Shown here: positions 1-64,000 of the stretch, one piece after another
Numbering within the stretch: the first letter of the stretch is position 1
How the letters are laid out: each line of letters begins with the position of its first letter
Source of the DNA: Aminobacter carboxidus
GTDB lineage: Bacteria > Pseudomonadota > Alphaproteobacteria > Rhizobiales > Rhizobiaceae
NCBI RefSeq assembly: GCF_014863355.1
Contig: NZ_JACZEP010000006.1
Coordinates: 248,001-312,000 of the forward strand
Direction: 5' to 3'
DNA length: 64,000 nt
Program-made: the position numbers and the translations under genes
The notes under the pieces: generated by a model
What the model saw: only the letters and a program-made list of their open reading frames with translations
Database searches by the model: none
What the model was told of the DNA's origin: nothing

Positions 1-605
1 ACCTGCTCGTCGCCGATCTCGAAGAGATGGTCGGCAACTGGAAGGCAGACGGTGCGGCCCGCAAGGCGCTGCTCGACGGCGACGCCAAGGCCGGCATCGC
101 CACCATCCTGACCGGCATGGGCTCGCTGTCCTACGGCGAACTGGCCGGCGAGCGCATGAAGCTCGGCCTTCTGCTGCACGATCCGGAAGAGGAGCATGAC
201 TGCTTCTCCGACAACACCCACATCTCGCACCTCTACGACGCCGTCGGCATCCGCAACGCCTATCACGGCAGCTACAAGCGCATCGACGGCTCGACCGTCG
301 AGGGCCCTTCGGTCTCCGACATGGTCAAGGAAGCGGACGCTGCCCTCGACACCGAGCTTTCGGGCAAGCTGGACACCACCGTCACCAAGATGGAAGCGAT
401 CCAGGCGCGCGCGGTTGGCGGCGAGGCCTATGACCAGCAGATCGGCGAAGGCAATACCGAGGGCAACGCCACGGTGCAGGCCGCCATCGACGCCCTGGTC
501 GACCAGACCAAGTCGATCGAGCGCGCTGTCGCCGCCCTCAAGCTCGACGCCATCGCCTTTGAAGGCTCGGACAGCCTGGATTCGCCAGACAAGGTCTTCC
601 AGTGA
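1..605 (+). CDS. Imelysin family (peptidase M75-type) protein, 5' partial
   Basis: The reading frame is open from the left edge of the window (first full codon at 3) to a TGA at 603-605, so the N-terminal part is missing. The visible ~200 residues match the C-terminal half of imelysin/iron-regulated proteins: a segment with SLSYGELAGERM, a DNTHISHLYDAVGI helix and a long helical tail. Imelysin proteins are periplasmic helical-bundle proteins linked to iron uptake; whether they cleave peptides is doubtful. The signal peptide and the GxHxxE region would lie outside the window. It heads an iron gene block with bfd, bfr, a di-haem oxidoreductase, a second imelysin and a DUF1513 protein, all on the same strand. 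Family assignment is confident; the molecular role is inferred from context. Confidence 0.85.
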   Translation, partial: LLVADLEEMVGNWKADGAARKALLDGDAKAGIATILTGMGSLSYGELAGERMKLGLLLHDPEEEHDCFSDNTHISHLYDAVGIRNAYHGSYKRIDGSTVEGPSVSDMVKEADAALDTELSGKLDTTVTKMEAIQARAVGGEAYDQQIGEGNTEGNATVQAAIDALVDQTKSIERAVAALKLDAIAFEGSDSLDSPDKVFQ

Positions 606-637
606 GGACCTACGACGCCTAAATTTCTCTAGCCAAA

Positions 638-660
638 CGGCGCGCCAAGGGAGCGCGCCG
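638..660. terminator. Perfect 8-bp inverted repeat after the first imelysin gene
   Basis: The arms 638-645 (CGGCGCGC) and 653-660 (GCGCGCCG) are perfect complements around a 7-base loop. It lies between the imelysin stop and the bfd start. No T-tract follows, so it may be a factor-dependent or attenuating hairpin rather than a classical terminator. Confidence 0.4.
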
Positions 661-682
661 TCAGCCACGGTCATTCGAAATC

Positions 683-994
683 ATGCTCATCTGCCATTGC
701 AATCTCATCACCCAGAAGGAGATCGAAGACACAATCGTCGAACTTTTGGACAGGGACCCGTGGACACTGATCGTGCCCGCGAAGGTTTATCATACGCTGC
801 AAAAACGAGGTCGTTGTTGCGGCTGCTTCCCAAATGTGGTCGAAACGATAATTCGGGTCACCGAAGCTTATCACGCTCGTTCTGAAGCGGGCGAGATGGA
901 CATCGTTTCACACCTGGACCGCGTCAGAGAGTTGCGCGTTCAATTTGGGAGCAAGGCCAATGAAGGGCGAAAAACAGGTCATCGAGCGGCTTAA
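683..994 (+). CDS. bfd: Bacterioferritin-associated ferredoxin
   Basis: Small [2Fe-2S] protein of 103 residues. Bfd reduces the bacterioferritin core so stored Fe(III) leaves as Fe(II). The cluster ligands are visible as C4-x-C6 near the start and C45-x-x-C48 (RCCGC), the spacing expected of BFD-like [2Fe-2S] domains. The tail after about residue 75 is longer than in E. coli Bfd (about 64 residues) and poorly conserved in character. Its 3' end overlaps the bfr start by 35 bases in another frame, which suggests translational coupling with its partner. It follows the partial imelysin gene after 77 bases. Confidence 0.88.
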
Positions 995-1445
995 CGAAGC
1001 GCTTTTCCTCGAACTCGGCGCCGTCAACCAGTATTGGGTGCACTTCCGCCTGCTTGAGGATTGGGGCTACGGCAAGCTCGCCAAGAAAGAGCGTGCGGAA
1101 TCGATCGAGGAGATGCACCACGCCGACAAGCTGGTGGCGCGCATTATCTTCCTCGAAGGCCACCCTAACCTGCAGTCGGTGTCGCCGCTGCGCATCGGCC
1201 AGAACGTCAAGGAAGTGCTCGAGAGCGATCTCGCCGGCGAGTATGACGCCCGCACCTCCTACAAAAAATCGCGGGACATCTGCTCCCAGCATGGCGACTA
1301 CGTATCGATGAAGCTCTTCGAGGAGCTGCTCGCCGACGAGGAAGGTCACATCGACTTCCTTGAGACGCAGTTGCAGTTGCTCGCCGAGATCGGCGAAGAG
1401 AAGTACGGCCAGCTCAACGCCGAGACAGCTGACAAGGCCGAATAG
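960..1445 (+). CDS. bfr: Bacterioferritin
   Basis: 161-residue haem-containing ferritin that stores iron as a ferric mineral in a 24-mer shell. All di-iron ferroxidase ligands are present at the canonical positions: E18, E51, H54, E94, E127 and H130, plus the haem-ligand Met52. The ATG at 960 is chosen over an in-frame TTG at 945 because GGGAG at 947-951 lies 8 bases before it and the protein then begins [12 protein letters not shown] as in the family. The start lies inside the 3' end of bfd, so the release ferredoxin and the store are made together. The di-haem oxidoreductase gene starts 11 bases after the stop. Confidence 0.95.
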
Positions 1446-1456
1446 GACATGCCGGA

Positions 1457-3061
1457 ATGCGGCGCACTTTTCTGACCACGCGCCGCGCTGATACCGGCAA
1501 GTTTCCCAACAGCCCCTTGCAACCACCGCGAAGCGCGAAAGCGCTTCGCGCATTGCTGTTGACCACTCTGGTCCTTGGCCTGCCGTCGACGGCGGCCATT
1601 TCGGGCGAGCCCACGGGCCTTGCCACCGAACGCACCGACCTGATCCCCAAGGACAAGGCGCGCGTCGAAAAGATCGTCAAGCCGACCACCGACTTCAGCA
1701 AGCCCGAGCAGTTCGAGCGCATGCAGGGCGGCGCGGGAACGTCGGAAAAGCGCGTCAACCAGGATGCGTTCTCGCATTCGTCCGCCAACATCACCTTCGA
1801 GGAAGAAGGCACCTTCAAGCTCGGCAACGGCATGTTCCGCAAGCTGTGGGTGTCGTCGCCGTCCTCGACCCAGGCGTCCGACGGGCTCGGGCCGCTGTTC
1901 AACGCCCGCGCCTGCCAGAGCTGCCACCTCAAGGATGGCCGCGGCCATCCGCCGGAAGGCAACAGCGATGCCACCTCGATGTTTCTCAGGCTTGCCCGCA
2001 CGGCGGAGAGCACAGAGGAAAGGGCGGCGATCGCCGACCGCAAGGTGCTGAACTTCCCCGATCCGACCTATGGCGGCCAGTTCCAGGACCTTGCCGTGCC
2101 CGGGCTCAAGGGCGAAGGCCGGATGGTCATCTCCTACCAGCAGTTTCCGGTCCAGCTTTCCGACGCCAAGACGGCGCTGCGCTGGCCGATCTATTCGGTG
2201 ACCGATCTCGGCTATGGCCCGATGGACCCGAACACAACCTTGTCGCCACGCGTCACGCCGCCGATGATCGGCCTTGGGCTCGTCGAGCAGATCCACCCCG
2301 CCGACATCCTTGCCAATGCCGACCCCGACGACAGGGACGGCGACGGCATATCGGGCAAGCCGTCCATCGTGCGCGACCACAAATCAGGCGAACTGACGCT
2401 GGGCCGCTTCGGCTGGAAGGCCTCGGCGCCGTCGATCCGCCAGCAGTCGGCCGATGCCTTTGCCGGCGACATCGGCATTTCGACACCTGATGTGCCCAAG
2501 CACTGGGGCGATTGCACCGAGGCGCAGGCGGCTTGCAGGGAAATGCCCAACGGCGTGCAGGAACGGCTCGGACCGAGCGAAGCCCCCGATCCGATCATGG
2601 ATCTTGTCACCTTCTACTCGCAAAACCTCGCCGTGCCGGCACGGCGCGACATCGACAACCCGCAAGTTCTGCGCGGCAAGCAGATGTTCTACGAGGCCGG
2701 CTGCGCCTCCTGCCACATGCCGAAATTCGTCACCCGCCGCGATGCGCCGAACAAGGCGCAGAAATTCCAGCTGATCTGGCCCTATTCCGATTTCCTGCTG
2801 CACGACATGGGCGATGAGCTCGGCGACGGCCAGCAGGTCGGCGACGCCACCGGCAACGAATGGCGCACGCCGCCGCTGTGGGGCATCGGCCTGACCAAGA
2901 CGGTCAACGGCCATACATTCTTCCTGCATGATGGCCGCGCCCGTAACCTGAGCGAGGCGATCCTCTGGCACGGTGGCGAAGGCCAGAAGTCTCGCGACCG
3001 TTTCGCTGCGCTGCCTGCGCAAGACCGCGATGCCCTGATCAAATTCCTGGAGTCGCTCTGA
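1457..3061 (+). CDS. Di-haem oxidoreductase family protein (DUF1111)
   Basis: 534-residue exported cytochrome-type protein. Two c-type haem motifs are visible: CQSCH at residues 153-157 and CASCH at 416-420. A hydrophobic export segment (about residues 30-48) follows an unusually long, basic N-terminal stretch, so the true start could lie slightly downstream, although no better start with a ribosome site is evident. The family resembles MauG/cytochrome c peroxidases and is often called thiol oxidoreductase, but its substrate is not established. It is regularly found with imelysin genes, suggesting periplasmic redox work on iron. It shares one base with the next imelysin gene (TGATG), so the two are translationally coupled. 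Confidence 0.88.
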   Translation: MRRTFLTTRRADTGKFPNSPLQPPRSAKALRALLLTTLVLGLPSTAAISGEPTGLATERTDLIPKDKARVEKIVKPTTDFSKPEQFERMQGGAGTSEKRVNQDAFSHSSANITFEEEGTFKLGNGMFRKLWVSSPSSTQASDGLGPLFNARACQSCHLKDGRGHPPEGNSDATSMFLRLARTAESTEERAAIADRKVLNFPDPTYGGQFQDLAVPGLKGEGRMVISYQQFPVQLSDAKTALRWPIYSVTDLGYGPMDPNTTLSPRVTPPMIGLGLVEQIHPADILANADPDDRDGDGISGKPSIVRDHKSGELTLGRFGWKASAPSIRQQSADAFAGDIGISTPDVPKHWGDCTEAQAACREMPNGVQERLGPSEAPDPIMDLVTFYSQNLAVPARRDIDNPQVLRGKQMFYEAGCASCHMPKFVTRRDAPNKAQKFQLIWPYSDFLLHDMGDELGDGQQVGDATGNEWRTPPLWGIGLTKTVNGHTFFLHDGRARNLSEAILWHGGEGQKSRDRFAALPAQDRDALIKFLESL

Positions 3062-4140
3062 TGACTGGACGTTCTCTGGCCACTGCCCTGACCCTTTGCC
3101 TGTTGCTGCCCTCGACCGCCGGCCACGCCAGTGAGGCTTCGGACAAGGTGATTGCCGCCGCCATCGACGGCTTCATCCGCCCGGCCTATGGCCGGCTGGT
3201 CGAAACGACAGCCGACCTCGGTAAGTCGATGGCTACGCTTTGCGCGACGCCATCGCCCGACAATCTTGCTGCAGCGCGCGCAGCATTCTCCCGGACGACC
3301 GCAACATGGTCGGAGGTCGAGATCATCCGCTTCGGACCTGTCACCGAGCAGAACCGGCTCGAGCGCCTGCTGTTCTGGCCTGACCGCAAGGGTACCGGGC
3401 TGAAACAGGTGCAGGCCGCCCTCGCCGACCAGGATGCCACCGCCACCGACGCCGCCAGGCTGGGCCAGAAAAGCGTTGCCATGCAAGGTCTCGGCGCGCT
3501 GGAATTCGTGCTGTTCGGCACCGGCGCCGACGAGCTTGCCGGCACCTCGGCCGCCTATCGCTGCACCTATGGCAAGGCGATATCGGGCAACATCTCCAGC
3601 ATCGCTGCCGACGTCGATGCCGCCTGGCGCGACGACAACGGCTTTGCCAGCCAGTGGAAGAACCCCGGCGCTGCCAACCCGCTCTACCGCGACGACAACG
3701 AGGCCCTGACCGAACTGCTCGAAGTCTATGTCAACGGGTTGGAGCTGGTGCGCGCCGTGCGCGTCAACGGCTTCCTCGGCAAGGATGCCGCGTCCGATAA
3801 GCCCAAGCAGGCGCTCTATTGGCGCTCGCAAGGCACGGCGGCATCGCTTGCCGGCAATATATCAGGCATGGAGGCGCTTTTCGTCGCTTCGAAATTCGGC
3901 GAACTGGTGACGGCCGACGAACGCTGGGTGGCGGACTCGATCGGCTTCGAGTTCACCAATGCGCTGGCTGCAGCGGCCGCTGTCACCGGGCCGATCGATG
4001 CAGCGCTTTCCGACCAAGCCAAGCGCGAAAAACTCGGCTATTTCGCGCTGGTGACGTCGAGCCTGTCGGAGCAGTTCGGCACCAGGCTGTCGGGTGCGCT
4101 CGGCCTGACCGCCGGCTTCTCGTCGCTCGACGGCGACTGA
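3061..4140 (+). CDS. Imelysin family protein, second copy
   Basis: 359-residue periplasmic imelysin-like protein with an N-terminal signal peptide (hydrophobic residues 7-22, cleavage probably near GHA-SEA). The region corresponding to the GxHxxE signature reads GLGALE at residues 143-148, so the histidine is replaced, as in the branch of the family usually found beside DUF1111 proteins. It is therefore a paralogue of a different type from the gene at the left edge. The start codon overlaps the stop of the di-haem gene. A role in periplasmic iron binding or uptake is inferred from the neighbourhood. Confidence 0.88.
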   Translation: MTGRSLATALTLCLLLPSTAGHASEASDKVIAAAIDGFIRPAYGRLVETTADLGKSMATLCATPSPDNLAAARAAFSRTTATWSEVEIIRFGPVTEQNRLERLLFWPDRKGTGLKQVQAALADQDATATDAARLGQKSVAMQGLGALEFVLFGTGADELAGTSAAYRCTYGKAISGNISSIAADVDAAWRDDNGFASQWKNPGAANPLYRDDNEALTELLEVYVNGLELVRAVRVNGFLGKDAASDKPKQALYWRSQGTAASLAGNISGMEALFVASKFGELVTADERWVADSIGFEFTNALAAAAAVTGPIDAALSDQAKREKLGYFALVTSSLSEQFGTRLSGALGLTAGFSSLDGD

Positions 4141-4172
4141 GCACTTCGGCCAAGCCGGCGAAGGAGACGACC

Positions 4173-5297
4173 ATGCTCAATTCCTGCAAGCGGACGCCGC
4201 TGTTTGACCGCCGCGATTTCCTCAAGGCGGCCGGTGCGACCTTCCTGTTGTCGCTGACCCCGGTCAAGCGCGCGCTGGCACTCGACACCGACGCCATGTT
4301 CGCCACGGCTTACCAGGCACGCTCGGGTGAATATGGCGTGGCCATCCTGTCGGAGGCAGGCAAGATCCTGCACAGCGTGACGCTGCCGGAGCGCGGCCAT
4401 GACGTCACCTTCGATCCTGTTTCGCGCAGGTCGGTGGTCTTCGCACGCCAGCCCGGCACCTTCATGCTGGTCTTCGACCACACCGGCAAGGACGCGCCGC
4501 TGACCATTCCGAGCATCGCCGGCCGCCATTATTACGGCCATGGCGTGTTCTCGCCCGACGGCACGCTGCTCTACGTGACCGAGAACGACTTCGACAACGC
4601 CACCGGTATGGTCGGTGTCTACGATGCCCGCGACGGCTTCCGCCGCCTCGGCGAGTTCCCGACCCATGGCGTCGGCCCGCATGAACTGATCCTGCTCGGC
4701 GACGGACGCACGCTCGCCATCTGCAATGGCGGCATCGAGACCCATCCGGATTTCGGCCGCGCCAAGCTCAACATTTCGACCATGAAGCCATCCTTCGTGC
4801 TCGTCGACCGCATTTCAGGCGATCTGCTGGAAAAACATGAACTGCCTGAAAAGCTTCACCAATTGTCGATCCGACATATGGACATCGACGCTGAGGGCAC
4901 GGTCTGGTTCGGCTGCCAGCACGAAGGTCCGGCGACGGAAAGGCCGCTGCTGGTCGGCCGCGCGGCGCGCGGCGAAGAACTCGCCATGCTGGAGATGCCA
5001 GAAGACATTCTCGGCGGCTTCCGCAACTATATCGGCTCGGTAGCGGCCAACCGCGACGCCGGCCTTGTCGCGGTATCATCGCCGCAAGGCAATGCCTGGG
5101 CGATGATCGAAGCGAAGACCGGCAAGGTGGTTGCGAAAAACGATCTCGTCGAGGTTTGCGGCCTGGCGCCCGACCGCGATGGTTTCCTGGCAACCACGGG
5201 TGCCGGCCTCCTCGTCGAACCCGACGGCAAGCAGACCGACGATCCCGAGCATGTCTGGGACAACCATGTGCTGCGCTTCGATCCGCAAAATACGTAA
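4173..5297 (+). CDS. DUF1513 domain-containing protein, Tat-exported
   Basis: About 374 residues from ATG 4173, chosen because AAGGAG (4161-4166) sits 6 bases upstream; the frame is open further upstream inside the imelysin gene but without support. The N-terminus carries a twin-arginine signal (RRDFLKAAG followed by a hydrophobic stretch ending around ALA), so the folded protein probably goes to the periplasm. The body resembles a beta-propeller of repeated strands (for example GHDVTFDPVSR, GHGVFSPDGTLLYVTEND). The biochemical function of DUF1513 is unknown; it typically closes imelysin/DUF1111 operons, as here (32 bases after the second imelysin). Confidence 0.85.
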   Translation: MLNSCKRTPLFDRRDFLKAAGATFLLSLTPVKRALALDTDAMFATAYQARSGEYGVAILSEAGKILHSVTLPERGHDVTFDPVSRRSVVFARQPGTFMLVFDHTGKDAPLTIPSIAGRHYYGHGVFSPDGTLLYVTENDFDNATGMVGVYDARDGFRRLGEFPTHGVGPHELILLGDGRTLAICNGGIETHPDFGRAKLNISTMKPSFVLVDRISGDLLEKHELPEKLHQLSIRHMDIDAEGTVWFGCQHEGPATERPLLVGRAARGEELAMLEMPEDILGGFRNYIGSVAANRDAGLVAVSSPQGNAWAMIEAKTGKVVAKNDLVEVCGLAPDRDGFLATTGAGLLVEPDGKQTDDPEHVWDNHVLRFDPQNT

Positions 5298-5309
5298 GTC
5301 ATTACTTAC

Positions 5310-5939
5310 CTAAATAAGCCCCGACACATCCGAAAACGCGACCGCCTTGCGCAGCACGGCAAGGAAGCGTTCGCCGGCAATGTCTGCCGAACCGCTGTTG
5401 TCGATGGCGATGTAGCCGGGACCGCTGAGATCGTGCGGGGCGGTACGTGCCAACCGCGCCAGCACTTCGCCGCGCGATTCACGGCCACGCGCGGCAAGCC
5501 GCTCGGCCAGGATTTCAGGCGATGCGGTGATTTCGACGACCGCGACATTGGCGTAGCGCTGGCGCAGCGCCGGGATGACCCCCCGCGAGGTGTTGGCGAC
5601 GACAACGTGGCCGACCGAAATCGCATCATCGACGGAAGCAGGGATGCCGTAGCGCAGGCCGTGTGCCTCCCATGACAGCGCGAAGGCGCCCGATGCTTCG
5701 GCCTCGATGAAGGCGGCGTCGGCCAGCGTGTCGTGATCCTCGGTGGCGCCGTCGCTGTGGCGGGTGATGACACGGCGGGCGAATTCGACGTGATCGTCGT
5801 CGGTCAGGCGCTCGCGGACATAGGCAATCAGCGTGTCCTTGCCGGCACCGCTGGGTCCGACGACGGCGACGAACACGCCGTTGCGGACGGGCGAGCCTAC
5901 CCGGGTCAATTCACGCTCGATCAAAGCTGAAACCATCAT
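5310..5939 (-). CDS. phnN: Ribose 1,5-bisphosphate phosphokinase PhnN
   Basis: 209-residue P-loop kinase. PhnN phosphorylates ribose 1,5-bisphosphate to PRPP, a step of phosphonate breakdown by the C-P lyase pathway. The Walker A motif GPSGAGKD (about residues 29-36) and the guanylate-kinase-like fold with RVITR and a C-terminal R-rich helix are visible. Two adjacent Met codons open the frame; the first is used here. No other phn gene is present in the window, so it is an orphan or the 3' member of an operon split elsewhere. It converges with the DUF1513 gene, leaving only 12 bases between stops. Confidence 0.88.
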   Translation of the reverse strand: MMVSALIERELTRVGSPVRNGVFVAVVGPSGAGKDTLIAYVRERLTDDDHVEFARRVITRHSDGATEDHDTLADAAFIEAEASGAFALSWEAHGLRYGIPASVDDAISVGHVVVANTSRGVIPALRQRYANVAVVEITASPEILAERLAARGRESRGEVLARLARTAPHDLSGPGYIAIDNSGSADIAGERFLAVLRKAVAFSDVSGLI

Positions 5940-6250
5940 GCGACGTCATTTCCTCCATGTCCGCGCATCGGCCCGAAAATCACTTTCGATTTTCGGAAAG
6001 CACGATGCGCCACTTCAAGCCTAGAGCGTCCTTTGTGCGTCCCCGGACGCACGGCGCTCTAGTGCCCCGCCCTGGCAGCGCCGGCCCCTTGTCTGGTGGC
6101 TCGACACATTGAACATCTCCAGTGCCGGCCTGTCACGCTCCATGGCTTGGACCACGGGCGGGCGGCGGCACTGCGATGCCATTAGGCGATTTGCATGACG
6201 GAATGACGAAACGGAAATGGCGGAGCGGCAATGCGCCCCGCCATGCAGGA
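5940..6250. other. Intergenic region with two palindromic elements
   Basis: 311 bases without a supported gene between the phnN start and the prfC stop. Two hairpins dominate: an 8-bp perfect repeat (CGAAAATC, 5974-5981, with GATTTTCG, 5988-5995) and a longer nested palindrome at 6021-6062. The part from 6063 to 6250 shows nothing recognisable. A promoter for phnN must lie at the left side but no convincing -35/-10 pair was identified. Confidence 0.6.
6021..6062. repeat. Nested REP-like palindrome
   Basis: The outer arms CTAGAGCG (6021-6028) and CGCTCTAG (6055-6062) enclose an inner stem GTGCGTCC (6035-6042) / GGACGCAC (6045-6052). The inner stem recurs in altered form at 9178-9203, marking a dispersed rhizobial intergenic element. 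Confidence 0.7.
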
Positions 6251-7843
6251 TCAGGCGACGATGTCGCGGACCTGATAGTCCTTGATCGCGGCAAAGCGGA
6301 TCATCTTCCAGCGCTCGGCCTCGTAGTTGAGCGAGAACTCGTGCTGGGCGAGGAACACCGGATCGTTGTCGAGATCGCGGGCGATGTCGCCGCGATGGCT
6401 TTCGATGAAGCGGTGCAGGTCGGCCTTGTCGTCTGCCTCGATCCAGCGGCAGATCGAAAAGCGCGCCATCTCGAAATCGACCGGCAGCGTGTATTCGACC
6501 GACAGCCGCTCTTTGAGCACGTCGATCTGCAGCGCGCCGACGACGCCGACGATGGCCGGCGAGCCGTCCTCGGGCTGGAACAGCTGGACCACGCCCTCCT
6601 CTGCCATCTGATGCAGGGCTTCCTTGAGCTTCTTGGCCTTCATCGCGTCGCCGAGACGGACGCGGCGCAAAATTTCCGGCGCGAAGTTGGGCACGCCGCG
6701 GAACAGGATGTCTTCGCCCTCGGTCAGCGTGTCGCCGATGCGCAGCGTGCCGTGGTTGGGGATGCCGACGACGTCGCCGGCATAGGCCTCGTCGGCGGTG
6801 ATGCGCGAGCGGGCGAAGAAGAACTGCGGCGCCGACAGGCTCATCTGCTTGCCGGTGCGCACCAGCTTGGCCTTCATGCCGCGCTTGAGCTCGCCCGAGC
6901 AGACGCGGACGAAGGCGATGCGGTCGCGGTGATTGGGGTCCATGTTGGCCTGGATCTTGAAGACGAACGACGTCATCTTCTCTTCCGTCGCCTCGACCTT
7001 GCGCGTGTCGGCCTCCTGGGCGCGGGGTGCGGGGCCAAAGTCGCCAAGTGCTTCGATCAGGTCGCGGACGCCGAAATTGCGCAGCGCCGAACCGAAATAG
7101 ACCGGCGTCAGATGGCCTTCACGGAAGGCCTGCAGGTCGAATGGGCGGCAGGCCTCGCGGGCGAGTTCCAGTTCCTCGATGAAGGCCGGGCGCTCATTGT
7201 CGGGCAACAGGCCGGCGGCGCGGTTGGAATCGGGGCCATGCACCGCCGTGCGCTCGGCCTCGGCGTCGCCACGGCGCACCGCGTTCTGGGCGAGATGGTA
7301 GGTGCCGGAGAAGGTCTTGCCCTGGCCGATCGGCCAGGTGATCGGCGCGGTGTCGAGCGCCAGCTTCTCTTCGATCTCGTCGAGGATTTCGAAGGTGTTG
7401 CGCGCCTCGCGGTCCATCTTGTTGACGAAGGTGATGATCGGAATGTCGCGCAGGCGGCAGACCTCGAACAGCTTCAGCGTGCGCGGCTCGATACCCTTGG
7501 CGGCGTCGATGACCATGACCGCGCTGTCGACCGCCGAAAGCGTGCGATAGGTGTCGTCGGCGAAGTCTTCGTGGCCGGGCGTGTCGAGCAGATTGAAGAC
7601 GTTGTCGCCATACTCGAAGGTCATGACGGAAGTTACGACCGAGATGCCGCGCTCACGCTCGATCTTCATCCAGTCCGAGCGGGTCTGGATCTTGTCCTTC
7701 TTGGCCTTGACCTCGCCGGCGAGCTGGATCGCGCCACCGAACAGCAGAAGCTTTTCGGTCAGCGTGGTCTTGCCGGCGTCAGGGTGCGCGATGATCGCGA
7801 AAGTACGGCGGCGCGCCACCGCCTTTTCGATGTCTTCAGCCAT
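6251..7843 (-). CDS. prfC: Peptide chain release factor 3
   Basis: 530-residue translational GTPase that removes RF1/RF2 from the ribosome after peptide release. G-domain motifs are clear: AHPDAGKTT (residues 19-27), DTPGHEDF (G3) and NKMD (G4), followed by the EF-Tu-like domain 2 and the RF3 C-terminal domain. The length equals the family norm (about 530). The ATG at 7843 is preceded by AAGGAA. The gene stands alone, with repeat-bearing spacers on both sides. Confidence is very high. Confidence 0.96.
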   Translation of the reverse strand: MAEDIEKAVARRRTFAIIAHPDAGKTTLTEKLLLFGGAIQLAGEVKAKKDKIQTRSDWMKIERERGISVVTSVMTFEYGDNVFNLLDTPGHEDFADDTYRTLSAVDSAVMVIDAAKGIEPRTLKLFEVCRLRDIPIITFVNKMDREARNTFEILDEIEEKLALDTAPITWPIGQGKTFSGTYHLAQNAVRRGDAEAERTAVHGPDSNRAAGLLPDNERPAFIEELELAREACRPFDLQAFREGHLTPVYFGSALRNFGVRDLIEALGDFGPAPRAQEADTRKVEATEEKMTSFVFKIQANMDPNHRDRIAFVRVCSGELKRGMKAKLVRTGKQMSLSAPQFFFARSRITADEAYAGDVVGIPNHGTLRIGDTLTEGEDILFRGVPNFAPEILRRVRLGDAMKAKKLKEALHQMAEEGVVQLFQPEDGSPAIVGVVGALQIDVLKERLSVEYTLPVDFEMARFSICRWIEADDKADLHRFIESHRGDIARDLDNDPVFLAQHEFSLNYEAERWKMIRFAAIKDYQVRDIVA

Positions 7844-7927
7844 CGGGGATTCCTTGTGATGGCGGGCTTCTAACAGCCGATGCCGCGCCTGTCGAGGAAT
7901 TGGAACGATGCCGGGCGTTCAGGACCT

Positions 7928-8014
7928 CCCTCCCCTCGTGGGGAGGGATAGAAGGTGAGGGTACGCCGTAGAGCGGAGCTGTTGGCAGGTTCACCCTCCC
8001 CCACGACGGGGAGG
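7928..8014. repeat. Paired GC-rich hairpins (rhizobial intergenic repeat)
   Basis: One hairpin pairs CCCTCCCC (7928-7935) with GGGGAGGG (7940-7947); a second pairs CCTCCCC (7995-8001) with GGGGAGG (8008-8014). The same hairpin type appears at 17622-17744, so this is a mosaic repeat lying between prfC and the AlkC-like gene. Confidence 0.6.
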
Positions 8015-8035
8015 AGACAGGTGTGAGCGTCGCTA

Positions 8036-9142
8036 CTACCCCTTCAGCTCGAATCCGCCTTCGGCAACCGTCTCGCCATTGACGATCAGTTCGATCAGGT
8101 GATGGCCGGGATAATGCTTGCGCGTGGTGAAGTCGCGCACCGCCTGGCTGATCGAAAGCTCCTTCTGGCCGCCCGGCGCAAGGTTGATTTCCTTGAGCTT
8201 GAACACCTTCTTCGAGCTGCCGCCGCTTTTCTTGACATAGTGCACGGCATAGTCGACCACCAGCTGCTGCACGGTCTCGGCGGTCGAGGCAATGTTGGCC
8301 TTCAGCGTGATGCGGCCGCCGAGCAGGATCGCCGCCGGCTGGATCGCGAAGGTCTCGACACGCACCATCGGCTTGCCCGTCGTGCCAATCGCGCCAAGCG
8401 CGCGCGGATCGCCCTTCTTGATCATCGTGCGCAGCGCATGCTTGACGATCCAGGCGGTGTTCCTGTCTTCCATGTCCCAAGCCGAGACGCGGTCGATCAC
8501 CCGGTCGGGATGATCCTTGGAAATGTCGTTGAGGTGGTTGGCCACCGACTTGCGCACATAAAGGCTCGGATCACAGCGCAGCGCCTCGAGGATCGGCGCC
8601 GTCGGCGACGGGTCCTTGATCAGCTGCTTGAGCTGGAACGACCATGGCAGCCGCGGGCGCGAACCTTCGCTGGCCAGGCGGCGCACATGCTCGTTTTCGT
8701 CGAGCGCCCAGCCACGCATCACCTGCAACGTGCCATCGAAATCCCTGGCCAGGAAATGACGGATGGCGAACTCGGCCGAACCGAAGCGGGTGAAATAGCT
8801 CAGCGCCTGCATCGACAGGTCGAAATGCCCCTTGCCGTAAAGCGCGACATATTCCGACAGAACGATTGAGGCGAAGCCGTGCTGGATTCGCGGCGCTAGC
8901 TCGTGCAGCACATCGACGGCATTCTCGAAACTGCCCGGCAGTGCGCCGTGCAGGCTGGTTGCCGTCTGGCGCAGGCGTTGCATGATGCCGAGATCGTCGA
9001 GATTGGCGGTTGCCAGCGCCATGAACTTTTCCGCATCGAAGGCAGCAGAAATGGAAGCCGTCTCTGTGGCGATGTGGCGAAGGCGCTCACGGTCGAAGAT
9101 TTCCTTGAGTGCCGGGGCGGCTAGCGTCTGGTCTTCCGTCAT
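8036..9142 (-). CDS. DNA alkylation repair protein, AlkC-like (HEAT repeats plus C-terminal beta domain)
   Basis: 368 residues from ATG 9142; an upstream in-frame start at 9190 lacks support. The central part is a run of HEAT-type helices with the AlkC/AlkD signature region (SRPRLPWSFQLKQLI, DPSLYVRKSVANHLNDI). This family excises 3-methyladenine and related lesions without base flipping. The last ~110 residues (from about PMVRVETFAIQP) are beta-rich and look like the Ig-like domain of the AlkC-alpha subgroup, so the full architecture is present. It is divergent from an SRPBCC gene. Confidence 0.82.
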   Translation of the reverse strand: MTEDQTLAAPALKEIFDRERLRHIATETASISAAFDAEKFMALATANLDDLGIMQRLRQTATSLHGALPGSFENAVDVLHELAPRIQHGFASIVLSEYVALYGKGHFDLSMQALSYFTRFGSAEFAIRHFLARDFDGTLQVMRGWALDENEHVRRLASEGSRPRLPWSFQLKQLIKDPSPTAPILEALRCDPSLYVRKSVANHLNDISKDHPDRVIDRVSAWDMEDRNTAWIVKHALRTMIKKGDPRALGAIGTTGKPMVRVETFAIQPAAILLGGRITLKANIASTAETVQQLVVDYAVHYVKKSGGSSKKVFKLKEINLAPGGQKELSISQAVRDFTTRKHYPGHHLIELIVNGETVAEGGFELKG

Positions 9143-9177
9143 CGATCTCGTCCTGCATGGCGCCCCCGCGCCGGCCC

Positions 9178-9203
9178 CCCGTGCGTCCATCCGGATGCAC
9201 GGG
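9178..9203. repeat. Near-perfect palindrome related to 6021-6062
   Basis: The arms CCCGTGCGTCC (9178-9188) and GGATGCACGGG (9193-9203) pair with one G-T position. It lies in the 238-base divergent spacer between the AlkC-like and SRPBCC genes. Confidence 0.6.
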
Positions 9204-9380
9204 CTTGCTGCGCAGATACGAAGCTCGCCTCCAATCTACAACCTCTCTCCTGCCAATGAGCTGTCAGGAGATTGCCGGCGGCCGCATTTGCAGGGCATTG
9301 CGCTGACGTTGACGACCGACCGTGACAGGCGGAAAATAATCCGAAAGCGCGCGCCATCTAGCGCCGTTCCAGGAGGTCGC

Positions 9381-9770
9381 ATGACCATCCACCAGGAAGT
9401 GCACATCAAGGGTTCGCCCAAAAACATTTACGAGCTGCTGCTCGATTCCGCCCGTTTCCAGGCGATGTCAGGCGGCCGCGCAGCGCACATCTCGACGCAT
9501 GAAGGCGGCGAGGTGTCGATGTTCGGCGGCGACATCGAAGCCCGCAATGTCGAGCTGGTGCCCAACCGCCGTATCGTCCAGGCATGGCGTTCGCGCGGCT
9601 GGCCAGAGGGAACCTATTCGATCGTGCGCTTCGAGTTGCAGGCCGACGGCACCGGCACCCGGCTGACCTTCGACCAGGCCGGCTACCCCCGATCGGCGCA
9701 CGCAACGCTCGATGAGGGCTGGCAAAAAATGTACTGGGAGCCGATGAACCGCGCGCTGACGCATCATTGA
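9381..9770 (+). CDS. SRPBCC (START/Bet v 1-like) domain protein
   Basis: 129-residue single-domain protein of the AHSA1/SRPBCC type: N-terminal strand TIHQEVHIKGSPKNIYELL, a central VELVPNRRIVQAWRS strand and a C-terminal helix with EGWQKMYWEPM. Such proteins bind hydrophobic ligands in a deep pocket; the ligand here is unknown. ATG 9381 follows a strong AGGAGG at 9371-9376. A second, different SRPBCC gene lies at 28725-29204. Confidence 0.85.
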   Translation: MTIHQEVHIKGSPKNIYELLLDSARFQAMSGGRAAHISTHEGGEVSMFGGDIEARNVELVPNRRIVQAWRSRGWPEGTYSIVRFELQADGTGTRLTFDQAGYPRSAHATLDEGWQKMYWEPMNRALTHH

Positions 9771-9792
9771 ATGATCGCCGAGCGCGCGCCTT

Positions 9793-10149
9793 TCAGTCGC
9801 CTGCGGCCTGGCGCGCCAGTTCGACATAGGCGGCGACATGCCGATCCTTGATGTCCGACACCGACGTCAGCTTGATGTGGCGGCGCAGCTTGCCTTGTCC
9901 CTGCAGCATGCCATGCGGATCCGGCAAGGCTGCACCTTCGCTGAATTCCAGCGTAACGTGACCGGCATATGAGAAGACGCCGCAAAACGGCGTACGCGCC
10001 GAAAACAGGATGCCGCCGTATTTGACCTCCTCGGAGATGGACGGACCGGCCTCCAGCAAGATCTCGCGCACCCGCGACACGATGGCGAAATGGTCCGGTT
10101 GGTGATCGCGCATCTCGTCGAGCAGAGCTTGGACGCGATTACCGGTCAT
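9793..10149 (-). CDS. DUF1801 domain-containing protein
   Basis: 118 residues from ATG 10149. The sequence has the YdhG-like (DUF1801) pattern: an N-terminal helix, VREILLEAGPSISEEVKYGG, then FSYAGHVTLEFSEGA and a C-terminal LRRHIKL strand with a helix. Function is unknown; the fold is small alpha/beta. The start overlaps the 3' end of the VOC gene by 11 bases, so the two are probably translated together from one transcript. Confidence 0.82.
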   Translation of the reverse strand: MTGNRVQALLDEMRDHQPDHFAIVSRVREILLEAGPSISEEVKYGGILFSARTPFCGVFSYAGHVTLEFSEGAALPDPHGMLQGQGKLRRHIKLTSVSDIKDRHVAAYVELARQAAGD

Positions 10150-10549
10150 GGCCTGCTCCTGGCGCGTAGAACTGCCTGAATTCGGCAGATGGCGCCCTGT
10201 TGGAATAGATGTAGAGCATGATGCCGTTCGGGTCCTGGATCGCGAAGCCACGATCACCCCAGGGATGATCCTCGATCGGCATGACAGGCACCAGTCCCGC
10301 CGCCGTCATCAGTCGGTGGTCGTCATCGACGTTGTCGACGCAGAAATTGTAGGTCAGCCCTGCGGTGTTGCACAAAGGCTGCTCGCCCTGCGGCTCCATG
10401 AACTGCAGCGAAAGCCCTGTCTCAAATTCAAGACTGACAAACCAGCCGCAATCGAACACCGCTCGCGCACCAAAATATCTCAAGTAGAAGTCGCGCGTCT
10501 CCGCGACCAGCTTCGTTGTGATGCAGGGAGAGGCAGTTGTCGGGCGCAT
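10139..10549 (-). CDS. VOC family (glyoxalase/bleomycin-resistance-like) protein
   Basis: 136 residues with the vicinal-oxygen-chelate pattern: TKLVAETRDFYLRYFGARAVF at the start and FAIQDPNGIMLYIY near the end, forming the paired beta-alpha-beta-beta-beta units. VOC proteins include dioxygenases, glyoxalases and antibiotic-binding proteins; the substrate cannot be told. It overlaps the DUF1801 gene and follows another VOC gene by 58 bases, suggesting an operon of three. Confidence 0.82.
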   Translation of the reverse strand: MRPTTASPCITTKLVAETRDFYLRYFGARAVFDCGWFVSLEFETGLSLQFMEPQGEQPLCNTAGLTYNFCVDNVDDDHRLMTAAGLVPVMPIEDHPWGDRGFAIQDPNGIMLYIYSNRAPSAEFRQFYAPGAGHDR

Positions 10550-10607
10550 CGACGGGCTCGCTGTGTAACGTGTGGGGACTGGTGGTTTCTAACTTGCGGG
10601 ACGAGCG

Positions 10608-11003
10608 TCAATCCGGCATCGCCGAGGCGATCTCGACCAGGCAACCATTGAGATCGCGGACATAGCCGACGATCTGTCCCCAAGGCTTGTTCTCAGGTGG
10701 CTTCACCGGGCTGGCGCCCGCAGCGACCGCCTTTCGGTAGGCATCGTGAGGGTCGGGAAAGACCAATGCGAGTTCGAAGCCCGCCGCCAGGTCGCTCTTG
10801 CGGTTGGCGCGAATGGCCAGGCCGTTCGTTTCCGCCATCGCCTCGCCGGCAAAAGACAAAGTCGTGGGGCCGGTTTCCATTTCGGCGTAGAGATTGCTCT
10901 CGTGGATGAATTTGCGACGCAGGCCGAAAGCGGCTTCGTAAAACGAAACGGTCGCTTCGACGTCGGCAACGTACAGGATGGTGTAGCCAAGGCGCACTGT
11001 CAT
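10608..11003 (-). CDS. VOC family protein (glyoxalase-like)
   Basis: 131 residues from ATG 11003. The N-terminal unit LGYTILYVADVEATVSFYEAAFG and the C-terminal GYVRDLNGCLVEI are typical of VOC proteins. The context KPPENKPWGQIVGYVRD resembles lactoylglutathione lyase-like family members of unknown substrate. It is followed on the same strand by a second VOC gene and a DUF1801 gene and preceded by an AraC-type regulator, which could control the set. Confidence 0.84.
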   Translation of the reverse strand: MTVRLGYTILYVADVEATVSFYEAAFGLRRKFIHESNLYAEMETGPTTLSFAGEAMAETNGLAIRANRKSDLAAGFELALVFPDPHDAYRKAVAAGASPVKPPENKPWGQIVGYVRDLNGCLVEIASAMPD

Positions 11004-11134
11004 CGAAGATCTCCAGGCAAGGTGCCAGATGGACGGCCGCGCGCCAAGTTTGGCACGCAAGCAGGGGGAACCCCGTCCGGCTTATGCGCGGATCATCACG
11101 CCTCGCTCCAATTCGATCTTGAACAAATCGGACA

Positions 11135-11914
11135 TCAGTCGAGCAAACTGACGAGGGTGACATCGGCAAGCCGTGCCGGCGAGAAGCCGCCCATGCGCCT
11201 GATGACGCGGCTCATATGCGCCTGATCCGAAAAGCCTGCCTCAAGCGCTGCCGCTGCCGGACTGAGGCGATGATCCCGCAGCAGCCGCAAGGCGCGGTGG
11301 AACTGCAGAACAGCCGCGAACGCCTTTGGCGTCAACCCCGTCGCCTTGACCACAAGGCGCTGCACGGTTCGCTCTGAAAGGCCGTGCATCTCAGCCACCT
11401 CGCTGATGCGCAGTCGTCCGCCCGATGCGTGAAAGGCGCTGATCACGCTGCGCGCCAGAGGCGCCGGCCTGAAGCGGCTGGCAGTGGCGCGCTGGCGAAC
11501 GAAAGCCGTCAGTCGCGCGACGAGTTCGGTTTGGTCGCGCGCAGGCGCGCAGAGCGCCTCAAGCCCGGGGCATGCCGAAACAGCGTCCGGGCCGATCAGA
11601 TTGGCGTTCGCCAGCTCCGTCGGTTCAAATCCGAGCACGCTTTCGAAACGGCCCGGTCGAATACGAACGCCGGCAAAGCCCATGCCCGGTTCGATGGCAA
11701 CATCGTAGAAGCGCGTTACCGGACCGGTGATGACGACAGTCGCACTGTTGATCGGCTTTTGTCCGGCATCGAACCTGAGGATGATGTCGCAACGGCCGTC
11801 CGGCAAGACACGGTAGCTTCCGGCGCGATCGCTGACCGACGTCCACACGGCCTCGACCTCGTCACTGACGTCGGCGGCCAGGCCCAGTTCCAAGTAGCGA
11901 GCCGACAAGGTCAT
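11135..11914 (-). CDS. AraC family transcriptional regulator
   Basis: 259 residues from ATG 11914. An upstream in-frame TTG at 11944 would run the protein into an 18-bp tandem repeat and is unlikely. The C-terminal ~100 residues contain two helix-turn-helix units (ISEVAEMHGLSERTVQRLV and AAALEAGFSDQAHMSRVIRR). The N-terminal ~140 residues (VLPDGRCDIILRF, GPVTRFYDVAIEPG) resemble the sensor part of the AraC proteins once annotated as DUF6597-type. It lies upstream of the VOC/VOC/DUF1801 genes on the same strand, its likely targets. Three tandem repeats in front of the gene may be its operator. Confidence 0.87.
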   Translation of the reverse strand: MTLSARYLELGLAADVSDEVEAVWTSVSDRAGSYRVLPDGRCDIILRFDAGQKPINSATVVITGPVTRFYDVAIEPGMGFAGVRIRPGRFESVLGFEPTELANANLIGPDAVSACPGLEALCAPARDQTELVARLTAFVRQRATASRFRPAPLARSVISAFHASGGRLRISEVAEMHGLSERTVQRLVVKATGLTPKAFAAVLQFHRALRLLRDHRLSPAAAALEAGFSDQAHMSRVIRRMGGFSPARLADVTLVSLLD

Positions 11915-11932
11915 TTCTCGAGCCAGCTCGAT

Positions 11933-11986
11933 CCGTTTGCGCAAAACACTCCGTTTGCGCGAAACACTCCGTTTGCTCGAAACACA
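11933..11986. repeat. Three 18-bp tandem repeats in the araC-type promoter
   Basis: Units at 11933-11950, 11951-11968 and 11969-11986 share CCGTTTGCGCGAAACACT with one change in the first, and two in the third. They end 18 bases upstream of the ATG at 11914 (minus strand). Position and exact period suggest a regulatory array rather than coding DNA. Confidence 0.75.
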
Positions 11987-12038
11987 TGGGGTGATTGCCG
12001 TTTCAACGCGGCCAACATGTCTCAGGAGATAGCAGACT

Positions 12039-12833
12039 TCAGCCGGCCAGCGCCAGCTGGGCCAATGCCGGTTGGAATGGACGGACCGTCATGTCATCGC
12101 GCGTCATGGAAACGAAGCTCGACGGCGGCACCGCCTGCCAGCTCTGGCCTTCATGGTCGAAGGGCTCAGAGACGATGCAGCGCCCGGTTTCGCCGTCGCG
12201 GGTGTAGAGCGTCGGTGCATGTCCGTCAGTGGCATAACGCACGGCAAACAGGTTCTGGCCGTCGCTGAAGGCAGCCGTCAGCTTCAGCTGCGGGTCGACG
12301 CCGGCGCTGTGTGCGGCAGCAACCACACGGCCGGTCGCTCGCGTGACCGCCCCTTGCGGATCGGCCTCGAGCCCTTCCTCCAGCATCAGCAGGAAGAACA
12401 GCTCGGAATCGGTCGTGCCCTGGCGCTGCTCGTAGAGATCGTCGTTGATGCTGGCCTCGAGCCGGCGCCGGATCTTCTCGAAGCCCGAGATCTGGCCGTT
12501 ATGCATGAAGCTCCAGCGGCCCGAGACGAAGGGATGGCAGTTGGCGCGGCTGGTGGCGCCGCCGGTCGATGCCCTGACATGGGCGAGAAACAGGCCGGAC
12601 TTGATCTGCCGGCACAGGCTTTTCAGATTTGGGTCCGACCAGGCCGGCAGGATGTCACGATAAAGGCCCGGCTCCGGCCGCTCGCCATACCAGGCGAGAC
12701 CGAAACCGTCGCCATTGGTCGGCGACTTGGCCTCCTGGGCACAGTGGCTCTGGGCGATCAGCGAATGGCATGGCGCCGTCACGATGTCTTCGAGGAAGAC
12801 CTCTTCACCGATATAGGCTGCCCACCGGCACAT
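12039..12833 (-). CDS. Class II glutamine amidotransferase (EgtC/YafJ-like)
   Basis: 264 residues with the Ntn-hydrolase signature: catalytic Cys2 directly after Met1 (MCRWAAYIG), then NGDGFGLAWYG, LAHVRASTGG and HPFVSGRWSFMHNGQISGF. These enzymes hydrolyse glutamine or a gamma-glutamyl bond; YafJ/EgtC-type members act on gamma-glutamyl amides. No ergothioneine genes (egtB, egtD) are nearby, so EgtC function is not supported by context. The DUF6356 gene lies 5 bases upstream on the same strand, suggesting co-transcription. Confidence 0.87.
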   Translation of the reverse strand: MCRWAAYIGEEVFLEDIVTAPCHSLIAQSHCAQEAKSPTNGDGFGLAWYGERPEPGLYRDILPAWSDPNLKSLCRQIKSGLFLAHVRASTGGATSRANCHPFVSGRWSFMHNGQISGFEKIRRRLEASINDDLYEQRQGTTDSELFFLLMLEEGLEADPQGAVTRATGRVVAAAHSAGVDPQLKLTAAFSDGQNLFAVRYATDGHAPTLYTRDGETGRCIVSEPFDHEGQSWQAVPPSSFVSMTRDDMTVRPFQPALAQLALAG

Positions 12834-12838
12834 GCGCT

Positions 12839-13054
12839 TCAGTGTCCCCGATTGTGCGTCCGCTCGTAGAGCCGGCGGATGATCGCGCTTGCTGTAGATT
12901 CAAACAGGAAGGGTAACAAAGCGTGAATGAGTGCCGCGCCGGCGGCGAGAAACAGCTGGCCGGCGAACCAGCCGGCAAAACGCATGTGCTCGAAATAGGT
13001 CTCGTCGACCGCCTCGGGATGAGTCGTGAACAGCTTTGCGATACGTGCGGACAT
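12839..13054 (-). CDS. Small membrane protein of the DUF6356 type
   Basis: 71 residues from ATG 13054. The pattern HPEAVDETYFEHMRFAGWF followed by a hydrophobic helix (about residues 30-52, ending HALLPFLFE) and a basic tail fits the DUF6356 proteins of alphaproteobacteria; function unknown. It is probably a one-helix inner-membrane protein. It precedes the amidotransferase gene by 5 bases and is divergent from the Lrp gene across a 102-base spacer carrying repeated Lrp-like sites, so it is a candidate Lrp target. Confidence 0.75.
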   Translation of the reverse strand: MSARIAKLFTTHPEAVDETYFEHMRFAGWFAGQLFLAAGAALIHALLPFLFESTASAIIRRLYERTHNRGH

Positions 13055-13106
13055 GAAAACCTCCCTGGCTGATATGAGTATCGTCTCACGGGGTAGAGGT
13101 TCAACG

Positions 13107-13162
13107 ATCCCAATTTGTCCTTGTATTTCGTCATTCTTTGGGACAAACATCCCAATATGTCC
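13107..13162. promoter_or_regulatory. Repeated operator-like sites between DUF6356 and Lrp genes
   Basis: ATCCCAATTTGTCC (13107-13120) recurs as ATCCCAATATGTCC (13149-13162) exactly 42 bases on, four helical turns. Between them GGACAAA (13141-13147) is the inverted copy of TTTGTCC (13114-13120). The second direct copy covers the Lrp start codon. This arrangement suits an autoregulating Lrp-type octamer. Confidence 0.6.
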
Positions 13163-13627
13163 GGAGAACTCGATACGATCGATCGAAGAATCCTCGCCGA
13201 GCTGCAACGCGACGGCACGCTTTCGGTCGACCAGCTGTCGGAACGTGTCGGCCTGTCGCGCAATGCCTGCTGGCGCCGGGTCAAGCGGCTCGACGACGAA
13301 CGCTTCATCACCGGCCGCGTCGCGCTTGTCGATGCCGACAAGCTCGGCCTTGGCCTGTCGGTGTTCATCCTGGTGCGCACGTCGAGCCACGATCCCGAGT
13401 GGCTGGCCAAATTCCGTGCCGGGGTGACTTCGTTTCCCGAGATTACCGGCGTCTATCGCATGTCGGGTGATCTCGACTATGTGTTGCGTGCTCGCGTTGC
13501 CGATGTGAAAGCGTATGACCGTCTCTACCAGCGCCTCATCGCCAAGGTGCCGCTGTCGGATGTCTCGGCCTCCTTCGTCATGGAGGAAATCCGCGAAACG
13601 ACTGTCGTGCCGGTGGAAATTCGCTGA
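13157..13627 (+). CDS. Lrp/AsnC family transcriptional regulator
   Basis: 156 residues from ATG 13157. N-terminal winged helix (LDTIDRRILAELQRDGTLSVDQL, then LSRNACWRRVKRL) and a C-terminal RAM/AsnC ligand-binding domain (GVTSFPEITGVYRMSGDLDYVLRARV) are clear. Members sense amino acids and form octamers. The gene's own promoter carries spaced repeats that overlap the start codon, suggesting autorepression. Divergent DUF6356 and amidotransferase genes are plausible targets. Confidence 0.9.
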   Translation: MSGELDTIDRRILAELQRDGTLSVDQLSERVGLSRNACWRRVKRLDDERFITGRVALVDADKLGLGLSVFILVRTSSHDPEWLAKFRAGVTSFPEITGVYRMSGDLDYVLRARVADVKAYDRLYQRLIAKVPLSDVSASFVMEEIRETTVVPVEIR

Positions 13628-13682
13628 GTGCGACCTGTTGTGAATTGACCTGCCCTGGACGCTGTCTCATAGGATCGCCGCC

Positions 13683-14162
13683 ATGACATCGACCGCCGCA
13701 ACCTCCTCCGCCCCCGTCATCGGGATCGTCCGTTTGCCGCATGCAAGCGATCTGCCCCTGCCGTCCTATGAGACGTCGGGTGCTGCCGGCATGGACCTGC
13801 GCGCCGCCGTGCCGGATGATCGGCCGCTGCTGATCCTGCCCGGCAAGCGCGCTTTGGTGCCGACCGGCCTGATCTTCGAAATCCCAGAGGGTTTTGAAGG
13901 CCAGATTCGTCCGCGCTCGGGCCTCGCCTTCAAGCACGGCATCACCTGCCTCAACACGCCAGGCACCATCGACAGCGACTATCGCGGCGAGGTCAAGGTG
14001 CTGCTGATCAATCACGGCGACGAGGACTTCTACATCGAGCGCGGCATGCGCATCGCCCAGATGGTGATCGCCTCGGTGACCCGTGCCGCGATCGAGGAGC
14101 GCGACCTCGCCGCCGCAACGACGCGCGGCGCCGGCGGCTTCGGCTCGACCGGAACCGCATGA
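13683..14162 (+). CDS. dut: Deoxyuridine 5'-triphosphate nucleotidohydrolase (dUTPase)
   Basis: 159 residues. Hydrolyses dUTP to dUMP and pyrophosphate, keeping uracil out of DNA and supplying dTMP synthesis. The five dUTPase motifs are present, including [31 protein letters not shown] and the C-terminal glycine-rich [10 protein letters not shown]. Homotrimeric all-beta enzyme. The stop overlaps the start of the HAD gene by 4 bases (ATGA). Confidence 0.96.
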
Positions 14163-14815
14163 GCAGACCCAAGCTCGTCATCTTCGACTGCGACGGCGTG
14201 CTCGTCGACACCGAGCCGCTGGCCAACCAGCGGCTGTCGGCCTGGCTGAGCGAGGCGGGTTACCCCGTCAGCTACGAACAATGCCGCCGCCAATTCGTCG
14301 GCCGCAGCCTGGTATCGGTACAGAAAGAGGTCGAAGCATCAGGTGTCAGCCTGGGCCCTGATTTCGTCGAGCGCTGGTATCGCGAACTGCCGGAGCTGTT
14401 TGCGACCGGCGTGCAGGCGATCCCGCACATCGAGAGCTTCGTCGAGGCGGTCAAGAGCGCCGGCATTGCCTATTGCGTGGCATCGTCGGCGCGGGTCAAC
14501 AAGATGCATATGACGCTCGGCCAGACCGGCCTTCTCGAGTATTTCCGCGACGTGCTGTTTTCGGCCACCATGGTCGAGCACGGCAAGCCGTTCCCCGATC
14601 TCTTCCTGCATGCCGCTAGCACGATGGGTTATCAACCCGCCGACTGCATCGTCATCGAAGACAGCGTCGCAGGCGCCCAGGCAGGTGCCGCTGCCGGCAT
14701 GCGGGTGTTTGGCTACCACGGCGATCCGCATTCCGACCGCGACGGGCTGGTGGCGAGTGGTGCCGTGCCGTTCGACGACATGCGCAAGCTGGCAGGATTG
14801 ATTCCGATCGCCTGA
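14159..14815 (+). CDS. HAD family hydrolase (phosphoglycolate phosphatase/beta-phosphoglucomutase-like)
   Basis: 218 residues. HAD motif I is [12 protein letters not shown] (two catalytic Asp), motif [11 protein letters not shown], motif III K at HGKPFPD and motif [15 protein letters not shown] helical cap lies between motifs I and II, as in subfamily IA enzymes. The substrate cannot be fixed; 6-phosphogluconate or sugar phosphates are possible. The 4-base overlap with dut implies coupled translation. Confidence 0.88.
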
Positions 14816-14882
14816 AACAGCGTTTGAGCCCTTGCCGGCTCCGGTCTAGAATTGCCTTTTCCAAAACAGTCGAGGCGAGGCG

Positions 14883-15689
14883 ATGGACAAGGGCGCGGTC
14901 TTCCGGAAATTGCACGAGGCGCCGGGCGCCTTCATCATTCCCAATCCCTGGGACATCGGCACATCAAAGCTTCTGGCGTCCTTCGGCTTCGAGGCGCTGG
15001 CGACGACCAGTGCCGGCTATGCCTTTTCGCGCGGGCGCCCCGACGGCGACGTCGGTTTCGAGGAAATGATCCACCATTGCCGTGACCTGGCCCACGCCAC
15101 CGGACTGCCCGTCTCGGCCGACCTCGAGAAGGGCAAGGGCGACAGCCCCGAAAGTTCCGGCGAGACCGTCTTCGCCGCCGAGGCTGCCGGCCTTGCCGGT
15201 TGCTCGCTCGAGGACCACACCGGCGACGCCGACAAGCCGATCTACGATTTCTCGCTGGCGGTCGAACGCGTGACGGCAGCTGCCGAGGCGGCGCGGGCGC
15301 TGAAGCACGATTTCGTGCTGACGGCGCGCTCGGAGAATTTCCTCTGGGGCCGGCCCGATCTCGACGACACGATCAAGCGCCTGCAGGCGTTCGAGAAGGC
15401 CGGCGCCGACGTGCTCTATGCGCCCGGCATCACCGATCTCGACATGGTCCGAACGCTGTGCAGCGCCGTCACCAAGCCGGTCAATGTGCTGGCGGTGCCG
15501 GGCTTTTCGGTCGCGGTGCTGGCAGAGGCCGGCGCCAAGCGCGTTTCGCTCGGCTCCAAGCTCACCGCCTACGCCTTCGGCATGATGGAGCAGGCGTCGC
15601 GCGAAATGCTCGGCCAGGGCACGTTCGAGTTCACCCGCGACGGCATCGCCTATGCCAAGCTGCAGGCGCTGTTCGGCCGCGACGGCTAA
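14883..15689 (+). CDS. Isocitrate lyase/PEP mutase family protein
   Basis: 268 residues with the (beta/alpha)8 fold of the PEP mutase/isocitrate lyase superfamily: IPNPWDIGTSKLLASFGFEAL, the DLEKGKGD region where metal-binding acids lie, and SLEDHTGD. The protein is of the oxaloacetate decarboxylase/carboxyphosphonoenolpyruvate-like group with no assigned substrate. It lies 67 bases after the HAD gene on the same strand and may be co-transcribed. Confidence 0.85.
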   Translation: MDKGAVFRKLHEAPGAFIIPNPWDIGTSKLLASFGFEALATTSAGYAFSRGRPDGDVGFEEMIHHCRDLAHATGLPVSADLEKGKGDSPESSGETVFAAEAAGLAGCSLEDHTGDADKPIYDFSLAVERVTAAAEAARALKHDFVLTARSENFLWGRPDLDDTIKRLQAFEKAGADVLYAPGITDLDMVRTLCSAVTKPVNVLAVPGFSVAVLAEAGAKRVSLGSKLTAYAFGMMEQASREMLGQGTFEFTRDGIAYAKLQALFGRDG

Positions 15690-15705
15690 ACCAGCAGCGC
15701 CACCG

Positions 15706-16428
15706 TCACGCCCGCGCCATCGCCGGCCTGCGCTCGGCCGCTGATACGGCCTTGTGCAGATGCACCATCATCGCCGCGGCGAAGAGCGGGGTCAAAAGGT
15801 TGAGGATCGGCACAGCGAGGAAGGCTGCGATGACGATGCCGGCCATGAAAACGGTACCGGCGTTGCGGCGGCGCAGGTCCTTGGCCCCCTGCTCCGAACG
15901 GTAACGCATGGCGGCGAACTCGAAGAACTCGCGCCCGAGCAGATAGCCGTTGACCAGGAAAAAGGCGCCGATGTTGACGATGGGGATGAACATCAAAAGC
16001 AGCGCCAGCAGATTGCCGACAATGACGATGCCAAAAAACTTGATCGCCAGCACCATCGCGCGCAGCGCCGGCACCGGCTCCCCGGGGCGTTCCTGGGGAT
16101 AGTTGGTCTTTTCGACGACCTCGGCGACATCGTCGAGGAACAGGCCGGCGACGATCGCCGTCACCGGCGCGATCAGCAGAGCGAGACCGAGCGCAAGGCC
16201 GATGCCGGCGATGATGGCGGCGATCAGGCCGAGCCAGCCGGTCCACGAGGGCAGGCCGGGCAGCATGGCATCGATCCACGGCCAGGCGAGCCAGTCGAAG
16301 ACTTCGCGGATGCCGAACCACAGCGCGACCAGCGTCAGCAACGTCAGCCCCAGCGTCTTCAAAAACACCGTGCGGAATTCGGCCGTGAAGAGTTGGCTTG
16401 CGGCGGTGCGGGCGGCATCGAGGATCAT
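15706..16428 (-). CDS. EI24 domain-containing inner-membrane protein (CysZ-like)
   Basis: 240 residues from ATG 16428. Several hydrophobic segments are visible (about residues 20-36, 60-85, 125-145, 150-170 and 195-225), with the EI24/CysZ pattern LFLDDVAEVVEKTNYP and GYLLGREFFEFAAMR. In enterobacteria CysZ is a sulfate permease, but the alphaproteobacterial EI24 proteins are not all sulfate transporters and no sulfur genes lie nearby. It converges with the PEP mutase-like gene and is divergent from the PfkB kinase. Confidence 0.85.
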   Translation of the reverse strand: MILDAARTAASQLFTAEFRTVFLKTLGLTLLTLVALWFGIREVFDWLAWPWIDAMLPGLPSWTGWLGLIAAIIAGIGLALGLALLIAPVTAIVAGLFLDDVAEVVEKTNYPQERPGEPVPALRAMVLAIKFFGIVIVGNLLALLLMFIPIVNIGAFFLVNGYLLGREFFEFAAMRYRSEQGAKDLRRRNAGTVFMAGIVIAAFLAVPILNLLTPLFAAAMMVHLHKAVSAAERRPAMARA

Positions 16429-16598
16429 GTCTTTGTGGTCGCTCCCTGTTTGCGTCCTGAGATAAGGTGCCGCACGGCCGGGCTCAAGCGCTCGCCGACC
16501 AATTTGCCGGGTAGGCAAACGTGCCGCGAGCCGCTAAACGCAATCCGTTTTGCCGAGCTGTCGGCCCCTGTTACGGCGAACGCGCCGCGGAGACCCTG

Positions 16599-17606
16599 AT
16601 GAGCCAATATGACGTGCTGTGCATCGGCAACGCCATCGTCGACATCATCGCGCAATGCGATGAGGCCTTTTTGACCGACAACGGCATCATCAAGGGCGCG
16701 ATGAACCTGATCGACGGCGAGCGCGCCGAACTGCTCTATTCCCGCATGGGCCCGGCGATCGAGGCCTCCGGCGGTTCGGCCGGCAACACGGCTGCCGGCA
16801 TCGCCAGCTTCGGCGGCCGCGCCGCCTATTTCGGCAAGGTTTCGCGCGACCATCTCGGCGACATCTTCACCCACGACATCCATGCCCAAGGCGTCGCCTT
16901 CGACACCAAACCTCTTGAAGGTGGGCCGCTCGACGGCACCCCGCCGACGGCGCGCTCGATGATCTTCGTCACCCCCGACGGCGAGCGCTCGATGAACACC
17001 TATCTCGGCGCCTGCGTCGAGCTCGGGCCCGATGACGTCGAAGCCGACAAGGCGAGCGGTGCCAAGGTCACCTATTTCGAAGGCTATCTGTGGGATCCGC
17101 CGCTGGCCAAGGAAGCGATCCGCATGACAGCGGCGCATGCGCACGCGGCAGGCCGCGAAGTGTCGATGACGCTGTCGGATTCGTTCTGCGTCGACCGCTA
17201 CCGCGCCGAGTTCCTCGAGCTGATGCGCTCTGATACCGTCGACATCGTCTTTGCCAACTCCCACGAGATCAAGTCGCTCTACGAAACCTCGTCCTTCGAC
17301 GAGGCGCTGGCCCAGATCCGCAAGGACTGCAAGATCGCCGCCGTCACCCGCTCGGAGAAGGGTTCTGTCATCGTGCGCGGCGACGAAACGGTGGTGATCC
17401 AGGCGACCGAGATCCACGAGCTCGTCGACACCACTGGTGCCGGCGACCTCTATGCCGCAGGTTTCCTGTTTGGCTACACGCAAGGGCGCAGCCTGAAAGA
17501 TTGCGGCGACCTCGGTTCGCTGGCCGCCGGGCTGGTGATCCAGCAGATCGGCCCGCGCCCCCGGCAGAATCTGAGGCGCGAAGCTGAGCAGGCGGGATTG
17601 CTGTAG
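16599..17606 (+). CDS. PfkB family carbohydrate/adenosine kinase
   Basis: 335 residues from ATG 16599. The ribokinase signatures are present: GGSAGNTAAGIASFGG near residue 58 and the catalytic C-terminal DTTGAGDLYAAGFL. The start MSQYDVLCIGNAIVDIIAQ is typical of the rhizobial members labelled adenosine kinase, which would turn adenosine into AMP. The assignment to adenosine rather than a sugar is from family resemblance only. Genes on either side are unrelated. Confidence 0.87.
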   Translation: MSQYDVLCIGNAIVDIIAQCDEAFLTDNGIIKGAMNLIDGERAELLYSRMGPAIEASGGSAGNTAAGIASFGGRAAYFGKVSRDHLGDIFTHDIHAQGVAFDTKPLEGGPLDGTPPTARSMIFVTPDGERSMNTYLGACVELGPDDVEADKASGAKVTYFEGYLWDPPLAKEAIRMTAAHAHAAGREVSMTLSDSFCVDRYRAEFLELMRSDTVDIVFANSHEIKSLYETSSFDEALAQIRKDCKIAAVTRSEKGSVIVRGDETVVIQATEIHELVDTTGAGDLYAAGFLFGYTQGRSLKDCGDLGSLAAGLVIQQIGPRPRQNLRREAEQAGLL

Positions 17607-17621
17607 CCTCCTTTTCCTTCG

Positions 17622-17744
17622 CCCCGTTTACGGGGAGAGGGTGGCCGCGAAGCGGTCGGGTGAGGGGCGGCGGAAACCTGCCCGCTCTCATTCCTTCGCA
17701 CCCCCCTCTGCCCTGCCGGGCATCTCCCCCACAAGGAGGGAGAT
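17622..17744. repeat. Mosaic hairpin repeat after the PfkB gene
   Basis: CCCCG (17622-17626) pairs with CGGGG (17631-17635); ATCTCCC-type and GGGAGAT-type arms at 17722-17730 and 17735-17744 form a second hairpin. The arrangement mirrors 7928-8014. The whole 288-base spacer before maeB shows no gene. Confidence 0.55.
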
Positions 17745-17894
17745 CAGCAGCTTTGACTCCTCGCCCAACCGCTACCGGCGCAAGAAGGCGGCAGCGCCAT
17801 GCCCTTCGCTATGGCTCCGGGCCTTGAGTCGCTTCAATCGACAAATCGTTGTCGATTGATCGGCCCTTCGCCATGGCTCAGGGCCGACCGCTCC

Positions 17895-20183
<2,289 letters not shown>

Positions 20184-20303
20184 GGCGAGAAGCGTTCCTG
20201 TCCCTTAAATTTCTTTTTGTGGAGCGTTTTGGATTAAGGCTACACATCGGCGCTGTAAACCGCCAAGCAGGGTGAGGAATTTCCTTTTTCTGAAGGTTCA
20301 GGC

Positions 20304-23060
20304 GTGAACGATCGACCGATCATATCTGCTGACGCTGACTTTGCGGAAGCCGGGGCGGAAGGCGGGGCGGAAGCCCGGCCCGAAGCCCAGGTGCACGCAG
20401 CACCCACGCCGATGATGGAGCAGTATATCGAGATCAAGGCGGCGAACCCGGATTCGCTGCTGTTTTATCGCATGGGCGATTTCTACGAGCTGTTCTTCGA
20501 CGACGCCGAAAAGGCGTCGCGGGCGCTCGGGATCGTGCTGACCAAACGCGGCAAGCACCAGGGCCAGGACATCCCGATGTGCGGCGTGCCGATCCATGCC
20601 GCCGACGACTACCTGCAGAAGCTGATCGGCCAGGGTTTCCGCGTTGCCGTGTGCGAGCAGATCGAGGATCCGGCGGAGGCCAAGAAGCGCGGCTCGAAAT
20701 CGGTGGTCAAGCGCGACGTGGTGCGTCTGGTCACCCCTGGTACCATCACCGAAGACAAGCTGCTGGCGCCGCAGGAATCGAACTTCCTGATGGCGCTGGG
20801 GCGGGTGAAAGGTGCGGGCGAAGCGTCCCTCGCGCTCGCCTGGATCGAGATCTCGACGGGCGTGTTCCGCGTTGCCGAGACGACGCCCGACAGGCTCGCC
20901 GCCGACATCTTCCGCATCGACCCGCGCGAGCTGATCGTCGCCGAGCCGGCGTTCCATGACGAGGAACTGAGACCCACCTTCGACCTCGTCGGCCGCATCG
21001 CCAACCCGCAGCCGCCGTCCCTGTTCGACTCGACCTCGGCGCCGGGGCGCATCGCGCGTTTCTACGAGGTGGCGACGCCGGACAGTTTTGGCGCATTCAG
21101 CCGCGCCGAGCTGTCGGCGATCTCGGGCGTCATCGCTTATGTCGAAAAGACCCAGAAGGCCGAGCGGCCGCCGCTGTCGCATCCCGAGCGCGAGCAGGAA
21201 GGCTCGACCCTGTTCATCGATCCAGCGACGCGCGCCAATCTAGAACTGCTGCGCACGCTGTCGGGTGGCCGCGACGGCTCGCTGTTCCGCGCCATCGACC
21301 GCACGGTGACGGGTGGCGGCGCGCGCCTGCTCGCCGACCGGCTGATGTCGCCGCTGACCGATCCGGAGGCGATTGGCGCCAGGCTCGATGCGGTGTCGTT
21401 CTTCATCGGTGAGACACGGCTGGCCGATGCGCTCAGGCTCAGCCTCAAGGGCGTCGCCGACATGCCGCGCGCCCTTTCCAGGCTTGCGCTCAACCGCGGC
21501 GGTCCGCGCGATCTCGGTGCGCTGCGCTCCGGCTTTGCGGCAGCGCAAACGATTGCCGGGCTGTTTGCCGAGATGACGGTGCCGCGTGAACTCGCGACAG
21601 CGCTCGAAGCGATTTCGGCCCTGCCCGCGGCATTTGCCGGACATCTCGACACAGCCCTTGGCGAGGAGCTGCCGCTGCTCAAGCGCGATGGCGGTTTTGT
21701 CCGCGCCAACTACCATGCCGAGCTCGACGAGATGCGGGCGCTGCGCGACCAGTCCAGGCGGGTGATCGCCGGCATGGAACGCGACCTGATCGAGGAGACG
21801 GGCATCCGCTCGCTCAAGATCCGCCACAACAACGTGCTCGGCTACTACATCGAGGTGACGGCCAACAACCAGGCGGCGCTGAACGGCAGCGACGAGGCCA
21901 AGGCGCGCTTCATCCACCGCCAGACCATGGCGAGCGCGATGCGCTTCACCACCACCGAGCTTGCCGGCCTCGAGACCAAGATCGCCAACGCCGCCGACCG
22001 GGCGCTGACCATCGAGCTCGCCGCCTTCGACGCACTTGTCGAGGAAGCGGTGGCGCATGCCGACGCGATCCGCGCCGGTGCCAACGCGCTGTCGGTGCTC
22101 GACGTCTCGACCGGCCTGGCTGCGCTTGCGGCAGGTGAAGCCTGGTGCCGGCCGCAGGTCGACCAGAGCCTTGCCTTCGACGTCAAGGGCGGCCGCCACC
22201 CTGTCGTCGAGCAGTCGCTGAGGCGCACCGCATCGGCACCCTTCGTTGCCAATGACTGCGACCTGTCGCCTTCGGATACCGGCCGCAACGGCGCGATCTG
22301 GTTGCTCACCGGCCCGAACATGGGCGGTAAATCGACCTTCCTGCGCCAGAACGCGCTGATTGCCATCCTCGCCCAGATGGGTTCGTTCGTGCCGGCGGAG
22401 AGCGCCCATGTCGGCGTCGTCGACCGGCTGTTTTCGCGCGTCGGCGCCTCCGACGATCTGGCGCGCGGGCGCTCGACCTTCATGGTCGAGATGGTCGAGA
22501 CCGCCGCCATCCTCAACCAGGCGAGCGAGCGCTCGCTGGTCATCCTCGACGAGATCGGCCGCGGCACCGCGACATTCGACGGCCTGTCGATCGCCTGGGC
22601 GGCGGTCGAATATCTGCATGAGAAGAACCGCTGCCGCGCCGTTTTCGCCACCCATTTCCATGAGCTGACCGCCCTTTCGGGCAAGCTCGAACGCCTGCAC
22701 AACGTGACGATGCGGGTCAAGGAGTGGGAAGGCGAAGTGGTGTTCCTGCATGAGGTCGGCAAGGGTGCCGCCGACCGCTCCTACGGCGTGCAGGTCGCCC
22801 GCCTCGCCGGCCTGCCCGATGCCGTGGTGGCGCGCGCCAAGGAGGTGCTGCACCAGCTCGAGGAAGGCGAAACGTCAGGCAAAGCCAACCGGCTCGTCGA
22901 CGACTTGCCGCTGTTCTCCGTCGCGGTGAAGCGCGAGGCGGCCAAACCCGTCGCCAACGATGCGCTGACCAAGGCGCTGGAGGGGCTGAGCCCCGACGAA
23001 ATGACACCGCGCGAGGCGCTCGACGCGCTGTACAGGCTCAAGGGGCTTTCGAGCCGATAG
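20304..23060 (+). CDS. mutS: DNA mismatch repair protein MutS
   Basis: 918 residues from a GTG start. MutS binds mismatches and starts methyl-independent repair with MutL. The mismatch-binding domain carries [12 protein letters not shown] (the Phe-x-Glu wedge region), followed by connector, lever and clamp domains, then the ABC-type ATPase with Walker [10 protein letters not shown] at about residue 670 and Walker [13 protein letters not shown]-terminal tail with [19 protein letters not shown] is also present. The N-terminus extends about 40 residues before the conserved start, as in relatives. The usual partner-neighbour glnD is 27.7 kb away in this window. Confidence 0.97.
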
Positions 23061-23089
23061 TCGAGGTCGTGCATTGGAGTTGGCGTCGC

Positions 23090-23488
23090 ATGCTTCACCA
23101 TATCTCGCTTGGCGTCGCTGATATCGAACGCGCCGCAACGTTTTACGACGCGGCCCTTGCCCCGCTTGGCTATGTCAGGGTCTGGGAAGACCTTTCACCC
23201 GGAGATGACGACCAGGCCGTCGGCTACGGAGTAACAGGCGGCGGCGACAAACTGGCGATCAAGCTGCGCGCGGAAGGACAGCGCCCGCCCGGTCCGGGCT
23301 TCCACCTCGCCTTTACCGCACCCGACCGGCAGGCGGTCGCGGCGTTCCACAAGGCCGCGCTCGCGCATGGCGGCACCGACAATGGCGGTCCCGGCCTGCG
23401 GCTGCATTATGGCCCGAACTACTTCGCCGCCTTCGTGGTTGATCCTGACGGGCACAATATCGAGGCTGTGTTCAACGAGGCCGTCTAG
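23090..23488 (+). CDS. VOC family protein
   Basis: 132 residues from ATG 23090, chosen because the domain begins directly there (MLHHISLGVADIERAATFYDAAL). The second unit ends FAAFVVDPDGHNIEAVF. This is the common rhizobial glyoxalase-like type with unknown substrate. It starts 29 bases after mutS on the same strand, at the left border of the accessory stretch between mutS and glnD. Confidence 0.87.
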   Translation: MLHHISLGVADIERAATFYDAALAPLGYVRVWEDLSPGDDDQAVGYGVTGGGDKLAIKLRAEGQRPPGPGFHLAFTAPDRQAVAAFHKAALAHGGTDNGGPGLRLHYGPNYFAAFVVDPDGHNIEAVFNEAV

Positions 23489-23748
23489 GCTGGGAGCGGG
23501 GGAGGCGCCGAACGCGCTCTATGAACTCATGGGCCCGCTAGCGGGACCATATGGCGCATGCGCGGTGTGAAACGGTTTGGCTCGCTTTGCGGATATAGGT
23601 GAGTTTACAACCGAATGGCAGCTAAGCGCGCTTCGTAGCGGCCATTGAGGCACCGCTGCCGTTCGCCAAAAACTGACGTCGGCAGCGGTCCCTAGGTGCT
23701 TGTGGCGGTCGGAGCCCGTCACGTCCACGCGATGTGCCTGTTGCGATT

Positions 23749-25392
23749 TCAGGACTCGAGCCACACCTTTTCGAGCTGAATCTGGAGAAGCGGATGAGCG
23801 TGATGGTCTTTGACCTTCGGGACGAAATGGGCAAAGACCTTGCGCCAGTAGGGCTGGATGATGACACCTGACCCTTGAAGGATCTTTTCGATGTCTTCCA
23901 TGGCGTCGCGACGTTTGTCGACAGCGGAAATCGAAAGCGCCTCGTTGAGTTTTGTATCGAACTCATCGTTGGCAAACCCGGTTTCGTTCCAGGCCTCGCC
24001 GCTCCGATAAGCGAGCGCCAGGATTTGGACGCCCAGAGGACGCATCGTCCACCCGGTCAGCGAAAACGGAAACTTCGTCCAGTCATTCCAGAATGTGGAA
24101 CTAGGCAGCACGGTGCGCTTGACCTTGAAGCCTGCTTCTCGCAACTGCCCCGCGATCGCGTCGGCCGTCCCCCGATGCCAGTCATCGTCGCTGCTGATGA
24201 GATCGTGCTCGAAATCCACCATGCCGGCTTCCTGCATGAGGGCCGCAGCCTTTTCGAGATTCCGCTCCAGTTTCGGCAAGGGGTAGTACTCGGGGTGAAT
24301 TGGGCAGACATGGTGGTTTTCGGCGATATTGCCGCGGCCGCTGTAGCCGAGGCTGAGGACTGCAGCATTGTCGACGGCGAGTTGCATTGCGTTGCGAACG
24401 CGCTGATCGTCGTAAGGCTTGTTTCTCACATTGAACCGGGCAACGGCGGTCGCTGCGGTCGGGGCTTCGCTGCGGGCAAGCCCCATTGAATCCAGCACTT
24501 GAATCTGATCGCCGGTGGTTTCGAAGTTGGCGTCGACTTCGCCTGCTTCGAATGCACTGGCGAGTGCATTGGGATCGGTGCCGTAATCAATGAACTCGAC
24601 ACCATCCAGGTAGGTTTCGCCGCCCCACCAGCCGTCCCGGCGTTTGTAGACGGCACGTACCGATGTTTCGAAGGAGACGAGTTCAAACGGCCCTGTGCCA
24701 ATGGGGTGCTTCACCAGATCGGAACCCGTTTCCTGGTAACTGCGGTGGACGATGAGTGCGGGGAAATCGGCGAAGTTCGCAATCAGCGAGATGTCCGATT
24801 TCGACAGCGACAGCTTGACCGTATGATCGTCAACCTTGGCGATGGCGTCTGCACGCGCTTTTCCGGTTGCGGGATCGACCAGTGCGGCCATGCGCCCGGC
24901 CATGGAGTTGCCCGGCGTTTTCTTGTCGCACCAGCGGTTGATGTTGAATATCGCATCCTCCGCCGTGAAATCGTCGCCGTTGTTCCATTTCACGCCTTTG
25001 CGCAGATGCAGCACGTACTGCGTCGCATCGTCGTTGACGTCCCAGCTTTCGAGAAGCATGGGCTCGAATGTGTAGTTGGCAGTGTATTTGACAAAGGGAT
25101 CGAGAAACTGCCTGCCGAGATTGCCCATCTCGCCCCAGTCGAAAGTACGCGGATCCTTCAGTTCCTTGACGGGCATCGCAACCCTGAGCACGCCGCCTTT
25201 TTGCGGGGCTGCTGCCCGCGCAGGCACAGGCAGTGCCAGGCCCGCAAGTGCATAGGCGGTCGCCGCGCTCAGTCCCATCGTGCTGGCGATGGTCAGAAAC
25301 TCGCGCCGGTCCATCCTGCCGGCCTTGGCCATTCGGGCCATCTGCGCGACCGCGGCTGGTATCGGCTTTTCATCATGGTTGTGATTGCTCAT
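23749..25392 (-). CDS. ABC transporter substrate-binding protein (SBP_bac_5, peptide/solute type), Tat-exported
   Basis: 547 residues from ATG 25392, which has GGGGAGGAG just upstream; an in-frame start at 25425 lies further from it. The N-terminus has [13 protein letters not shown] followed by a hydrophobic stretch to ARA, a twin-arginine signal. The body follows the DppA/OppA pattern ([60 protein letters not shown]). The binding protein would capture a solute in the periplasm, but no permease or ATPase gene is present nearby. It follows a hydratase and a quinone oxidoreductase on the same strand, so the solute may be a catabolic substrate. Confidence 0.88.
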
Positions 25393-25499
25393 TACATGCT
25401 CCTCCCCGGGGGATGCCGGCGCCACGAAATCGTGGTGTCAGGCGATTGTGGTGGCTGGTCAGTGAACGGCAGGAGCCGACGAAAAGGCCGGGGCGCTGT

Positions 25500-26291
25500 T
25501 CAGAACGATGCCTTGACGCTTCCGTATGGCCCAAAATCCGCTTCGATAAAGTCGCCGTCCGAGACGGCTACTGCTCTTGCGAACGCTCCGGACATGACAA
25601 TGTCTCCCTTGCGGAGGCGCTCTCCGGTCTCGATAAGCGCGTTCGCAAGCCAAGCGACACAGGCGGCCGGATGGCCCATCCCGATTGCTGAAACGCCCGC
25701 TTCTTCCATGACACCATTGCGTGACAGGGTTGCGCCGACCCAACGGGTGTCGATGTCGTGTGGACGCAAGCGCCGCTCGGAAAGGATGACGGCAGCAAAG
25801 GCGGAATTGTCGGCAACCGTGTCAGCGACAATGCGCGGCGGAGCCATTCGATGGTCGACAAGTTCAAGTGCTGGGACCACATAGTCCGTAGCCTGCAGCA
25901 CCTCATCTATTGTTGCGCCTGGTTGATCGATGTCACGCCCCATGATGAAGGCCAGTTCCATTTCGATATGTGGTTTCACGAACCGTGCAGCTGACATCGT
26001 GAAGCCGCTGTCGAAGACGGCATTGCTCAGGATTCTTCCACGGATAGGTTCGGTCAGAGCGCATGCAACTTGGGTCGAGCGCCAGGTCAGGCCGATCTTG
26101 TGGCCGGCGAAACGGAGCCCCTGCTTCTGACGAATGTCGTTAAGCAGGTTCTGGATGAGATATGCGTCATCGAGCGTGAGATCTGGATGTTTGCCACTGA
26201 GCGGCTGCATGCTCATCGCATTGCGTTCGGCACTCAGAATTGCTTCTGCTGCCTTATGCATGTCGAGGCGTTGCGAGGGCGTTTCACGCAT
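25500..26291 (-). CDS. 2-keto-4-pentenoate hydratase/2-oxohepta-3-ene-1,7-dioate hydratase family protein
   Basis: 263 residues. Family members add water to 2-oxo-4-enoates, or decarboxylate related oxalocrotonates, late in meta-cleavage of aromatic compounds. Visible motifs are FAGHKIGLTW, FVKPHIEMELAFIMGRDI (metal-binding acids) and VVPALELVDHRM. The frame opens 8 bases inside the end of the quinone oxidoreductase gene, so the two are coupled; an internal ATG at 26261 is a possible alternative start. It precedes the solute-binding protein gene by about 107 bases. No ring-cleavage dioxygenase is nearby. Confidence 0.86.
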   Translation of the reverse strand: MRETPSQRLDMHKAAEAILSAERNAMSMQPLSGKHPDLTLDDAYLIQNLLNDIRQKQGLRFAGHKIGLTWRSTQVACALTEPIRGRILSNAVFDSGFTMSAARFVKPHIEMELAFIMGRDIDQPGATIDEVLQATDYVVPALELVDHRMAPPRIVADTVADNSAFAAVILSERRLRPHDIDTRWVGATLSRNGVMEEAGVSAIGMGHPAACVAWLANALIETGERLRKGDIVMSGAFARAVAVSDGDFIEADFGPYGSVKASF

Positions 26292-27282
26292 CGAAGTGTC
26301 CAGCTATTTCAACAACGACCTTGCCAAGCGCCTGCCCGCTTTCGAGACGGCGGAAGGCATCGGGCAGCCTGTCCAGCGTGAAGCGTTCGGGGTCGATCAA
26401 TGGGCGAACGCTCTCGTTTTCGACCAAGGCCACCAGTTCGCGGAGGATCCGGCCATGCGCCTCCCTGCCGATACCCGAAAGCAGGGGGATCAGCATGAAC
26501 ACGACGTGGAGAGACAGCGCCTTGCCATGCATCGGCGACAGATCGTGGGTGCTTCGCGCGGCGGTCGCGACAACGCGGCCGAGCGGTGCGGCGGCCTGCA
26601 AGGAATGGTCCAGGCTGTTACCGCCGACCGTATCGACGACGACATCGAACCCATGCCCGGCAGTCAGCCTGTCGACATAGCCCTGTACCGGTTCACGCGG
26701 ATAGAGGATCGTGTCGTCTGCACCCAGTTTGCGGGCGAACGCTGCCTTTTCCGTTGAAGAGACGGTCGTCGCAACACGCGCGCCGCGTGCTTTGGCCAAC
26801 TGGATGGCGATATGGCCAACGCCGCCGCAGCCACCGTGCACCAGGACATGGTCGGAGGCGCAAACGTCTGCGCGTGTCATGCAGTTCCAAGCGGTAATCG
26901 ATACCAAGGGCAGCGCCGCTGCCTCGATCATCGAAAGGCTTTTTGGCTTCGGCGCAAGCAAGCGAGCATCGGCGGCAATGTATTCGGCGAAAGTGCCACC
27001 AAGACCTTTCACGCCACCGGCGCAGCCATAGACCTCGTCGCCCGGCACCAGGTCGGCAACGCCTTCGCCTATGGCTTCGACGGTGCCGGCAAGATCGGCG
27101 CCCAACACCGCTGGCAGCGCAGGTCCGATGGGAAGACCGTTCCGAATACGGACGTCGACCGGGTTCACGGACGCTGCCTGCACGCGCACCAGCACCTCTC
27201 CTGGGGCAAGTCGAGGTGTTTCAAGCCTGGCGAGGTTGACGTTGTCCGGACCTCCGAAAGCCCCCAAGACCATTGCACGCAT
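26284..27282 (-). CDS. Zinc-independent quinone oxidoreductase/alcohol dehydrogenase-like protein
   Basis: 332-residue MDR-superfamily protein: N-terminal GroES-like part (APGEVLVRVQAASVNPVDVRIR), then the Rossmann nucleotide site VHGGCGGVGHIAIQLAKARGA and TVGG. The lack of the zinc-binding GHE pattern points to a quinone oxidoreductase-type NADPH enzyme. It is divergent from a LysR gene with 135 bases between the chosen starts, and overlaps the hydratase gene by 8 bases, so it leads the regulated set. Confidence 0.87.
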   Translation of the reverse strand: MRAMVLGAFGGPDNVNLARLETPRLAPGEVLVRVQAASVNPVDVRIRNGLPIGPALPAVLGADLAGTVEAIGEGVADLVPGDEVYGCAGGVKGLGGTFAEYIAADARLLAPKPKSLSMIEAAALPLVSITAWNCMTRADVCASDHVLVHGGCGGVGHIAIQLAKARGARVATTVSSTEKAAFARKLGADDTILYPREPVQGYVDRLTAGHGFDVVVDTVGGNSLDHSLQAAAPLGRVVATAARSTHDLSPMHGKALSLHVVFMLIPLLSGIGREAHGRILRELVALVENESVRPLIDPERFTLDRLPDAFRRLESGQALGKVVVEIAGHFDA

Positions 27283-27344
27283 TCACGATTCCCAACACAT
27301 TTCGTCTTTTGGGAGTGTGCCGTCAGCGCCGCATGAGAGGAAAC

Positions 27345-27359
27345 GCATAAATCTAATGC
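27345..27359. promoter_or_regulatory. Candidate LysR operator
   Basis: GCAT (27345-27348), seven bases, ATGC (27356-27359) forms an interrupted palindrome in the divergent spacer, 59 bases before the LysR start. The spacing resembles the T-N11-A sites of LysR regulators. Confidence 0.45.
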
Positions 27360-27417
27360 TATCGATCTGGAACGCTTCTAGCTTATGGTGACGCTTGGAC
27401 GACAGACAGGGGCCGCA

Positions 27418-28275
27418 ATGAGATATCCCGATCTAGAGATCGATCTTCTCCGGGCATTCACGACGGTCGCCGAAACAGGCAGCTTTACTGCTGCCGCCGA
27501 TGTCGTCGGGCGTTCGCAGTCCGCCGTCAGCCAAAAGATCATCCGACTGGAAGATCTTTTGGGGCGACCGCTGTTCAGGCGGACCAGCCGTTCCCTTGTC
27601 CTCACGGGCGAGGGGGAACGACTTCTCTCGGCGGCAAGGCGCATGCTCGAGTTCAACGATCTGGCGGTTCGTACGCTTGTCGATTCCGCTGAGGTCGAAC
27701 GGCTGCGTATCGGCATTTCGGAAGATTTCGTGCCGCACCATCTGCCTGCCTTGTTGTCGAAATTTGCCAGCTTGTGTCCAGCGGTGAGGCTCGAACTGAT
27801 GACTGGCCTCAGTTGCAACCTCTTGGCGGCCTATGACGAGGATCGGCTGGATATCGTCATCGCCAAAAAGGATGGGCGCGCGCAGCGAGGCAGGGTCATC
27901 TGGCGTGAGCCGTTGATGTGGATCTCGTCCAAGCAATATGATCGCGATCCAGGCGAACCGGTGCCGCTGGTTCTCTTGCCGGCCCCGTGCACCTACCGCG
28001 GCGTGGCCATCAAGGCGCTCGATTCGGTTCGGCGCGATTGGTTTGTGGCCTGCACGACCAACAGCCTGGCCGGCGCGCGCGCAGCCGTCGCCGGTGGTTT
28101 CGGGGTGACCGTGCTGGGGAGATCATTCGTTCAGGACGGAATGCAGGTCATCCGCCCTTCGGATCAGTGGCCTGCACTTCCGATGACCGAGATCGTGGTC
28201 ATCGGTGAGGAGAAGAGCGAAGCGCGCATTGTCCAACCTCTTCTTTCTTTCCTCACCGACAATCTTGCCCACTGA
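27418..28275 (+). CDS. LysR family transcriptional regulator
   Basis: 285 residues from ATG 27418; an in-frame ATG at 27385 is possible but lacks a better ribosome site. The DNA-binding domain is typical (LEIDLLRAFTTVAETGSFTAAADVVGRSQSAVSQKI). The C-terminal periplasmic-binding-like effector domain follows from about residue 90. Divergent placement from the quinone oxidoreductase/hydratase/solute-binding protein genes makes these its probable targets. The effector is unknown. Confidence 0.89.
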   Translation: MRYPDLEIDLLRAFTTVAETGSFTAAADVVGRSQSAVSQKIIRLEDLLGRPLFRRTSRSLVLTGEGERLLSAARRMLEFNDLAVRTLVDSAEVERLRIGISEDFVPHHLPALLSKFASLCPAVRLELMTGLSCNLLAAYDEDRLDIVIAKKDGRAQRGRVIWREPLMWISSKQYDRDPGEPVPLVLLPAPCTYRGVAIKALDSVRRDWFVACTTNSLAGARAAVAGGFGVTVLGRSFVQDGMQVIRPSDQWPALPMTEIVVIGEEKSEARIVQPLLSFLTDNLAH

Positions 28276-28724
28276 CGCCACCGAGACTTCCGACGAAAGC
28301 CGGCCGAATTCTGCGAAAGGCAGCTTTGCGCCCTCATTTCTGCAGTAAGGTGGCCGCTGCCAGTACCTAAAAGCTGCCGTTCCCGTCCGGCTGCGGCAAG
28401 GTCCGCGAGGGGTGATTTAGACGGTCCGCTCTCGACATCACTTCGGTCCTTCGATGTCAACAGTTCTCACGGTCGGTCCCTGACTGAACCGGGTCCGCGG
28501 TCTACGGCGGCGGGCCCGCCACTTGAGAAGACGGCGCTCATTTCCCAAGCTGCCTGCGTAGCTCAGGGCCCCCTTCTGCTTGGATGCCATTGCATCTCCC
28601 CGCAAATCTGGCCAAGCCGGCCCTTCCAGGGAGACCGGCTGCCGAACTGGCGTCATTTGCAAGAACGCCGACACGACCACCGTCCCGCGCACCGGCCTGA
28701 CCACCGCTGCGGTCTCACAAGGGC
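28276..28724. other. Intergenic region after LysR with one small ORF
   Basis: 449 bases with no recognisable large gene. The only supported element is a 50-codon ORF on the minus strand at 28438-28590. The rest (28276-28437 and 28591-28724) shows no domain fragment or repeat that I can identify. Confidence 0.5.
28438..28590 (-). CDS. Small, very basic hypothetical protein (50 residues)
   Basis: ATG 28590 is preceded by GGGGAG six bases upstream. The product begins MASKQKGALSYAGSLGN and has an Arg-rich centre (RARRRRPRTR). I do not recognise it. It may be a nucleic-acid-binding peptide or a chance ORF; the good ribosome site is the main support. Confidence 0.35.
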   Translation of the reverse strand: MASKQKGALSYAGSLGNERRLLKWRARRRRPRTRFSQGPTVRTVDIEGPK

Positions 28725-29204
28725 TCAACCGTCCAGCCAGGCAGCGAGACCGTCCATGGTCTGCAGCCCGTATTCGACCGCGCCGAAGCCGATGACCACC
28801 TGGCGCCGTTCGCGGCTCGGGTGCAGCTGCCGCATGGTCAGCACCGTCTTGCCGTCGGTCTGCTCGTCGAAGGTCACCGTGACGCGGAAACGGTCGGGGT
28901 CGTTGGGCTCGGGCGTGCCGTAGTCGATCACGATGCGTTCGTTGGGCACGATCTCGACAAAGCGCATCAGGTTCGGGAAGCGCTGCTGCTTGCCCTCGAA
29001 CACGCCGACCATGTCGAAGCGCCAGACCCCGCCTTCGCGGATATCGGCCTCGTGGCTTTCGATGCTGAGGCCGGCGGGGCCGTACCATTCAGCCAACGCC
29101 TTGGGGTCCATCCAGGCGGCAAAGACCTTGTCGCGTGGGTGGTTGAGCAGCTTGACCAGCACGATCTCGCGATCGAGCGACCAGGTCTCAAGCAGGTTAG
29201 TCAT
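28725..29204 (-). CDS. SRPBCC (AHSA1-like) domain protein
   Basis: 159 residues from ATG 29204. The AHSA1-type pattern LLNHPRDKVFAAWMDPKALAEWYGP and ERRQVVIGFGAVEYGLQTMDGLAAWL is clear. The gene start overlaps the end of the ArsR gene by 8 bases (the ArsR stop is at 29197-29199), a fixed pairing in many bacteria in which ArsR controls the SRPBCC protein. The ligand is unknown. Related ArsR-AHSA1 pairs affect stress responses, but none is identified here. Confidence 0.87.
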   Translation of the reverse strand: MTNLLETWSLDREIVLVKLLNHPRDKVFAAWMDPKALAEWYGPAGLSIESHEADIREGGVWRFDMVGVFEGKQQRFPNLMRFVEIVPNERIVIDYGTPEPNDPDRFRVTVTFDEQTDGKTVLTMRQLHPSRERRQVVIGFGAVEYGLQTMDGLAAWLDG

Positions 29205-29541
29205 GTGCTTCATCCTCTTCATTCTTGTCCAGATACAATTCCAGCCGATCCAGCCGCTCGGCCCAGCGCCGGCGCTCCGCTTCCATCCAGTCCGCCGCCT
29301 CGTCGAAGCGCGCCGGCACCAGCTTGCACCAGCGGCTGCGCCCGCGCTTTTCGCTGACGATCAGCCCGCATTCCTCCAGCACCTTGAGATGCTGGGCGAA
29401 GGAGGGCAGCGCCATATCGAAAGGCGCGGCCAGGGCGCTGACCGGCACCTCGCCCCCGGCCAGCCGCGACACCACCGCGCGGCGGGTCGGGTCGCTGAGG
29501 GCGTGAAAGGCGAGGTCGAGGGGCGTCGAATGGTAAGGCAT
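29197..29541 (-). CDS. ArsR family winged-helix transcriptional regulator
   Basis: 114 residues from ATG 29541. The winged helix reads FHALSDPTRRAVVSRLAGGEVPVSALA and FDMALPSFAQHLKVLEECGLI. No metal-binding ELCVC-type motif is present, so it belongs to the non-metal group found upstream of SRPBCC genes. A perfect 46-bp palindrome lies 27 bases upstream of the start and is its likely operator. Operon with the SRPBCC gene. Confidence 0.88.
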   Translation of the reverse strand: MPYHSTPLDLAFHALSDPTRRAVVSRLAGGEVPVSALAAPFDMALPSFAQHLKVLEECGLIVSEKRGRSRWCKLVPARFDEAADWMEAERRRWAERLDRLELYLDKNEEDEAHD

Positions 29542-29568
29542 GTGCCTTAGTAACGCAGGCCGGCGGCG

Positions 29569-29614
29569 CCTGTCAACGCATACTAAGGTAATTACCTTAG
29601 TATGCGTTGACAGG
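29569..29614. promoter_or_regulatory. Perfect 46-bp palindrome in front of the ArsR-SRPBCC operon
   Basis: Arms 29569-29591 and 29592-29614 are exact reverse complements over 23 bases each, with centre GGTAATTACC and flanks CCTGTCAACG/CGTTGACAGG. A further half-site (CCTTAGTAA) lies at 29545-29553 near the ArsR start. It likely covers the promoter of the operon. Confidence 0.8.
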
Positions 29615-29768
29615 TCGCCTGCGGACCGGGAGATATAGACCCGTTCGGTACCGCGCCTGATTTCGGTCATTGACGTCATCGCTGCCGCGGCCCCTATGGT
29701 GACATTGCGCGCGATATCGCCGGCAATCTTGTTTGCTGGCGAACGACAACGAACCAGATGGAGGACGG

Positions 29769-29924
29769 ATGCCCAAGGTCAAAGGTCAGAGCGCCCTCGA
29801 CAAGGAGCGCGCCAAGACAGAAAAGCTGCTCAAGAAGGTGGGCTACACGGCCTTGAAGGAGGCCGGGGTCAAATCCAAAAGACCAGACCTTCCGGACCTG
29901 AAGATCGAAAAGCGCGCGAAGTAG
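29769..29924 (+). CDS. Small basic hypothetical protein (51 residues)
   Basis: ATG 29769 follows GGAGGA, a strong ribosome site. The product is Lys-rich and helical: MPKVKGQSALDKERAKTEKL, then YTALKEAGVKSKRPDLPDLK. An upstream in-frame start at 29733 lacks support. I do not know a function; the sequence style (short, charged, with a proline-lysine tail) resembles small conserved hypothetical proteins of rhizobia. It precedes the methyltransferase by 92 bases. Confidence 0.6.
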   Translation: MPKVKGQSALDKERAKTEKLLKKVGYTALKEAGVKSKRPDLPDLKIEKRAK

Positions 29925-30016
29925 CGCAGCCGTCCTTGCCCGCCCGGTTGCTTCCGATCTTGCGAGGTGCTTCAAAGTCGATCGCGGAGCGGCCTGAATT
30001 GCGAAGGGGACGTGGC

Positions 30017-31003
30017 ATGGTGGATTCCGAGCGGATCGACAAGTTGATCGCGGCGGTGCCCCCCGCCTTGGCGCTTCGCGCCGGGCTCGACCTTGACATC
30101 TTCACCCGGCTTGGCGGCGGTGCTGCGACTGCCGCCAGCCTTGGCGCTGCGCTCGACGTCGCGCCCGACCGCCTGTCGCGGCTGCTCTACGCACTCGCCA
30201 GCATCGGCCTGCTCGAGGTCGAGGACGGCCAGTTTCGCAACGGCGCTGAGGCAGCAGCCTTCCTCGACGCGTCCGAGCCGACCTATCGCGGCGGCGATCA
30301 CGCGCTGCTGCGCGAGCTCTGGGGTGCCGACCTGTTGACCGCGGAGTCGCTGCGACAGAACCGGCCGGCAGCACTACACGATTTTTCCGAAGCGGGGCCT
30401 GAGTCTGCGGCGGCCTTCAGCCGCCTGCTCGCACCGGGCGGGGTGATTTTCGGCCGGCAGCTGGCCCAGGTGCTCGACCTTTCGGCGGTCGGTTCGGTGA
30501 TCGACATCGGTGGCGGTGCAGGCACTATTCTCGTTGGCCTGCGCGAGCAGCGGCCGCAGATTGCAGCGACGCTGATGGAGCTGCCGACGGTCGCAGCCGT
30601 CGCGCCTGATATCCTGTCGGAATACGGCGCAAGCGACGTGGTTGTCGAAGCAGGCGACATCACCGTCGCACCCTCGATCGGCCGCCACGACCTGGCGATC
30701 CTGAAGGCGGTCGTGCAGGTGCTGCCGCCTGAGCAGGCGCGCAGTTCGATCCTGAACGCGGCGCGTTGCCTCGCACCCGGAGGCGAGATCGCTATTGCCG
30801 GGTGGGGTGTCGTCGATGACGACCGCCTTGGCCCGCCCGAGGGTGTCTTTCTGAACCTCACCTTCCTGAACCTCTACCGCCACGGCGAGGCGTACACCGA
30901 AGGTCAGTATCGGGCGTGGATGACCGAGGCCGGATTGGTTGACATCTCAAGGTCGCGCTTGGGCGACGGCACCGCCTTGTTTCGCGGGCGCCTGCCGGGC
31001 TGA
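30017..31003 (+). CDS. SAM-dependent O-methyltransferase-like protein
   Basis: 328 residues from ATG 30017 (GAAGGGGA upstream). The architecture is that of plant-type/antibiotic O-methyltransferases: an N-terminal dimerisation winged helix (TRLGGGAATAASLGAALDVAPDRLSRLLYAL) and a C-terminal Rossmann domain with VIDIGGGAGTILVGLRE and ILKAVVQVLPPEQARSIL-like segments. It would methylate a small hydroxylated compound; the substrate is unknown. No biosynthetic cluster is adjacent. Confidence in the family is good. Confidence 0.82.
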   Translation: MVDSERIDKLIAAVPPALALRAGLDLDIFTRLGGGAATAASLGAALDVAPDRLSRLLYALASIGLLEVEDGQFRNGAEAAAFLDASEPTYRGGDHALLRELWGADLLTAESLRQNRPAALHDFSEAGPESAAAFSRLLAPGGVIFGRQLAQVLDLSAVGSVIDIGGGAGTILVGLREQRPQIAATLMELPTVAAVAPDILSEYGASDVVVEAGDITVAPSIGRHDLAILKAVVQVLPPEQARSSILNAARCLAPGGEIAIAGWGVVDDDRLGPPEGVFLNLTFLNLYRHGEAYTEGQYRAWMTEAGLVDISRSRLGDGTALFRGRLPG

Positions 31004-31135
31004 TCGTGTGCTGGATGGTCGGTTTCAGATGCAAGGTCTCTGAGGCGCGAAGCCGACGTTGCCCCTTCGGGACACCAACGGCAATTTTGCGCGACACGCT
31101 TGATGCCGCCTCTGTTTCACTCCACATCGGTCAGC

Positions 31136-32248
31136 ATGAAGGATGAGACCAGGAACGGGCGTCGGGAGTTGCGGTGGGCCTTGCCCACCTCGCTGATCCT
31201 GCATGGGCTCCTCGTCGCCGTCCTGGTAGCCTACAGCCAGCCGAGGCCTACTCAAGAGCAGCAAGAAGAGGCGGTCAACGTCACGCTCGTGCCGCCGGAA
31301 CAGCCAAAGCCGAAACCTGCGCCTCCGCCGTTGCCGAAGGTTCCCGCAGCCGAAAAGCCGCCGGAGCCGAAACAACCGCCGGCGTCGGAAAGACAGATGC
31401 CCAAGCCGCCGCAAATCGAGGTCCTGAAACCTGTTTTCCGGTTCGGTGACAAGGATGCCGGATCCGGCAAATCCCAGGAAGAAAGCAGCGCTCAGGACAC
31501 CTTGCCTTCACAGGCGAAGGATGACGATGTGAAGCCGCCTTCCGAGGTGCGGCCGGATCCAGCCAGCGACGCCGAGAAGCAGGCCGCCGCGGCAAAGGCT
31601 GCCGAGACCGCCCAGGAGAACGAGGCCGCCTCGAGCCAGGACACGGGCAAGCAGGAGGACGACAAACAACAGGGTCTGGCGGACGGTGCCGACAAGCAGA
31701 CAGCCGTGGCACCAACGCCACTGGGTGCTGCCGGTAACGACGCTGAGATAGCGCTTCCCGCCTTGGCCAAGGCGCCGGAGCCCAGACCCGTGGATGCGCC
31801 GAAGCCCAACCTTGCGAAGGTCATGAAAGCCGGAAACGGCAGCACCAGGGGCAATTCCAGGAAGGCGGAGGTTGTGGCATCGCAGCCTTTTTCGGGATTG
31901 CCGGGGGTTCGAAAGCCGCAATCGCAAGGGGGCGATGCGTTGTCCACGACCGCAATGGCCGGCGTGCCGCGCGACCAGCGGGCGGCCAAACTCTGCGCCA
32001 GCGCATTGCAGCGGCAATTGGTCGGCGCGTCCTATTCCCCCGACCTGGTGCCACTTGTTCCGCTCAAGCGGGGCAATGTCCTTGACGTGCCGGAGGCTGC
32101 TTTCCGCACGCGAACGGCATGGCACGCGCTGAGCTTCCGATGCGAGGTCGACGCCGAGGCGACGACGATCCTGTCGTTGACCTTCCGCGTCGGAGCAACG
32201 ATCGCGCGCGACCAATGGGCGCGTCTGGGGCTCCCGGCCAACGACTAG
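31136..32248 (+). CDS. DUF930 domain protein with TonB-like N-terminus
   Basis: About 370 residues from ATG 31136; upstream in-frame starts at 31100/31103 are possible. One N-terminal transmembrane helix (about residues 16-33, LPTSLILHGLLVAVLVAY) is followed by a Pro/Lys/Glu-rich spacer (about 45-100), a long disordered Ala/Glu/Lys region, and a C-terminal DUF930 domain (about 280-370) with AAKLCASALQRQLVGASY and RTAWHALSFRCEVDAEA. TonB-like N-termini span the periplasm; DUF930 function is unknown. It has no ExbB/ExbD partner nearby. Confidence 0.78.
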   Translation: MKDETRNGRRELRWALPTSLILHGLLVAVLVAYSQPRPTQEQQEEAVNVTLVPPEQPKPKPAPPPLPKVPAAEKPPEPKQPPASERQMPKPPQIEVLKPVFRFGDKDAGSGKSQEESSAQDTLPSQAKDDDVKPPSEVRPDPASDAEKQAAAAKAAETAQENEAASSQDTGKQEDDKQQGLADGADKQTAVAPTPLGAAGNDAEIALPALAKAPEPRPVDAPKPNLAKVMKAGNGSTRGNSRKAEVVASQPFSGLPGVRKPQSQGGDALSTTAMAGVPRDQRAAKLCASALQRQLVGASYSPDLVPLVPLKRGNVLDVPEAAFRTRTAWHALSFRCEVDAEATTILSLTFRVGATIARDQWARLGLPAND

Positions 32249-32330
32249 AGCTTTGCCGAAAGGTGGAGCCCGATCCTGGCCAAGAGGCCAACTGGGGAAT
32301 TTAGGGCCGGGATGATCCGGCTCCTCGTTC

Positions 32331-32366
32331 TTGCCGGGCGAGGCGGCAGCGCACTTCGCCCGGCAA
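32331..32366. terminator. Bidirectional hairpin between DUF930 and epoxide hydrolase genes
   Basis: Arms TTGCCGGGCGA (32331-32341) and TCGCCCGGCAA (32356-32366) form an 11-bp stem with a 14-base loop between convergent genes. No long T-tract follows, but position suits transcript termination from both sides. Confidence 0.55.
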
Positions 32367-32396
32367 TCCTTGGGATCTACTGAGGCATCGACCGGC

Positions 32397-33632
32397 CTAG
32401 CCGGCGATCAGCTTGCCGAAAAATGTCCTGACATCCTGGACGAGCAGGTCGGGCGCCTCGGAAGCGGCGAAGTGGCCGCCGCGGGGCATTTCCGTCCAGT
32501 GAACGATGTTGTTGGAGCGCTCGGCGAAGCTGCGCACGGACCTGAAATCCTGGGGGAACACGGACACGCCAGTGGGTGTCGGATTGTTGACCTCGCGATA
32601 TCCTGCCCCGGTCTGGGTGTCCTCGTAATAGACGTTCGCGGCGGAGCCGCTGGTGGCGGTGAACCAGTAGATGGAGTTGTTGGTCAGGTAGCGTTCGCGA
32701 TCAACATGGTCCGCACCAGTGCCTTCGAAGCCGAACCACAATTCGGCGTTCCAGGCCAACTGGCCGACGGGCGAGTCGACCAAAGCGAAGGCCAGCGTTC
32801 CCGGGCGCTTCGACTGGATGGCCTGGTAGCCGCCGTATTTTTCGAAATTGGCCAAGTTTGCCATGCCTTCCATCTCGAAGGGCGACAGCTTGTCCATTTC
32901 GCCCGGCTGCCCCGACGGGAAGGCGAAGATCTGGAGCAGATGCGTTCCGACGAGCCCCTTCGGCGCGAGGATCCCCAACTCGCGGCCGACCAGAGCGCCG
33001 GCGTCGCCGCCATGCGCGCCGTAGCGCTCATAGCCAAGCCCCTTCATCAGCGTGTCCCAGGCCTTGGCGGTCCTTGCGCTGTCCCAGCCGGGCTGTGACA
33101 TCGGGCTCGAGAAACCGAAGCCCGGCAGCGATGGGATGACCAGGTCGAAAGCGAGAGACGCGTCGAGGCCATGTGCCTTTGGATCGGTCAGCGGCCCGAT
33201 GAGGTCGAGAAATTCGACGAAGCTGCCCGGCCAGCCGTGGCTGAGGATCAAGGGGAATGCATTGGGCATCGGCGATTTGATATGCATGAAATGAATCGGC
33301 TGCCCGTCGATCTCGGTCATGAAGTGGGGGTAACGGTTGAGCTCGCGCTCCTGCGCCCGCCAGTCGTATTTGTCCCGCCACTGGTCGGTCAGTTCCTTGA
33401 TGAGCTTGACGGGTTGGCCGCGCGACCAGTTGTCGGTGATGGCGTGGGGCCAGCGGGCCTTGCCGAGGCGGTCTTTCAGATCGGCAATCGCTGCATCGCT
33501 GATCTGAATGTTGAACGGCTTTGTCGAGAGCATTGGGCCTTCCTCCTGAGATTGTGCGATTGCGGGTTTGCTTGCGATGGCGGCGAGTAGCGAAAGCGTG
33601 CCGCCGTTAAAGCTGCGACGGGTTAGGGTCAT
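32397..33632 (-). CDS. Epoxide hydrolase family protein, Tat-exported
   Basis: 411 residues from ATG 33632. A Tat-type signal (LTRRSFNGG then a hydrophobic stretch to AIAQS) is followed by the epoxide hydrolase N-terminal domain (IQISDAAIADLKDRLGKARWP) and an alpha/beta-hydrolase core: HGWPGSFVEFLD (oxyanion region), HGGDAGALVG (nucleophile Asp) and C-terminal RGGHFAASEAPD (catalytic His). A GTG at 33647 could extend it by five residues. The signal peptide suggests periplasmic action, unlike cytosolic relatives. It precedes the PhzF gene on the same strand but 50 bases downstream of it. Confidence 0.87.
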   Translation of the reverse strand: MTLTRRSFNGGTLSLLAAIASKPAIAQSQEEGPMLSTKPFNIQISDAAIADLKDRLGKARWPHAITDNWSRGQPVKLIKELTDQWRDKYDWRAQERELNRYPHFMTEIDGQPIHFMHIKSPMPNAFPLILSHGWPGSFVEFLDLIGPLTDPKAHGLDASLAFDLVIPSLPGFGFSSPMSQPGWDSARTAKAWDTLMKGLGYERYGAHGGDAGALVGRELGILAPKGLVGTHLLQIFAFPSGQPGEMDKLSPFEMEGMANLANFEKYGGYQAIQSKRPGTLAFALVDSPVGQLAWNAELWFGFEGTGADHVDRERYLTNNSIYWFTATSGSAANVYYEDTQTGAGYREVNNPTPTGVSVFPQDFRSVRSFAERSNNIVHWTEMPRGGHFAASEAPDLLVQDVRTFFGKLIAG

Positions 33633-33683
33633 GTCATTGCCTGCCACGAGGTTTGATGATGCAGTTCGCCGACGGCTGTTGTC

Positions 33684-34571
33684 TTAGAGAGTGAGCGTGC
33701 CGCGCATGACGATGATACCGGCGCCTGAAATCTCAGGCTCGGGAGCGAGGCTGACGCGGAGAATGCTCCTGCGCCCCATCTTGGTGCCCTGTTCGATCTC
33801 GATGGCGCCGGAGATCATGCCCTCGCTGGCAAGATAAGCCGCAAGCGGGCCGGCGGCCGTGCCGGTTGCGGCATCTTCCCACAACCCCACCGTGGGGTTG
33901 AAGAACCGCGCATAGGCGTGACCAGGCGCAGCGCTGTCGATGGCATAGACGTAGCACCCCTCCGCACCAGCTGCGCCCAGGACCTTGAGAAGCGCTTTGG
34001 CGGAAGGTTCGGCACGATCGACTGTGGCGGCATCGCGAAGCCGTACGAGCAGGTGCGCCACGCCGGTGTCGGCGACGCGCGGAGCCGGCTCGGCAAGAAC
34101 ATCCTCGGGGGCAAGGCCAAGCGCCGCCGTCAAAGGCGCTGCATCGGTCAGTGCCGGGCGCAGCTTGAGTGCGGACTGCTTCATGCGTCCAAAAATCCGC
34201 CCGTCGACCTGACGGAGCTCGATCGGCAAAATCTCGTCGCCAATTTCCTGCCGGAACAGCCTGGGTTCGTCGATAGGTCCGAGCTTGCCGTCCTCAGCCA
34301 GCCAAAGCCACGCTCCGAGTGCATTGTGGCCGGCACCACCCACTTCCGCCCCGGCCGCGGTGAAGGAGCGCAGCTTCAGATCGGCACGATCGCTGCGCAT
34401 GACAAAGGTCGTTTCAGCCTGATTAAATTCGCTGGCGATGCGGCGCATCTGGGCATCGGAAAGTGCATCCGCGCCTTCAACCACCGCCAACGGGTTGCCG
34501 CTCAATGATGTGTCAGCAAACACATCGATGAGTCCGGCGACCAAGGCTGCACTGCTCGATTGCGACAACAT
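33684..34571 (-). CDS. PhzF family phenazine biosynthesis-like isomerase
   Basis: 295 residues with the diaminopimelate-epimerase-like fold: LIDVFADTSLSGNPLAVVEGA, ASEFNQAETTFVM (catalytic Glu equivalent of E45) and AGHNALGAWLWL. PhzF isomerises a dihydroanthranilate in phenazine makers; most homologues, as here, occur without other phz genes and have unknown substrates. ATG 34571 is preceded by AGGAG. Divergent from a LysR gene that probably controls it. Confidence 0.86.
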   Translation of the reverse strand: MLSQSSSAALVAGLIDVFADTSLSGNPLAVVEGADALSDAQMRRIASEFNQAETTFVMRSDRADLKLRSFTAAGAEVGGAGHNALGAWLWLAEDGKLGPIDEPRLFRQEIGDEILPIELRQVDGRIFGRMKQSALKLRPALTDAAPLTAALGLAPEDVLAEPAPRVADTGVAHLLVRLRDAATVDRAEPSAKALLKVLGAAGAEGCYVYAIDSAAPGHAYARFFNPTVGLWEDAATGTAAGPLAAYLASEGMISGAIEIEQGTKMGRRSILRVSLAPEPEISGAGIIVMRGTLTL

Positions 34572-34668
34572 GGCTTAGCTCCTATCCTTGTGATGGGAAC
34601 GACTTTGCACCGGAGCTCGTCAGTCGCAAAACGCGCATTGCTTGCTCATATGACAAGGGAAACTAACC

Positions 34669-35529
34669 ATTCGTCCCTCGCTTGAATCCCTCCGCATGCT
34701 CGAGATGTGCGTCAGCGTCGGCAGCTTCGCCAACGCGGCGGATCGCCTGGCCCTCACCCCTGCAGCGGTGAGCCTGCGCATTCGAACGCTCGAAGCTGAA
34801 CTTGGCCGGCCATTGTTCGACCGGGTTGGCCGCAGGGTCGTGCCCACGCCAGCCGCTGTGACACTGGCGAGCCGGGTTCGGCACGCGCTTGATGGCATCA
34901 ACGATGCGCTTGACGCGTTCCAGGCTGCCGCCGAACCGTTGCGTGTGACAGCACCGCCGACATTCGCATCGCGCTGGCTGGCGCCGCGACTGTCCGGCTA
35001 TAACGCCGCCGGTGGTGCTGCCATCGAGCTCGACATTTCCTCTGATATACGCAACCCGACGGCCTTCGACGTCGCTATCCGGACGGGGCGCGGCGGATGG
35101 GATGGTCTCGACGAGTACCCCCTGACACCGGTCGACGTGACACCCATGCTGGCACCGACGCTGCTTGGCGCGCGAACGCTCGTCGAGCCGGAGGACCTCG
35201 CGGGCTTTGATCTCTTGCCGCACCCCGACTGGAGCAAGTGGTTCGCCAGGGCCGAGCGACCCATGCCGGCCAGCCTGCGCTTCGCCGGCGTCGACTACTC
35301 GATCTTCGAGCTGATCGCCAACGCCGCGGTGGCAGGCCTTGGCGTCGCATTGCTGTCGCCAACGCTGTTCCGACCGCTGCTCGACGCGGGATTGCTGGTG
35401 GCGCCGCTGGACACGGTGCTGAAAGGACCAGACTGGTATTTCGCGCTGATCCGCGAAGGTGACCAGCGCCCGGCGCCGCGCGGCTTCTATGACTGGCTAT
35501 GCGAACAGGTTCGCCCGGCGCACGACTGA
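34669..35529 (+). CDS. LysR family (GcvA-like) transcriptional regulator; probable ATT start
   Basis: The LysR winged helix normally starts 8-10 residues before the position reached by the first ATG at 34696. In-frame upstream codons read IRPSLESLR before that Met, exactly the expected N-terminus, and AAGGGA lies 8 bases before an ATT at 34669; the frame is closed by TGA at 34651-34653. So translation may begin at ATT (or the ATG has mutated). The rest is intact: VGSFANAADRLALTPAAVSLRI, then an effector domain to TAA-type stop. About 286 residues. It faces PhzF, its probable target. Confidence 0.72.
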   Translation: MRPSLESLRMLEMCVSVGSFANAADRLALTPAAVSLRIRTLEAELGRPLFDRVGRRVVPTPAAVTLASRVRHALDGINDALDAFQAAAEPLRVTAPPTFASRWLAPRLSGYNAAGGAAIELDISSDIRNPTAFDVAIRTGRGGWDGLDEYPLTPVDVTPMLAPTLLGARTLVEPEDLAGFDLLPHPDWSKWFARAERPMPASLRFAGVDYSIFELIANAAVAGLGVALLSPTLFRPLLDAGLLVAPLDTVLKGPDWYFALIREGDQRPAPRGFYDWLCEQVRPAHD

Positions 35530-35546
35530 CAGGCAGTAGCGGCCGT

Positions 35547-36590
35547 TCAGGCGTCGAGAGCCGCAGCTGGCCGGCTCTGCTCGCGCCAGGAGGCCGGGCT
35601 GAGCGAGGTGACGCGCCGGAACTCCCTGTTGAAATTGGACTTGGTCTGGAAGCCAGAGTCGAGCATGGCCGCGGTGACCGACATGTCGGTGTCCCTGAGC
35701 AGGCGGCAGGCCTCCGATATCCTGATGTCGTTGATGTATTGCGAGACGTTCCTGCCGGCGAGACGGTTGACGGCGCCCGAGATCTGCCGCGCCGGCACGC
35801 CCGCACGCCGGGCCAGCCGCGACAGGGTCAAATTGTCGTCGCGATAGAGTTTCTGGTCGACCAGCATGCGCTGGACCTTGTCGAGGATTTCGCGATCCTG
35901 CTCCGACGGCGACGGCTCGGGTGGGCTTGCCTGGCCGGCGGCCGAGGGTTGGGCGCGCGAGGCGACGAAGGCCGTCAGGCCGATGAAGAACAAACCGAGC
36001 AGATTGGCATTGCTGGCGATGATGGCGGCGTCCTCGCCCTTCGACCATTCGAAGGCGAGCAGCACGCCGAGGTCGAACAGCGCCGACAGGCACAGTGCGA
36101 CTGCGGCAATGACCAGAGCGCGGTGGGCGGCGACCGCGCTGTCGAGGCGCGCCTCGACCAATGCATCCGGGCCGCTGCGTCCGAGGTTCAGCACGGCGAT
36201 TGCATAGCCGACGAAGAGCACGATCAGCGCGACGTCGATGAGGGCGGGCACGAACAGCACGATGGCTGCCATGACCACCGGCGGCAAGGCGTGAAGCCAG
36301 CGCATGAGACCATCTTCCAGATCGTCGCGCTGGAGCAAAGTGCGGAAGCTGAAGAGCACCAGCGGCGGCAGGCAGCTTGCCAGGATCGGCTGGATGTAGC
36401 GCGCCGCCTCGACATGATAGCCCCAGCGCAGGCCGACGACGACCGACTGCAAGGCGCAGAGAGCGACGAGAAAGAGGAATGCCGTGTTGCCGCCGGTGGT
36501 TTCCCGGGCGCGCAGTGCCGCGACGAGCAGGATAACCAAAAGCAGGGCGGCGACGAAGGACAGAGGCACGAAGATCAAGGCGAATCCCAC
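35547..36590 (-). CDS. AraC family regulator with N-terminal membrane domain
   Basis: About 347 residues; the start is taken as GTG 36590, where a run of hydrophobic residues begins (GFALIFVPLSFVAALLLVIL). A GTG at 36635 would add 15 residues. Roughly six to seven transmembrane segments fill residues 1-230. The last ~110 residues are an AraC-type double HTH (LSRLARRAGVPARQISGAVNRL and AAMLDSGFQTKSNFNREFRRV). Such anchored regulators sense an unknown signal at the membrane. Divergent from a secreted hydrolase gene, with direct repeats between. Confidence 0.83.
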   Translation of the reverse strand: MGFALIFVPLSFVAALLLVILLVAALRARETTGGNTAFLFLVALCALQSVVVGLRWGYHVEAARYIQPILASCLPPLVLFSFRTLLQRDDLEDGLMRWLHALPPVVMAAIVLFVPALIDVALIVLFVGYAIAVLNLGRSGPDALVEARLDSAVAAHRALVIAAVALCLSALFDLGVLLAFEWSKGEDAAIIASNANLLGLFFIGLTAFVASRAQPSAAGQASPPEPSPSEQDREILDKVQRMLVDQKLYRDDNLTLSRLARRAGVPARQISGAVNRLAGRNVSQYINDIRISEACRLLRDTDMSVTAAMLDSGFQTKSNFNREFRRVTSLSPASWREQSRPAAALDA

Positions 36591-36620
36591 CGGAGGACAT
36601 GAAGGCCGATCATGGCCTGC

Positions 36621-36654
36621 ATCGCGATCGAGCACGACCTGAATCGCGATCGAG
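36621..36654. promoter_or_regulatory. Direct repeats between AraC-type and hydrolase genes
   Basis: ATCGCGATCGAG occurs at 36621-36632 and 36643-36654, 22 bases apart (about two helical turns), the usual spacing of AraC half-sites. It lies about 66 bases before the hydrolase ATG. Confidence 0.5.
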
Positions 36655-36719
36655 GACGCTAATGATGTCCGATTTCGCCATTTCTGGCTCGTCGTTTTCG
36701 AAAAACACAGCGAGGTCCC

Positions 36720-37778
36720 ATGCTCCAGCTACTCACCACCATTCCCGCCCTCATCGGCTTCGTGTCCGCCTGCTTCGCGTCTGAAGCAGGCGTCAAAGAG
36801 GTATCGGTTGCCCAGCCCGGCCGCGACCTAAACGTCACCGTCTGGTATCCGGCCGTCGCCGGCGGCAAACCGACCGCCATCGGCGACAACAGGATTTTCA
36901 AGGGCGCCTCAGCTGTCACTGAAGCGCCGCCGGTGCCGGGGCGCTTTCCGCTGATCCTGTTGTCCCACGGCTCGGGCGGCCGCGTACAGGCAATGAGCTG
37001 GCTCGCCACCGAGCTTGCCAAGGCAGGCTTCGTCGTCGCCGGCCCCAACCATCCAGGCACGACCAGCGGCGATTCGACGCCTGCCGACACGCCGAAGCTG
37101 TGGCAGCGCACGGCCGACCTGTCGGCGGTCATCGACGCCATGACTGGGGATTCGGCCTGGAGCAACATCATCGACGCCGACAAGATCGGGGTGGTCGGCT
37201 TTTCGCTGGGTGGCGCTGCGGCCATGGAGATTTCAGGCGCGCGCGCCAATCTCGAAGCCTACGCCAGCTATTGCGACAGCTACCGCAAGTGGGACTGCGC
37301 CTGGTATGCCGGCGGCACGGGCTACGTCAACGACGAGCCGGTGAAGGTCGACAAGGTCGACCTGCGCAGCATCGATCGGGCGCGTTTCGAACAGTCGAAC
37401 CTCGACCGCCGCATCAAGACGGCCGTGCTGGCCGATCCGGGGCTTGCCCAGGCCTATGACGACCAGAGCCTGAAGGAGATCGCAATCCCGATGCACTTCA
37501 TCAATCTCGGCACCGCCGAGACCATTCCGCTGGCGGTGATCGCCGACCGGCTGGCCAAGCTGACGCCGAAGGGCAGCTACACATCGGTTGCCGGCGCCAC
37601 CCATTTCAGTTTTCTGCCGGAGTGCAAGGAAGGCGGCGCCGAGTTCCTGAAGTCGGTGGGAGAGATCGATCCGATCTGCACCGACGAAGGCACCCGGCCG
37701 CGCGGCGAACTGCATGCCGAAATGATCGGACTGGTGAAGGACGCTTTGGTGCGCGACCTCAAGGCTCCTGGGCAGTGA
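36720..37778 (+). CDS. Alpha/beta hydrolase (dienelactone hydrolase-like), secreted
   Basis: 352 residues. A signal peptide (about residues 1-21) is followed by a platelet-activating-factor acetylhydrolase/dienelactone-type core: the early LILLSHGSGGRVQAMSW and the nucleophile elbow GFSLGGAAAM, then a C-terminal ATHFSFLPEC that supplies the catalytic His. Two cysteine pairs suggest periplasmic location. The membrane-anchored AraC is the adjacent divergent regulator. Substrate unknown. Confidence 0.82.
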   Translation: MLQLLTTIPALIGFVSACFASEAGVKEVSVAQPGRDLNVTVWYPAVAGGKPTAIGDNRIFKGASAVTEAPPVPGRFPLILLSHGSGGRVQAMSWLATELAKAGFVVAGPNHPGTTSGDSTPADTPKLWQRTADLSAVIDAMTGDSAWSNIIDADKIGVVGFSLGGAAAMEISGARANLEAYASYCDSYRKWDCAWYAGGTGYVNDEPVKVDKVDLRSIDRARFEQSNLDRRIKTAVLADPGLAQAYDDQSLKEIAIPMHFINLGTAETIPLAVIADRLAKLTPKGSYTSVAGATHFSFLPECKEGGAEFLKSVGEIDPICTDEGTRPRGELHAEMIGLVKDALVRDLKAPGQ

Positions 37779-37788
37779 CCTTGCATTG

Positions 37789-37824
37789 GCATAGGCCACC
37801 CGGCCGGCGCCGGGGGGCCTATGC
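37789..37824. terminator. Long hairpin spanning the hydrolase/TetR junction
   Basis: GCATAGGCC (37789-37797) pairs with GGCCTATGC (37816-37824), with an inner CCCGGC (37799-37804)/GCCGGG (37809-37814) stem and CGGC loop. The right arm contains the TetR stop codon (37819-37821), so the hairpin serves both convergent genes. Confidence 0.7.
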
Positions 37825-38460
37825 TTGATGCTTCGCGCGCGGCCCGAAAGCAGCAAGGAAGATGCGGACACTTTCCGCAGCCTGCCCCCGGCAGGCCTCG
37901 GCAGGCATGATGGCGGCATCGCCCAGCAGCATGGCGTCATTGACCGGGCCGCCCATGACCAGCCAGTTGAAGAACGATGCGGCGGCCTCCAGGTCGTCGG
38001 CTTCGAGCTGGCCGAGCTTGCGGTAATGAGCAAATGCCCTGGAGAGACGGTTGATCGAGCGCTGCGGACCAAGCGCATGCAGCGCCTTGCCAAGCTCGGG
38101 AAAGCGCTCGACCTCGCCGATGACCAGCCGCCGCAGCTGCATCAGCTTCGGCGTCATGACGATGGTCAGCTGGAGTTCGGCGAATTCCTGGAGGTAGTCG
38201 GCAATGGGGCGATCGTCCAGCGGCTCGGTGACCTGCTCCTGGTGGACGTCGCCGGCAACACCGGTCAGGCCCCTGACGACGTCGAGAAACAGCGCCTCCT
38301 TGCTGTGGAAATGGGCATAGACCGTCTGCTTGGAGACGTCGGCTACCGCTGCGATCTCGTCCATGCTGGCGCCAAGGAAGCCGTTGCGGAGAAACAGTGC
38401 GGCGGCGGCATCGAGGATGGCGTCACGCGTCCGTTCCTGGCGAGTCTTCGCAACGGTCAT
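37819..38460 (-). CDS. TetR family transcriptional regulator
   Basis: 213 residues from ATG 38460 (GGAAGAG upstream). The N-terminal HTH is typical (RDAILDAAAALFLRNGFLGASMDEIAAVADVSKQTVYAHF). The C-terminal ~140 residues fit a TetR_C_7/AefR-like ligand domain. A palindromic site in the divergent spacer to the GFA gene suggests that it represses both itself and that gene. Its 3' end sits in a bidirectional hairpin. Confidence 0.88.
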   Translation of the reverse strand: MTVAKTRQERTRDAILDAAAALFLRNGFLGASMDEIAAVADVSKQTVYAHFHSKEALFLDVVRGLTGVAGDVHQEQVTEPLDDRPIADYLQEFAELQLTIVMTPKLMQLRRLVIGEVERFPELGKALHALGPQRSINRLSRAFAHYRKLGQLEADDLEAAASFFNWLVMGGPVNDAMLLGDAAIMPAEACRGQAAESVRIFLAAFGPRAKHQA

Positions 38461-38523
38461 GGATGCTCTTCCCTGTGTCAGCAGTCGTAACCGGAGCATA
38501 GACCGAACCCGTTGACAAATCAA

Positions 38524-38538
38524 ACTGGACGGTCCAGT
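38524..38538. promoter_or_regulatory. TetR operator-like palindrome
   Basis: ACTGGAC-G-GTCCAGT is a perfect 15-base palindrome, with flanks AAACT and CTAGTTT. It lies in the TetR/GFA spacer, just after a TTGACA at 38512-38517 that could be a -35 for the GFA gene. Confidence 0.6.
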
Positions 38539-38569
38539 CTAGTTTTATGACCGAAGACGAGGTGAGGAC

Positions 38570-39130
38570 ATGGCTGGTATCGGGAAGGACATGCGGCGGG
38601 TCGCCTGTCGGTGCGGACAGGTGGCGTTCGAGGCGAGTGGCGCGCCGATCGTCGGTGCGGCCTGCTACTGCTCGAGCTGCCAGAAGGCAGGCAAGATTTT
38701 CGAGGCGCTGCCCGGCGGCGAACCGGTGCTGGAGAGCGATGGCGGCACGGCTTACGCGCTCTACCGCAAGGACCGTATCCGCTGCGTACACGGTGCCGAG
38801 CTGTTGCGCGAACATCGGCTGAGCCCGACGGCGCCGACCCGGCGCGTGGTGGCCACATGCTGCAATTCGCCTGTTTTTCTCGAGTTCAAGGGCGGCCACT
38901 GGCTGTCGGTCTATCGCGAGCGCATCCACCCTGACGAACGGCCGCCGGTCGAGATGCGCACGATGACCGCCGACCGCAGGCCCGGCGTCGAGTTCTCGGA
39001 TGGCTTGCCGAGCTACGCCAAGCATTCCGGCCGATTCATGTGGCGACTGCTGACGGCCTGGGTGGCGATGGGTTTCCGCGCGCCCAAGGTGGAATACGTA
39101 AATGGAGAGCTCGATGTCCAAGGCAGCTGA
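38570..39130 (+). CDS. GFA-like zinc-binding protein (DUF6151 type)
   Basis: 186 residues. Cysteine motifs CRCGQVAFEA near the start, CYCSSCQKAG and a later CCNSPVF give the zinc-binding GFA fold (glutathione-dependent formaldehyde-activating enzyme-like), but the enzyme role is unproven in this family. The C-terminal half (GHWLSVYRERIHPDE) is shared with rhizobial DUF6151 proteins. ATG 38570 is used; 38591 is an alternative with GGAAGGAC upstream. The next gene overlaps its 3' end by 17 bases, so both belong to the TetR-controlled unit. Confidence 0.8.
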   Translation: MAGIGKDMRRVACRCGQVAFEASGAPIVGAACYCSSCQKAGKIFEALPGGEPVLESDGGTAYALYRKDRIRCVHGAELLREHRLSPTAPTRRVVATCCNSPVFLEFKGGHWLSVYRERIHPDERPPVEMRTMTADRRPGVEFSDGLPSYAKHSGRFMWRLLTAWVAMGFRAPKVEYVNGELDVQGS

Positions 39131-39416
39131 GAAGATCGAGATCCGCAACATCGTTTCGCCCAACCATGTCGTGCGCGTCGACAAGGCCAAATACAGCGCA
39201 ATGCGCGACGCGCTGCTTCAGGTTCTGCCGGCCGCGAGCCCGGGCCTGACGGTGGCGGAAGCCAAGGCGGCACTGCTGCCGATCCTGTCGGAGGAGCTGT
39301 TTCCCGGCGGCGAGAAGGCCGGCTGGTGGCTGAAGGCAGCCCAGCTCGACCTCGAGGCACAAGGCGTCATCCAGCGCGAGGCGACCAAGCCGCTCAGGCT
39401 CTACAAGGCGCAGTGA
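39114..39416 (+). CDS. Small hypothetical protein (DUF6958-like)
   Basis: 100 residues from ATG 39114, 10 bases after GGAGAG. The sequence has a two-helix/winged look: PNHVVRVDKAKYSAMRDALLQVLP, LTVAEAKAALLPILSEELFP and KAGWWLKAAQLDLEAQGVI. It resembles DUF6958-type proteins, named here from memory, and may bind DNA or protein through the winged-helix-like part. It overlaps the GFA gene by 17 bases and is probably co-transcribed. Confidence 0.6.
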   Translation: MSKAAEKIEIRNIVSPNHVVRVDKAKYSAMRDALLQVLPAASPGLTVAEAKAALLPILSEELFPGGEKAGWWLKAAQLDLEAQGVIQREATKPLRLYKAQ

Positions 39417-39418
39417 CC

Positions 39419-39452
39419 AAAAATGCAGCCCGGACCTGCGTGCAGGCCGGGC
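39419..39452 (-). terminator. Rho-independent terminator of the Clp-N transcript
   Basis: On the minus strand GCCCGG...GCAGG (39428-39452) folds into an 11-bp stem with one bulge and is followed by a T-run (A-run at 39419-39423 on the + strand). It lies after the Clp-N stop at 39487. Confidence 0.65.
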
Positions 39453-39486
39453 CGCGAACAGAGCCGGTGGCCGGCCAATGTTCCGC

Positions 39487-39990
39487 TCATGAGCCCTTGG
39501 CAATCTCTTCGGCTGCGGCCTTCAACATGCCGGCATCGACGCCCATCGCCCGCAGCGCGCGGGCGGCGACGCCATGCTGCATCGAGGCGATCGTGGCAAC
39601 GACATGCGCGCCGAGCAGCGGACCATGGGCTTTCCGCTCCGCTGCCAGTTGCTGCATGATTTCCTGCCCTGAGGCTGAGGCATTGAACGGCACTGGCCTC
39701 GCGGCCAGCGGCGCGTGCCCAGCCGATGCGGCAGCGCCGACATCGAGGCCGATGGCGGCGAGCGCGTTGCCATACTGACGAGCGATGGCGGGCTCCAGCG
39801 CCTCGGGATCCACCCTGATCCGCTCGAAGGTAAGGCGCGCGGTGCCGTCGGGCAGGTCGAGTGCCGCAAGCAGGAAGTGTTCGGCGCCGGGCTCGCGCTG
39901 CTGGTCCTGCAGCGCATAGGCCTCCGCCGCCTCGCACAGGGTCTTGATCGTACTCATGTCATTGAAGCGCGCCTTGATGCGACTGAACAT
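39487..39990 (-). CDS. Stand-alone Clp N-terminal domain protein
   Basis: 167 residues. Two Clp-N repeats are visible (about residues 15-85 with AEAYALQDQQREPGAEHFLLAAL, and about 105-160 with AAERKAHGPLLGAHVVATIAS), the substrate/adaptor-binding module of ClpA/ClpC. There is no AAA+ domain, so it cannot unfold proteins itself; it may bind adaptors or clients, or act as a stress sensor. The start shares one base with the stop of the upstream HTH gene (TAATG). The two genes share one promoter and end in a terminator, making a compact unit. Confidence 0.82.
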   Translation of the reverse strand: MFSRIKARFNDMSTIKTLCEAAEAYALQDQQREPGAEHFLLAALDLPDGTARLTFERIRVDPEALEPAIARQYGNALAAIGLDVGAAASAGHAPLAARPVPFNASASGQEIMQQLAAERKAHGPLLGAHVVATIASMQHGVAARALRAMGVDAGMLKAAAEEIAKGS

Positions 39991-40217
39991 TAGGAAATCT
40001 CCTGGGCCGATTTTTCTGCGATGTCGGACAGGCGCTTGTGCGCCGCCTGCTTGCTGACGCCGAGAGCCTGGGCGATCCGCGCCCACGACCACCCCTGTCC
40101 GAGCGCCGACCTGACGGCGCGCCGCTCGAGCGTGTCGGCCAGCCGCCGCAATGCAACCACCGCGGCCAGGGCTTCGTCGGGATCGTCGGGCAAGTGCAGA
40201 GCGTTCAGGTCAACCAT
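39990..40217 (-). CDS. Small helix-turn-helix protein paired with the Clp-N protein
   Basis: 75 residues. An N-terminal helix (DPDEALAAVVALRRLADTLERRAV) precedes a helix-turn-helix (QGWSWARIAQALGVSKQAAHKRL). This resembles the small regulators encoded before Clp-N genes in actinobacteria and alphaproteobacteria. Two operator-like palindromes lie immediately upstream and overlap the -35 and -10 sites. The predicted start of transcription falls at or next to the ATG, so the mRNA may be leaderless. Confidence 0.82.
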   Translation of the reverse strand: MVDLNALHLPDDPDEALAAVVALRRLADTLERRAVRSALGQGWSWARIAQALGVSKQAAHKRLSDIAEKSAQEIS

Positions 40218-40219
40218 GC

Positions 40220-40263
40220 GTCAACATTAGTTGACGGCCATACATCCGTCAACCAATGTTGAC
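40220..40263 (-). promoter_or_regulatory. Promoter and twin operators of the HTH/Clp-N operon
   Basis: GTCAAC-N4-GTTGAC occurs twice, at 40220-40235 and 40248-40263, 28 bases apart. On the minus strand a -35 TTGACG (40247-40252), a 17-base spacer and a -10 TAATGT (40224-40229) place the +1 about 7 bases later, at the ATG (40217). Both operators cover promoter elements. Confidence 0.72.
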
Positions 40264-40435
40264 AGAAAACGCGCGCGGCGACAGCCGATCGCCTTACGCT
40301 ACGTCAATATACTGAAGTGTGCTTTCAACCTTGCCGAGAAGGGAATCTTAAAGCTTGCTCATATAGGTATTGCAAATATTCGCGCCGAAACGCGAAGGAG
40401 AACAAGCTGGGGGGCGAGTTCATTTCGCCGAACAT

Positions 40436-42901
40436 GTGACGAGGCAACGCAACATCAGATCACGGCTTCAGCTCTTCGGACTGCTGTGGCCCTTCATCGC
40501 CGTTGTCCTGATCCAGACCGTCATTGCCGGTGCCAGCCTCTATACGCTTTCGGCCGTACGCGCCTATGCCGCCGGCGAAAGCGCCTGGTCGAAGGGCCAC
40601 AAGGACGCGATCTATTACCTGACGCTCTACGCCAACACCGGCGAGGCGCAGTATTACGAACGGTTCCGGCAGTCGATTGCGGTGCCGCTGGCCGACCGCG
40701 ACGCGCGGCTGGCGATGGAAAAGCCTGTGCTCGACTATGACGCCGCCTTCGACGGCTTCAGCCGCGGCGGCAACCATCCGAGCGACAATCCCGGCCTGAT
40801 CTGGCTGTTCGACAACTTCCGCCACGTGCCTTACCTGTCCAACGCTGTCGACCGCTGGGTCGACGCCGATCCGAAGATACTGGAAATCGCGGCACTCGGC
40901 GAAGCCATGCATGCCGATATTTCGACCAACCATGCGACGCAGCACGAGCTTGCGGCATGGAAGCGCAGCATCCACCGCCTGCACGAAGAGACGGCGCCGC
41001 TGGCCGAGGCCTTCTCGGTTTCGCTCGGACGCGGATCGCGCGACATCACGGCACTGCTGCTCTGCGTCAATGTGATCACAGCCGGGCTGCTGATCCTGCT
41101 GGCGATGCGGCGCACCGGCAATCTGCTGGAACAGCGGCGGGCTTTTGAAAACGCGCTGAATGCCGAGCGGGAGCGTGCCCAGATCACGCTGGCCTCGATC
41201 GGCCAGGCCGTCGTTGCGACTGACGCCGACGGGCGGCTCGACTACATGAACGAGGCGGCGGAGATCATGCTGGACTGGCATGGCGCCAGCGCCAAGGGCA
41301 AGCCGCTCGACCAGCTGTTCAGGCTGGTCAGCGACGACGAAGACAACGACCACGAAGACAACGGCTTCATCGCGCGCGTACTTTCAGGCGAGGCGATCGG
41401 CGGCAGCGGCGTGCCGCAGCAGCTGATGCGGCCCGACCTTTCGAGCGTCGCGGTGTCGCTGGTGGCAGCCCCGCTCTATGTCGACGAAAAGGTGGCGGGC
41501 GCGGTGCTGGTGTTCCACGACCGCACCAAGGAGCAGGAGTTCCTGGCGCAGCTGTCGTGGCAGGCGACCCATGACACGCTGACGTCGCTGGCCAACCGGC
41601 GCGAATTCGAAGCGCGGCTGAATGCATCGCTTGCCGCTTTGGCCAAGCGCCCGGCGGTGCATGCCCTGATGTATCTCGACCTCGACCAGTTCAAGATCGT
41701 CAACGACACTTGCGGCCATGCCGCCGGCGACGAGCTTTTGCGCAAGGTGTCGGCCGCACTGCGCAACCAGTTGCGCTCCAGCGACCTGCTGGCGCGCCTC
41801 GGCGGCGACGAGTTCGGCATCCTGATGGAGAACTGCCCCGAAGAGCTCGCCGCAAGCACCGCGGAGCGGCTGCGCATGGCGGTCGACGAGCTGAACTTCG
41901 TGTGGGCAGGACGGGCCTTCAAGATCAGCGTCAGCATCGGCGTCGTCGGCATGCCGGATGCCAGCATGACGCTGGAAGAGATCCTGCGCAGCGTCGATGT
42001 CGCCTGCTACATGGCCAAGGAGCGTGGCCGCAACCGCATCCAGATCCAGCAGATCGGCGACATGGAAGTGGAGCAGCGCCTCGGCGAGATGGCCTGGGTG
42101 CAGCGCCTGCGCGAGGCACTTGAGCAGAACCGCTTCCGCATCTTCGCCCAGGAGATCGTGCCGCTGCATGGCGATGACGCGGCGGGTGCGCATGTCGAAC
42201 TGCTGATCCGGCTGGCCGATGCCGAGGGCAAGCTGATCGCGCCCGGCGTGTTCATTCCGGCAGCCGAACGCTACGGGCTGATGCCCTTGATCGACCGCTG
42301 GATGGTGCGCTCGGCTTTCGACATCCTTGCTCGGCAAACCACTGATGCGACGCCGATAAGCACCTGCGCCATCAACCTGTCCGGCGCAAGCTTCGGCGAC
42401 GACAGCTTCGCCGACTTCGTGCTGGAGCAGTTCGCCCGCAGTGGCGTTTCGCCCGCCACGATCTGCTTCGAGATCACCGAGACCAGCGCGATTGCCGACC
42501 TCGACCGCGCCGCACATTTCATTGGCACTTTGCAGGCGCATGGCTGCCGCTTCTCGCTCGACGACTTCGGCTCGGGCATGTCGTCGTTCAGCTATCTCAA
42601 GGCCCTGCCCGTCGACTATCTCAAGATCGACGGTGGCTTCGTTAAGGACATGCTGGTCGACCGCATCGACCGCGCCATGGTCGAGATGATCCAGCATATC
42701 GGCGAGGTGACCGGCAAACGCACGATCGCCGAATTCGTCGAGAACAACGACATCGCCCGAGTGCTGCGCGACATCGGCGTCGACTATGCGCAAGGCTACT
42801 GCATCGCCAAGCCGCGACCGTTCGGCGAGCGTTATGTCGGGATCAAGAGCCGCAGCTTCGAGGCGAGGACCGAAGCGTCTGACGCGGCGCTCGCAAGCTG
42901 A
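40436..42901 (+). CDS. Membrane PAS-GGDEF-EAL protein (diguanylate cyclase/phosphodiesterase)
   Basis: About 821 residues from GTG 40436; an in-frame TTG at 40370 would add 22. Two membrane helices flank a ~150-residue periplasmic loop, then a PAS domain, then GGDEF (intact RLGGDEFGILMENC at about 41798-41839) and EAL. The EAL motif reads ELL at 42197-42205 (VELLIRL), so the first Glu is kept; EITETSAI, LDDFGSG, KIDGGFV and QGYCIAKP are also present. Both cyclase and phosphodiesterase could be active. It would set local c-di-GMP in response to an external signal. Confidence 0.9.
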   Translation: MTRQRNIRSRLQLFGLLWPFIAVVLIQTVIAGASLYTLSAVRAYAAGESAWSKGHKDAIYYLTLYANTGEAQYYERFRQSIAVPLADRDARLAMEKPVLDYDAAFDGFSRGGNHPSDNPGLIWLFDNFRHVPYLSNAVDRWVDADPKILEIAALGEAMHADISTNHATQHELAAWKRSIHRLHEETAPLAEAFSVSLGRGSRDITALLLCVNVITAGLLILLAMRRTGNLLEQRRAFENALNAERERAQITLASIGQAVVATDADGRLDYMNEAAEIMLDWHGASAKGKPLDQLFRLVSDDEDNDHEDNGFIARVLSGEAIGGSGVPQQLMRPDLSSVAVSLVAAPLYVDEKVAGAVLVFHDRTKEQEFLAQLSWQATHDTLTSLANRREFEARLNASLAALAKRPAVHALMYLDLDQFKIVNDTCGHAAGDELLRKVSAALRNQLRSSDLLARLGGDEFGILMENCPEELAASTAERLRMAVDELNFVWAGRAFKISVSIGVVGMPDASMTLEEILRSVDVACYMAKERGRNRIQIQQIGDMEVEQRLGEMAWVQRLREALEQNRFRIFAQEIVPLHGDDAAGAHVELLIRLADAEGKLIAPGVFIPAAERYGLMPLIDRWMVRSAFDILARQTTDATPISTCAINLSGASFGDDSFADFVLEQFARSGVSPATICFEITETSAIADLDRAAHFIGTLQAHGCRFSLDDFGSGMSSFSYLKALPVDYLKIDGGFVKDMLVDRIDRAMVEMIQHIGEVTGKRTIAEFVENNDIARVLRDIGVDYAQGYCIAKPRPFGERYVGIKSRSFEARTEASDAALAS

Positions 42902-42971
42902 GGTTTCCTGGCGAAAATCGAAAAGCGGCGCGACAGTGCCGGCCTCGTCGTTTCCGACATGGGGAACTGAA

Positions 42972-43271
42972 ATGATCAGGACTTTCGCCGGCACCACCGT
43001 TCTTGCGGCTGCCCTTGGACTTGCGACGCAGGCGCATGCGTCCGTTCCATTGCTCAATGCCACCTGCCCCGGCGAGATCGAGGTCCATGCCGACGAAGGC
43101 GGACCGGTCTACGTCAACGGCAAGGAAGGCGAGCTCAAGAAGTTCAATGACAACTACTTCGAGATCAAGGGCGCTGGAGTGACGATCTCGCTGAGCATCA
43201 ACCCTGACGGTTCGCCCAGCGTTACCTATACCGGCAAGGGCGGCGCCAACTGCACCGTCAAGGTCGGCTGA
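42972..43271 (+). CDS. Small secreted hypothetical protein
   Basis: 99 residues with a signal peptide (hydrophobic residues 5-17, cleavage near AHA-SVP) and two cysteines (NATCPGEIEVHADE and GANCTVKVG) that could form a disulfide. The body is beta-rich (GPVYVNGKEGELKKFNDNYFEIKG). I do not recognise a family. It lies 70 bases after the GGDEF-EAL gene. Confidence 0.65.
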   Translation: MIRTFAGTTVLAAALGLATQAHASVPLLNATCPGEIEVHADEGGPVYVNGKEGELKKFNDNYFEIKGAGVTISLSINPDGSPSVTYTGKGGANCTVKVG

Positions 43272-43282
43272 CCCAGCAAAGC

Positions 43283-44128
43283 TCAGATCATTTCCAGCGG
43301 ACGCTTGCCGGCCGGCGGCGGGAACATGCGGTCAAGCTCGGCGAGATCCTGCGGGGCGAGACGGATATCGCGCGCGGCGGCGTTCTGCCTGACATGATCG
43401 AGGCGCGTCGCCTTAGGGATGGCGATGACGCCACGCTGCGCCATGACCCAGGCAAGCGCTATTTGAGCGGCCGTTGCATCGTGACGGGCAGCGATGGCTG
43501 CGAGGCCCTTGTTGTCGGCCAGCGCGCCCTGCTCTACCGGCGAATAGGCCATGACAGGCACGCCGGCTTCCCGGCACCACGGCAGAAGGTCGAATTCGAT
43601 GCCGCGTCGCGTCAGGTTGTAGAGAACCTGGTTGGTCTGGGCGCCCTTGCCCGCGCGCAGCCGACCCATCTCCTCCATGTCGTCGGCATCGAAATTGCTG
43701 ACGCCCCAATGGCGGATCTTGCCCGACTGGCGCAGCTCCTCGAATACGGCGATGGTTTCCGACAATGGCACGCCGCCACGCCAATGCAGCAGATAGAGGT
43801 CGATGCGGTCGGTATGCAGGCGCTTGAGGCTCGCCTCGCAGGCACGGATTACGCCGTTGCGCGAAGCGTTGGACGGCAGCACCTTGGAGACCAAAAAGAC
43901 CTCGTCGCGGCGCCCGGCGATCGCCTCGGCGACAATTTTCTCCGAACCGCCATTGGCATACATTTCGGCGGTGTCGATCAGCGTGACGCCGAGATCGAGG
44001 CCGAGGCGAAGTGCTGCGACCTCGTCGGTGGCGCGGCTGCGGTCCTCGCCCATCATCCAGGTGCCCTGGCCGAGGATTGGCACGGCTTCGCCCGAAGGCA
44101 GCATCGTGGTTACGGACGGTGAAGGCAT
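43283..44128 (-). CDS. Aldo/keto reductase
   Basis: 281 residues with the AKR (beta/alpha)8 barrel and catalytic tetrad: D and Y in [12 protein letters not shown] in LVSKVLPS and H in LYLLHWRGG. The C-terminal [20 protein letters not shown] binds the NADPH phosphate. Broad-specificity aldehyde/ketone reductase, substrate unknown. ATG 44128 is preceded by AGGAG. It converges with the small secreted protein gene. Confidence 0.9.
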
Positions 44129-44597
44129 GGCGGTCTCCTAGGCGGTTTGCGCCAGCTTACCGCACCGGGGCAAGTTGGCTACTGCATCGACACTGCGGGT
44201 GGACAGAAGGGCCGATACGGCCGTCTTCGGCAGGTGTTCCAGACGGGCTGGAAAGCACCGGATATCACCGTCCGAAAGCCCTTGTGGGTCGCGTAAAAAT
44301 CGCTTCGCTTAAAACTTGACTCCAAATATCAAGTTAATGTAGCTCAATTCCATGGCCGTCGACCGGCCTGTGGGGTGGTCAAGCAACATACTGATATATC
44401 GATCTTCTCTCGGATGCCTGAACGAGAGTCCGACCGCCTGCGCTTCGGTTCTCATTGCCAGTGTTTTGAATGGCGCGTCGAGAACCCGGGCTCATCATCA
44501 ATCAGGCGCCTGGTCTTCCCCAGTGAAGACGCACATCAGAAGCTAGCAGCTCTTTTTCCATAGCGAGCCACTGATTCCTAAAATTCCGAGGAACACA
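44129..44597. other. Intergenic region before the TonB receptor gene
   Basis: 469 bases with no supported gene. It contains a RirA-like iron box at 44313-44335 and a promoter presumably at its right end. The 44129-44280 part shows nothing recognisable. Confidence 0.5.
44313..44335. promoter_or_regulatory. Iron-responsive (IRO-like) box upstream of the TonB receptor
   Basis: AACTTGA (44313-44319), nine bases, TCAAGTT (44329-44335) is an inverted repeat whose core TGA-N9-TCA matches the IRO consensus of the rhizobial iron regulator RirA. It lies 262 bases before the receptor start. Confidence 0.6.
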
Positions 44598-46748
44598 GTG
44601 AACAATCATCACATCATCCGTTGCAGCACATTCGCGCTTGCGGCCGTCTGCAGCACCATCACGCTTGGCGTGGCGAACGCCCAATCGTCCAACAGTGCGG
44701 AGCAGCCTGCCAAGCCGGCCAAGTCAGATCGGAAGGCCCCGGCAACGAGCCCATTGGTGCTGCCGCCCATCACCGTCAGCGCCGGCAGCGACACGAAGGC
44801 GCCCTATCAGACGCCCGGCGGCGTGAGCGTTGTCGACGGCAAGATCGTCCAGGAAAGGTATGGCGGCGACGCCAATGCCATCGTTCGCGGCATGCCGGGA
44901 ACGTTCACGCGTATTTCCTCCAGCCAGCCCGGCGTGTCGGTGAACATCCGGGGCTTCGAAGCCGACGGCCGCGTGAACACCATGATCGACGGCGTGCCGC
45001 AGACATTCAGGAACACGGCGGGCCACGCCTCCACGGGCGGCGAGTTGCTCTACATCGACACCAACCTTCTTGCCGGCATCGGCGCTGAACGCGGAGCGGT
45101 CAACGGCGCCTATGGCATGGGTTCGCTGGCAGGTGCCGTCAATTTCCGCACCATCGACTTCGAGGACGTCGTGCTCGAGGGCCAGGACCGGGGCGTCAAG
45201 ACGACCGTCAAGGCGAGCAGCAATGGCTACGGCGCTTCGGGAATGGTCGCGGCAGGGGCGCGTACCGATCTGTCCGGAGGCGGACAGGCGTCGATCGTCG
45301 GTGCGTTCAGCTACGGCGAGCATAGCAATTACCAGCGCGGCGACGGTACCTACAACAAGCCTGACGCCAGCAACAAGCCCGGGTCGGGCCTGGTGAAACT
45401 GCACCTCCAACCAGACGACGTGCACGACCTGAAGCTGGGCGCGCGCTGGTACACGAACGACTTCCTGGTTTCAGGCTATAATTGGGGCGTCGACAACGCG
45501 ACCTACACGGCCAACTACAAATACCAGCCGGGCGGCGACTGGATCGACCTCAGGATCAACGGCTACTACAATCGAACCGACATGTCCTACGACCCGACGT
45601 CGGGTGGATCGTACCGCAAACGCAACACGCGCGACTTCGGCTACGGCTTCGACATCGCCAACACCAGCCGCTTCGACATCACCGACGAACTCAGCGCGCG
45701 CTGGGACTATGGCGCGGCCTATTCTTCCAACGACTACAAGGTGAACCTGTTCCGCGGCGCCAATCCGCCCGGGCACATGCAGAAGGCGCGCGCCTTCAGC
45801 GACCTCACCCTGTCGCAGGGCATGTTCGAACTGAGCACCGGTCTCAACTACGACTATTGGGACCTGAGCGGGCGGCAGAGCCCGTGCAAGCCGAATGTCG
45901 GCTTCTGCCCGCCGACCGGCGGCAATGTCGATGTCTCCAGGCACGAGTCCGCGCTCAACCCCAAGATCACGCTCTCGGCAAAGCCACTGGACTGGCTGCA
46001 GCCTTACGTGACCTACGCCCATACGTTCAGGCCGCCTTCGGCGCGCGAGGCGCTCTGGGCGCTGGTTCCGATCGGATCGGGCGTCGGCGGCGGCCAGTAT
46101 TCCAACTTCTTCCTCAACCCCGAAACATCAAAGGGTTGGGAAATTGGCACCAACATCCTCAGAAACGACGTGCTGCTTGGCGGCGACGAGCTGCGCCTGA
46201 AGGTGAACTACTTCAACAACGCCATCGACAACTACATCGTCAACAACCTGATCCGCATTCCGGGCGATCCCTACGAGCGGGCGATCTGGGTCAATGTACC
46301 CGGCACCACGCACTCCCGCGGCTTCGAGGTCGAGGGCGGCTATGATGCGGGCGTTGCCTACGTCAATCTCTCCTACACGCAGGCGAGCAACAACCAGCCG
46401 GTCGGCTGGGGTGCCGGCATCGGCAATGGCGATTCGTCCTTCCTGCCGGAAAGCAAGGTCACTGTCGATGTGGGTATCCGCGCGTTCGAGGAAGCGCTGA
46501 CTGTCGGGGCGACCATGAACCACGTCGGCGGCAGCCGCTACGCGGTCGGTTTCGGCGATACCGCAACCAAGGAGGCCTATACGCTGTTCAACGCCTACGC
46601 CTCGTACAAGTTCAACAGGAACGCCACGGCGTTCATGAACATCGAGAACCTGACCAACGTGGCCTACAGCCCGGCTGTGTCGGGCGAGATGGGTGAGAAG
46701 ACCGGGCGCGGGCGCGCCATCACGATGGGGCTGACAACCCAGTTCTGA
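44598..46748 (+). CDS. TonB-dependent receptor, haem/haemoglobin type
   Basis: 716 residues from GTG 44598 (GAGGA upstream). A signal peptide (to about AHA-type cleavage near ANAQ) and a plug domain (VNIRGFEADGRVNTMIDGVPQTFRN) precede a 22-strand barrel that ends in Phe. The FRPPSAREAL stretch around 46030-46060 is like the FRAP motif of haem receptors. It would import a haem or haem-protein ligand across the outer membrane using TonB-ExbBD energy. A RirA-like box upstream points to iron repression. No haem oxygenase or ABC transporter is next to it. Confidence 0.87.
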   Translation: MNNHHIIRCSTFALAAVCSTITLGVANAQSSNSAEQPAKPAKSDRKAPATSPLVLPPITVSAGSDTKAPYQTPGGVSVVDGKIVQERYGGDANAIVRGMPGTFTRISSSQPGVSVNIRGFEADGRVNTMIDGVPQTFRNTAGHASTGGELLYIDTNLLAGIGAERGAVNGAYGMGSLAGAVNFRTIDFEDVVLEGQDRGVKTTVKASSNGYGASGMVAAGARTDLSGGGQASIVGAFSYGEHSNYQRGDGTYNKPDASNKPGSGLVKLHLQPDDVHDLKLGARWYTNDFLVSGYNWGVDNATYTANYKYQPGGDWIDLRINGYYNRTDMSYDPTSGGSYRKRNTRDFGYGFDIANTSRFDITDELSARWDYGAAYSSNDYKVNLFRGANPPGHMQKARAFSDLTLSQGMFELSTGLNYDYWDLSGRQSPCKPNVGFCPPTGGNVDVSRHESALNPKITLSAKPLDWLQPYVTYAHTFRPPSAREALWALVPIGSGVGGGQYSNFFLNPETSKGWEIGTNILRNDVLLGGDELRLKVNYFNNAIDNYIVNNLIRIPGDPYERAIWVNVPGTTHSRGFEVEGGYDAGVAYVNLSYTQASNNQPVGWGAGIGNGDSSFLPESKVTVDVGIRAFEEALTVGATMNHVGGSRYAVGFGDTATKEAYTLFNAYASYKFNRNATAFMNIENLTNVAYSPAVSGEMGEKTGRGRAITMGLTTQF

Positions 46749-46833
46749 CGGCGGCGCACCTGTCGGCGAGGGGCAAGGTGGGAACCCTGCTCCTCAGAGG
46801 CGCCGCGCGGGTCGCCTGGCCACTATGGCCGGC

Positions 46834-46917
46834 TCAGACCGGTGCCGTTTCGAGCAGCACTGCGACCAGCATGCCGGCGGCCATGAGGGCCAGCACGGTC
46901 TTTTTCATCAAGTTCAT
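46834..46917 (-). CDS. Very small hydrophobic peptide (27 residues) after copA
   Basis: ATG 46917 is preceded by AAGGATG six bases upstream. The product (MNLMKKTVLALMAAGMLVAV then a short tail) reads as a single membrane helix or signal-like peptide, with a basic N-terminus. It lies on the same strand as copA, 80 bases after its stop. Too short to recognise; it may be a real micro-protein. Confidence 0.4.
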   Translation of the reverse strand: MNLMKKTVLALMAAGMLVAVLLETAPV

Positions 46918-46947
46918 TCGAACATCCTTGACCCGGTTCTTGCTTGG

Positions 46948-46992
46948 GCATGATCTAGCCGAAAACCGGTTGCCGCTTTTCGGGACCATGGC
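46948..46992. repeat. 45-base palindromic repeat element
   Basis: GCATGATC... and ...CCATGGC arms enclose CCGAAAACCGG/CTTTTCGGG. It is a diverged copy of the elements at 57331-57375 and 62285-62465, here between copA and the small peptide gene. Confidence 0.75.
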
Positions 46993-46997
46993 CTGAC

Positions 46998-49490
46998 TCA
47001 GAGCTTGATCGCCCTGAGCCGGAGCGCGTTGGCAATGACCGACACCGACGACAGGCTCATCGCGGCGGCGGCAATCATCGGCGACAGAAGCGTGCCGAGG
47101 ACCGGATATAGGATGCCGGCAGCCACCGGAACACCCAGGACGTTGTAGACGAAGGCGAAGAACAGGTTTTCCTTGATGTTGCGGATGGTGCCCTGGGCGA
47201 GCTTGCGGGCCCGGACGATGCCGCCCAAATCGCCCTTGACCAGCGTGATGCCGGCACTTTCCATGGCGACATCGGCGCCCGTGCCCATGGCGATGCCGAC
47301 ATCGGCGGCGGCAAGGGCGGGCGCGTCATTGACGCCGTCGCCGGCCATGGCAACGCGCTGCCCCTTGGCGCGAAGCTCGTCGACCAGCGCCTTCTTGCTC
47401 TCCGGCAGCATGTCGGCACGGACCTCGTCGATGCCGAGTTTTTCGGCGACGGCCCTGGCGGTGCGGGCGTTGTCGCCGGTTGCCATGATGATCTTGAGGC
47501 CGAGGTCGTGGAGTTCGCGGATGGCAGTGGCAGCCGAAGCCTTGATCGGATCGGCGACGGCGACGATGCCGGCCGGCTTGCCGTCGATGGCCACGAACAT
47601 CGCCGTCTTGCCGTCGCCACGCAGGACGTCAGCGCGGGAAGCGAGATCGGCGAGATCGAGCCCGAGATCGGCCATCATGGCAGCGTTGCCCAGCGCCACC
47701 TTGCGGCCGGAGACGGTGCCTGAGACGCCCTTGCCGGTGATCGAATCGAAGTCCTGCGCGTCTGGAACAGTGACACCGCGCCTTCCTGCGCCGTCGACGA
47801 TGGCCTCGGCGAGCGGGTGCTCCGAGCCTTTTTCGAGGCCGGCGGCGAGCGACAGCAATTCATCTTCGGAGATGCCGCTTGCTGCGACCACGTCGGTCAG
47901 TTGCGGCTGGCCCTCGGTCAGCGTGCCGGTCTTGTCGACGATCAGCGTGCCGACCTTGGCGAAGCGCTCCAACGCCTCGGCGTCCTTGATCAACACGCCG
48001 GCCTGGGCGCCGCGACCGGTGGCGGTCATCACCGACATCGGCGTGGCGAGGCCGAGCGCGCAGGGACAAGCGATGATCAGCACCGACACCGCCGAAACGG
48101 TGGCAAAGACCATGCTCGGCTCGGGGCCGAAGATCGCCCAGACGATGAAGGCGGCGATGGCGATCAGCACCACCGTCGGCACGAAATAGAACGAGACGCG
48201 ATCGGCAAGGCCCTGGATCGGCGCGCGGCTACGCTGGGCCTTGGCGACCATGTCGACGATCTGCGACAGCACGGTCTCGGCACCGACCTTGTCGGCACGC
48301 ATGATCAGCGAACCGTTCTTGTTGAGCGTGCCGCCGGTGACCCTTTCGCCCTCGACCTTTTCGACCGGCACCGGCTCACCCGTGATCATCGACTCGTCGA
48401 CCGAGGAGCGGCCTTCGAGCACGACACCGTCGACCGGAACGGCATCGCCGGGGCGGATGCGCAGGCGGTCGCCACTGGCCACGTCCTCCAGCGGCACCTC
48501 GGTTTCCGATCCGTCATCGGCGATGCGGCGCGCTGTCTTGGGCGCAAGGTCGAGCAGCGCGCGGATCGCCGAGCCAGTGCGCTCGCGCGCCCTGAGCTCC
48601 AGCACCTGACCGAGGAAGACGAGCGCGACGATGACGGCTGCCGCCTCGAAATAGACCGGCACCGAGCCGCCATGGCCGCGGAACTGATGCGGAAACAGGT
48701 CGGGGAACAGCGTGGCGACGACGCTGTAGATGTAGGCGGCGCCGACGCCGAGCGAGATCAGCGTCCACATATTGGGGCTGCGGTTGACGACCGAGTCCCA
48801 GCCGCGATGGAAGAACGGCAGCGCCGCCCAGAGCACGACGGGCGTTGCCAGGATGAGCTCGAGCCAGGCGGCCAGCGGCTCGCCGATCCAGTCGCGCACC
48901 GGCAGGCCGACCATCGGCCCCATGGCGATGACGAGAAGCGGAATGGACAGTGCCGCGCTGACCCAGAAGCGCCTGGTGAAATCGACGAGCTCGGGATTGG
49001 GGCCATCGTCGGCGGAAGGCATCATCGGCTCCAGCGCCATGCCGCAGATCGGGCAGGAGCCGGGCTTGTCGCGGATGATCTCGGGGTGCATCGGGCAGGT
49101 GTATTGCGAGCCCTTAGGCGCGACCGGGGCAGCCGGCTTGCCGGAAAGGTACTTTGCCGGCTCGACCTTGAACTTGTCCTCGCAGCTAGATGAACAGAAA
49201 TAGTAGCCGCTGCCTTCATGCTTGACGAAATGCCTGGCGCTGTCGCGGGCCACGTCCATGCCGCAGACCGGGTCCTTGGCGCTGACATATTTTCCGGGTG
49301 CCGCCTGGAACTTGTCGTGGCACGACGCACTGCAGAAATGAAACAGGTGGCCTTGATGTTCGAGCGTCGGCTTGCCGGCTGCGGGATCGACTGTCATGCC
49401 GCAGACCGGGTCGCGAACCACCGCTTCGGGCGTGGTTTGGTGTCCGTGATGCTGATGGGCGTGTCCGGCGTGATCTTCGGTGTGCTTCAT
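46998..49490 (-). CDS. copA: Copper-exporting P1B-type ATPase with YHS-type metal-binding domains
   Basis: 830 residues from ATG 49490; an earlier in-frame start at 49631 would cross the promoter. The cytosolic N-terminus carries two YHS domains ([18 protein letters not shown]) and a CPMHP...CPICGMAL metal-binding domain, then eight membrane helices. The translocation CPC motif (IIACPCALG, residues about 473-475) and the phosphorylation DKTGT (about 517-521) are intact. This type exports Cu(I). A MerR-type promoter with 19-base spacing precedes it. Confidence 0.94.
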
Positions 49491-49527
49491 TTGATAAAAT
49501 CCAGTATATGCAGCGGCATGAACCAGT

Positions 49528-49558
49528 AAGGTAGATGTTCCACCTACTGGAAGGTCAA
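49528..49558 (-). promoter_or_regulatory. MerR-type copper promoter of copA
   Basis: On the minus strand: -35 TTGACC (49553-49558), a 19-base spacer and -10 TACCTT (49528-49533). The spacer contains the dyad TTCCA-GTAGG-TGGAA (49538-49552). The long spacer is the hallmark of promoters activated by MerR-type regulators such as CueR/HmrR. Confidence 0.75.
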
Positions 49559-49629
49559 GGCTTCCACGGGATGGAATGTCGTCCGGGCTGCGCGCTGCCG
49601 GGACGGGCTTACGCGAGTACGGATGCAGC

Positions 49630-50697
49630 ATGACGGGCAGTGCTAGAACCAGTGAGACTTCCCTATCCGGCCAGGGCTTGGTGAAAGTCCATGCTTGCCA
49701 TTTCTGGCAGGAGATGGAACTAAAACGAGCGGTCGAGATCTACGTGGCGCCCTGGGCACAAGATTGTGGCGTGGCCATCGAATACTGCGACGAGCTGGGC
49801 AAATCCGACCTCGTGCTGATCGGGCCGTTCGCACCCAAGAACCAGAATGTCGGCCGCACGCGCATGCCCGACGTGCCAGCCGGCGACTACGAACGCGTGT
49901 TCCTGACGGGCGAGAACGCGACGCCGCTGATGGACCATTGCGAATGGGCGCTGGCTTTCGACCACGAGGCCGACATCGGCAGCGAACGCTACATGCGCTA
50001 CCCGCTTTACGTCTGGGGTAGCGGCGGCGGCTCGATCCTGCACCGGTTGGCGGAACGACAGCCCGAAACGCCTGAAGAGCGCCTGGCCCGGCCGCATTTC
50101 TGCGCCTTCATCTACGGCAACAAACGCGCCAAGCTGCGCCGCTGGCTGTTCCGCGCCCTGTCGCTGTACCGCAAGGTCGACGCGCCCGGGCGGGTGCAGC
50201 GCAATTGTGCCCCGATCGGCAACTCGCTCAACGACAAGCTGACATTCCTCAAGGACAGGCGCTTCACCATCGCCTTCGAAAACAGCAGTGCGTCGGGCTA
50301 CACGACCGAGAAGATCGTCGATGCGATGCTCGCCGGCAGCGTGCCGATCTACTGGGGCAACCCGCGGGTCGCCGAAGACTTCGACGAGCGCTGCTTCATC
50401 AACTGGCATGCCCACGAAAAGCGCATCTGCGACACACTTGCGCTCGGCTGGCAGCCGCTGGCGCGGTCGCGCTTGATGCGGAAGCTGGCGACGCCGCTGA
50501 CGTTGATTTCGGTCGCGCGGCGAACGGTCGAGGCCGACCGCAACCCGGCTCTCTACGAGGCCTTCTTCGCGCAAAGCCCGCTGACGGACTATTCGCGCCA
50601 GTTGCTCGACGAAAAAGCGATCGCCGGGCGCTGGGCAACGATGCTGAGGGCAGCACAGGCGCGGGCAAAGGCCAAGCCGGGCCTTGCTGCACGATGA
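49630..50697 (+). CDS. Glycosyltransferase family 10 (fucosyltransferase-like)
   Basis: 355 residues from ATG 49630; the upstream ribosome site is weak. The GT10 acceptor-binding signature is present near residues 215-250 ([20 protein letters not shown] then [14 protein letters not shown]). Enzymes transfer L-fucose from GDP-fucose to GlcNAc-type acceptors in alpha-1,3/1,4 linkage and lie on the cytosolic side of the membrane. A lipopolysaccharide or exopolysaccharide target is likely. No GDP-fucose synthesis genes are nearby. Confidence 0.84.
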
Positions 50698-50779
50698 GCG
50701 GAGCCCGGATCTCGGCCATACCCATGGCAAACAAATCGCGCTATAGACGCCGCCACAAGGGCGAGGCCAGCCGGGGTAG

Positions 50780-53575
50780 ATGAACAAAGTTCCGCTCAAA
50801 CTCGAACAGCTAATCGACGCGGACGCGCTGCGCCGCGAACTGACGGCGCAGACCAGCGACGGCGACGGCACCGACCCCGCCGTGCGGGCCAAGGCCTTGC
50901 TGCTGTTCAAGGAGCGGATCGCCGCCGGGAAGGCCGTCGCCGAAAAGCTGCTGATGGAAGACAGCGGCGGCACCTGCTGCGCGGTGCGGATTTCGCACCT
51001 GATGGACGAGATCATCCGCGTCCTCTACGACTTCGCCGTCACCCACGTTTACCGAGCCAAGAACCCGTCCTCGGCGGAGCGCATGGCGGTCGTGGCCGTC
51101 GGCGGTTATGGCCGCGGCACACTGGCCCCCGGCTCCGACATCGACCTGTTGTTCCTGCTGCCCTACAAGCAGACGCCGTGGGGCGAACAGATCGTCGAAT
51201 ACATGCTCTACATGCTGTGGGACATGGGGCTGAAGGTCGGCCACGCCACCCGCAACATCGACGAGTGCCTGAGGCTTTCGCGCAGCGACATCACCATTCG
51301 CACCGCGATCCTCGAAGCCCGCTTCGTGTGGGGCGAAAAGCCGCTCTGCGACGAGCTGATCGACCGCTTCGACAAGGAGTTGGTGAAAGGCACCGGGCCC
51401 GAATACGTGCAGGCCAAGCTCGCCGAGCGCGACGGCCGCCACGCCAAGGCGGGCGAAAGCCGTTATCTGGTCGAGCCCAACATCAAGGACGGCAAGGGTG
51501 GTCTGCGCGACCTGCACACGCTGTTCTGGATCGCCAAATATTACTACCGCGTGCGCACCGGCGCCGAGCTGATCAACAAGGGCGTGTTCACCGAAGGCGA
51601 ATACGGCCAGTTCGTCGAGGCCGAGGATTTCCTCTGGGCGGTGCGCTGCCACATGCACTTCTTGACAGGCAAGCCGGAAGAACGATTGCATTTCGACATC
51701 CAGCGCGAAATCGCCCAGCGTCTTGGCTACACCACCCAGCCCGGGCTTTCGGCGGTCGAGCGTTTCATGAAGGACTACTTCCTGGTGGCCAAGGAAGTGG
51801 GCGACCTGACCCGCATCTTCTGCGCCGCGCTGGAAGAAGAGCAGGCCAAGGACGCGCCTGGCTTTCACGGGCTTTTGCAGGGCTTTTCCAGGCGGCGGCG
51901 CAAGCTTGCCGGCACCAGCGACTTCATCATCGACAACCAGCGCATCAATATCGCCGACGACAAGGTGTTTGAGCGCGACCCGGTCAACATGCTGCGCTTC
52001 TTCTGGTTCGCCGACCGGCACGGGCTGGAGCTGCATCCCCATGCGCTCAAGCTTTTGACCCGCTCGCTCGGGCTCGTCGACAAGGGCCTGCGCCGCAACG
52101 AGGAGGCCAATCGCTACTTCCTCGACATCCTGACCTCGGACCGCAGCCCAGAGCTCAACATGCGCCGCATGAACGAGGCCGGACTTCTCGGCCGGCTGAT
52201 CCCGGACTTCGGCAGGATCGTCGCGATGATGCAGTTTTCGATGTATCACCACTACACCGTCGACGAGCATCTGCTGCGCTGCATTGGCGTCTTGTCGGAG
52301 ATCGAGCATGGCGACGGCGCCAAGATCCATCCGCTCAGCCACTCGCTGATCGGCGGTCTGAAGAAGCAGCGCGAAGTGCTTTATGTCGCGGTGCTGCTGC
52401 ATGACATCGCCAAGGGCCGGCCGGAGGACCATTCGGAAGCCGGCGGCAAGATCGCCCGCCGCATCTGCCCGCATATGGGGCTGTCGCCGACCGACACAGA
52501 GACCGTGGCCTGGCTGGTCGAGAATCATCTGGTGATGTCGATGACGGCGCAGACGCGCGACCTCAACGACCGCAAGACCATCGACGATTTTGCCGACGTG
52601 GTGCAGTCGGTCGAGCGGCTGAAGCTTCTGCTGATCCTGACCGTCTGCGACATCCGCGGTGTCGGCCCGGGCGTCTGGAACGGCTGGAAGGGCCAGTTGC
52701 TGCGCACGCTGTATTACGAAACCGAACTTCTGCTGACCGGCGGCTTTTCGGAACTGTCGCGAGCCGAACGCACGGCCGCCGCGCGCGAGACGCTGGCGGC
52801 AGCACTTTCCGAGTGGCCGGAGAAGGCGCGGCAGAAATACGTCAAGCTGCACTATGACAACTATCTGCTGACCGTCGACCTGGAAGACCAGAAGCGCCAT
52901 GCCGAGTTCATCCGCGGCGCCGACGCCGCCGGCAAGCAGCTGTCGACGATGGTGCGGACGCACGAATTCGAAGCGGTCACCGAGATCACCATCCTGGCGC
53001 AGGACCATCCGCGCCTGCTGTCGGTGATCGCGGGTGCCTGTGCCGCCGCCGGCGGCAATATCGTCGACGCGCAGATCTTCACCACCGCTGACGGGCGCGC
53101 GCTCGACATCATCCTCATTTCGCGCGAGTTCGACCGCGACGAGGACGAGCGCCGCCGCGCTGAACGCGTCGGCCAGCTGATCGAGGACGTGCTGTCGGGC
53201 CGGGCATGGCTGCCCGAAATGATCGCCAAGCGCGCCAAGCCCAAGCGCGGCCAGAAGACCTTCCGCATCCAGCCGCGTGCCGAAATCCGTAACGCGCTGT
53301 CGAACCGCTTCTCGGTCATCGAGGTCGAGGGCCTCGACCGCCCCGGCTTCCTGTCGGAGATCACGGGCGCTTTGTCCGACCTGTCGCTCGACATCGCCTC
53401 GGCGCACATCACCACCTTCGGCGAAAAGGTGATCGACACCTTCTACGTCACCGACCTGACCGGCCAGAAGATCGACAACCCGACACGGCTCGAGAACATC
53501 CGCACCCGCCTGATCGCAACGCTGGAGGGCGCAACCGCCGAGCGGACCAAGGCCAAGGCGGCAGCCGCGGAATGA
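50780..53575 (+). CDS. glnD: [Protein-PII] uridylyltransferase/uridylyl-removing enzyme
   Basis: 931 residues. Senses glutamine and adds or removes UMP on PII proteins to control nitrogen metabolism. The nucleotidyltransferase site [13 protein letters not shown] (G118, S119, D120, D122) is clear. An HD phosphohydrolase domain follows (VLLHDIAKG near residue 540) and two C-terminal ACT domains (about 735-810 and 845-920) bind glutamine. Length and order match the family. murJ follows by 46 bases. In relatives it is usually close to mutS, which here is 27.7 kb upstream. Confidence 0.97.
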
Positions 53576-53621
53576 TGCCAGCCATGATCCCGCCCAAATC
53601 CGCAAGGCATCGTCGCGCCCC

Positions 53622-55220
53622 ATGTCCCTGATCAAGAAATTCGCGACAGTTGCGTCGGGCACGCTGATGAGCCGGGTGCTCGGCTTTGCCCGCGAAATGC
53701 TGATGGCGGCAGCGCTCGGCACCGGGCCAGTGGCCGATGCCTTTTATGCCGCGTTTCAGTTTCCCAACACCTTCCGCCGGCTGTTTGCCGAAGGCGCCTT
53801 CAATGCAGCCTTCGTACCCTTGTTCGCCAAGGAGATCGAAGCCAACGGCGTCGAGGGCGCCAAGCGCTTTTCGGAAGAAGTGTTCGGCGTGCTGTTTTCG
53901 GCACTTCTGGTGCTGACCATCGCCATGGAACTGGCGATGCCGCTGATCGTGCGCTTTGTCGTGGCACCTGGTTTCGCCGATAATCCCGAGAAGTACGATA
54001 TGACGGTGGCGCTCGCCACCATCATGTTCCCCTATCTGATCTGCATGTCACTGGCGGCGATGATGAGCGGCATGCTCAATTCGCTGCGCCGCTATTTCGC
54101 CGCGGCGATCGCGCCTGTTTTCCTCAACATCATCCTTGTCGGCGTGCTGGCCAATGCCTGGTATCGCGGCCATGACGGGCTGACTGTCGGTTATGCGCTC
54201 GCCTGGGGCGTGCTGGCGGCTGGACTTGTGCAGCTGATCATTGTCTGGATCGCCGTGCGCCATGCCGGCATAGCCATCGGCTTCCGCCGGCCCAAGCTGA
54301 CGCCCAACGTCAAGCGCCTGCTGTGGTTGGCGCTGCCGGCGGCGATCACCGGCGGCATCACCCAGATCAACACGCTGATCGGCACGGCCATCGCCTCGGG
54401 CCAGGATAGTGCCGTGTCGTCGCTGAACCTTGCCGACCGGGTCTACCAGCTGCCGCTCGGCGTCGTCGGCGTTGCAGTGGCGATCGTTTTGCTACCCGAA
54501 CTGTCGCGGGCGCTGAAGTCGGGCAACAAGGTCGAGGCCGCCAACCTGCAGAACCGCTCGGTCGAGTTCACGCTGTTCCTGACCTTGCCGGCGGCGGCGG
54601 CATTGCTTGTGATCTCCGAGCCGATCGTGCGCGTGCTCTACGAGCGCGGCGCCTTCGCCGCCTCCAACAGCACGCCGGTGGTCTCGGCGATCCTCGCCAT
54701 CTTCGGCCTCGGCCTGCCGGCCTTCGTGCTGATCAAGGCGTTCACGCCAGGCTTCTTTGCCCGCGAGGACACGCGCACGCCGATGTATTTCGCCGCCATT
54801 TCGGTGGCCGTGAACATTTCGGTCGCACTGACGCTGTTTCCCTCCTGGGGCGCGCCCGGCATTGCCGCGGCATCCGCCGTCGCCGGTTGGGTCAACGCGG
54901 CAATGCTGCTCGCCACGCTGGTCTGGCGCGGTCATTGGGACCGCGACGCGGCCCTTTTGAAGCGCATTCCGCGCCTGATCGTCGCCTCGGCCGTCATGGC
55001 CGGCGGACTTTGGTTCGCCACCCGCGAGGCCGATCAGTGGCTCGGGTCGGCCGCGCCATTCTACACCCAGGCAGCAGCGCTGGCCGTGCTGGTGACGGGT
55101 GCGATGATCGTCTATTTCGGCGTCGCCTTCGGCATCGGCGGTGCGGATGCCGGCATGATCCGACGCAACATCAGGCGCAATCGTGGCAACACTCCCCCCA
55201 CTGCAGTCGAGCCCGACTGA
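53622..55220 (+). CDS. murJ: Lipid II flippase MurJ
   Basis: 532 residues with about 14 transmembrane segments typical of the MviN/MurJ branch of the MOP superfamily: MSLIKKFATVASGTLMSRV at the start, RRLFAEGAFNAAFVPLF (conserved loop) and AIASGQDSAVSSLNLADRV. It flips lipid II across the inner membrane for peptidoglycan synthesis. It lies 46 bases after glnD, as in other rhizobial genomes, and probably shares its transcript. Confidence 0.95.
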   Translation: MSLIKKFATVASGTLMSRVLGFAREMLMAAALGTGPVADAFYAAFQFPNTFRRLFAEGAFNAAFVPLFAKEIEANGVEGAKRFSEEVFGVLFSALLVLTIAMELAMPLIVRFVVAPGFADNPEKYDMTVALATIMFPYLICMSLAAMMSGMLNSLRRYFAAAIAPVFLNIILVGVLANAWYRGHDGLTVGYALAWGVLAAGLVQLIIVWIAVRHAGIAIGFRRPKLTPNVKRLLWLALPAAITGGITQINTLIGTAIASGQDSAVSSLNLADRVYQLPLGVVGVAVAIVLLPELSRALKSGNKVEAANLQNRSVEFTLFLTLPAAAALLVISEPIVRVLYERGAFAASNSTPVVSAILAIFGLGLPAFVLIKAFTPGFFAREDTRTPMYFAAISVAVNISVALTLFPSWGAPGIAAASAVAGWVNAAMLLATLVWRGHWDRDAALLKRIPRLIVASAVMAGGLWFATREADQWLGSAAPFYTQAAALAVLVTGAMIVYFGVAFGIGGADAGMIRRNIRRNRGNTPPTAVEPD

Positions 55221-55335
55221 CGATTTGCTCGCGGTCTCTCGGCTGATTTCTTAAGCATTCGCGGGCGATAAATCAGGCTCATGGAATATGACGACTTCAG
55301 TCGTCCATAGTGCAGTGGAATGGGACCCGGGCCCG

Positions 55336-55479
55336 ATGCAACAAGGCATGAGGCTTCATTACATCGACTGGCTGCGGGTCTCAGCCTTTGCCATCCTGAT
55401 CCTGTACCACTCTTCGGTCGCCTTCTTCCCCGACCTCTCCTGGCTGATCAGATTGAGGGGGTGCGACTTCAGCGGCTGA
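55336..55479 (+). pseudogene. Acyltransferase family 3 remnant (N-terminal fragment)
   Basis: An ATG-led stretch (also open from 55288) reads MRLHYIDWLRVSAFAILILY-type sequence followed by HSSVAFFPDLSWLI, the first membrane segment of acyltransferase 3/nodX-type proteins. It breaks after about 34 matching residues and stops at 55477-55479; the remaining ~10 segments are absent. It is a deletion scar in the murJ-trpS spacer. Confidence 0.65.
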
Positions 55480-55483
55480 GCAG

Positions 55484-56083
55484 GTGTGCGGACAAGCGCG
55501 GGGACCTCACTGTGCTTTTGTCGGCGCTGAAACAGCCCTTGGAGGCGCCGCCGCATATCTACCTGGTGACCGCGGAACCGGGATCGATCAGGGCGCTGCA
55601 TTCGAGCATTTCTTCCCACCATCCAGCTTTGGCCATCGGCGCGATGTGACCGACCGCATCGGGCCATGGCTGGATCCGTACAAGATCGTTCCGCCCGTCG
55701 ATGCCGAGTTTCAGCTACGCGCAGCGAACGCTGGTATGGCGTTTGCTTCAACGCAGGAGATCCATCTGAGTATCTGGCATCCTGTGGCTGAAGGACTGGA
55801 TCGTTTGACACTTGCGGTAAACAGCCAGCCTGCAGCAGCCCGGATATCGACACCACGCAAGGCAGGCGATCTCTGGAACGCGACAGCGACGGTCGATGCC
55901 GTGTTGCTGGCGGACGACTACACGGTGTTGGAATTGCACTTGAGCAGGTTACAAAGGCTTGCCAGGAACCGGCCAGGACTCGGTGTTGCCGAAATCAGGG
56001 TTGTGCCGTTGGGTTGGCGGCGCGTCATCAACCGCCTCGCACAGGTGTTCGCCTCGATTGGCCCAGCACGCCGACCCTCTTGA
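55484..56083 (+). pseudogene. Unrecognised ORF in the murJ-trpS scar, possible gene fragment
   Basis: An open frame (upstream limit 55457) of 200 codons starting at GTG 55484 without a ribosome site. The C-terminal half (about 55720-56040: IHLSIWHPVAEGLDRL, NATATVDAVLL, VLELHLSRLQRLARN) has the look of a beta-sandwich tail of surface-polysaccharide proteins; the N-terminal part does not look natural. Either a truncated gene fused to foreign sequence or a chance ORF. Confidence 0.35.
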
Positions 56084-56164
56084 TAGCAAAGGCGCCATCG
56101 TTCATAAGCGCCACTCGAATTTCGCCGCGCGCGAAACGGCCCTCCACAAGCCACGGGATCCATC

Positions 56165-57232
56165 ATGACCGCCTTCAAGCCGCTCATCTTCTCCGGCGTC
56201 CAGCCGACCGGCAATCTACATCTCGGCAACTATCTCGGCGCCATCCGCAAGTTTGTCGCTTTGCAGGACACCAACGAATGCATCTACTGTGTCGTTGACC
56301 TGCACTCGCTGACGGCCCAGCTCGTCCATGACGACCTGCAGAGCCAGACACGCTCGATCACCGCCGCGTTCCTGGCTTCCGGCATCGATCCGAAGAAGCA
56401 CATCGTCTTCAACCAGGCGCGCGTTTTGCAGCATGCCGAGCTTGCTTGGATCTTCAATTGCGTGGCGCGCATCGGTTGGATGAACCGGATGACGCAGTTC
56501 AAGGACAAGGCCGGCAAGGACCGCGAGAACGCCTCGCTGGGCCTGCTCGCCTATCCGAGCCTGATGGCTGCCGACATCCTGCTTTACCGCGCCACCCATG
56601 TGCCGGTCGGCGAAGACCAGAAGCAGCATCTGGAGCTGACCCGCGACATCGCCCAGAAGTTCAACAACGACTTCTCGGCCCGCATCGCCGATCTCGACAT
56701 CGGCGTCGAGATGCAGGTCGGCGAAGAAACGGTCAACGGCTACTTCCCGATCACCGAGCCGATCATCGGCGGGCCTGCTGCGCGCATCATGTCGCTGCGC
56801 GACGGTTCGAAGAAGATGTCGAAGTCGGACCCGTCCGACCTGTCACGCATCAACCTGACCGACGATGCCGACACGATCTCGAAGAAGATCCGCAAGGCCA
56901 AGACCGACCCGGCGCCGCTGCCGAGCGAACTCGACGAGCTGAAGGAACGCCCCGAGGCGGAAAACCTCGTCGGTATCTATGCCGGCCTGGCCGACACGAC
57001 CAAGGAAGAGGTGCTGCGCCAGTTTGCCGGCCAGCAGTTCTCGGTGTTCAAGCCGGCCCTTGCCGACCTCGCGGTCGACAAGCTGGCGCCGATCGCCGGC
57101 GAGATGCGCCGCCTGATGGCCGACCCCGGCCATATCGACGCCGTGCTCCGCGACGGTGGTGACCGCGCCCGCGCCATCGCCGAAACGACGATGAAGGACG
57201 TGCGCGACATCATCGGCCTGCTCGGCGACTGA
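56165..57232 (+). CDS. trpS: Tryptophanyl-tRNA synthetase
   Basis: 355 residues. Charges tRNA-Trp. The class I signatures are [13 protein letters not shown] (HIGH equivalent, about residues 14-26) and [10 protein letters not shown] (KMSKS, about residues 217-226). Length and sequence match the bacterial enzyme. ATG 56165. The universal stress gene lies downstream beyond a hairpin and a palindromic element. Confidence 0.97.
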
Positions 57233-57242
57233 CAGCAACCTC

Positions 57243-57272
57243 GGCGCTGGCTGCTTGCGGGCAGCCGGCGCC
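57243..57272. terminator. Hairpin after trpS
   Basis: GGCGCTGGCTGC (57243-57254) pairs with GCAGCCGGCGCC (57261-57272) with one G-T pair and a 6-base loop. No T-run follows. Confidence 0.5.
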
Positions 57273-57330
57273 GGTGGCAGATTGGAGCCTGTTCCATCCG
57301 AAAAGTTCGGGATGGGGCTCTCTTGTTGGA

Positions 57331-57375
57331 GCATGATCTTGTCCGAAAACCGGGTTCCACTTTTCGGGATCATGC
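57331..57375. repeat. 45-base palindromic repeat element
   Basis: GCATGATC-type arms enclose TTGTCCGAAAACCGG and CCACTTTTCGGG; the element ends GATCATGC. It matches the copies at 46948-46992 and 62285-62465 with few changes. It lies between trpS and the universal stress gene, outside any coding region. Confidence 0.85.
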
Positions 57376-57404
57376 TCTGGAACATTGCGCAACACGGGTA
57401 GAAC

Positions 57405-57896
57405 ATGGTCTCCAAACGCCTCAGCAAGGAAGCCGGCCACCGGCGCAAGTTCCTGGCGATCATCGACGACACGCCGGAATGCGAGCGCGCTGTCGCCTAC
57501 GCCTCCAAGCGCGCCAGAAGCACCAGCGGCGTGCTGGTGCTGCTCTATGTCATCGAACCCGACGACTTCCAGCATTGGCTGGGCGTCGAAAAAATCATGC
57601 GTGAGGAAGCCACCGCTACGGCCAACGCAGCGCTCGACGGCCATGCCGCCAAGGTGCGCGAGAACCTTGGCATCGAGCCGGAGCTTGTGGTGCGCGAAGG
57701 CCGCCCGGCGGACGAGATCCACAAGCTGATTGAAGATGACCAGGATATCGCTATCCTGGTGCTGGCCGCAGGTGCCGGCAAGGAAGGCCCTGGGCCGCTT
57801 GTCGCCTCGATCGCCGGCAAGGGTGCCGCCTTCCCGATTCCGGTGACGGTGGTGCCGCAGAACCTGTCCGACGAGGACATCGACAGCCTGGCCTAG
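57405..57896 (+). CDS. Universal stress protein (UspA family)
   Basis: 163 residues. The Usp fold is visible from an N-terminal FLAIIDDTPECERAVAYASKRA to DIAILVLAAGAGKEGPGPLV, where the ATP-type G-x2-G-x9-G(S/T) motif is only partly matched. The N-terminus is a little basic (MVSKRLSKEAGHRRK). Usp proteins protect under starvation, oxidative or membrane stress. The gene lies between trpS and nfuA in the usual rhizobial order. Confidence 0.9.
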   Translation: MVSKRLSKEAGHRRKFLAIIDDTPECERAVAYASKRARSTSGVLVLLYVIEPDDFQHWLGVEKIMREEATATANAALDGHAAKVRENLGIEPELVVREGRPADEIHKLIEDDQDIAILVLAAGAGKEGPGPLVASIAGKGAAFPIPVTVVPQNLSDEDIDSLA

Positions 57897-58030
57897 CCCC
57901 TGGCCTAATAGACTGGGCGCAACATATTGGCGCGGAGGCGTGCCAGCGGCTTGAATGTCGGCCGTGCAAAGCCTAATTAGAACTATTCCAAACTGAGACA
58001 TCCCGCGCGCGCGGGCACGGAGACACGTCC

Positions 58031-58606
58031 ATGTTCATCCAGACCGAAGCGACCCCCAATCCGGCGACGCTGAAGTTCCTGCCGGGCAAGGAAGTTTTGC
58101 TCGAAGGCACGGCCGATTTCCGTGACGCCGAAAGTGCGCGCGCGGCTTCGCCGCTCGCCGGCCGGCTGTTCGACATTGCTGGTGTCACCGGCGTGTTCTT
58201 TGGCTACGACTTCATCACGGTGAGCAAGGACGGCCCCGACTGGCAGCACCTGAAGCCGGCGATCCTCGGCTCGATCATGGAGCATTTCATGTCGGGCGTG
58301 CCCGTCATGGCCGGCCAGGCCGCCGGCGGCGGTGGCCATCATGACGACCAGAACGAATTCTTCGACAAGGCCGACGCCGAGATCGTGGTGACGATCAAGG
58401 AACTGCTCGACACGCGCGTGCGCCCGGCGGTTGCCCAGGACGGCGGCGACATCACCTTCCGCGGCTACGAGAACGGCACCGTGTTCCTGCACATGAAGGG
58501 CGCCTGCGCCGGCTGCCCGTCGTCGACGGCGACGCTGAAGCACGGTATCCAGAACCTGCTCCGCCACTTCGTGCCCGAGGTCCAGCAGGTCGAACAAATC
58601 TCCTGA
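58031..58606 (+). CDS. nfuA: NifU family Fe-S cluster carrier (NfuA-like)
   Basis: 191 residues. An N-terminal Scaffold/NFU N domain (residues 1-90, MFIQTEATPNPATLKFLPG) precedes the C-terminal NifU domain, whose cluster ligands are C159 and C162 (ACAGCPSS). It carries and delivers Fe-S clusters. The middle linker (GGGGHHDDQNEF) is short and His/Gly-rich. ATG 58031. A terminator shared with the L,D-transpeptidase follows. Confidence 0.93.
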   Translation: MFIQTEATPNPATLKFLPGKEVLLEGTADFRDAESARAASPLAGRLFDIAGVTGVFFGYDFITVSKDGPDWQHLKPAILGSIMEHFMSGVPVMAGQAAGGGGHHDDQNEFFDKADAEIVVTIKELLDTRVRPAVAQDGGDITFRGYENGTVFLHMKGACAGCPSSTATLKHGIQNLLRHFVPEVQQVEQIS

Positions 58607-58633
58607 GACCCAAAAGCCTCGTATCAGACAACA

Positions 58634-58661
58634 AAAAACCGGGCCAAAGTGCCCGGTTTTT
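58634..58661. terminator. Bidirectional rho-independent terminator
   Basis: AAAAACCGGGC (58634-58644) and GCCCGGTTTTT (58651-58661) form an 11-bp stem with loop CAAAGT; A- and T-runs serve both strands. It lies between convergent nfuA and the L,D-transpeptidase gene. Confidence 0.9.
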
Positions 58662-58697
58662 CGTTTGCGTCGTCCGTGTTGCCTGGACGGCTCGCTG

Positions 58698-59318
58698 TTA
58701 TTTCACAATCACCTTGGCGCCGACTTCGACGCGGTTGTAGAGGTCGATGATGTCCTGGTTCATCAGGCGGATGCAGCCCGACGACATGGCCTTGCCGATG
58801 GAGCTCCACTCCGGCGTGCCATGCAGGCGGTAACCGGAGTCGCCACCCTTGTTGAAGAGGTAAAGGGCTCGGGCGCCGAGCGCGTTCTTGGGGCCGCCGG
58901 GCATGCCACCCGACCATTTGGCGAGCTCGGGCTGGCGCTTGATCATCGCGGGCGGCGGCGTCCACACCGGCCATTCGCGCTTGACCGCGATGCGGGCCGT
59001 GCCCTGCCACTCGAAGCCCTCGCGGCCGACGCCGATGCCGTAACGCATAGCCTTGCCCTCGGGCTGGACGAGGTAGAGGAACTTCTGGCCGGTATCGACG
59101 ACGATGGTGCCGGGCTGCTCATCGGTTTCGTAGCGCACGATCTGGCGATGGAACTGGCGCGGAACCTTGCTGATCGGGATCGTCGGCAGCTGGTAGCCGG
59201 CATCGACGCGGCCGCCGTAGTCGTTGGAGAACATGCGCGACACGCCGTCGGTCGAACAGCCCGCCAGAGCGGTGGTCAGCGCCAAGGCGGCGACAATGGC
59301 AAGAGACTTCAATCGCAT
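58698..59318 (-). CDS. L,D-transpeptidase (YkuD domain) lipoprotein
   Basis: 206 residues from ATG 59318 (GGGAACC upstream). The signal peptide has a lipobox LAG-C21, so it is anchored as a lipoprotein. The YkuD catalytic site reads YRLHGTPEWSSIGKAMSSGC followed by IRL, with the reactive Cys. Such enzymes form 3-3 crosslinks in peptidoglycan or attach lipoproteins to it. It converges with nfuA. Confidence 0.92.
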   Translation of the reverse strand: MRLKSLAIVAALALTTALAGCSTDGVSRMFSNDYGGRVDAGYQLPTIPISKVPRQFHRQIVRYETDEQPGTIVVDTGQKFLYLVQPEGKAMRYGIGVGREGFEWQGTARIAVKREWPVWTPPPAMIKRQPELAKWSGGMPGGPKNALGARALYLFNKGGDSGYRLHGTPEWSSIGKAMSSGCIRLMNQDIIDLYNRVEVGAKVIVK

Positions 59319-59576
59319 GTGGGGTTCCCAAGCAAGAGCGGATCCGGACCGATTCGGCCTCATTTTTGCCACCATTCTTAACGGGCGGGCGTTTTGCTTG
59401 CCAAGCCTTGCGTGCCCGTTAAGCCACGCGCGGGTTAACGTAAGGTGCGGGTTATGACATTTCGGCAACACGCATCGCGGGAAAATCCAACGGATTCAAC
59501 GATAGGCGGTATTGATGCAACCTGAAGCTACCTGCGGTCGCCTGACGGGAGCTTGTCTGGAATAATCAGCGGATGG

Positions 59577-59591
59577 GTTCAAAACGTGAAC
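59577..59591. promoter_or_regulatory. Palindrome upstream of mmcB
   Basis: GTTCA (59577-59581), five bases, TGAAC (59587-59591) is an inverted repeat 21 bases before the mmcB start. It resembles a LexA site, but the alphaproteobacterial consensus is a direct GTTC-N7-GTTC, so the regulator is open. Confidence 0.4.
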
Positions 59592-59612
59592 AAATGATGC
59601 GATGATTGGTCC

Positions 59613-60113
59613 ATGCCGATCATTTCACCTTTAGCTTCCAACCCTCTCATCGATGGTCGCCAGTCCGAGCGGGCGATGCTGGTGCGCCGCGGCGTGCAGC
59701 GTTTGCTGATGCAGATGGGTGCCCATGTGCTGCCCGAACTGTCGCTGGCGACGGGCCGCCGCGCCGACCTCGTGGCGCTGACGCGCCAGGGCGACGTCTG
59801 GATCATCGAGATCAAGTCGTCGATCGAGGACTTCCGCGTCGACCGCAAATGGCCCGACTACCGGTTGCATTCCGACCGCTTCTTCTTCGCCACCCATCCC
59901 GAGGTGCCGGCCGAGATTTTCCCCGAGGAATGCGGCTTCATCCTGTCGGACGGCTATGGCGCAGAGATCATGCGCGACGCGCCCGAGCACAGGATGGTAG
60001 CGGCGACGCGCAAGGCGCTGATGCTGCGCATTGCCCGTGCCGGTGCGGCCCGACTGCTGGCGGCGGAACTGGCAGGGGTGTCGGTGCCGGCGCTGGAGGG
60101 GGAGAGTGAGTAA
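59613..60113 (+). CDS. mmcB: MmcB family DNA repair protein
   Basis: 166 residues of a restriction-endonuclease-like (PD-(D/E)XK) fold: LPELSLATGRRADLVALTRQGDVW followed by IIEIKSSIEDFRVDRKW carries the D..ExK catalytic set. In Caulobacter MmcB is damage-induced and processes lesions at mitomycin C cross-links. An N-terminal helix (GQSERAMLVRRGVQRLLMQMG-like) is present. It converges with actR through an inverted repeat. Confidence 0.9.
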   Translation: MPIISPLASNPLIDGRQSERAMLVRRGVQRLLMQMGAHVLPELSLATGRRADLVALTRQGDVWIIEIKSSIEDFRVDRKWPDYRLHSDRFFFATHPEVPAEIFPEECGFILSDGYGAEIMRDAPEHRMVAATRKALMLRIARAGAARLLAAELAGVSVPALEGESE

Positions 60114-60188
60114 GGGAATAGGGCAGTAAGGCAATAAGGCAGTAAGGCAGGCTAATCAGCAGCCCCTATGCCTTACTGCCCTATTCCC
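60114..60188. repeat. Inverted repeat with 8-bp tandem units between mmcB and actR
   Basis: A 20-bp perfect inverted repeat (60114-60133 and 60169-60188) encloses a 35-base loop; in and next to its left arm the unit GCARTAAG is repeated three times. It separates convergent genes and should act as a terminator on both strands. Confidence 0.75.
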
Positions 60189-60200
60189 CTAATACCTCGC

Positions 60201-60761
60201 TTACCGCGGGGCCCGCTTGGCGAGGATGCGCTGGAGCGTGCGGCGGTGCATGTTGAGACGGCGCGCGGTTTCCGAGACGTTGCGCTCGCACATCTCGTAG
60301 ACGCGCTGGATATGCTCCCAGCGGACACGATCGGCCGACATCGGATTTTCCGGCGGGGCGGCGCGCTCTCCAGACGAATTGGTGAGTGCTGCATAGACGT
60401 CGTCGGCATCGGCCGGCTTGGACAGGTAGTCGATGGCGCCAAGCTTTACCGCGGTGACGGCGGTGGCGATGTTGCCGTAGCCGGTGAGGATCACGGTGCG
60501 GGTATCTTCGCGGCGCTCGCGGATGGCCGAGACAACATCGAGGCCGTTGCCATCGCCCAGCCGCATGTCGACGACGGCGTAAGCCGGCGGATTGGAGCGC
60601 ACCTTGGCGACAGCTTCCTCGACGCTCTCGGCAGTGTCGACGGCAAAGCCGCGGCTTTCCATGGCGCGGGCCAGGCGGGTCAGGAAGGGCTTATCGTCAT
60701 CGACGAGCAGCAGTGAGTGGTCTTCGCCCGGCAACCCCGATGCAATGTCCTGGGTGGTCAT
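60201..60761 (-). CDS. actR: Response regulator of the RegA/ActR/PrrA family
   Basis: 186 residues from ATG 60761 (AAGGATC upstream). The receiver domain has the phosphorylation site D65 (YAVVDMRLGDGNGLD) and conserved acids DDD. The C-terminal Fis-type helix-turn-helix (NVSETARRLNMHRRTLQRIL) is the RegA hallmark. The partner kinase ActS/RegB is 142 bases upstream on the same strand. The pair turns on genes for microaerobic life, nitrogen fixation and acid tolerance in rhizobia. Confidence 0.93.
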   Translation of the reverse strand: MTTQDIASGLPGEDHSLLLVDDDKPFLTRLARAMESRGFAVDTAESVEEAVAKVRSNPPAYAVVDMRLGDGNGLDVVSAIRERREDTRTVILTGYGNIATAVTAVKLGAIDYLSKPADADDVYAALTNSSGERAAPPENPMSADRVRWEHIQRVYEMCERNVSETARRLNMHRRTLQRILAKRAPR

Positions 60762-60903
60762 CGCCTTTGATCCTTTTTGTCGTTGATCCCAGTCGTTCTT
60801 ATGGTTTTTCCATGCAGATATAGGTGCAAAGCTCCGATGTCCAATGCCGGGGCCACTTTGCCGCAAGGGTGCCGGCGCTCTGGAGCACCCGTCGCGGCTT
60901 GGT

Positions 60904-62229
60904 TCAGGCGGTGTCGAACATCGTCGTACCGGCCGGCAGCCGGCTCAGGAAGGCGGCGCGCGGCCAGGAGATCTCGACCACGGCACCCTCGCCCGGTCCG
61001 CTCGAATTGGTGAAGCTGATCTCGGCACCCGAGCGCTCGAGCAAGGTCTTGGCGATGAACAGGCCGAGGCCGAGGCCGCCGCCGGGCTCGGCGCCCTGGC
61101 GGGTCGACATGTAGGGCTCGCCGATGCGATCGATGATATCAGGCGGGAAGCCGGGGCCATCATCCAGGATGCTGAAGCTGACATCCTCGTCGTCCCAGCT
61201 CCAGCGGATGGTAACGCGGCTGCGGGCGAAATCGACGGCGTTTTCGACAAGGTTGCCAAGGCCGTAGATGACGCCCGGGTTGCGGTGGCCAACCGGCTCG
61301 GGGCCGATGCGCTCGCCGGGATCGAGCTTGATCGAGATGCCGAAATCGCGATGGGGGGCGATGACCTCTTCGACGAGCGAGGTCAGCGGCAGCCGGGCGA
61401 GATGCTCCTCGCCCTCCGACGACAGAGAAGTGAGCCGCTTCAGGATCTCACGGCAACGCTCGCTCTGGCTGCGCAGCAGCACCACGTCCTCGCCGAACTT
61501 GGGATCGTTGCCGAGCGCACGCTCCATCTCCTTGGCGACAAGGGTGATGGTGGCAAGCGGCGTGCCGAGCTCGTGGGCGGCAGCCGCAGCAAGACCATCG
61601 AGCGCCGACAGATGCTGCTCGCGCTGCAAGACGAGCTCGGTCGCGGCAAGCGCGTTGGCGAGCAGGCGCGCCTCCTCGGCGACGCGGAAGGCGTACATTG
61701 CGGTGAAGGCGATCGAGCAGCAGACCGCGATCCAGATACCCGCCGTGTAGATGAACGGCATGGCCAGAACGATGCCGTCGTACCAGGGCAGCGGCAGGTG
61801 GAAAAAGGCGAGCAGGCTGACCATGACGATAACCACAACCGCCAGCATGGCAGTCAGCCGCAGCGGCAGCGACGTCGCCGAAATGACCACGGGCACTGTC
61901 ATCAGCAGCGCAAACGGATTGGTCAGCCCGCCGGTCATGAACAGCAGACCGGCAAGCTGCAGGCTGTCGAAGGTGAGGATGCCGAAGGCGGCGAACGGGT
62001 TGAGCCGGTGCGTGGCCGGATAACGGAAGGCGAGGAACAGGTTGAGCCAGGCGGAACTGGCGATGAGCGCGAAACACAGGCTCACCGGCAACGGGAATTC
62101 GAGCCAGTAGGCGACCACCACGACGGTGAAACTCTGACCGACGATGGCAAGCCAGCGCAGGCGGATCAGCGTGTTGAGCCGGAGCCTGTGGCTCTGCTGG
62201 AGGTCGGGCGCGCGCATCAGTGAGTTCAT
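60904..62229 (-). CDS. actS: Redox sensor histidine kinase of the RegB/ActS/PrrB family
   Basis: 441 residues from ATG 62229; longer upstream frames run through repeat DNA. Six membrane segments fill the N-terminal 180 residues, with the quinone-binding GGLTNPFALL at about 100-109. The H-box HELGTPLAT starts at H219 and the redox-active Cys is C259 (QSERCREIL). The HATPase domain contains NLVENAVDFA and GGGLGLGLF. It senses the quinone pool and phosphorylates ActR. Confidence 0.93.
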   Translation of the reverse strand: MNSLMRAPDLQQSHRLRLNTLIRLRWLAIVGQSFTVVVVAYWLEFPLPVSLCFALIASSAWLNLFLAFRYPATHRLNPFAAFGILTFDSLQLAGLLFMTGGLTNPFALLMTVPVVISATSLPLRLTAMLAVVVIVMVSLLAFFHLPLPWYDGIVLAMPFIYTAGIWIAVCCSIAFTAMYAFRVAEEARLLANALAATELVLQREQHLSALDGLAAAAAHELGTPLATITLVAKEMERALGNDPKFGEDVVLLRSQSERCREILKRLTSLSSEGEEHLARLPLTSLVEEVIAPHRDFGISIKLDPGERIGPEPVGHRNPGVIYGLGNLVENAVDFARSRVTIRWSWDDEDVSFSILDDGPGFPPDIIDRIGEPYMSTRQGAEPGGGLGLGLFIAKTLLERSGAEISFTNSSGPGEGAVVEISWPRAAFLSRLPAGTTMFDTA

Positions 62230-62284
62230 GCCAGCTATATGCGCTGCAAGGCGCGCCCGCGCCAAGCCCTGGCTTGTTGTTTGA

Positions 62285-62465
62285 GCATGATCTTGTCCGA
62301 AAACCGGCATCCACTTTTCGGGATCATGCTTCAATTGTCTGAGCATGGTCTTATCCGAAAACCGGCATCCACTTTTCGGGACCATGCTTCAATTGTCTGA
62401 GCATGATCTTGTCCGAAAGCCGGCATCCACCGTTCGCTACCCGCACCTTGGGTTCGGGATCATGC
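62285..62465. repeat. Tandem array of three 45-base palindromes (period 58)
   Basis: Copies at 62285-62329, 62343-62387 and 62401-62465; starts are 58 bases apart, joined by TTCAATTGTCTGA. The third holds an insertion of about 20 bases (near 62431-62450) in its right half. Hairpins sit between actS and hrpB. Confidence 0.9.
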
Positions 62466-62466
62466 T

Positions 62467-64000
62467 TCAGGTGCCGCGCGGTTTGGCGCGGGCGGTTGCC
62501 TGGGCCTCCAGCGGATTGTCGGGCCAGACATGCCTGGGATAGCGGCCGCGCATGTCGGAGCGCACGTCGGCCCATGAGCCGCGCCAGAAGCCGGGCAGGT
62601 CGCGCGTCGTCTGGATCGGCCGATGCGCCGGCGACAGCAGTTCGAGCGTCAGTGGCACGGTGCCGCCGGCGATCGAGGGATGCTTGTCCATGCCGAACAG
62701 CTCCTGCACACGCACCGCCAAGACCGGCCACTCGCCATCGTAGCGGATCGGCACATGGCTGCCGGACGGGGCGCTGAAATGGGTCGGCGCCAGCGAGCCG
62801 ATCTTGCGCTGGAGATCGTGCGGGACGAGTGACAACAGGGCGTCGTGGACCAAGCCGGCGCCGATGCGGGCGAACGACGCCTCACCACGCAGGAACGGCA
62901 GCAGCCATTCCTCGATACGGTCGAGCAGCGCTTCCTCGGACATGTCGGGCCAAGGCTCGCCGAGGCCGCGATGCAGCCAGGTCAGACGCTGGCGCAGCGT
63001 TTCGGCCTCCTTGCCCCAGTCGAGCAGGTCGAGGCCATGGGTTCGCAGCGCTTCGACAATGGCACGGTCGGCCTCCTCGCCCTTCGGCGCCGGCAACATG
63101 CGCTCGGACAGGGTGACCGCGCCGATGCGGATAGTTTCGCGGACGCGGACCGTACGCTTGTCCTTGTCGAAACTGGCTTCGGTCTTGCGCTGCAGATGGC
63201 TCGCCAGGACATCGCGAATGTCGGCCTCGCTCACCGCCGCGGTGGACGAGATGCGGGCGTTCTGCGCCTTGCCCTGCAGATCGGCGACGACGAGGTACTG
63301 CTCGCCGGCGAGCGGATCGGCGGCGTCGACTGACGCGCCGCTGCCATTGGCGAGCACGAAACGCCCGCGTTCGCCGCGTGCCTTGGCGACGCGGTCGGGC
63401 CAGGCGAGGAGGAGAAGGGCGCCTATTGAGGTCGAGCCGGCCTGCGCAGCCTTGCCGTCGCCCGCATGACGCGCCAACCGCTCCGCCAGTTGCCGGGCGG
63501 CGTTGGCACGCGGCGAGCGCTCGGAGCGGAAGCGCTGCAGGCGGCGTTCGAGATCGGCGCTGTCGCCGCCAAGTCCGCGTTCGGTCATCAGCACGGCAAG
63601 CTGTGCTGCCTCAAGTGCCGCACCCTGGCGCGCGGCTTCAGCGACCATGTGGGCGAGACGGACAGGCAGCGCCAGCTTGCGCATCGCCTGGCCGGAGGGC
63701 GTCAGGCGACCGTCGGCGTCGATGGCGTCGAGCTCGACGAGAAGTGCCCTCGCCTCGGCCAAGGCAGGTGCTGGCGGCGTGTCGAGGAAGGCGAGCGTCG
63801 AGGGGTCGGCGACACCGAAGGCGGCGCAGTCGAGCAGGAAGCCGGACAGGTCGGCCTCTGTTATCTCGGGTGGCGAGAAGGCGGGCAGTGCGGCAGTCTG
63901 CTCGGCGCGCCACAGGCGCACGGCGACGCCGGGGCTGGTGCGGCCGGCACGTCCGGCGCGCTGGTCGGCAGCGGCGCGCGAGGCACGAACGGTTTCGAGG
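62467..64000 (-). CDS. hrpB: ATP-dependent helicase HrpB, 5' partial
   Basis: The frame is open from the right edge to the stop at 62467, so the N-terminal helicase core lies outside. The last part of the core is visible as QRAGRAGRTSPG (motif VI) at about 63930-63965, followed by the HA2/OB-like and HrpB C-terminal domains with SAPSGSHVPIRYDGEWPVL and GFWRGSWADVRSDMRGRYPR, diagnostic of HrpB. The family is a DEAH-type RNA helicase of unclear role in most bacteria. Confidence 0.93.
   Translation of the reverse strand, partial: LETVRASRAAADQRAGRAGRTSPGVAVRLWRAEQTAALPAFSPPEITEADLSGFLLDCAAFGVADPSTLAFLDTPPAPALAEARALLVELDAIDADGRLTPSGQAMRKLALPVRLAHMVAEAARQGAALEAAQLAVLMTERGLGGDSADLERRLQRFRSERSPRANAARQLAERLARHAGDGKAAQAGSTSIGALLLLAWPDRVAKARGERGRFVLANGSGASVDAADPLAGEQYLVVADLQGKAQNARISSTAAVSEADIRDVLASHLQRKTEASFDKDKRTVRVRETIRIGAVTLSERMLPAPKGEEADRAIVEALRTHGLDLLDWGKEAETLRQRLTWLHRGLGEPWPDMSEEALLDRIEEWLLPFLRGEASFARIGAGLVHDALLSLVPHDLQRKIGSLAPTHFSAPSGSHVPIRYDGEWPVLAVRVQELFGMDKHPSIAGGTVPLTLELLSPAHRPIQTTRDLPGFWRGSWADVRSDMRGRYPRHVWPDNPLEAQATARAKPRGT

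What the first reader, a model, noticed from the sequence alone, without database searches (positions are those of the whole stretch)
39419..40265. Self-contained HTH/Clp-N unit with twin operators and a leaderless promoter
A 75-residue HTH protein and an AAA-less Clp-N protein share an overlapping TAATG, two identical GTCAAC-N4-GTTGAC operators placed over -35 and -10, a promoter whose +1 falls on the start codon, and a terminator. The Clp-N protein may bind ClpC/ClpA adaptors or clients and signal proteolytic load to the HTH protein. I know of no described mechanism for this pair in this group, so it is the best candidate for a new small regulatory system here.
Basis: partly seen in the sequence, partly recalled or inferred. 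Interest (0 to 1): 0.7.

Follow-up and report, generated by a model that had tools for sequence, protein, structure and literature searches.

The report
Two-gene ClpC2-like self-repressing unit
A soil bacterium carries a two-gene version of a switch known from mycobacteria: a tiny DNA-binding protein that appears to repress its own operon, next to a free-standing copy of the docking domain of a protein-degrading machine; comparison with relatives suggests which part of the known switch really reads the DNA.

Summary
In detail: a 75-aa HTH gene and a 167-aa Clp_N-only gene overlap as TAATG; two GTCAAC-N4-GTTGAC palindromes, the only exact ones in the 6.29-Mb genome, cover a predicted -35/-10 whose +1 is the start codon.

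The architecture is published for the fused actinobacterial protein ClpC2: twin CGTCAAC-n5-GTTGACG operators, leaderless, autorepressed, derepressed by cyclomarin (PMC10030653). The window holds a split form with n4 operators. Clp_N is adjacent in 78 of 80 relatives. The HTH family (in a wide sense) occurs in 173 of 246 genomes of an actinobacterial class but strongly in only 3 of 398 Pseudomonadota; all 37 pseudomonadotan rows form one clade.

New: three residues of HTH helix 3 co-vary with three operator bases, so the HTH protein very likely reads the operator. ClpC2's crystallised N-domain ends just before this helix; its published DNA site lies in the other domain and is probably wrong or incomplete. 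Independent changes are few and clade effects exist, so this needs a gel shift. Clp_N as sensor and sponge is inferred; its ligand is unknown and the cyclomarin-site residues are not kept.

The parts
39990..40217 (-). gene of the 75-aa HTH protein (stop included); helix 3 = residues 55-62 SKQAAHKR
   Evidence: AF2 model pLDDT 87 with helices 13-40, 45-52, 56-74; profile of 85 relatives matches ClpC2 N-domain 8ADA, E 8e-4, and RelI 9SDC, E 6e-9
39487..39990 (-). gene of the 167-aa Clp_N-only protein (stop included)
39988..39992 (-). TAATG stop/start overlap of the two genes
40220..40235 (-). operator 2 (promoter-proximal), GTCAAC-TAAT-GTTGAC on the minus strand; ends 2 nt before ATG; its spacer supplies the -10
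40248..40263 (-). operator 1 (promoter-distal), GTCAAC-ATTG-GTTGAC on the minus strand; its right arm supplies the -35
40247..40252 (-). predicted -35, TTGACG
   Evidence: sequence; TTGAC in this arm in 122 of 131 loci with a clean operator pair
40224..40229 (-). predicted -10, TAATGT, 17 nt from the -35; predicted +1 = A of ATG at 40217
   Evidence: sequence; TANNNT at 16-18 nt in 120 of 131 loci with a clean pair; not called by the consensus scan
39419..39455 (-). candidate intrinsic terminator: 13-pair hairpin with one bulge, then AUUUUU
   Evidence: z -1.88; not called by the scan

Best explanation
The unit is a split, two-gene relative of the actinobacterial ClpC2 autorepressor. The 75-aa HTH protein binds the two palindromes, which sit on the -35 and the -10 of a leaderless promoter, and so represses its own operon (strongly supported by comparison, not by experiment). 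The Clp_N protein is a free-standing decoy of the N-terminal receptor domain of a Clp ATPase. By analogy with ClpC2 it binds a peptide-like toxin or unfolded clients; when it does, repression is lifted and more decoy is made, which soaks up the ligand and spares the real Clp machine (inferred). In the split form the signal must pass between two proteins. Most likely Clp_N contacts the HTH protein and steadies the repressor on DNA until it is occupied (inferred; not tested). Shown: gene pair, operators and their conservation, HTH homology, helix/operator co-variation, Clp_N fold. Inferred: repression, Clp_N-HTH contact, ligand, protection.
For: Layout equals that described for clpC2 in PMC10030653. 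Twin sites: 76 of 85 loci have two N4 sites with up to 2 mismatches and starts 27-29 bp apart (sites by spacer N4 162, N3 2, N5 1). Gene pair: Clp_N next door in 78 of 80 named loci, in all 30 actinobacterial loci and both further pseudomonadotan loci with strong HTH hits (4 of those 30 repeat named loci), and in 29 of 29 loci. HTH: profile match to ClpC2 N-domain 8ADA, E 8e-4; fused ClpC2 of Nocardia and Tsukamurella continues behind the point where 8ADA stops with TKQAAQKR, the equivalent of SKQAAHKR. Helix reads operator: residue 56 A/P in 17 of 17 ATCAAC loci and K/R in 58 of 58 GTCAAC loci (2 of the 58 are repeats); it was the best-associated column of both proteins. Residue 58 S/T in 12 of 12 loci with G at half-site base 5 in two or more half-sites and in 0 of 119 others; residue 61 other than K/R in 9 of 9 loci with non-C base 6 and in 1 of 122 others. 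Clp_N: ClpC N-domain fold. The two proteins' distances correlate, r 0.77, 0 of 500 permutations.
Against: No binding, expression or ligand data. Independent changes are few: 4, 6 and 5 operator changes on the tree; of 8 well-supported independent pairs 6 agree, 0 oppose, 2 show no change, and no single test can reach 0.05. Clade effects produce such associations without contact: for AGCAAC against GTCAAC loci the best column lay in Clp_N (residue 76), not in the HTH. Six loci with A58 have one G at base 5. 25 of 156 loci had no clean pair and were left out. A ClpC2 double arginine mutant in the C-domain does bind DNA less well (PMC10030653, section 11). Cyclomarin-site residues are not kept: ClpC1 F2 position is R/K in 34 of 37 pseudomonadotan proteins; F80 position is Y/F in 27 of 37. 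Massilia L058, L061, L064 show one palindrome only.
Confidence: 0.65

Rival explanations
1. The HTH protein is a plain autorepressor, and Clp_N is only its cargo: an adaptor, holdase or decoy made when the repressor is lost, for example because heat or proteolysis removes the HTH protein. Clp_N does not feed back on the HTH protein.
For: All co-variation evidence concerns the HTH protein and DNA, none shows an HTH-Clp_N contact. More distant members of the HTH family stand without Clp_N: of 40 weaker actinobacterial loci 16 had an adjacent Clp_N, 3 a fusion and 21 neither, so the HTH works without it there.
Against: In the close family the pairing is nearly constant (78 of 80; 29 of 29) and the two proteins' distances track each other (r 0.77). 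In fused ClpC2, ligand binding to the Clp_N domain lowers DNA binding (PMC10030653).
Confidence: 0.22
2. Clp_N itself binds the operator, as proposed for the C-domain of ClpC2, and the small HTH protein is mainly a dimerising helper.
For: PMC10030653 (section 11): ClpC2 R185A/R189A binds DNA less efficiently than wild type, and a surface of the C-domain is conserved and positively charged.
Against: R185-equivalent is L in 36 of 37 and F in 1 of 37 pseudomonadotan Clp_N proteins, although the operators are kept; R189-equivalent is R/K in 31 of 37. The same paper reports that the isolated C-domain and the N-domain mutant R57A support high-affinity binding poorly. Base preferences follow HTH helix 3.
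Confidence: 0.05
3. It is a toxin-antitoxin pair: HTH antitoxin plus Clp_N effector, autoregulated as such pairs are.
For: Small autoregulated two-gene operon, patchy in Pseudomonadota; the HTH resembles the RelI antitoxin (9SDC, E 6e-9), itself linked to ClpC2 in passages of PMC13284704.
Against: Clp_N is a docking domain fold with no known toxic activity; no PADLOC family matched Clp_N, and the HTH gave only weak CARF-linked hits. The pair or the HTH family is near-ubiquitous and chromosomal in Mycobacteriaceae-type genomes (98 of 121), unlike a patchy addiction module.
Confidence: 0.06

Closest known systems
ClpC2 of mycobacteria and other Actinomycetota (Rv2667 and relatives; PMC10030653)
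   Same: Clp_N-type ligand-binding domain, related N-terminal HTH domain, twin palindromes with GTCAAC/GTTGAC arms over -35 and -10, predicted leaderless mRNA, no AAA modules.
   Different: ClpC2 is one polypeptide; here two genes. ClpC2 operators have 5-bp spacers (paper; also 4 of 5 fused loci seen here), the split ones 4 bp. Helix 3 has Q where the split family has an invariant H60. Cyclomarin-contact residues are not conserved. Hosts include Pseudomonadota.
ClpC3 (MSMEG_3761), small Clp protein of Mycobacterium smegmatis
   Same: Small Clp_N protein reported to rise with ClpC2 under BacPROTACs (passages of PMC10746685, PMC10864484) and clpC3 mRNA to rise in cold (passages of PMC10454040).
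   Different: Whether ClpC3 is the Clp_N partner of a split pair is unsettled: the free-standing structure 8B9O was only a moderate match to two mycobacterial-family split partners, and that 8B9O is ClpC3 is my guess.
RelI antitoxin (9SDC; PMC13284704, passages)
   Same: Related small HTH protein, E 6e-9 by profile; the authors note partial similarity to ClpC2 in an HTH region.
   Different: Paired with the RelS toxin, not with Clp_N.
Plant ClpT1/ClpT2 and other Clp_N-only proteins
   Different: No HTH partner known to me (recalled); chloroplast Clp core accessory proteins (recalled).
Clp_N domains of ClpC, ClpA and ClpB
   Same: Fold and sequence family; profile best for ClpC (1e-9), then ClpC2 (4e-7), ClpA (2e-6), ClpB (7e-5).
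   Different: No AAA modules here; the host's two long Clp_N ORFs (916 and 823 aa) look like ClpB and ClpA (inferred), no third long one was found.

Membership tests
Clp_N domain (PF02861) | Pfam match above gathering score | tested here: met
   41.2 bits, cut-off 20.7; 49 of 49 proteins of alignment A4 match at E <= 0.001
ClpC2-type autorepressor | N-terminal domain homologous to ClpC2 residues 4-72 | tested here: met
   profile of 85 HTH proteins matches 8ADA residues 34-72, E 8e-4; the single window protein did not hit it at E <= 10
ClpC2-type autorepressor | ClpC1-NTD-like C-terminal domain | tested here: met
ClpC2-type autorepressor | both domains in one polypeptide | tested here: not met
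   two overlapping genes in different frames; Clp_N in a separate ORF at all 78 loci where it was found
ClpC2-type autorepressor | twin CGTCAAC-n5-GTTGACG operators over -35 and -10 | tested here: not met
   twin sites and position agree, spacer is 4 not 5
ClpC2-type autorepressor | leaderless transcript | tested here: inconclusive
   predicted from -35/-10 position; in 30 of 85 loci, the window among them, the ORF opens only 3 nt before the start, so no earlier start is possible; no 5' end data
ClpC2-type autorepressor | cyclomarin-contact residues (ClpC1 F2/F80; ClpC2 F96/F172) | tested here: not met
   F2 position R/K in 34 of 37; F80 position Y 24, F 3, other or gap 10 of 37 (alignment of F2 rests on a 6-residue offset, consistent)
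ClpC2-type autorepressor | protein binds its operator; ligand lifts binding | not testable with these tools
   needs gel shift and reporter assays
Type II toxin-antitoxin pair | known toxin fold or toxic partner | tested here: inconclusive
   partner is Clp_N; no PADLOC match for it; toxicity not testable here

The most novel reading that the evidence does not exclude
A widespread two-protein proteotoxic-stress or antibiotic sensor: a free Clp_N decoy holds a matching mini-repressor on a leaderless promoter and lets go when it captures a toxin or unfolded client. It arose in Actinomycetota, entered Pseudomonadota, which lack ClpC, essentially once and now guards ClpA or ClpB there. In ClpC2 itself the operator is read by the N-terminal HTH, whose recognition helix was cut off in the published crystal fragment, so the published placement of DNA binding in the C-domain is mistaken.
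Probability: 0.3. Interest if true: 0.7.

Novelty: new variant of a known kind. Interest (0 to 1): 0.5.

Why it matters
If right, it corrects the DNA-binding assignment of ClpC2, a protein that blunts ClpC1-directed antibiotics, and gives a natural dissection of it: repressor and receptor as separate proteins that can be assayed one by one. The helix-3/half-site rules (residue 56 with base 1, 58 with base 5, 61 with base 6) are directly testable. It also raises the question of what a ClpC-type receptor decoy senses in bacteria that have ClpA and ClpB but seemingly no ClpC.

Tried and rejected

A regulon beyond the operon: one-mismatch sites in the own genome are near the control level. One pair, 39 bp apart on contig C13, lies inside a 522-aa reading frame; I dropped it.

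Phage origin: 397 pattern matches in viral contigs, none a relative by tblastn. NCBIfam: nothing above cut-off.

ClpC3 as a split partner: two searches, unsettled.

identification of alternative partners was by eye only and is not relied on.

Numbers to read with care. In one search the start codon was chosen as the one nearest to operator 2, so its distances (2-4 nt in 80 of 85) lean towards leaderless; one search gives the unforced count. The operator finders looked at 4-bp spacers only; tried 3-6. In one search three further loci with weak HTH hits (21-28 bits) had no Clp_N; the other weak hits were not opened. In one search Clp_N was missing at L096 (a PadR-like gene follows) and L110 (by eye a Clp_N-like start follows). 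One search's list left out L042, L097, L101; alignment A4 used 49 of the Clp_N proteins, A6 47, A5 68 of 85 HTH proteins. The tree is a quick search with midpoint root, so 'nested in Actinomycetota' depends on the root.

Full report
WHAT IS THERE. On the minus strand at 39419-40265 lie a 75-aa HTH gene (39990-40217) and a 167-aa Clp_N-only gene (39487-39990) that overlap as TAATG. Upstream are two exact GTCAAC-N4-GTTGAC palindromes, the only two exact ones in the 6.29-Mb genome. Read by hand, the distal one supplies TTGACG and the proximal one TAATGT, 17 nt apart, with the A of ATG at the expected +1. The consensus scan called neither a promoter nor a terminator; a 13-pair hairpin with AUUUUU follows the second gene. 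The closest named relatives are Aminobacter ciceronei and A. anthyllidis (97% and 93% in the HTH protein), which share about 8 kb around the unit at 84-87% DNA identity. Two further genomes placed in the same genus lack a Clp_N match; one of them (G143) keeps the neighbouring genes, window 38560-39404 at 79%, and the match stops there.

RELATIVES. A scan of genome contigs with an HTH alignment gave 80 loci (capped list) from Alpha-, Beta- and Gammaproteobacteria and Actinomycetota. A Clp_N gene follows directly, as a separate ORF, at 78 of 80. Of 85 loci (these 80, the window and four plasmid loci) 76 have two N4 palindromes with at most two mismatches and starts 27-29 bp apart; sites by spacer length were N4 162, N3 2, N5 1. 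In whole-genome samples a Clp_N-protein search found a clear relative only in the own genome (1 of 151 of the family, the other two matches weak; 1 of 385 of the class, the other ten weak). The HTH profile gave strong hits in 3 of 398 Pseudomonadota genomes (17 with any match at E <= 0.001), but matches in 173 of 246 genomes of an actinobacterial class and in 98 of 121 of the family that holds Nocardia (E <= 1e-6). These last counts include fused ClpC2 and distant HTH proteins. Opened loci: 32 of 35 have an adjacent Clp_N (the three without are weak HTH hits), 29 of 29, but only 16 of 40 weaker ones (plus 3 fusions, 21 with neither). So the HTH family is wider than the pair.

TREE. In a Clp_N tree of 113 rows the 37 pseudomonadotan rows form one clade (SH-aLRT 99), inside a larger group that also holds actinobacterial rows when rooted at the midpoint. 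HTH and Clp_N distances correlate (r 0.77, 0 of 500 permutations, 113 pairs), as expected of genes that travel together.

THE KNOWN SYSTEM. PMC10030653 (abstract, introduction, three further sections and passages read) shows that ClpC2 represses its own promoter and that cyclomarin lifts this; it describes CGTCAAC-n5-GTTGACG sites, often two, over the -35 and -10, and a probably leaderless mRNA. It solved residues 4-72 as a dimeric four-helix domain after proteolysis in the drop, and residues 94-252 with cyclomarin, and placed DNA binding in the C-domain (R185, R189). My profile of 85 HTH proteins matches 8ADA residues 34-72 (E 8e-4); the match ends at the last residue of the fragment, at profile position 54, right before helix 3. 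Fused ClpC2 of Nocardia (L128) and Tsukamurella (L129) continues with TKQAAQKR, the counterpart of SKQAAHKR. Passages of PMC13284704 already mention an HTH region in ClpC2. Fused clpC2 loci show N5 sites in 4 of 5 seen (the fifth, L224, showed no palindrome).

WHO READS THE OPERATOR. Outer half-sites fall into classes. ATCAAC loci have A or P at HTH residue 56 in 17 of 17, GTCAAC loci K or R in 58 of 58; this was the best-associated of all columns of both proteins (8 mixed loci and 9 without a clean pair left out). In a wider set of 156 loci, 131 with a clean pair, residue 58 S/T goes with G at base 5 in 12 of 12 and A with fewer than two G in 119 of 119 (six of these have one G), and residue 61 other than K/R goes with a non-C base 6 in 9 of 9, with one further non-K/R locus. 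Parsimony needs 4, 6 and 5 operator changes; of 8 well-supported independent pairs, 6 agree, none oppose, 2 show no change. No test reaches significance alone. A warning from the same data: for AGCAAC against GTCAAC the best column lay in Clp_N, so shared ancestry alone can mimic such links. What speaks for contact is that three separate positions, all in the predicted recognition helix, follow three separate bases. The arginine R185 of the published site is L or F in 37 of 37 pseudomonadotan Clp_N proteins, though their operators are kept.

MECHANISM AND STATUS. Best reading: HTH represses; Clp_N is receptor, sensor and sponge; the two talk across a protein contact that the fused form has built in. 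The first step is well supported by comparison, the others rest on analogy. Because the fused form is published, this is a new variant of a known kind. I found no description of the split form in six searches of a library that lacks most subscription papers; one relevant paper cited there (Hoi 2023) I have not seen.

Noticed in passing
L209, L217, L218: Distant HTH relatives without Clp_N; L209 and L218 show two N4 palindromes, L217 one, and by eye a serine-hydrolase-like ORF (DFEIGSISKG) follows: the HTH module may serve other partners.
   Followed up: partly
L097, L101: Clp_N partner carries a C-terminal extension of roughly 150 aa; it looks SRPBCC-like to me (recalled, not tested).
   Followed up: no
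L238, L240, L242, L248, L251, L255-L258: Clp_N partners with long Gly/Arg/His-rich tails, with HTH helix 3 ending in HQK and often only one palindrome found.
   Followed up: no
Nocardia/Nonomuraea/Solirubrobacter loci such as L076-L083: Only the outer half-sites change to AGCAAC while the inner ones stay GTCAAC, making the operator pair symmetric about its middle; may point to cooperative binding or to promoter constraint.
   Followed up: partly
L058, L061, L064 (Massilia): Only the distal palindrome is found; the proximal one seems lost.
   Followed up: no
L042 (Rhizobium sp. RCAM05350): Clp_N matches fall in two overlapping reading frames, as if frameshifted.
   Followed up: no
fused clpC2 loci L128, L129, L222, L223: N5 spacers go with Q at the position of the invariant H60 of the split family; possibly linked changes.
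   Followed up: partly
G000:C13:10330-10384 (L012, L013): Two one-mismatch operator-like sites 39 bp apart inside a 522-aa reading frame.
   Followed up: partly
window 39102-39416: Convergent neighbour is a DUF6958 protein (PF22278, 123.5 bits), next to a GFA-like gene.
   Followed up: no
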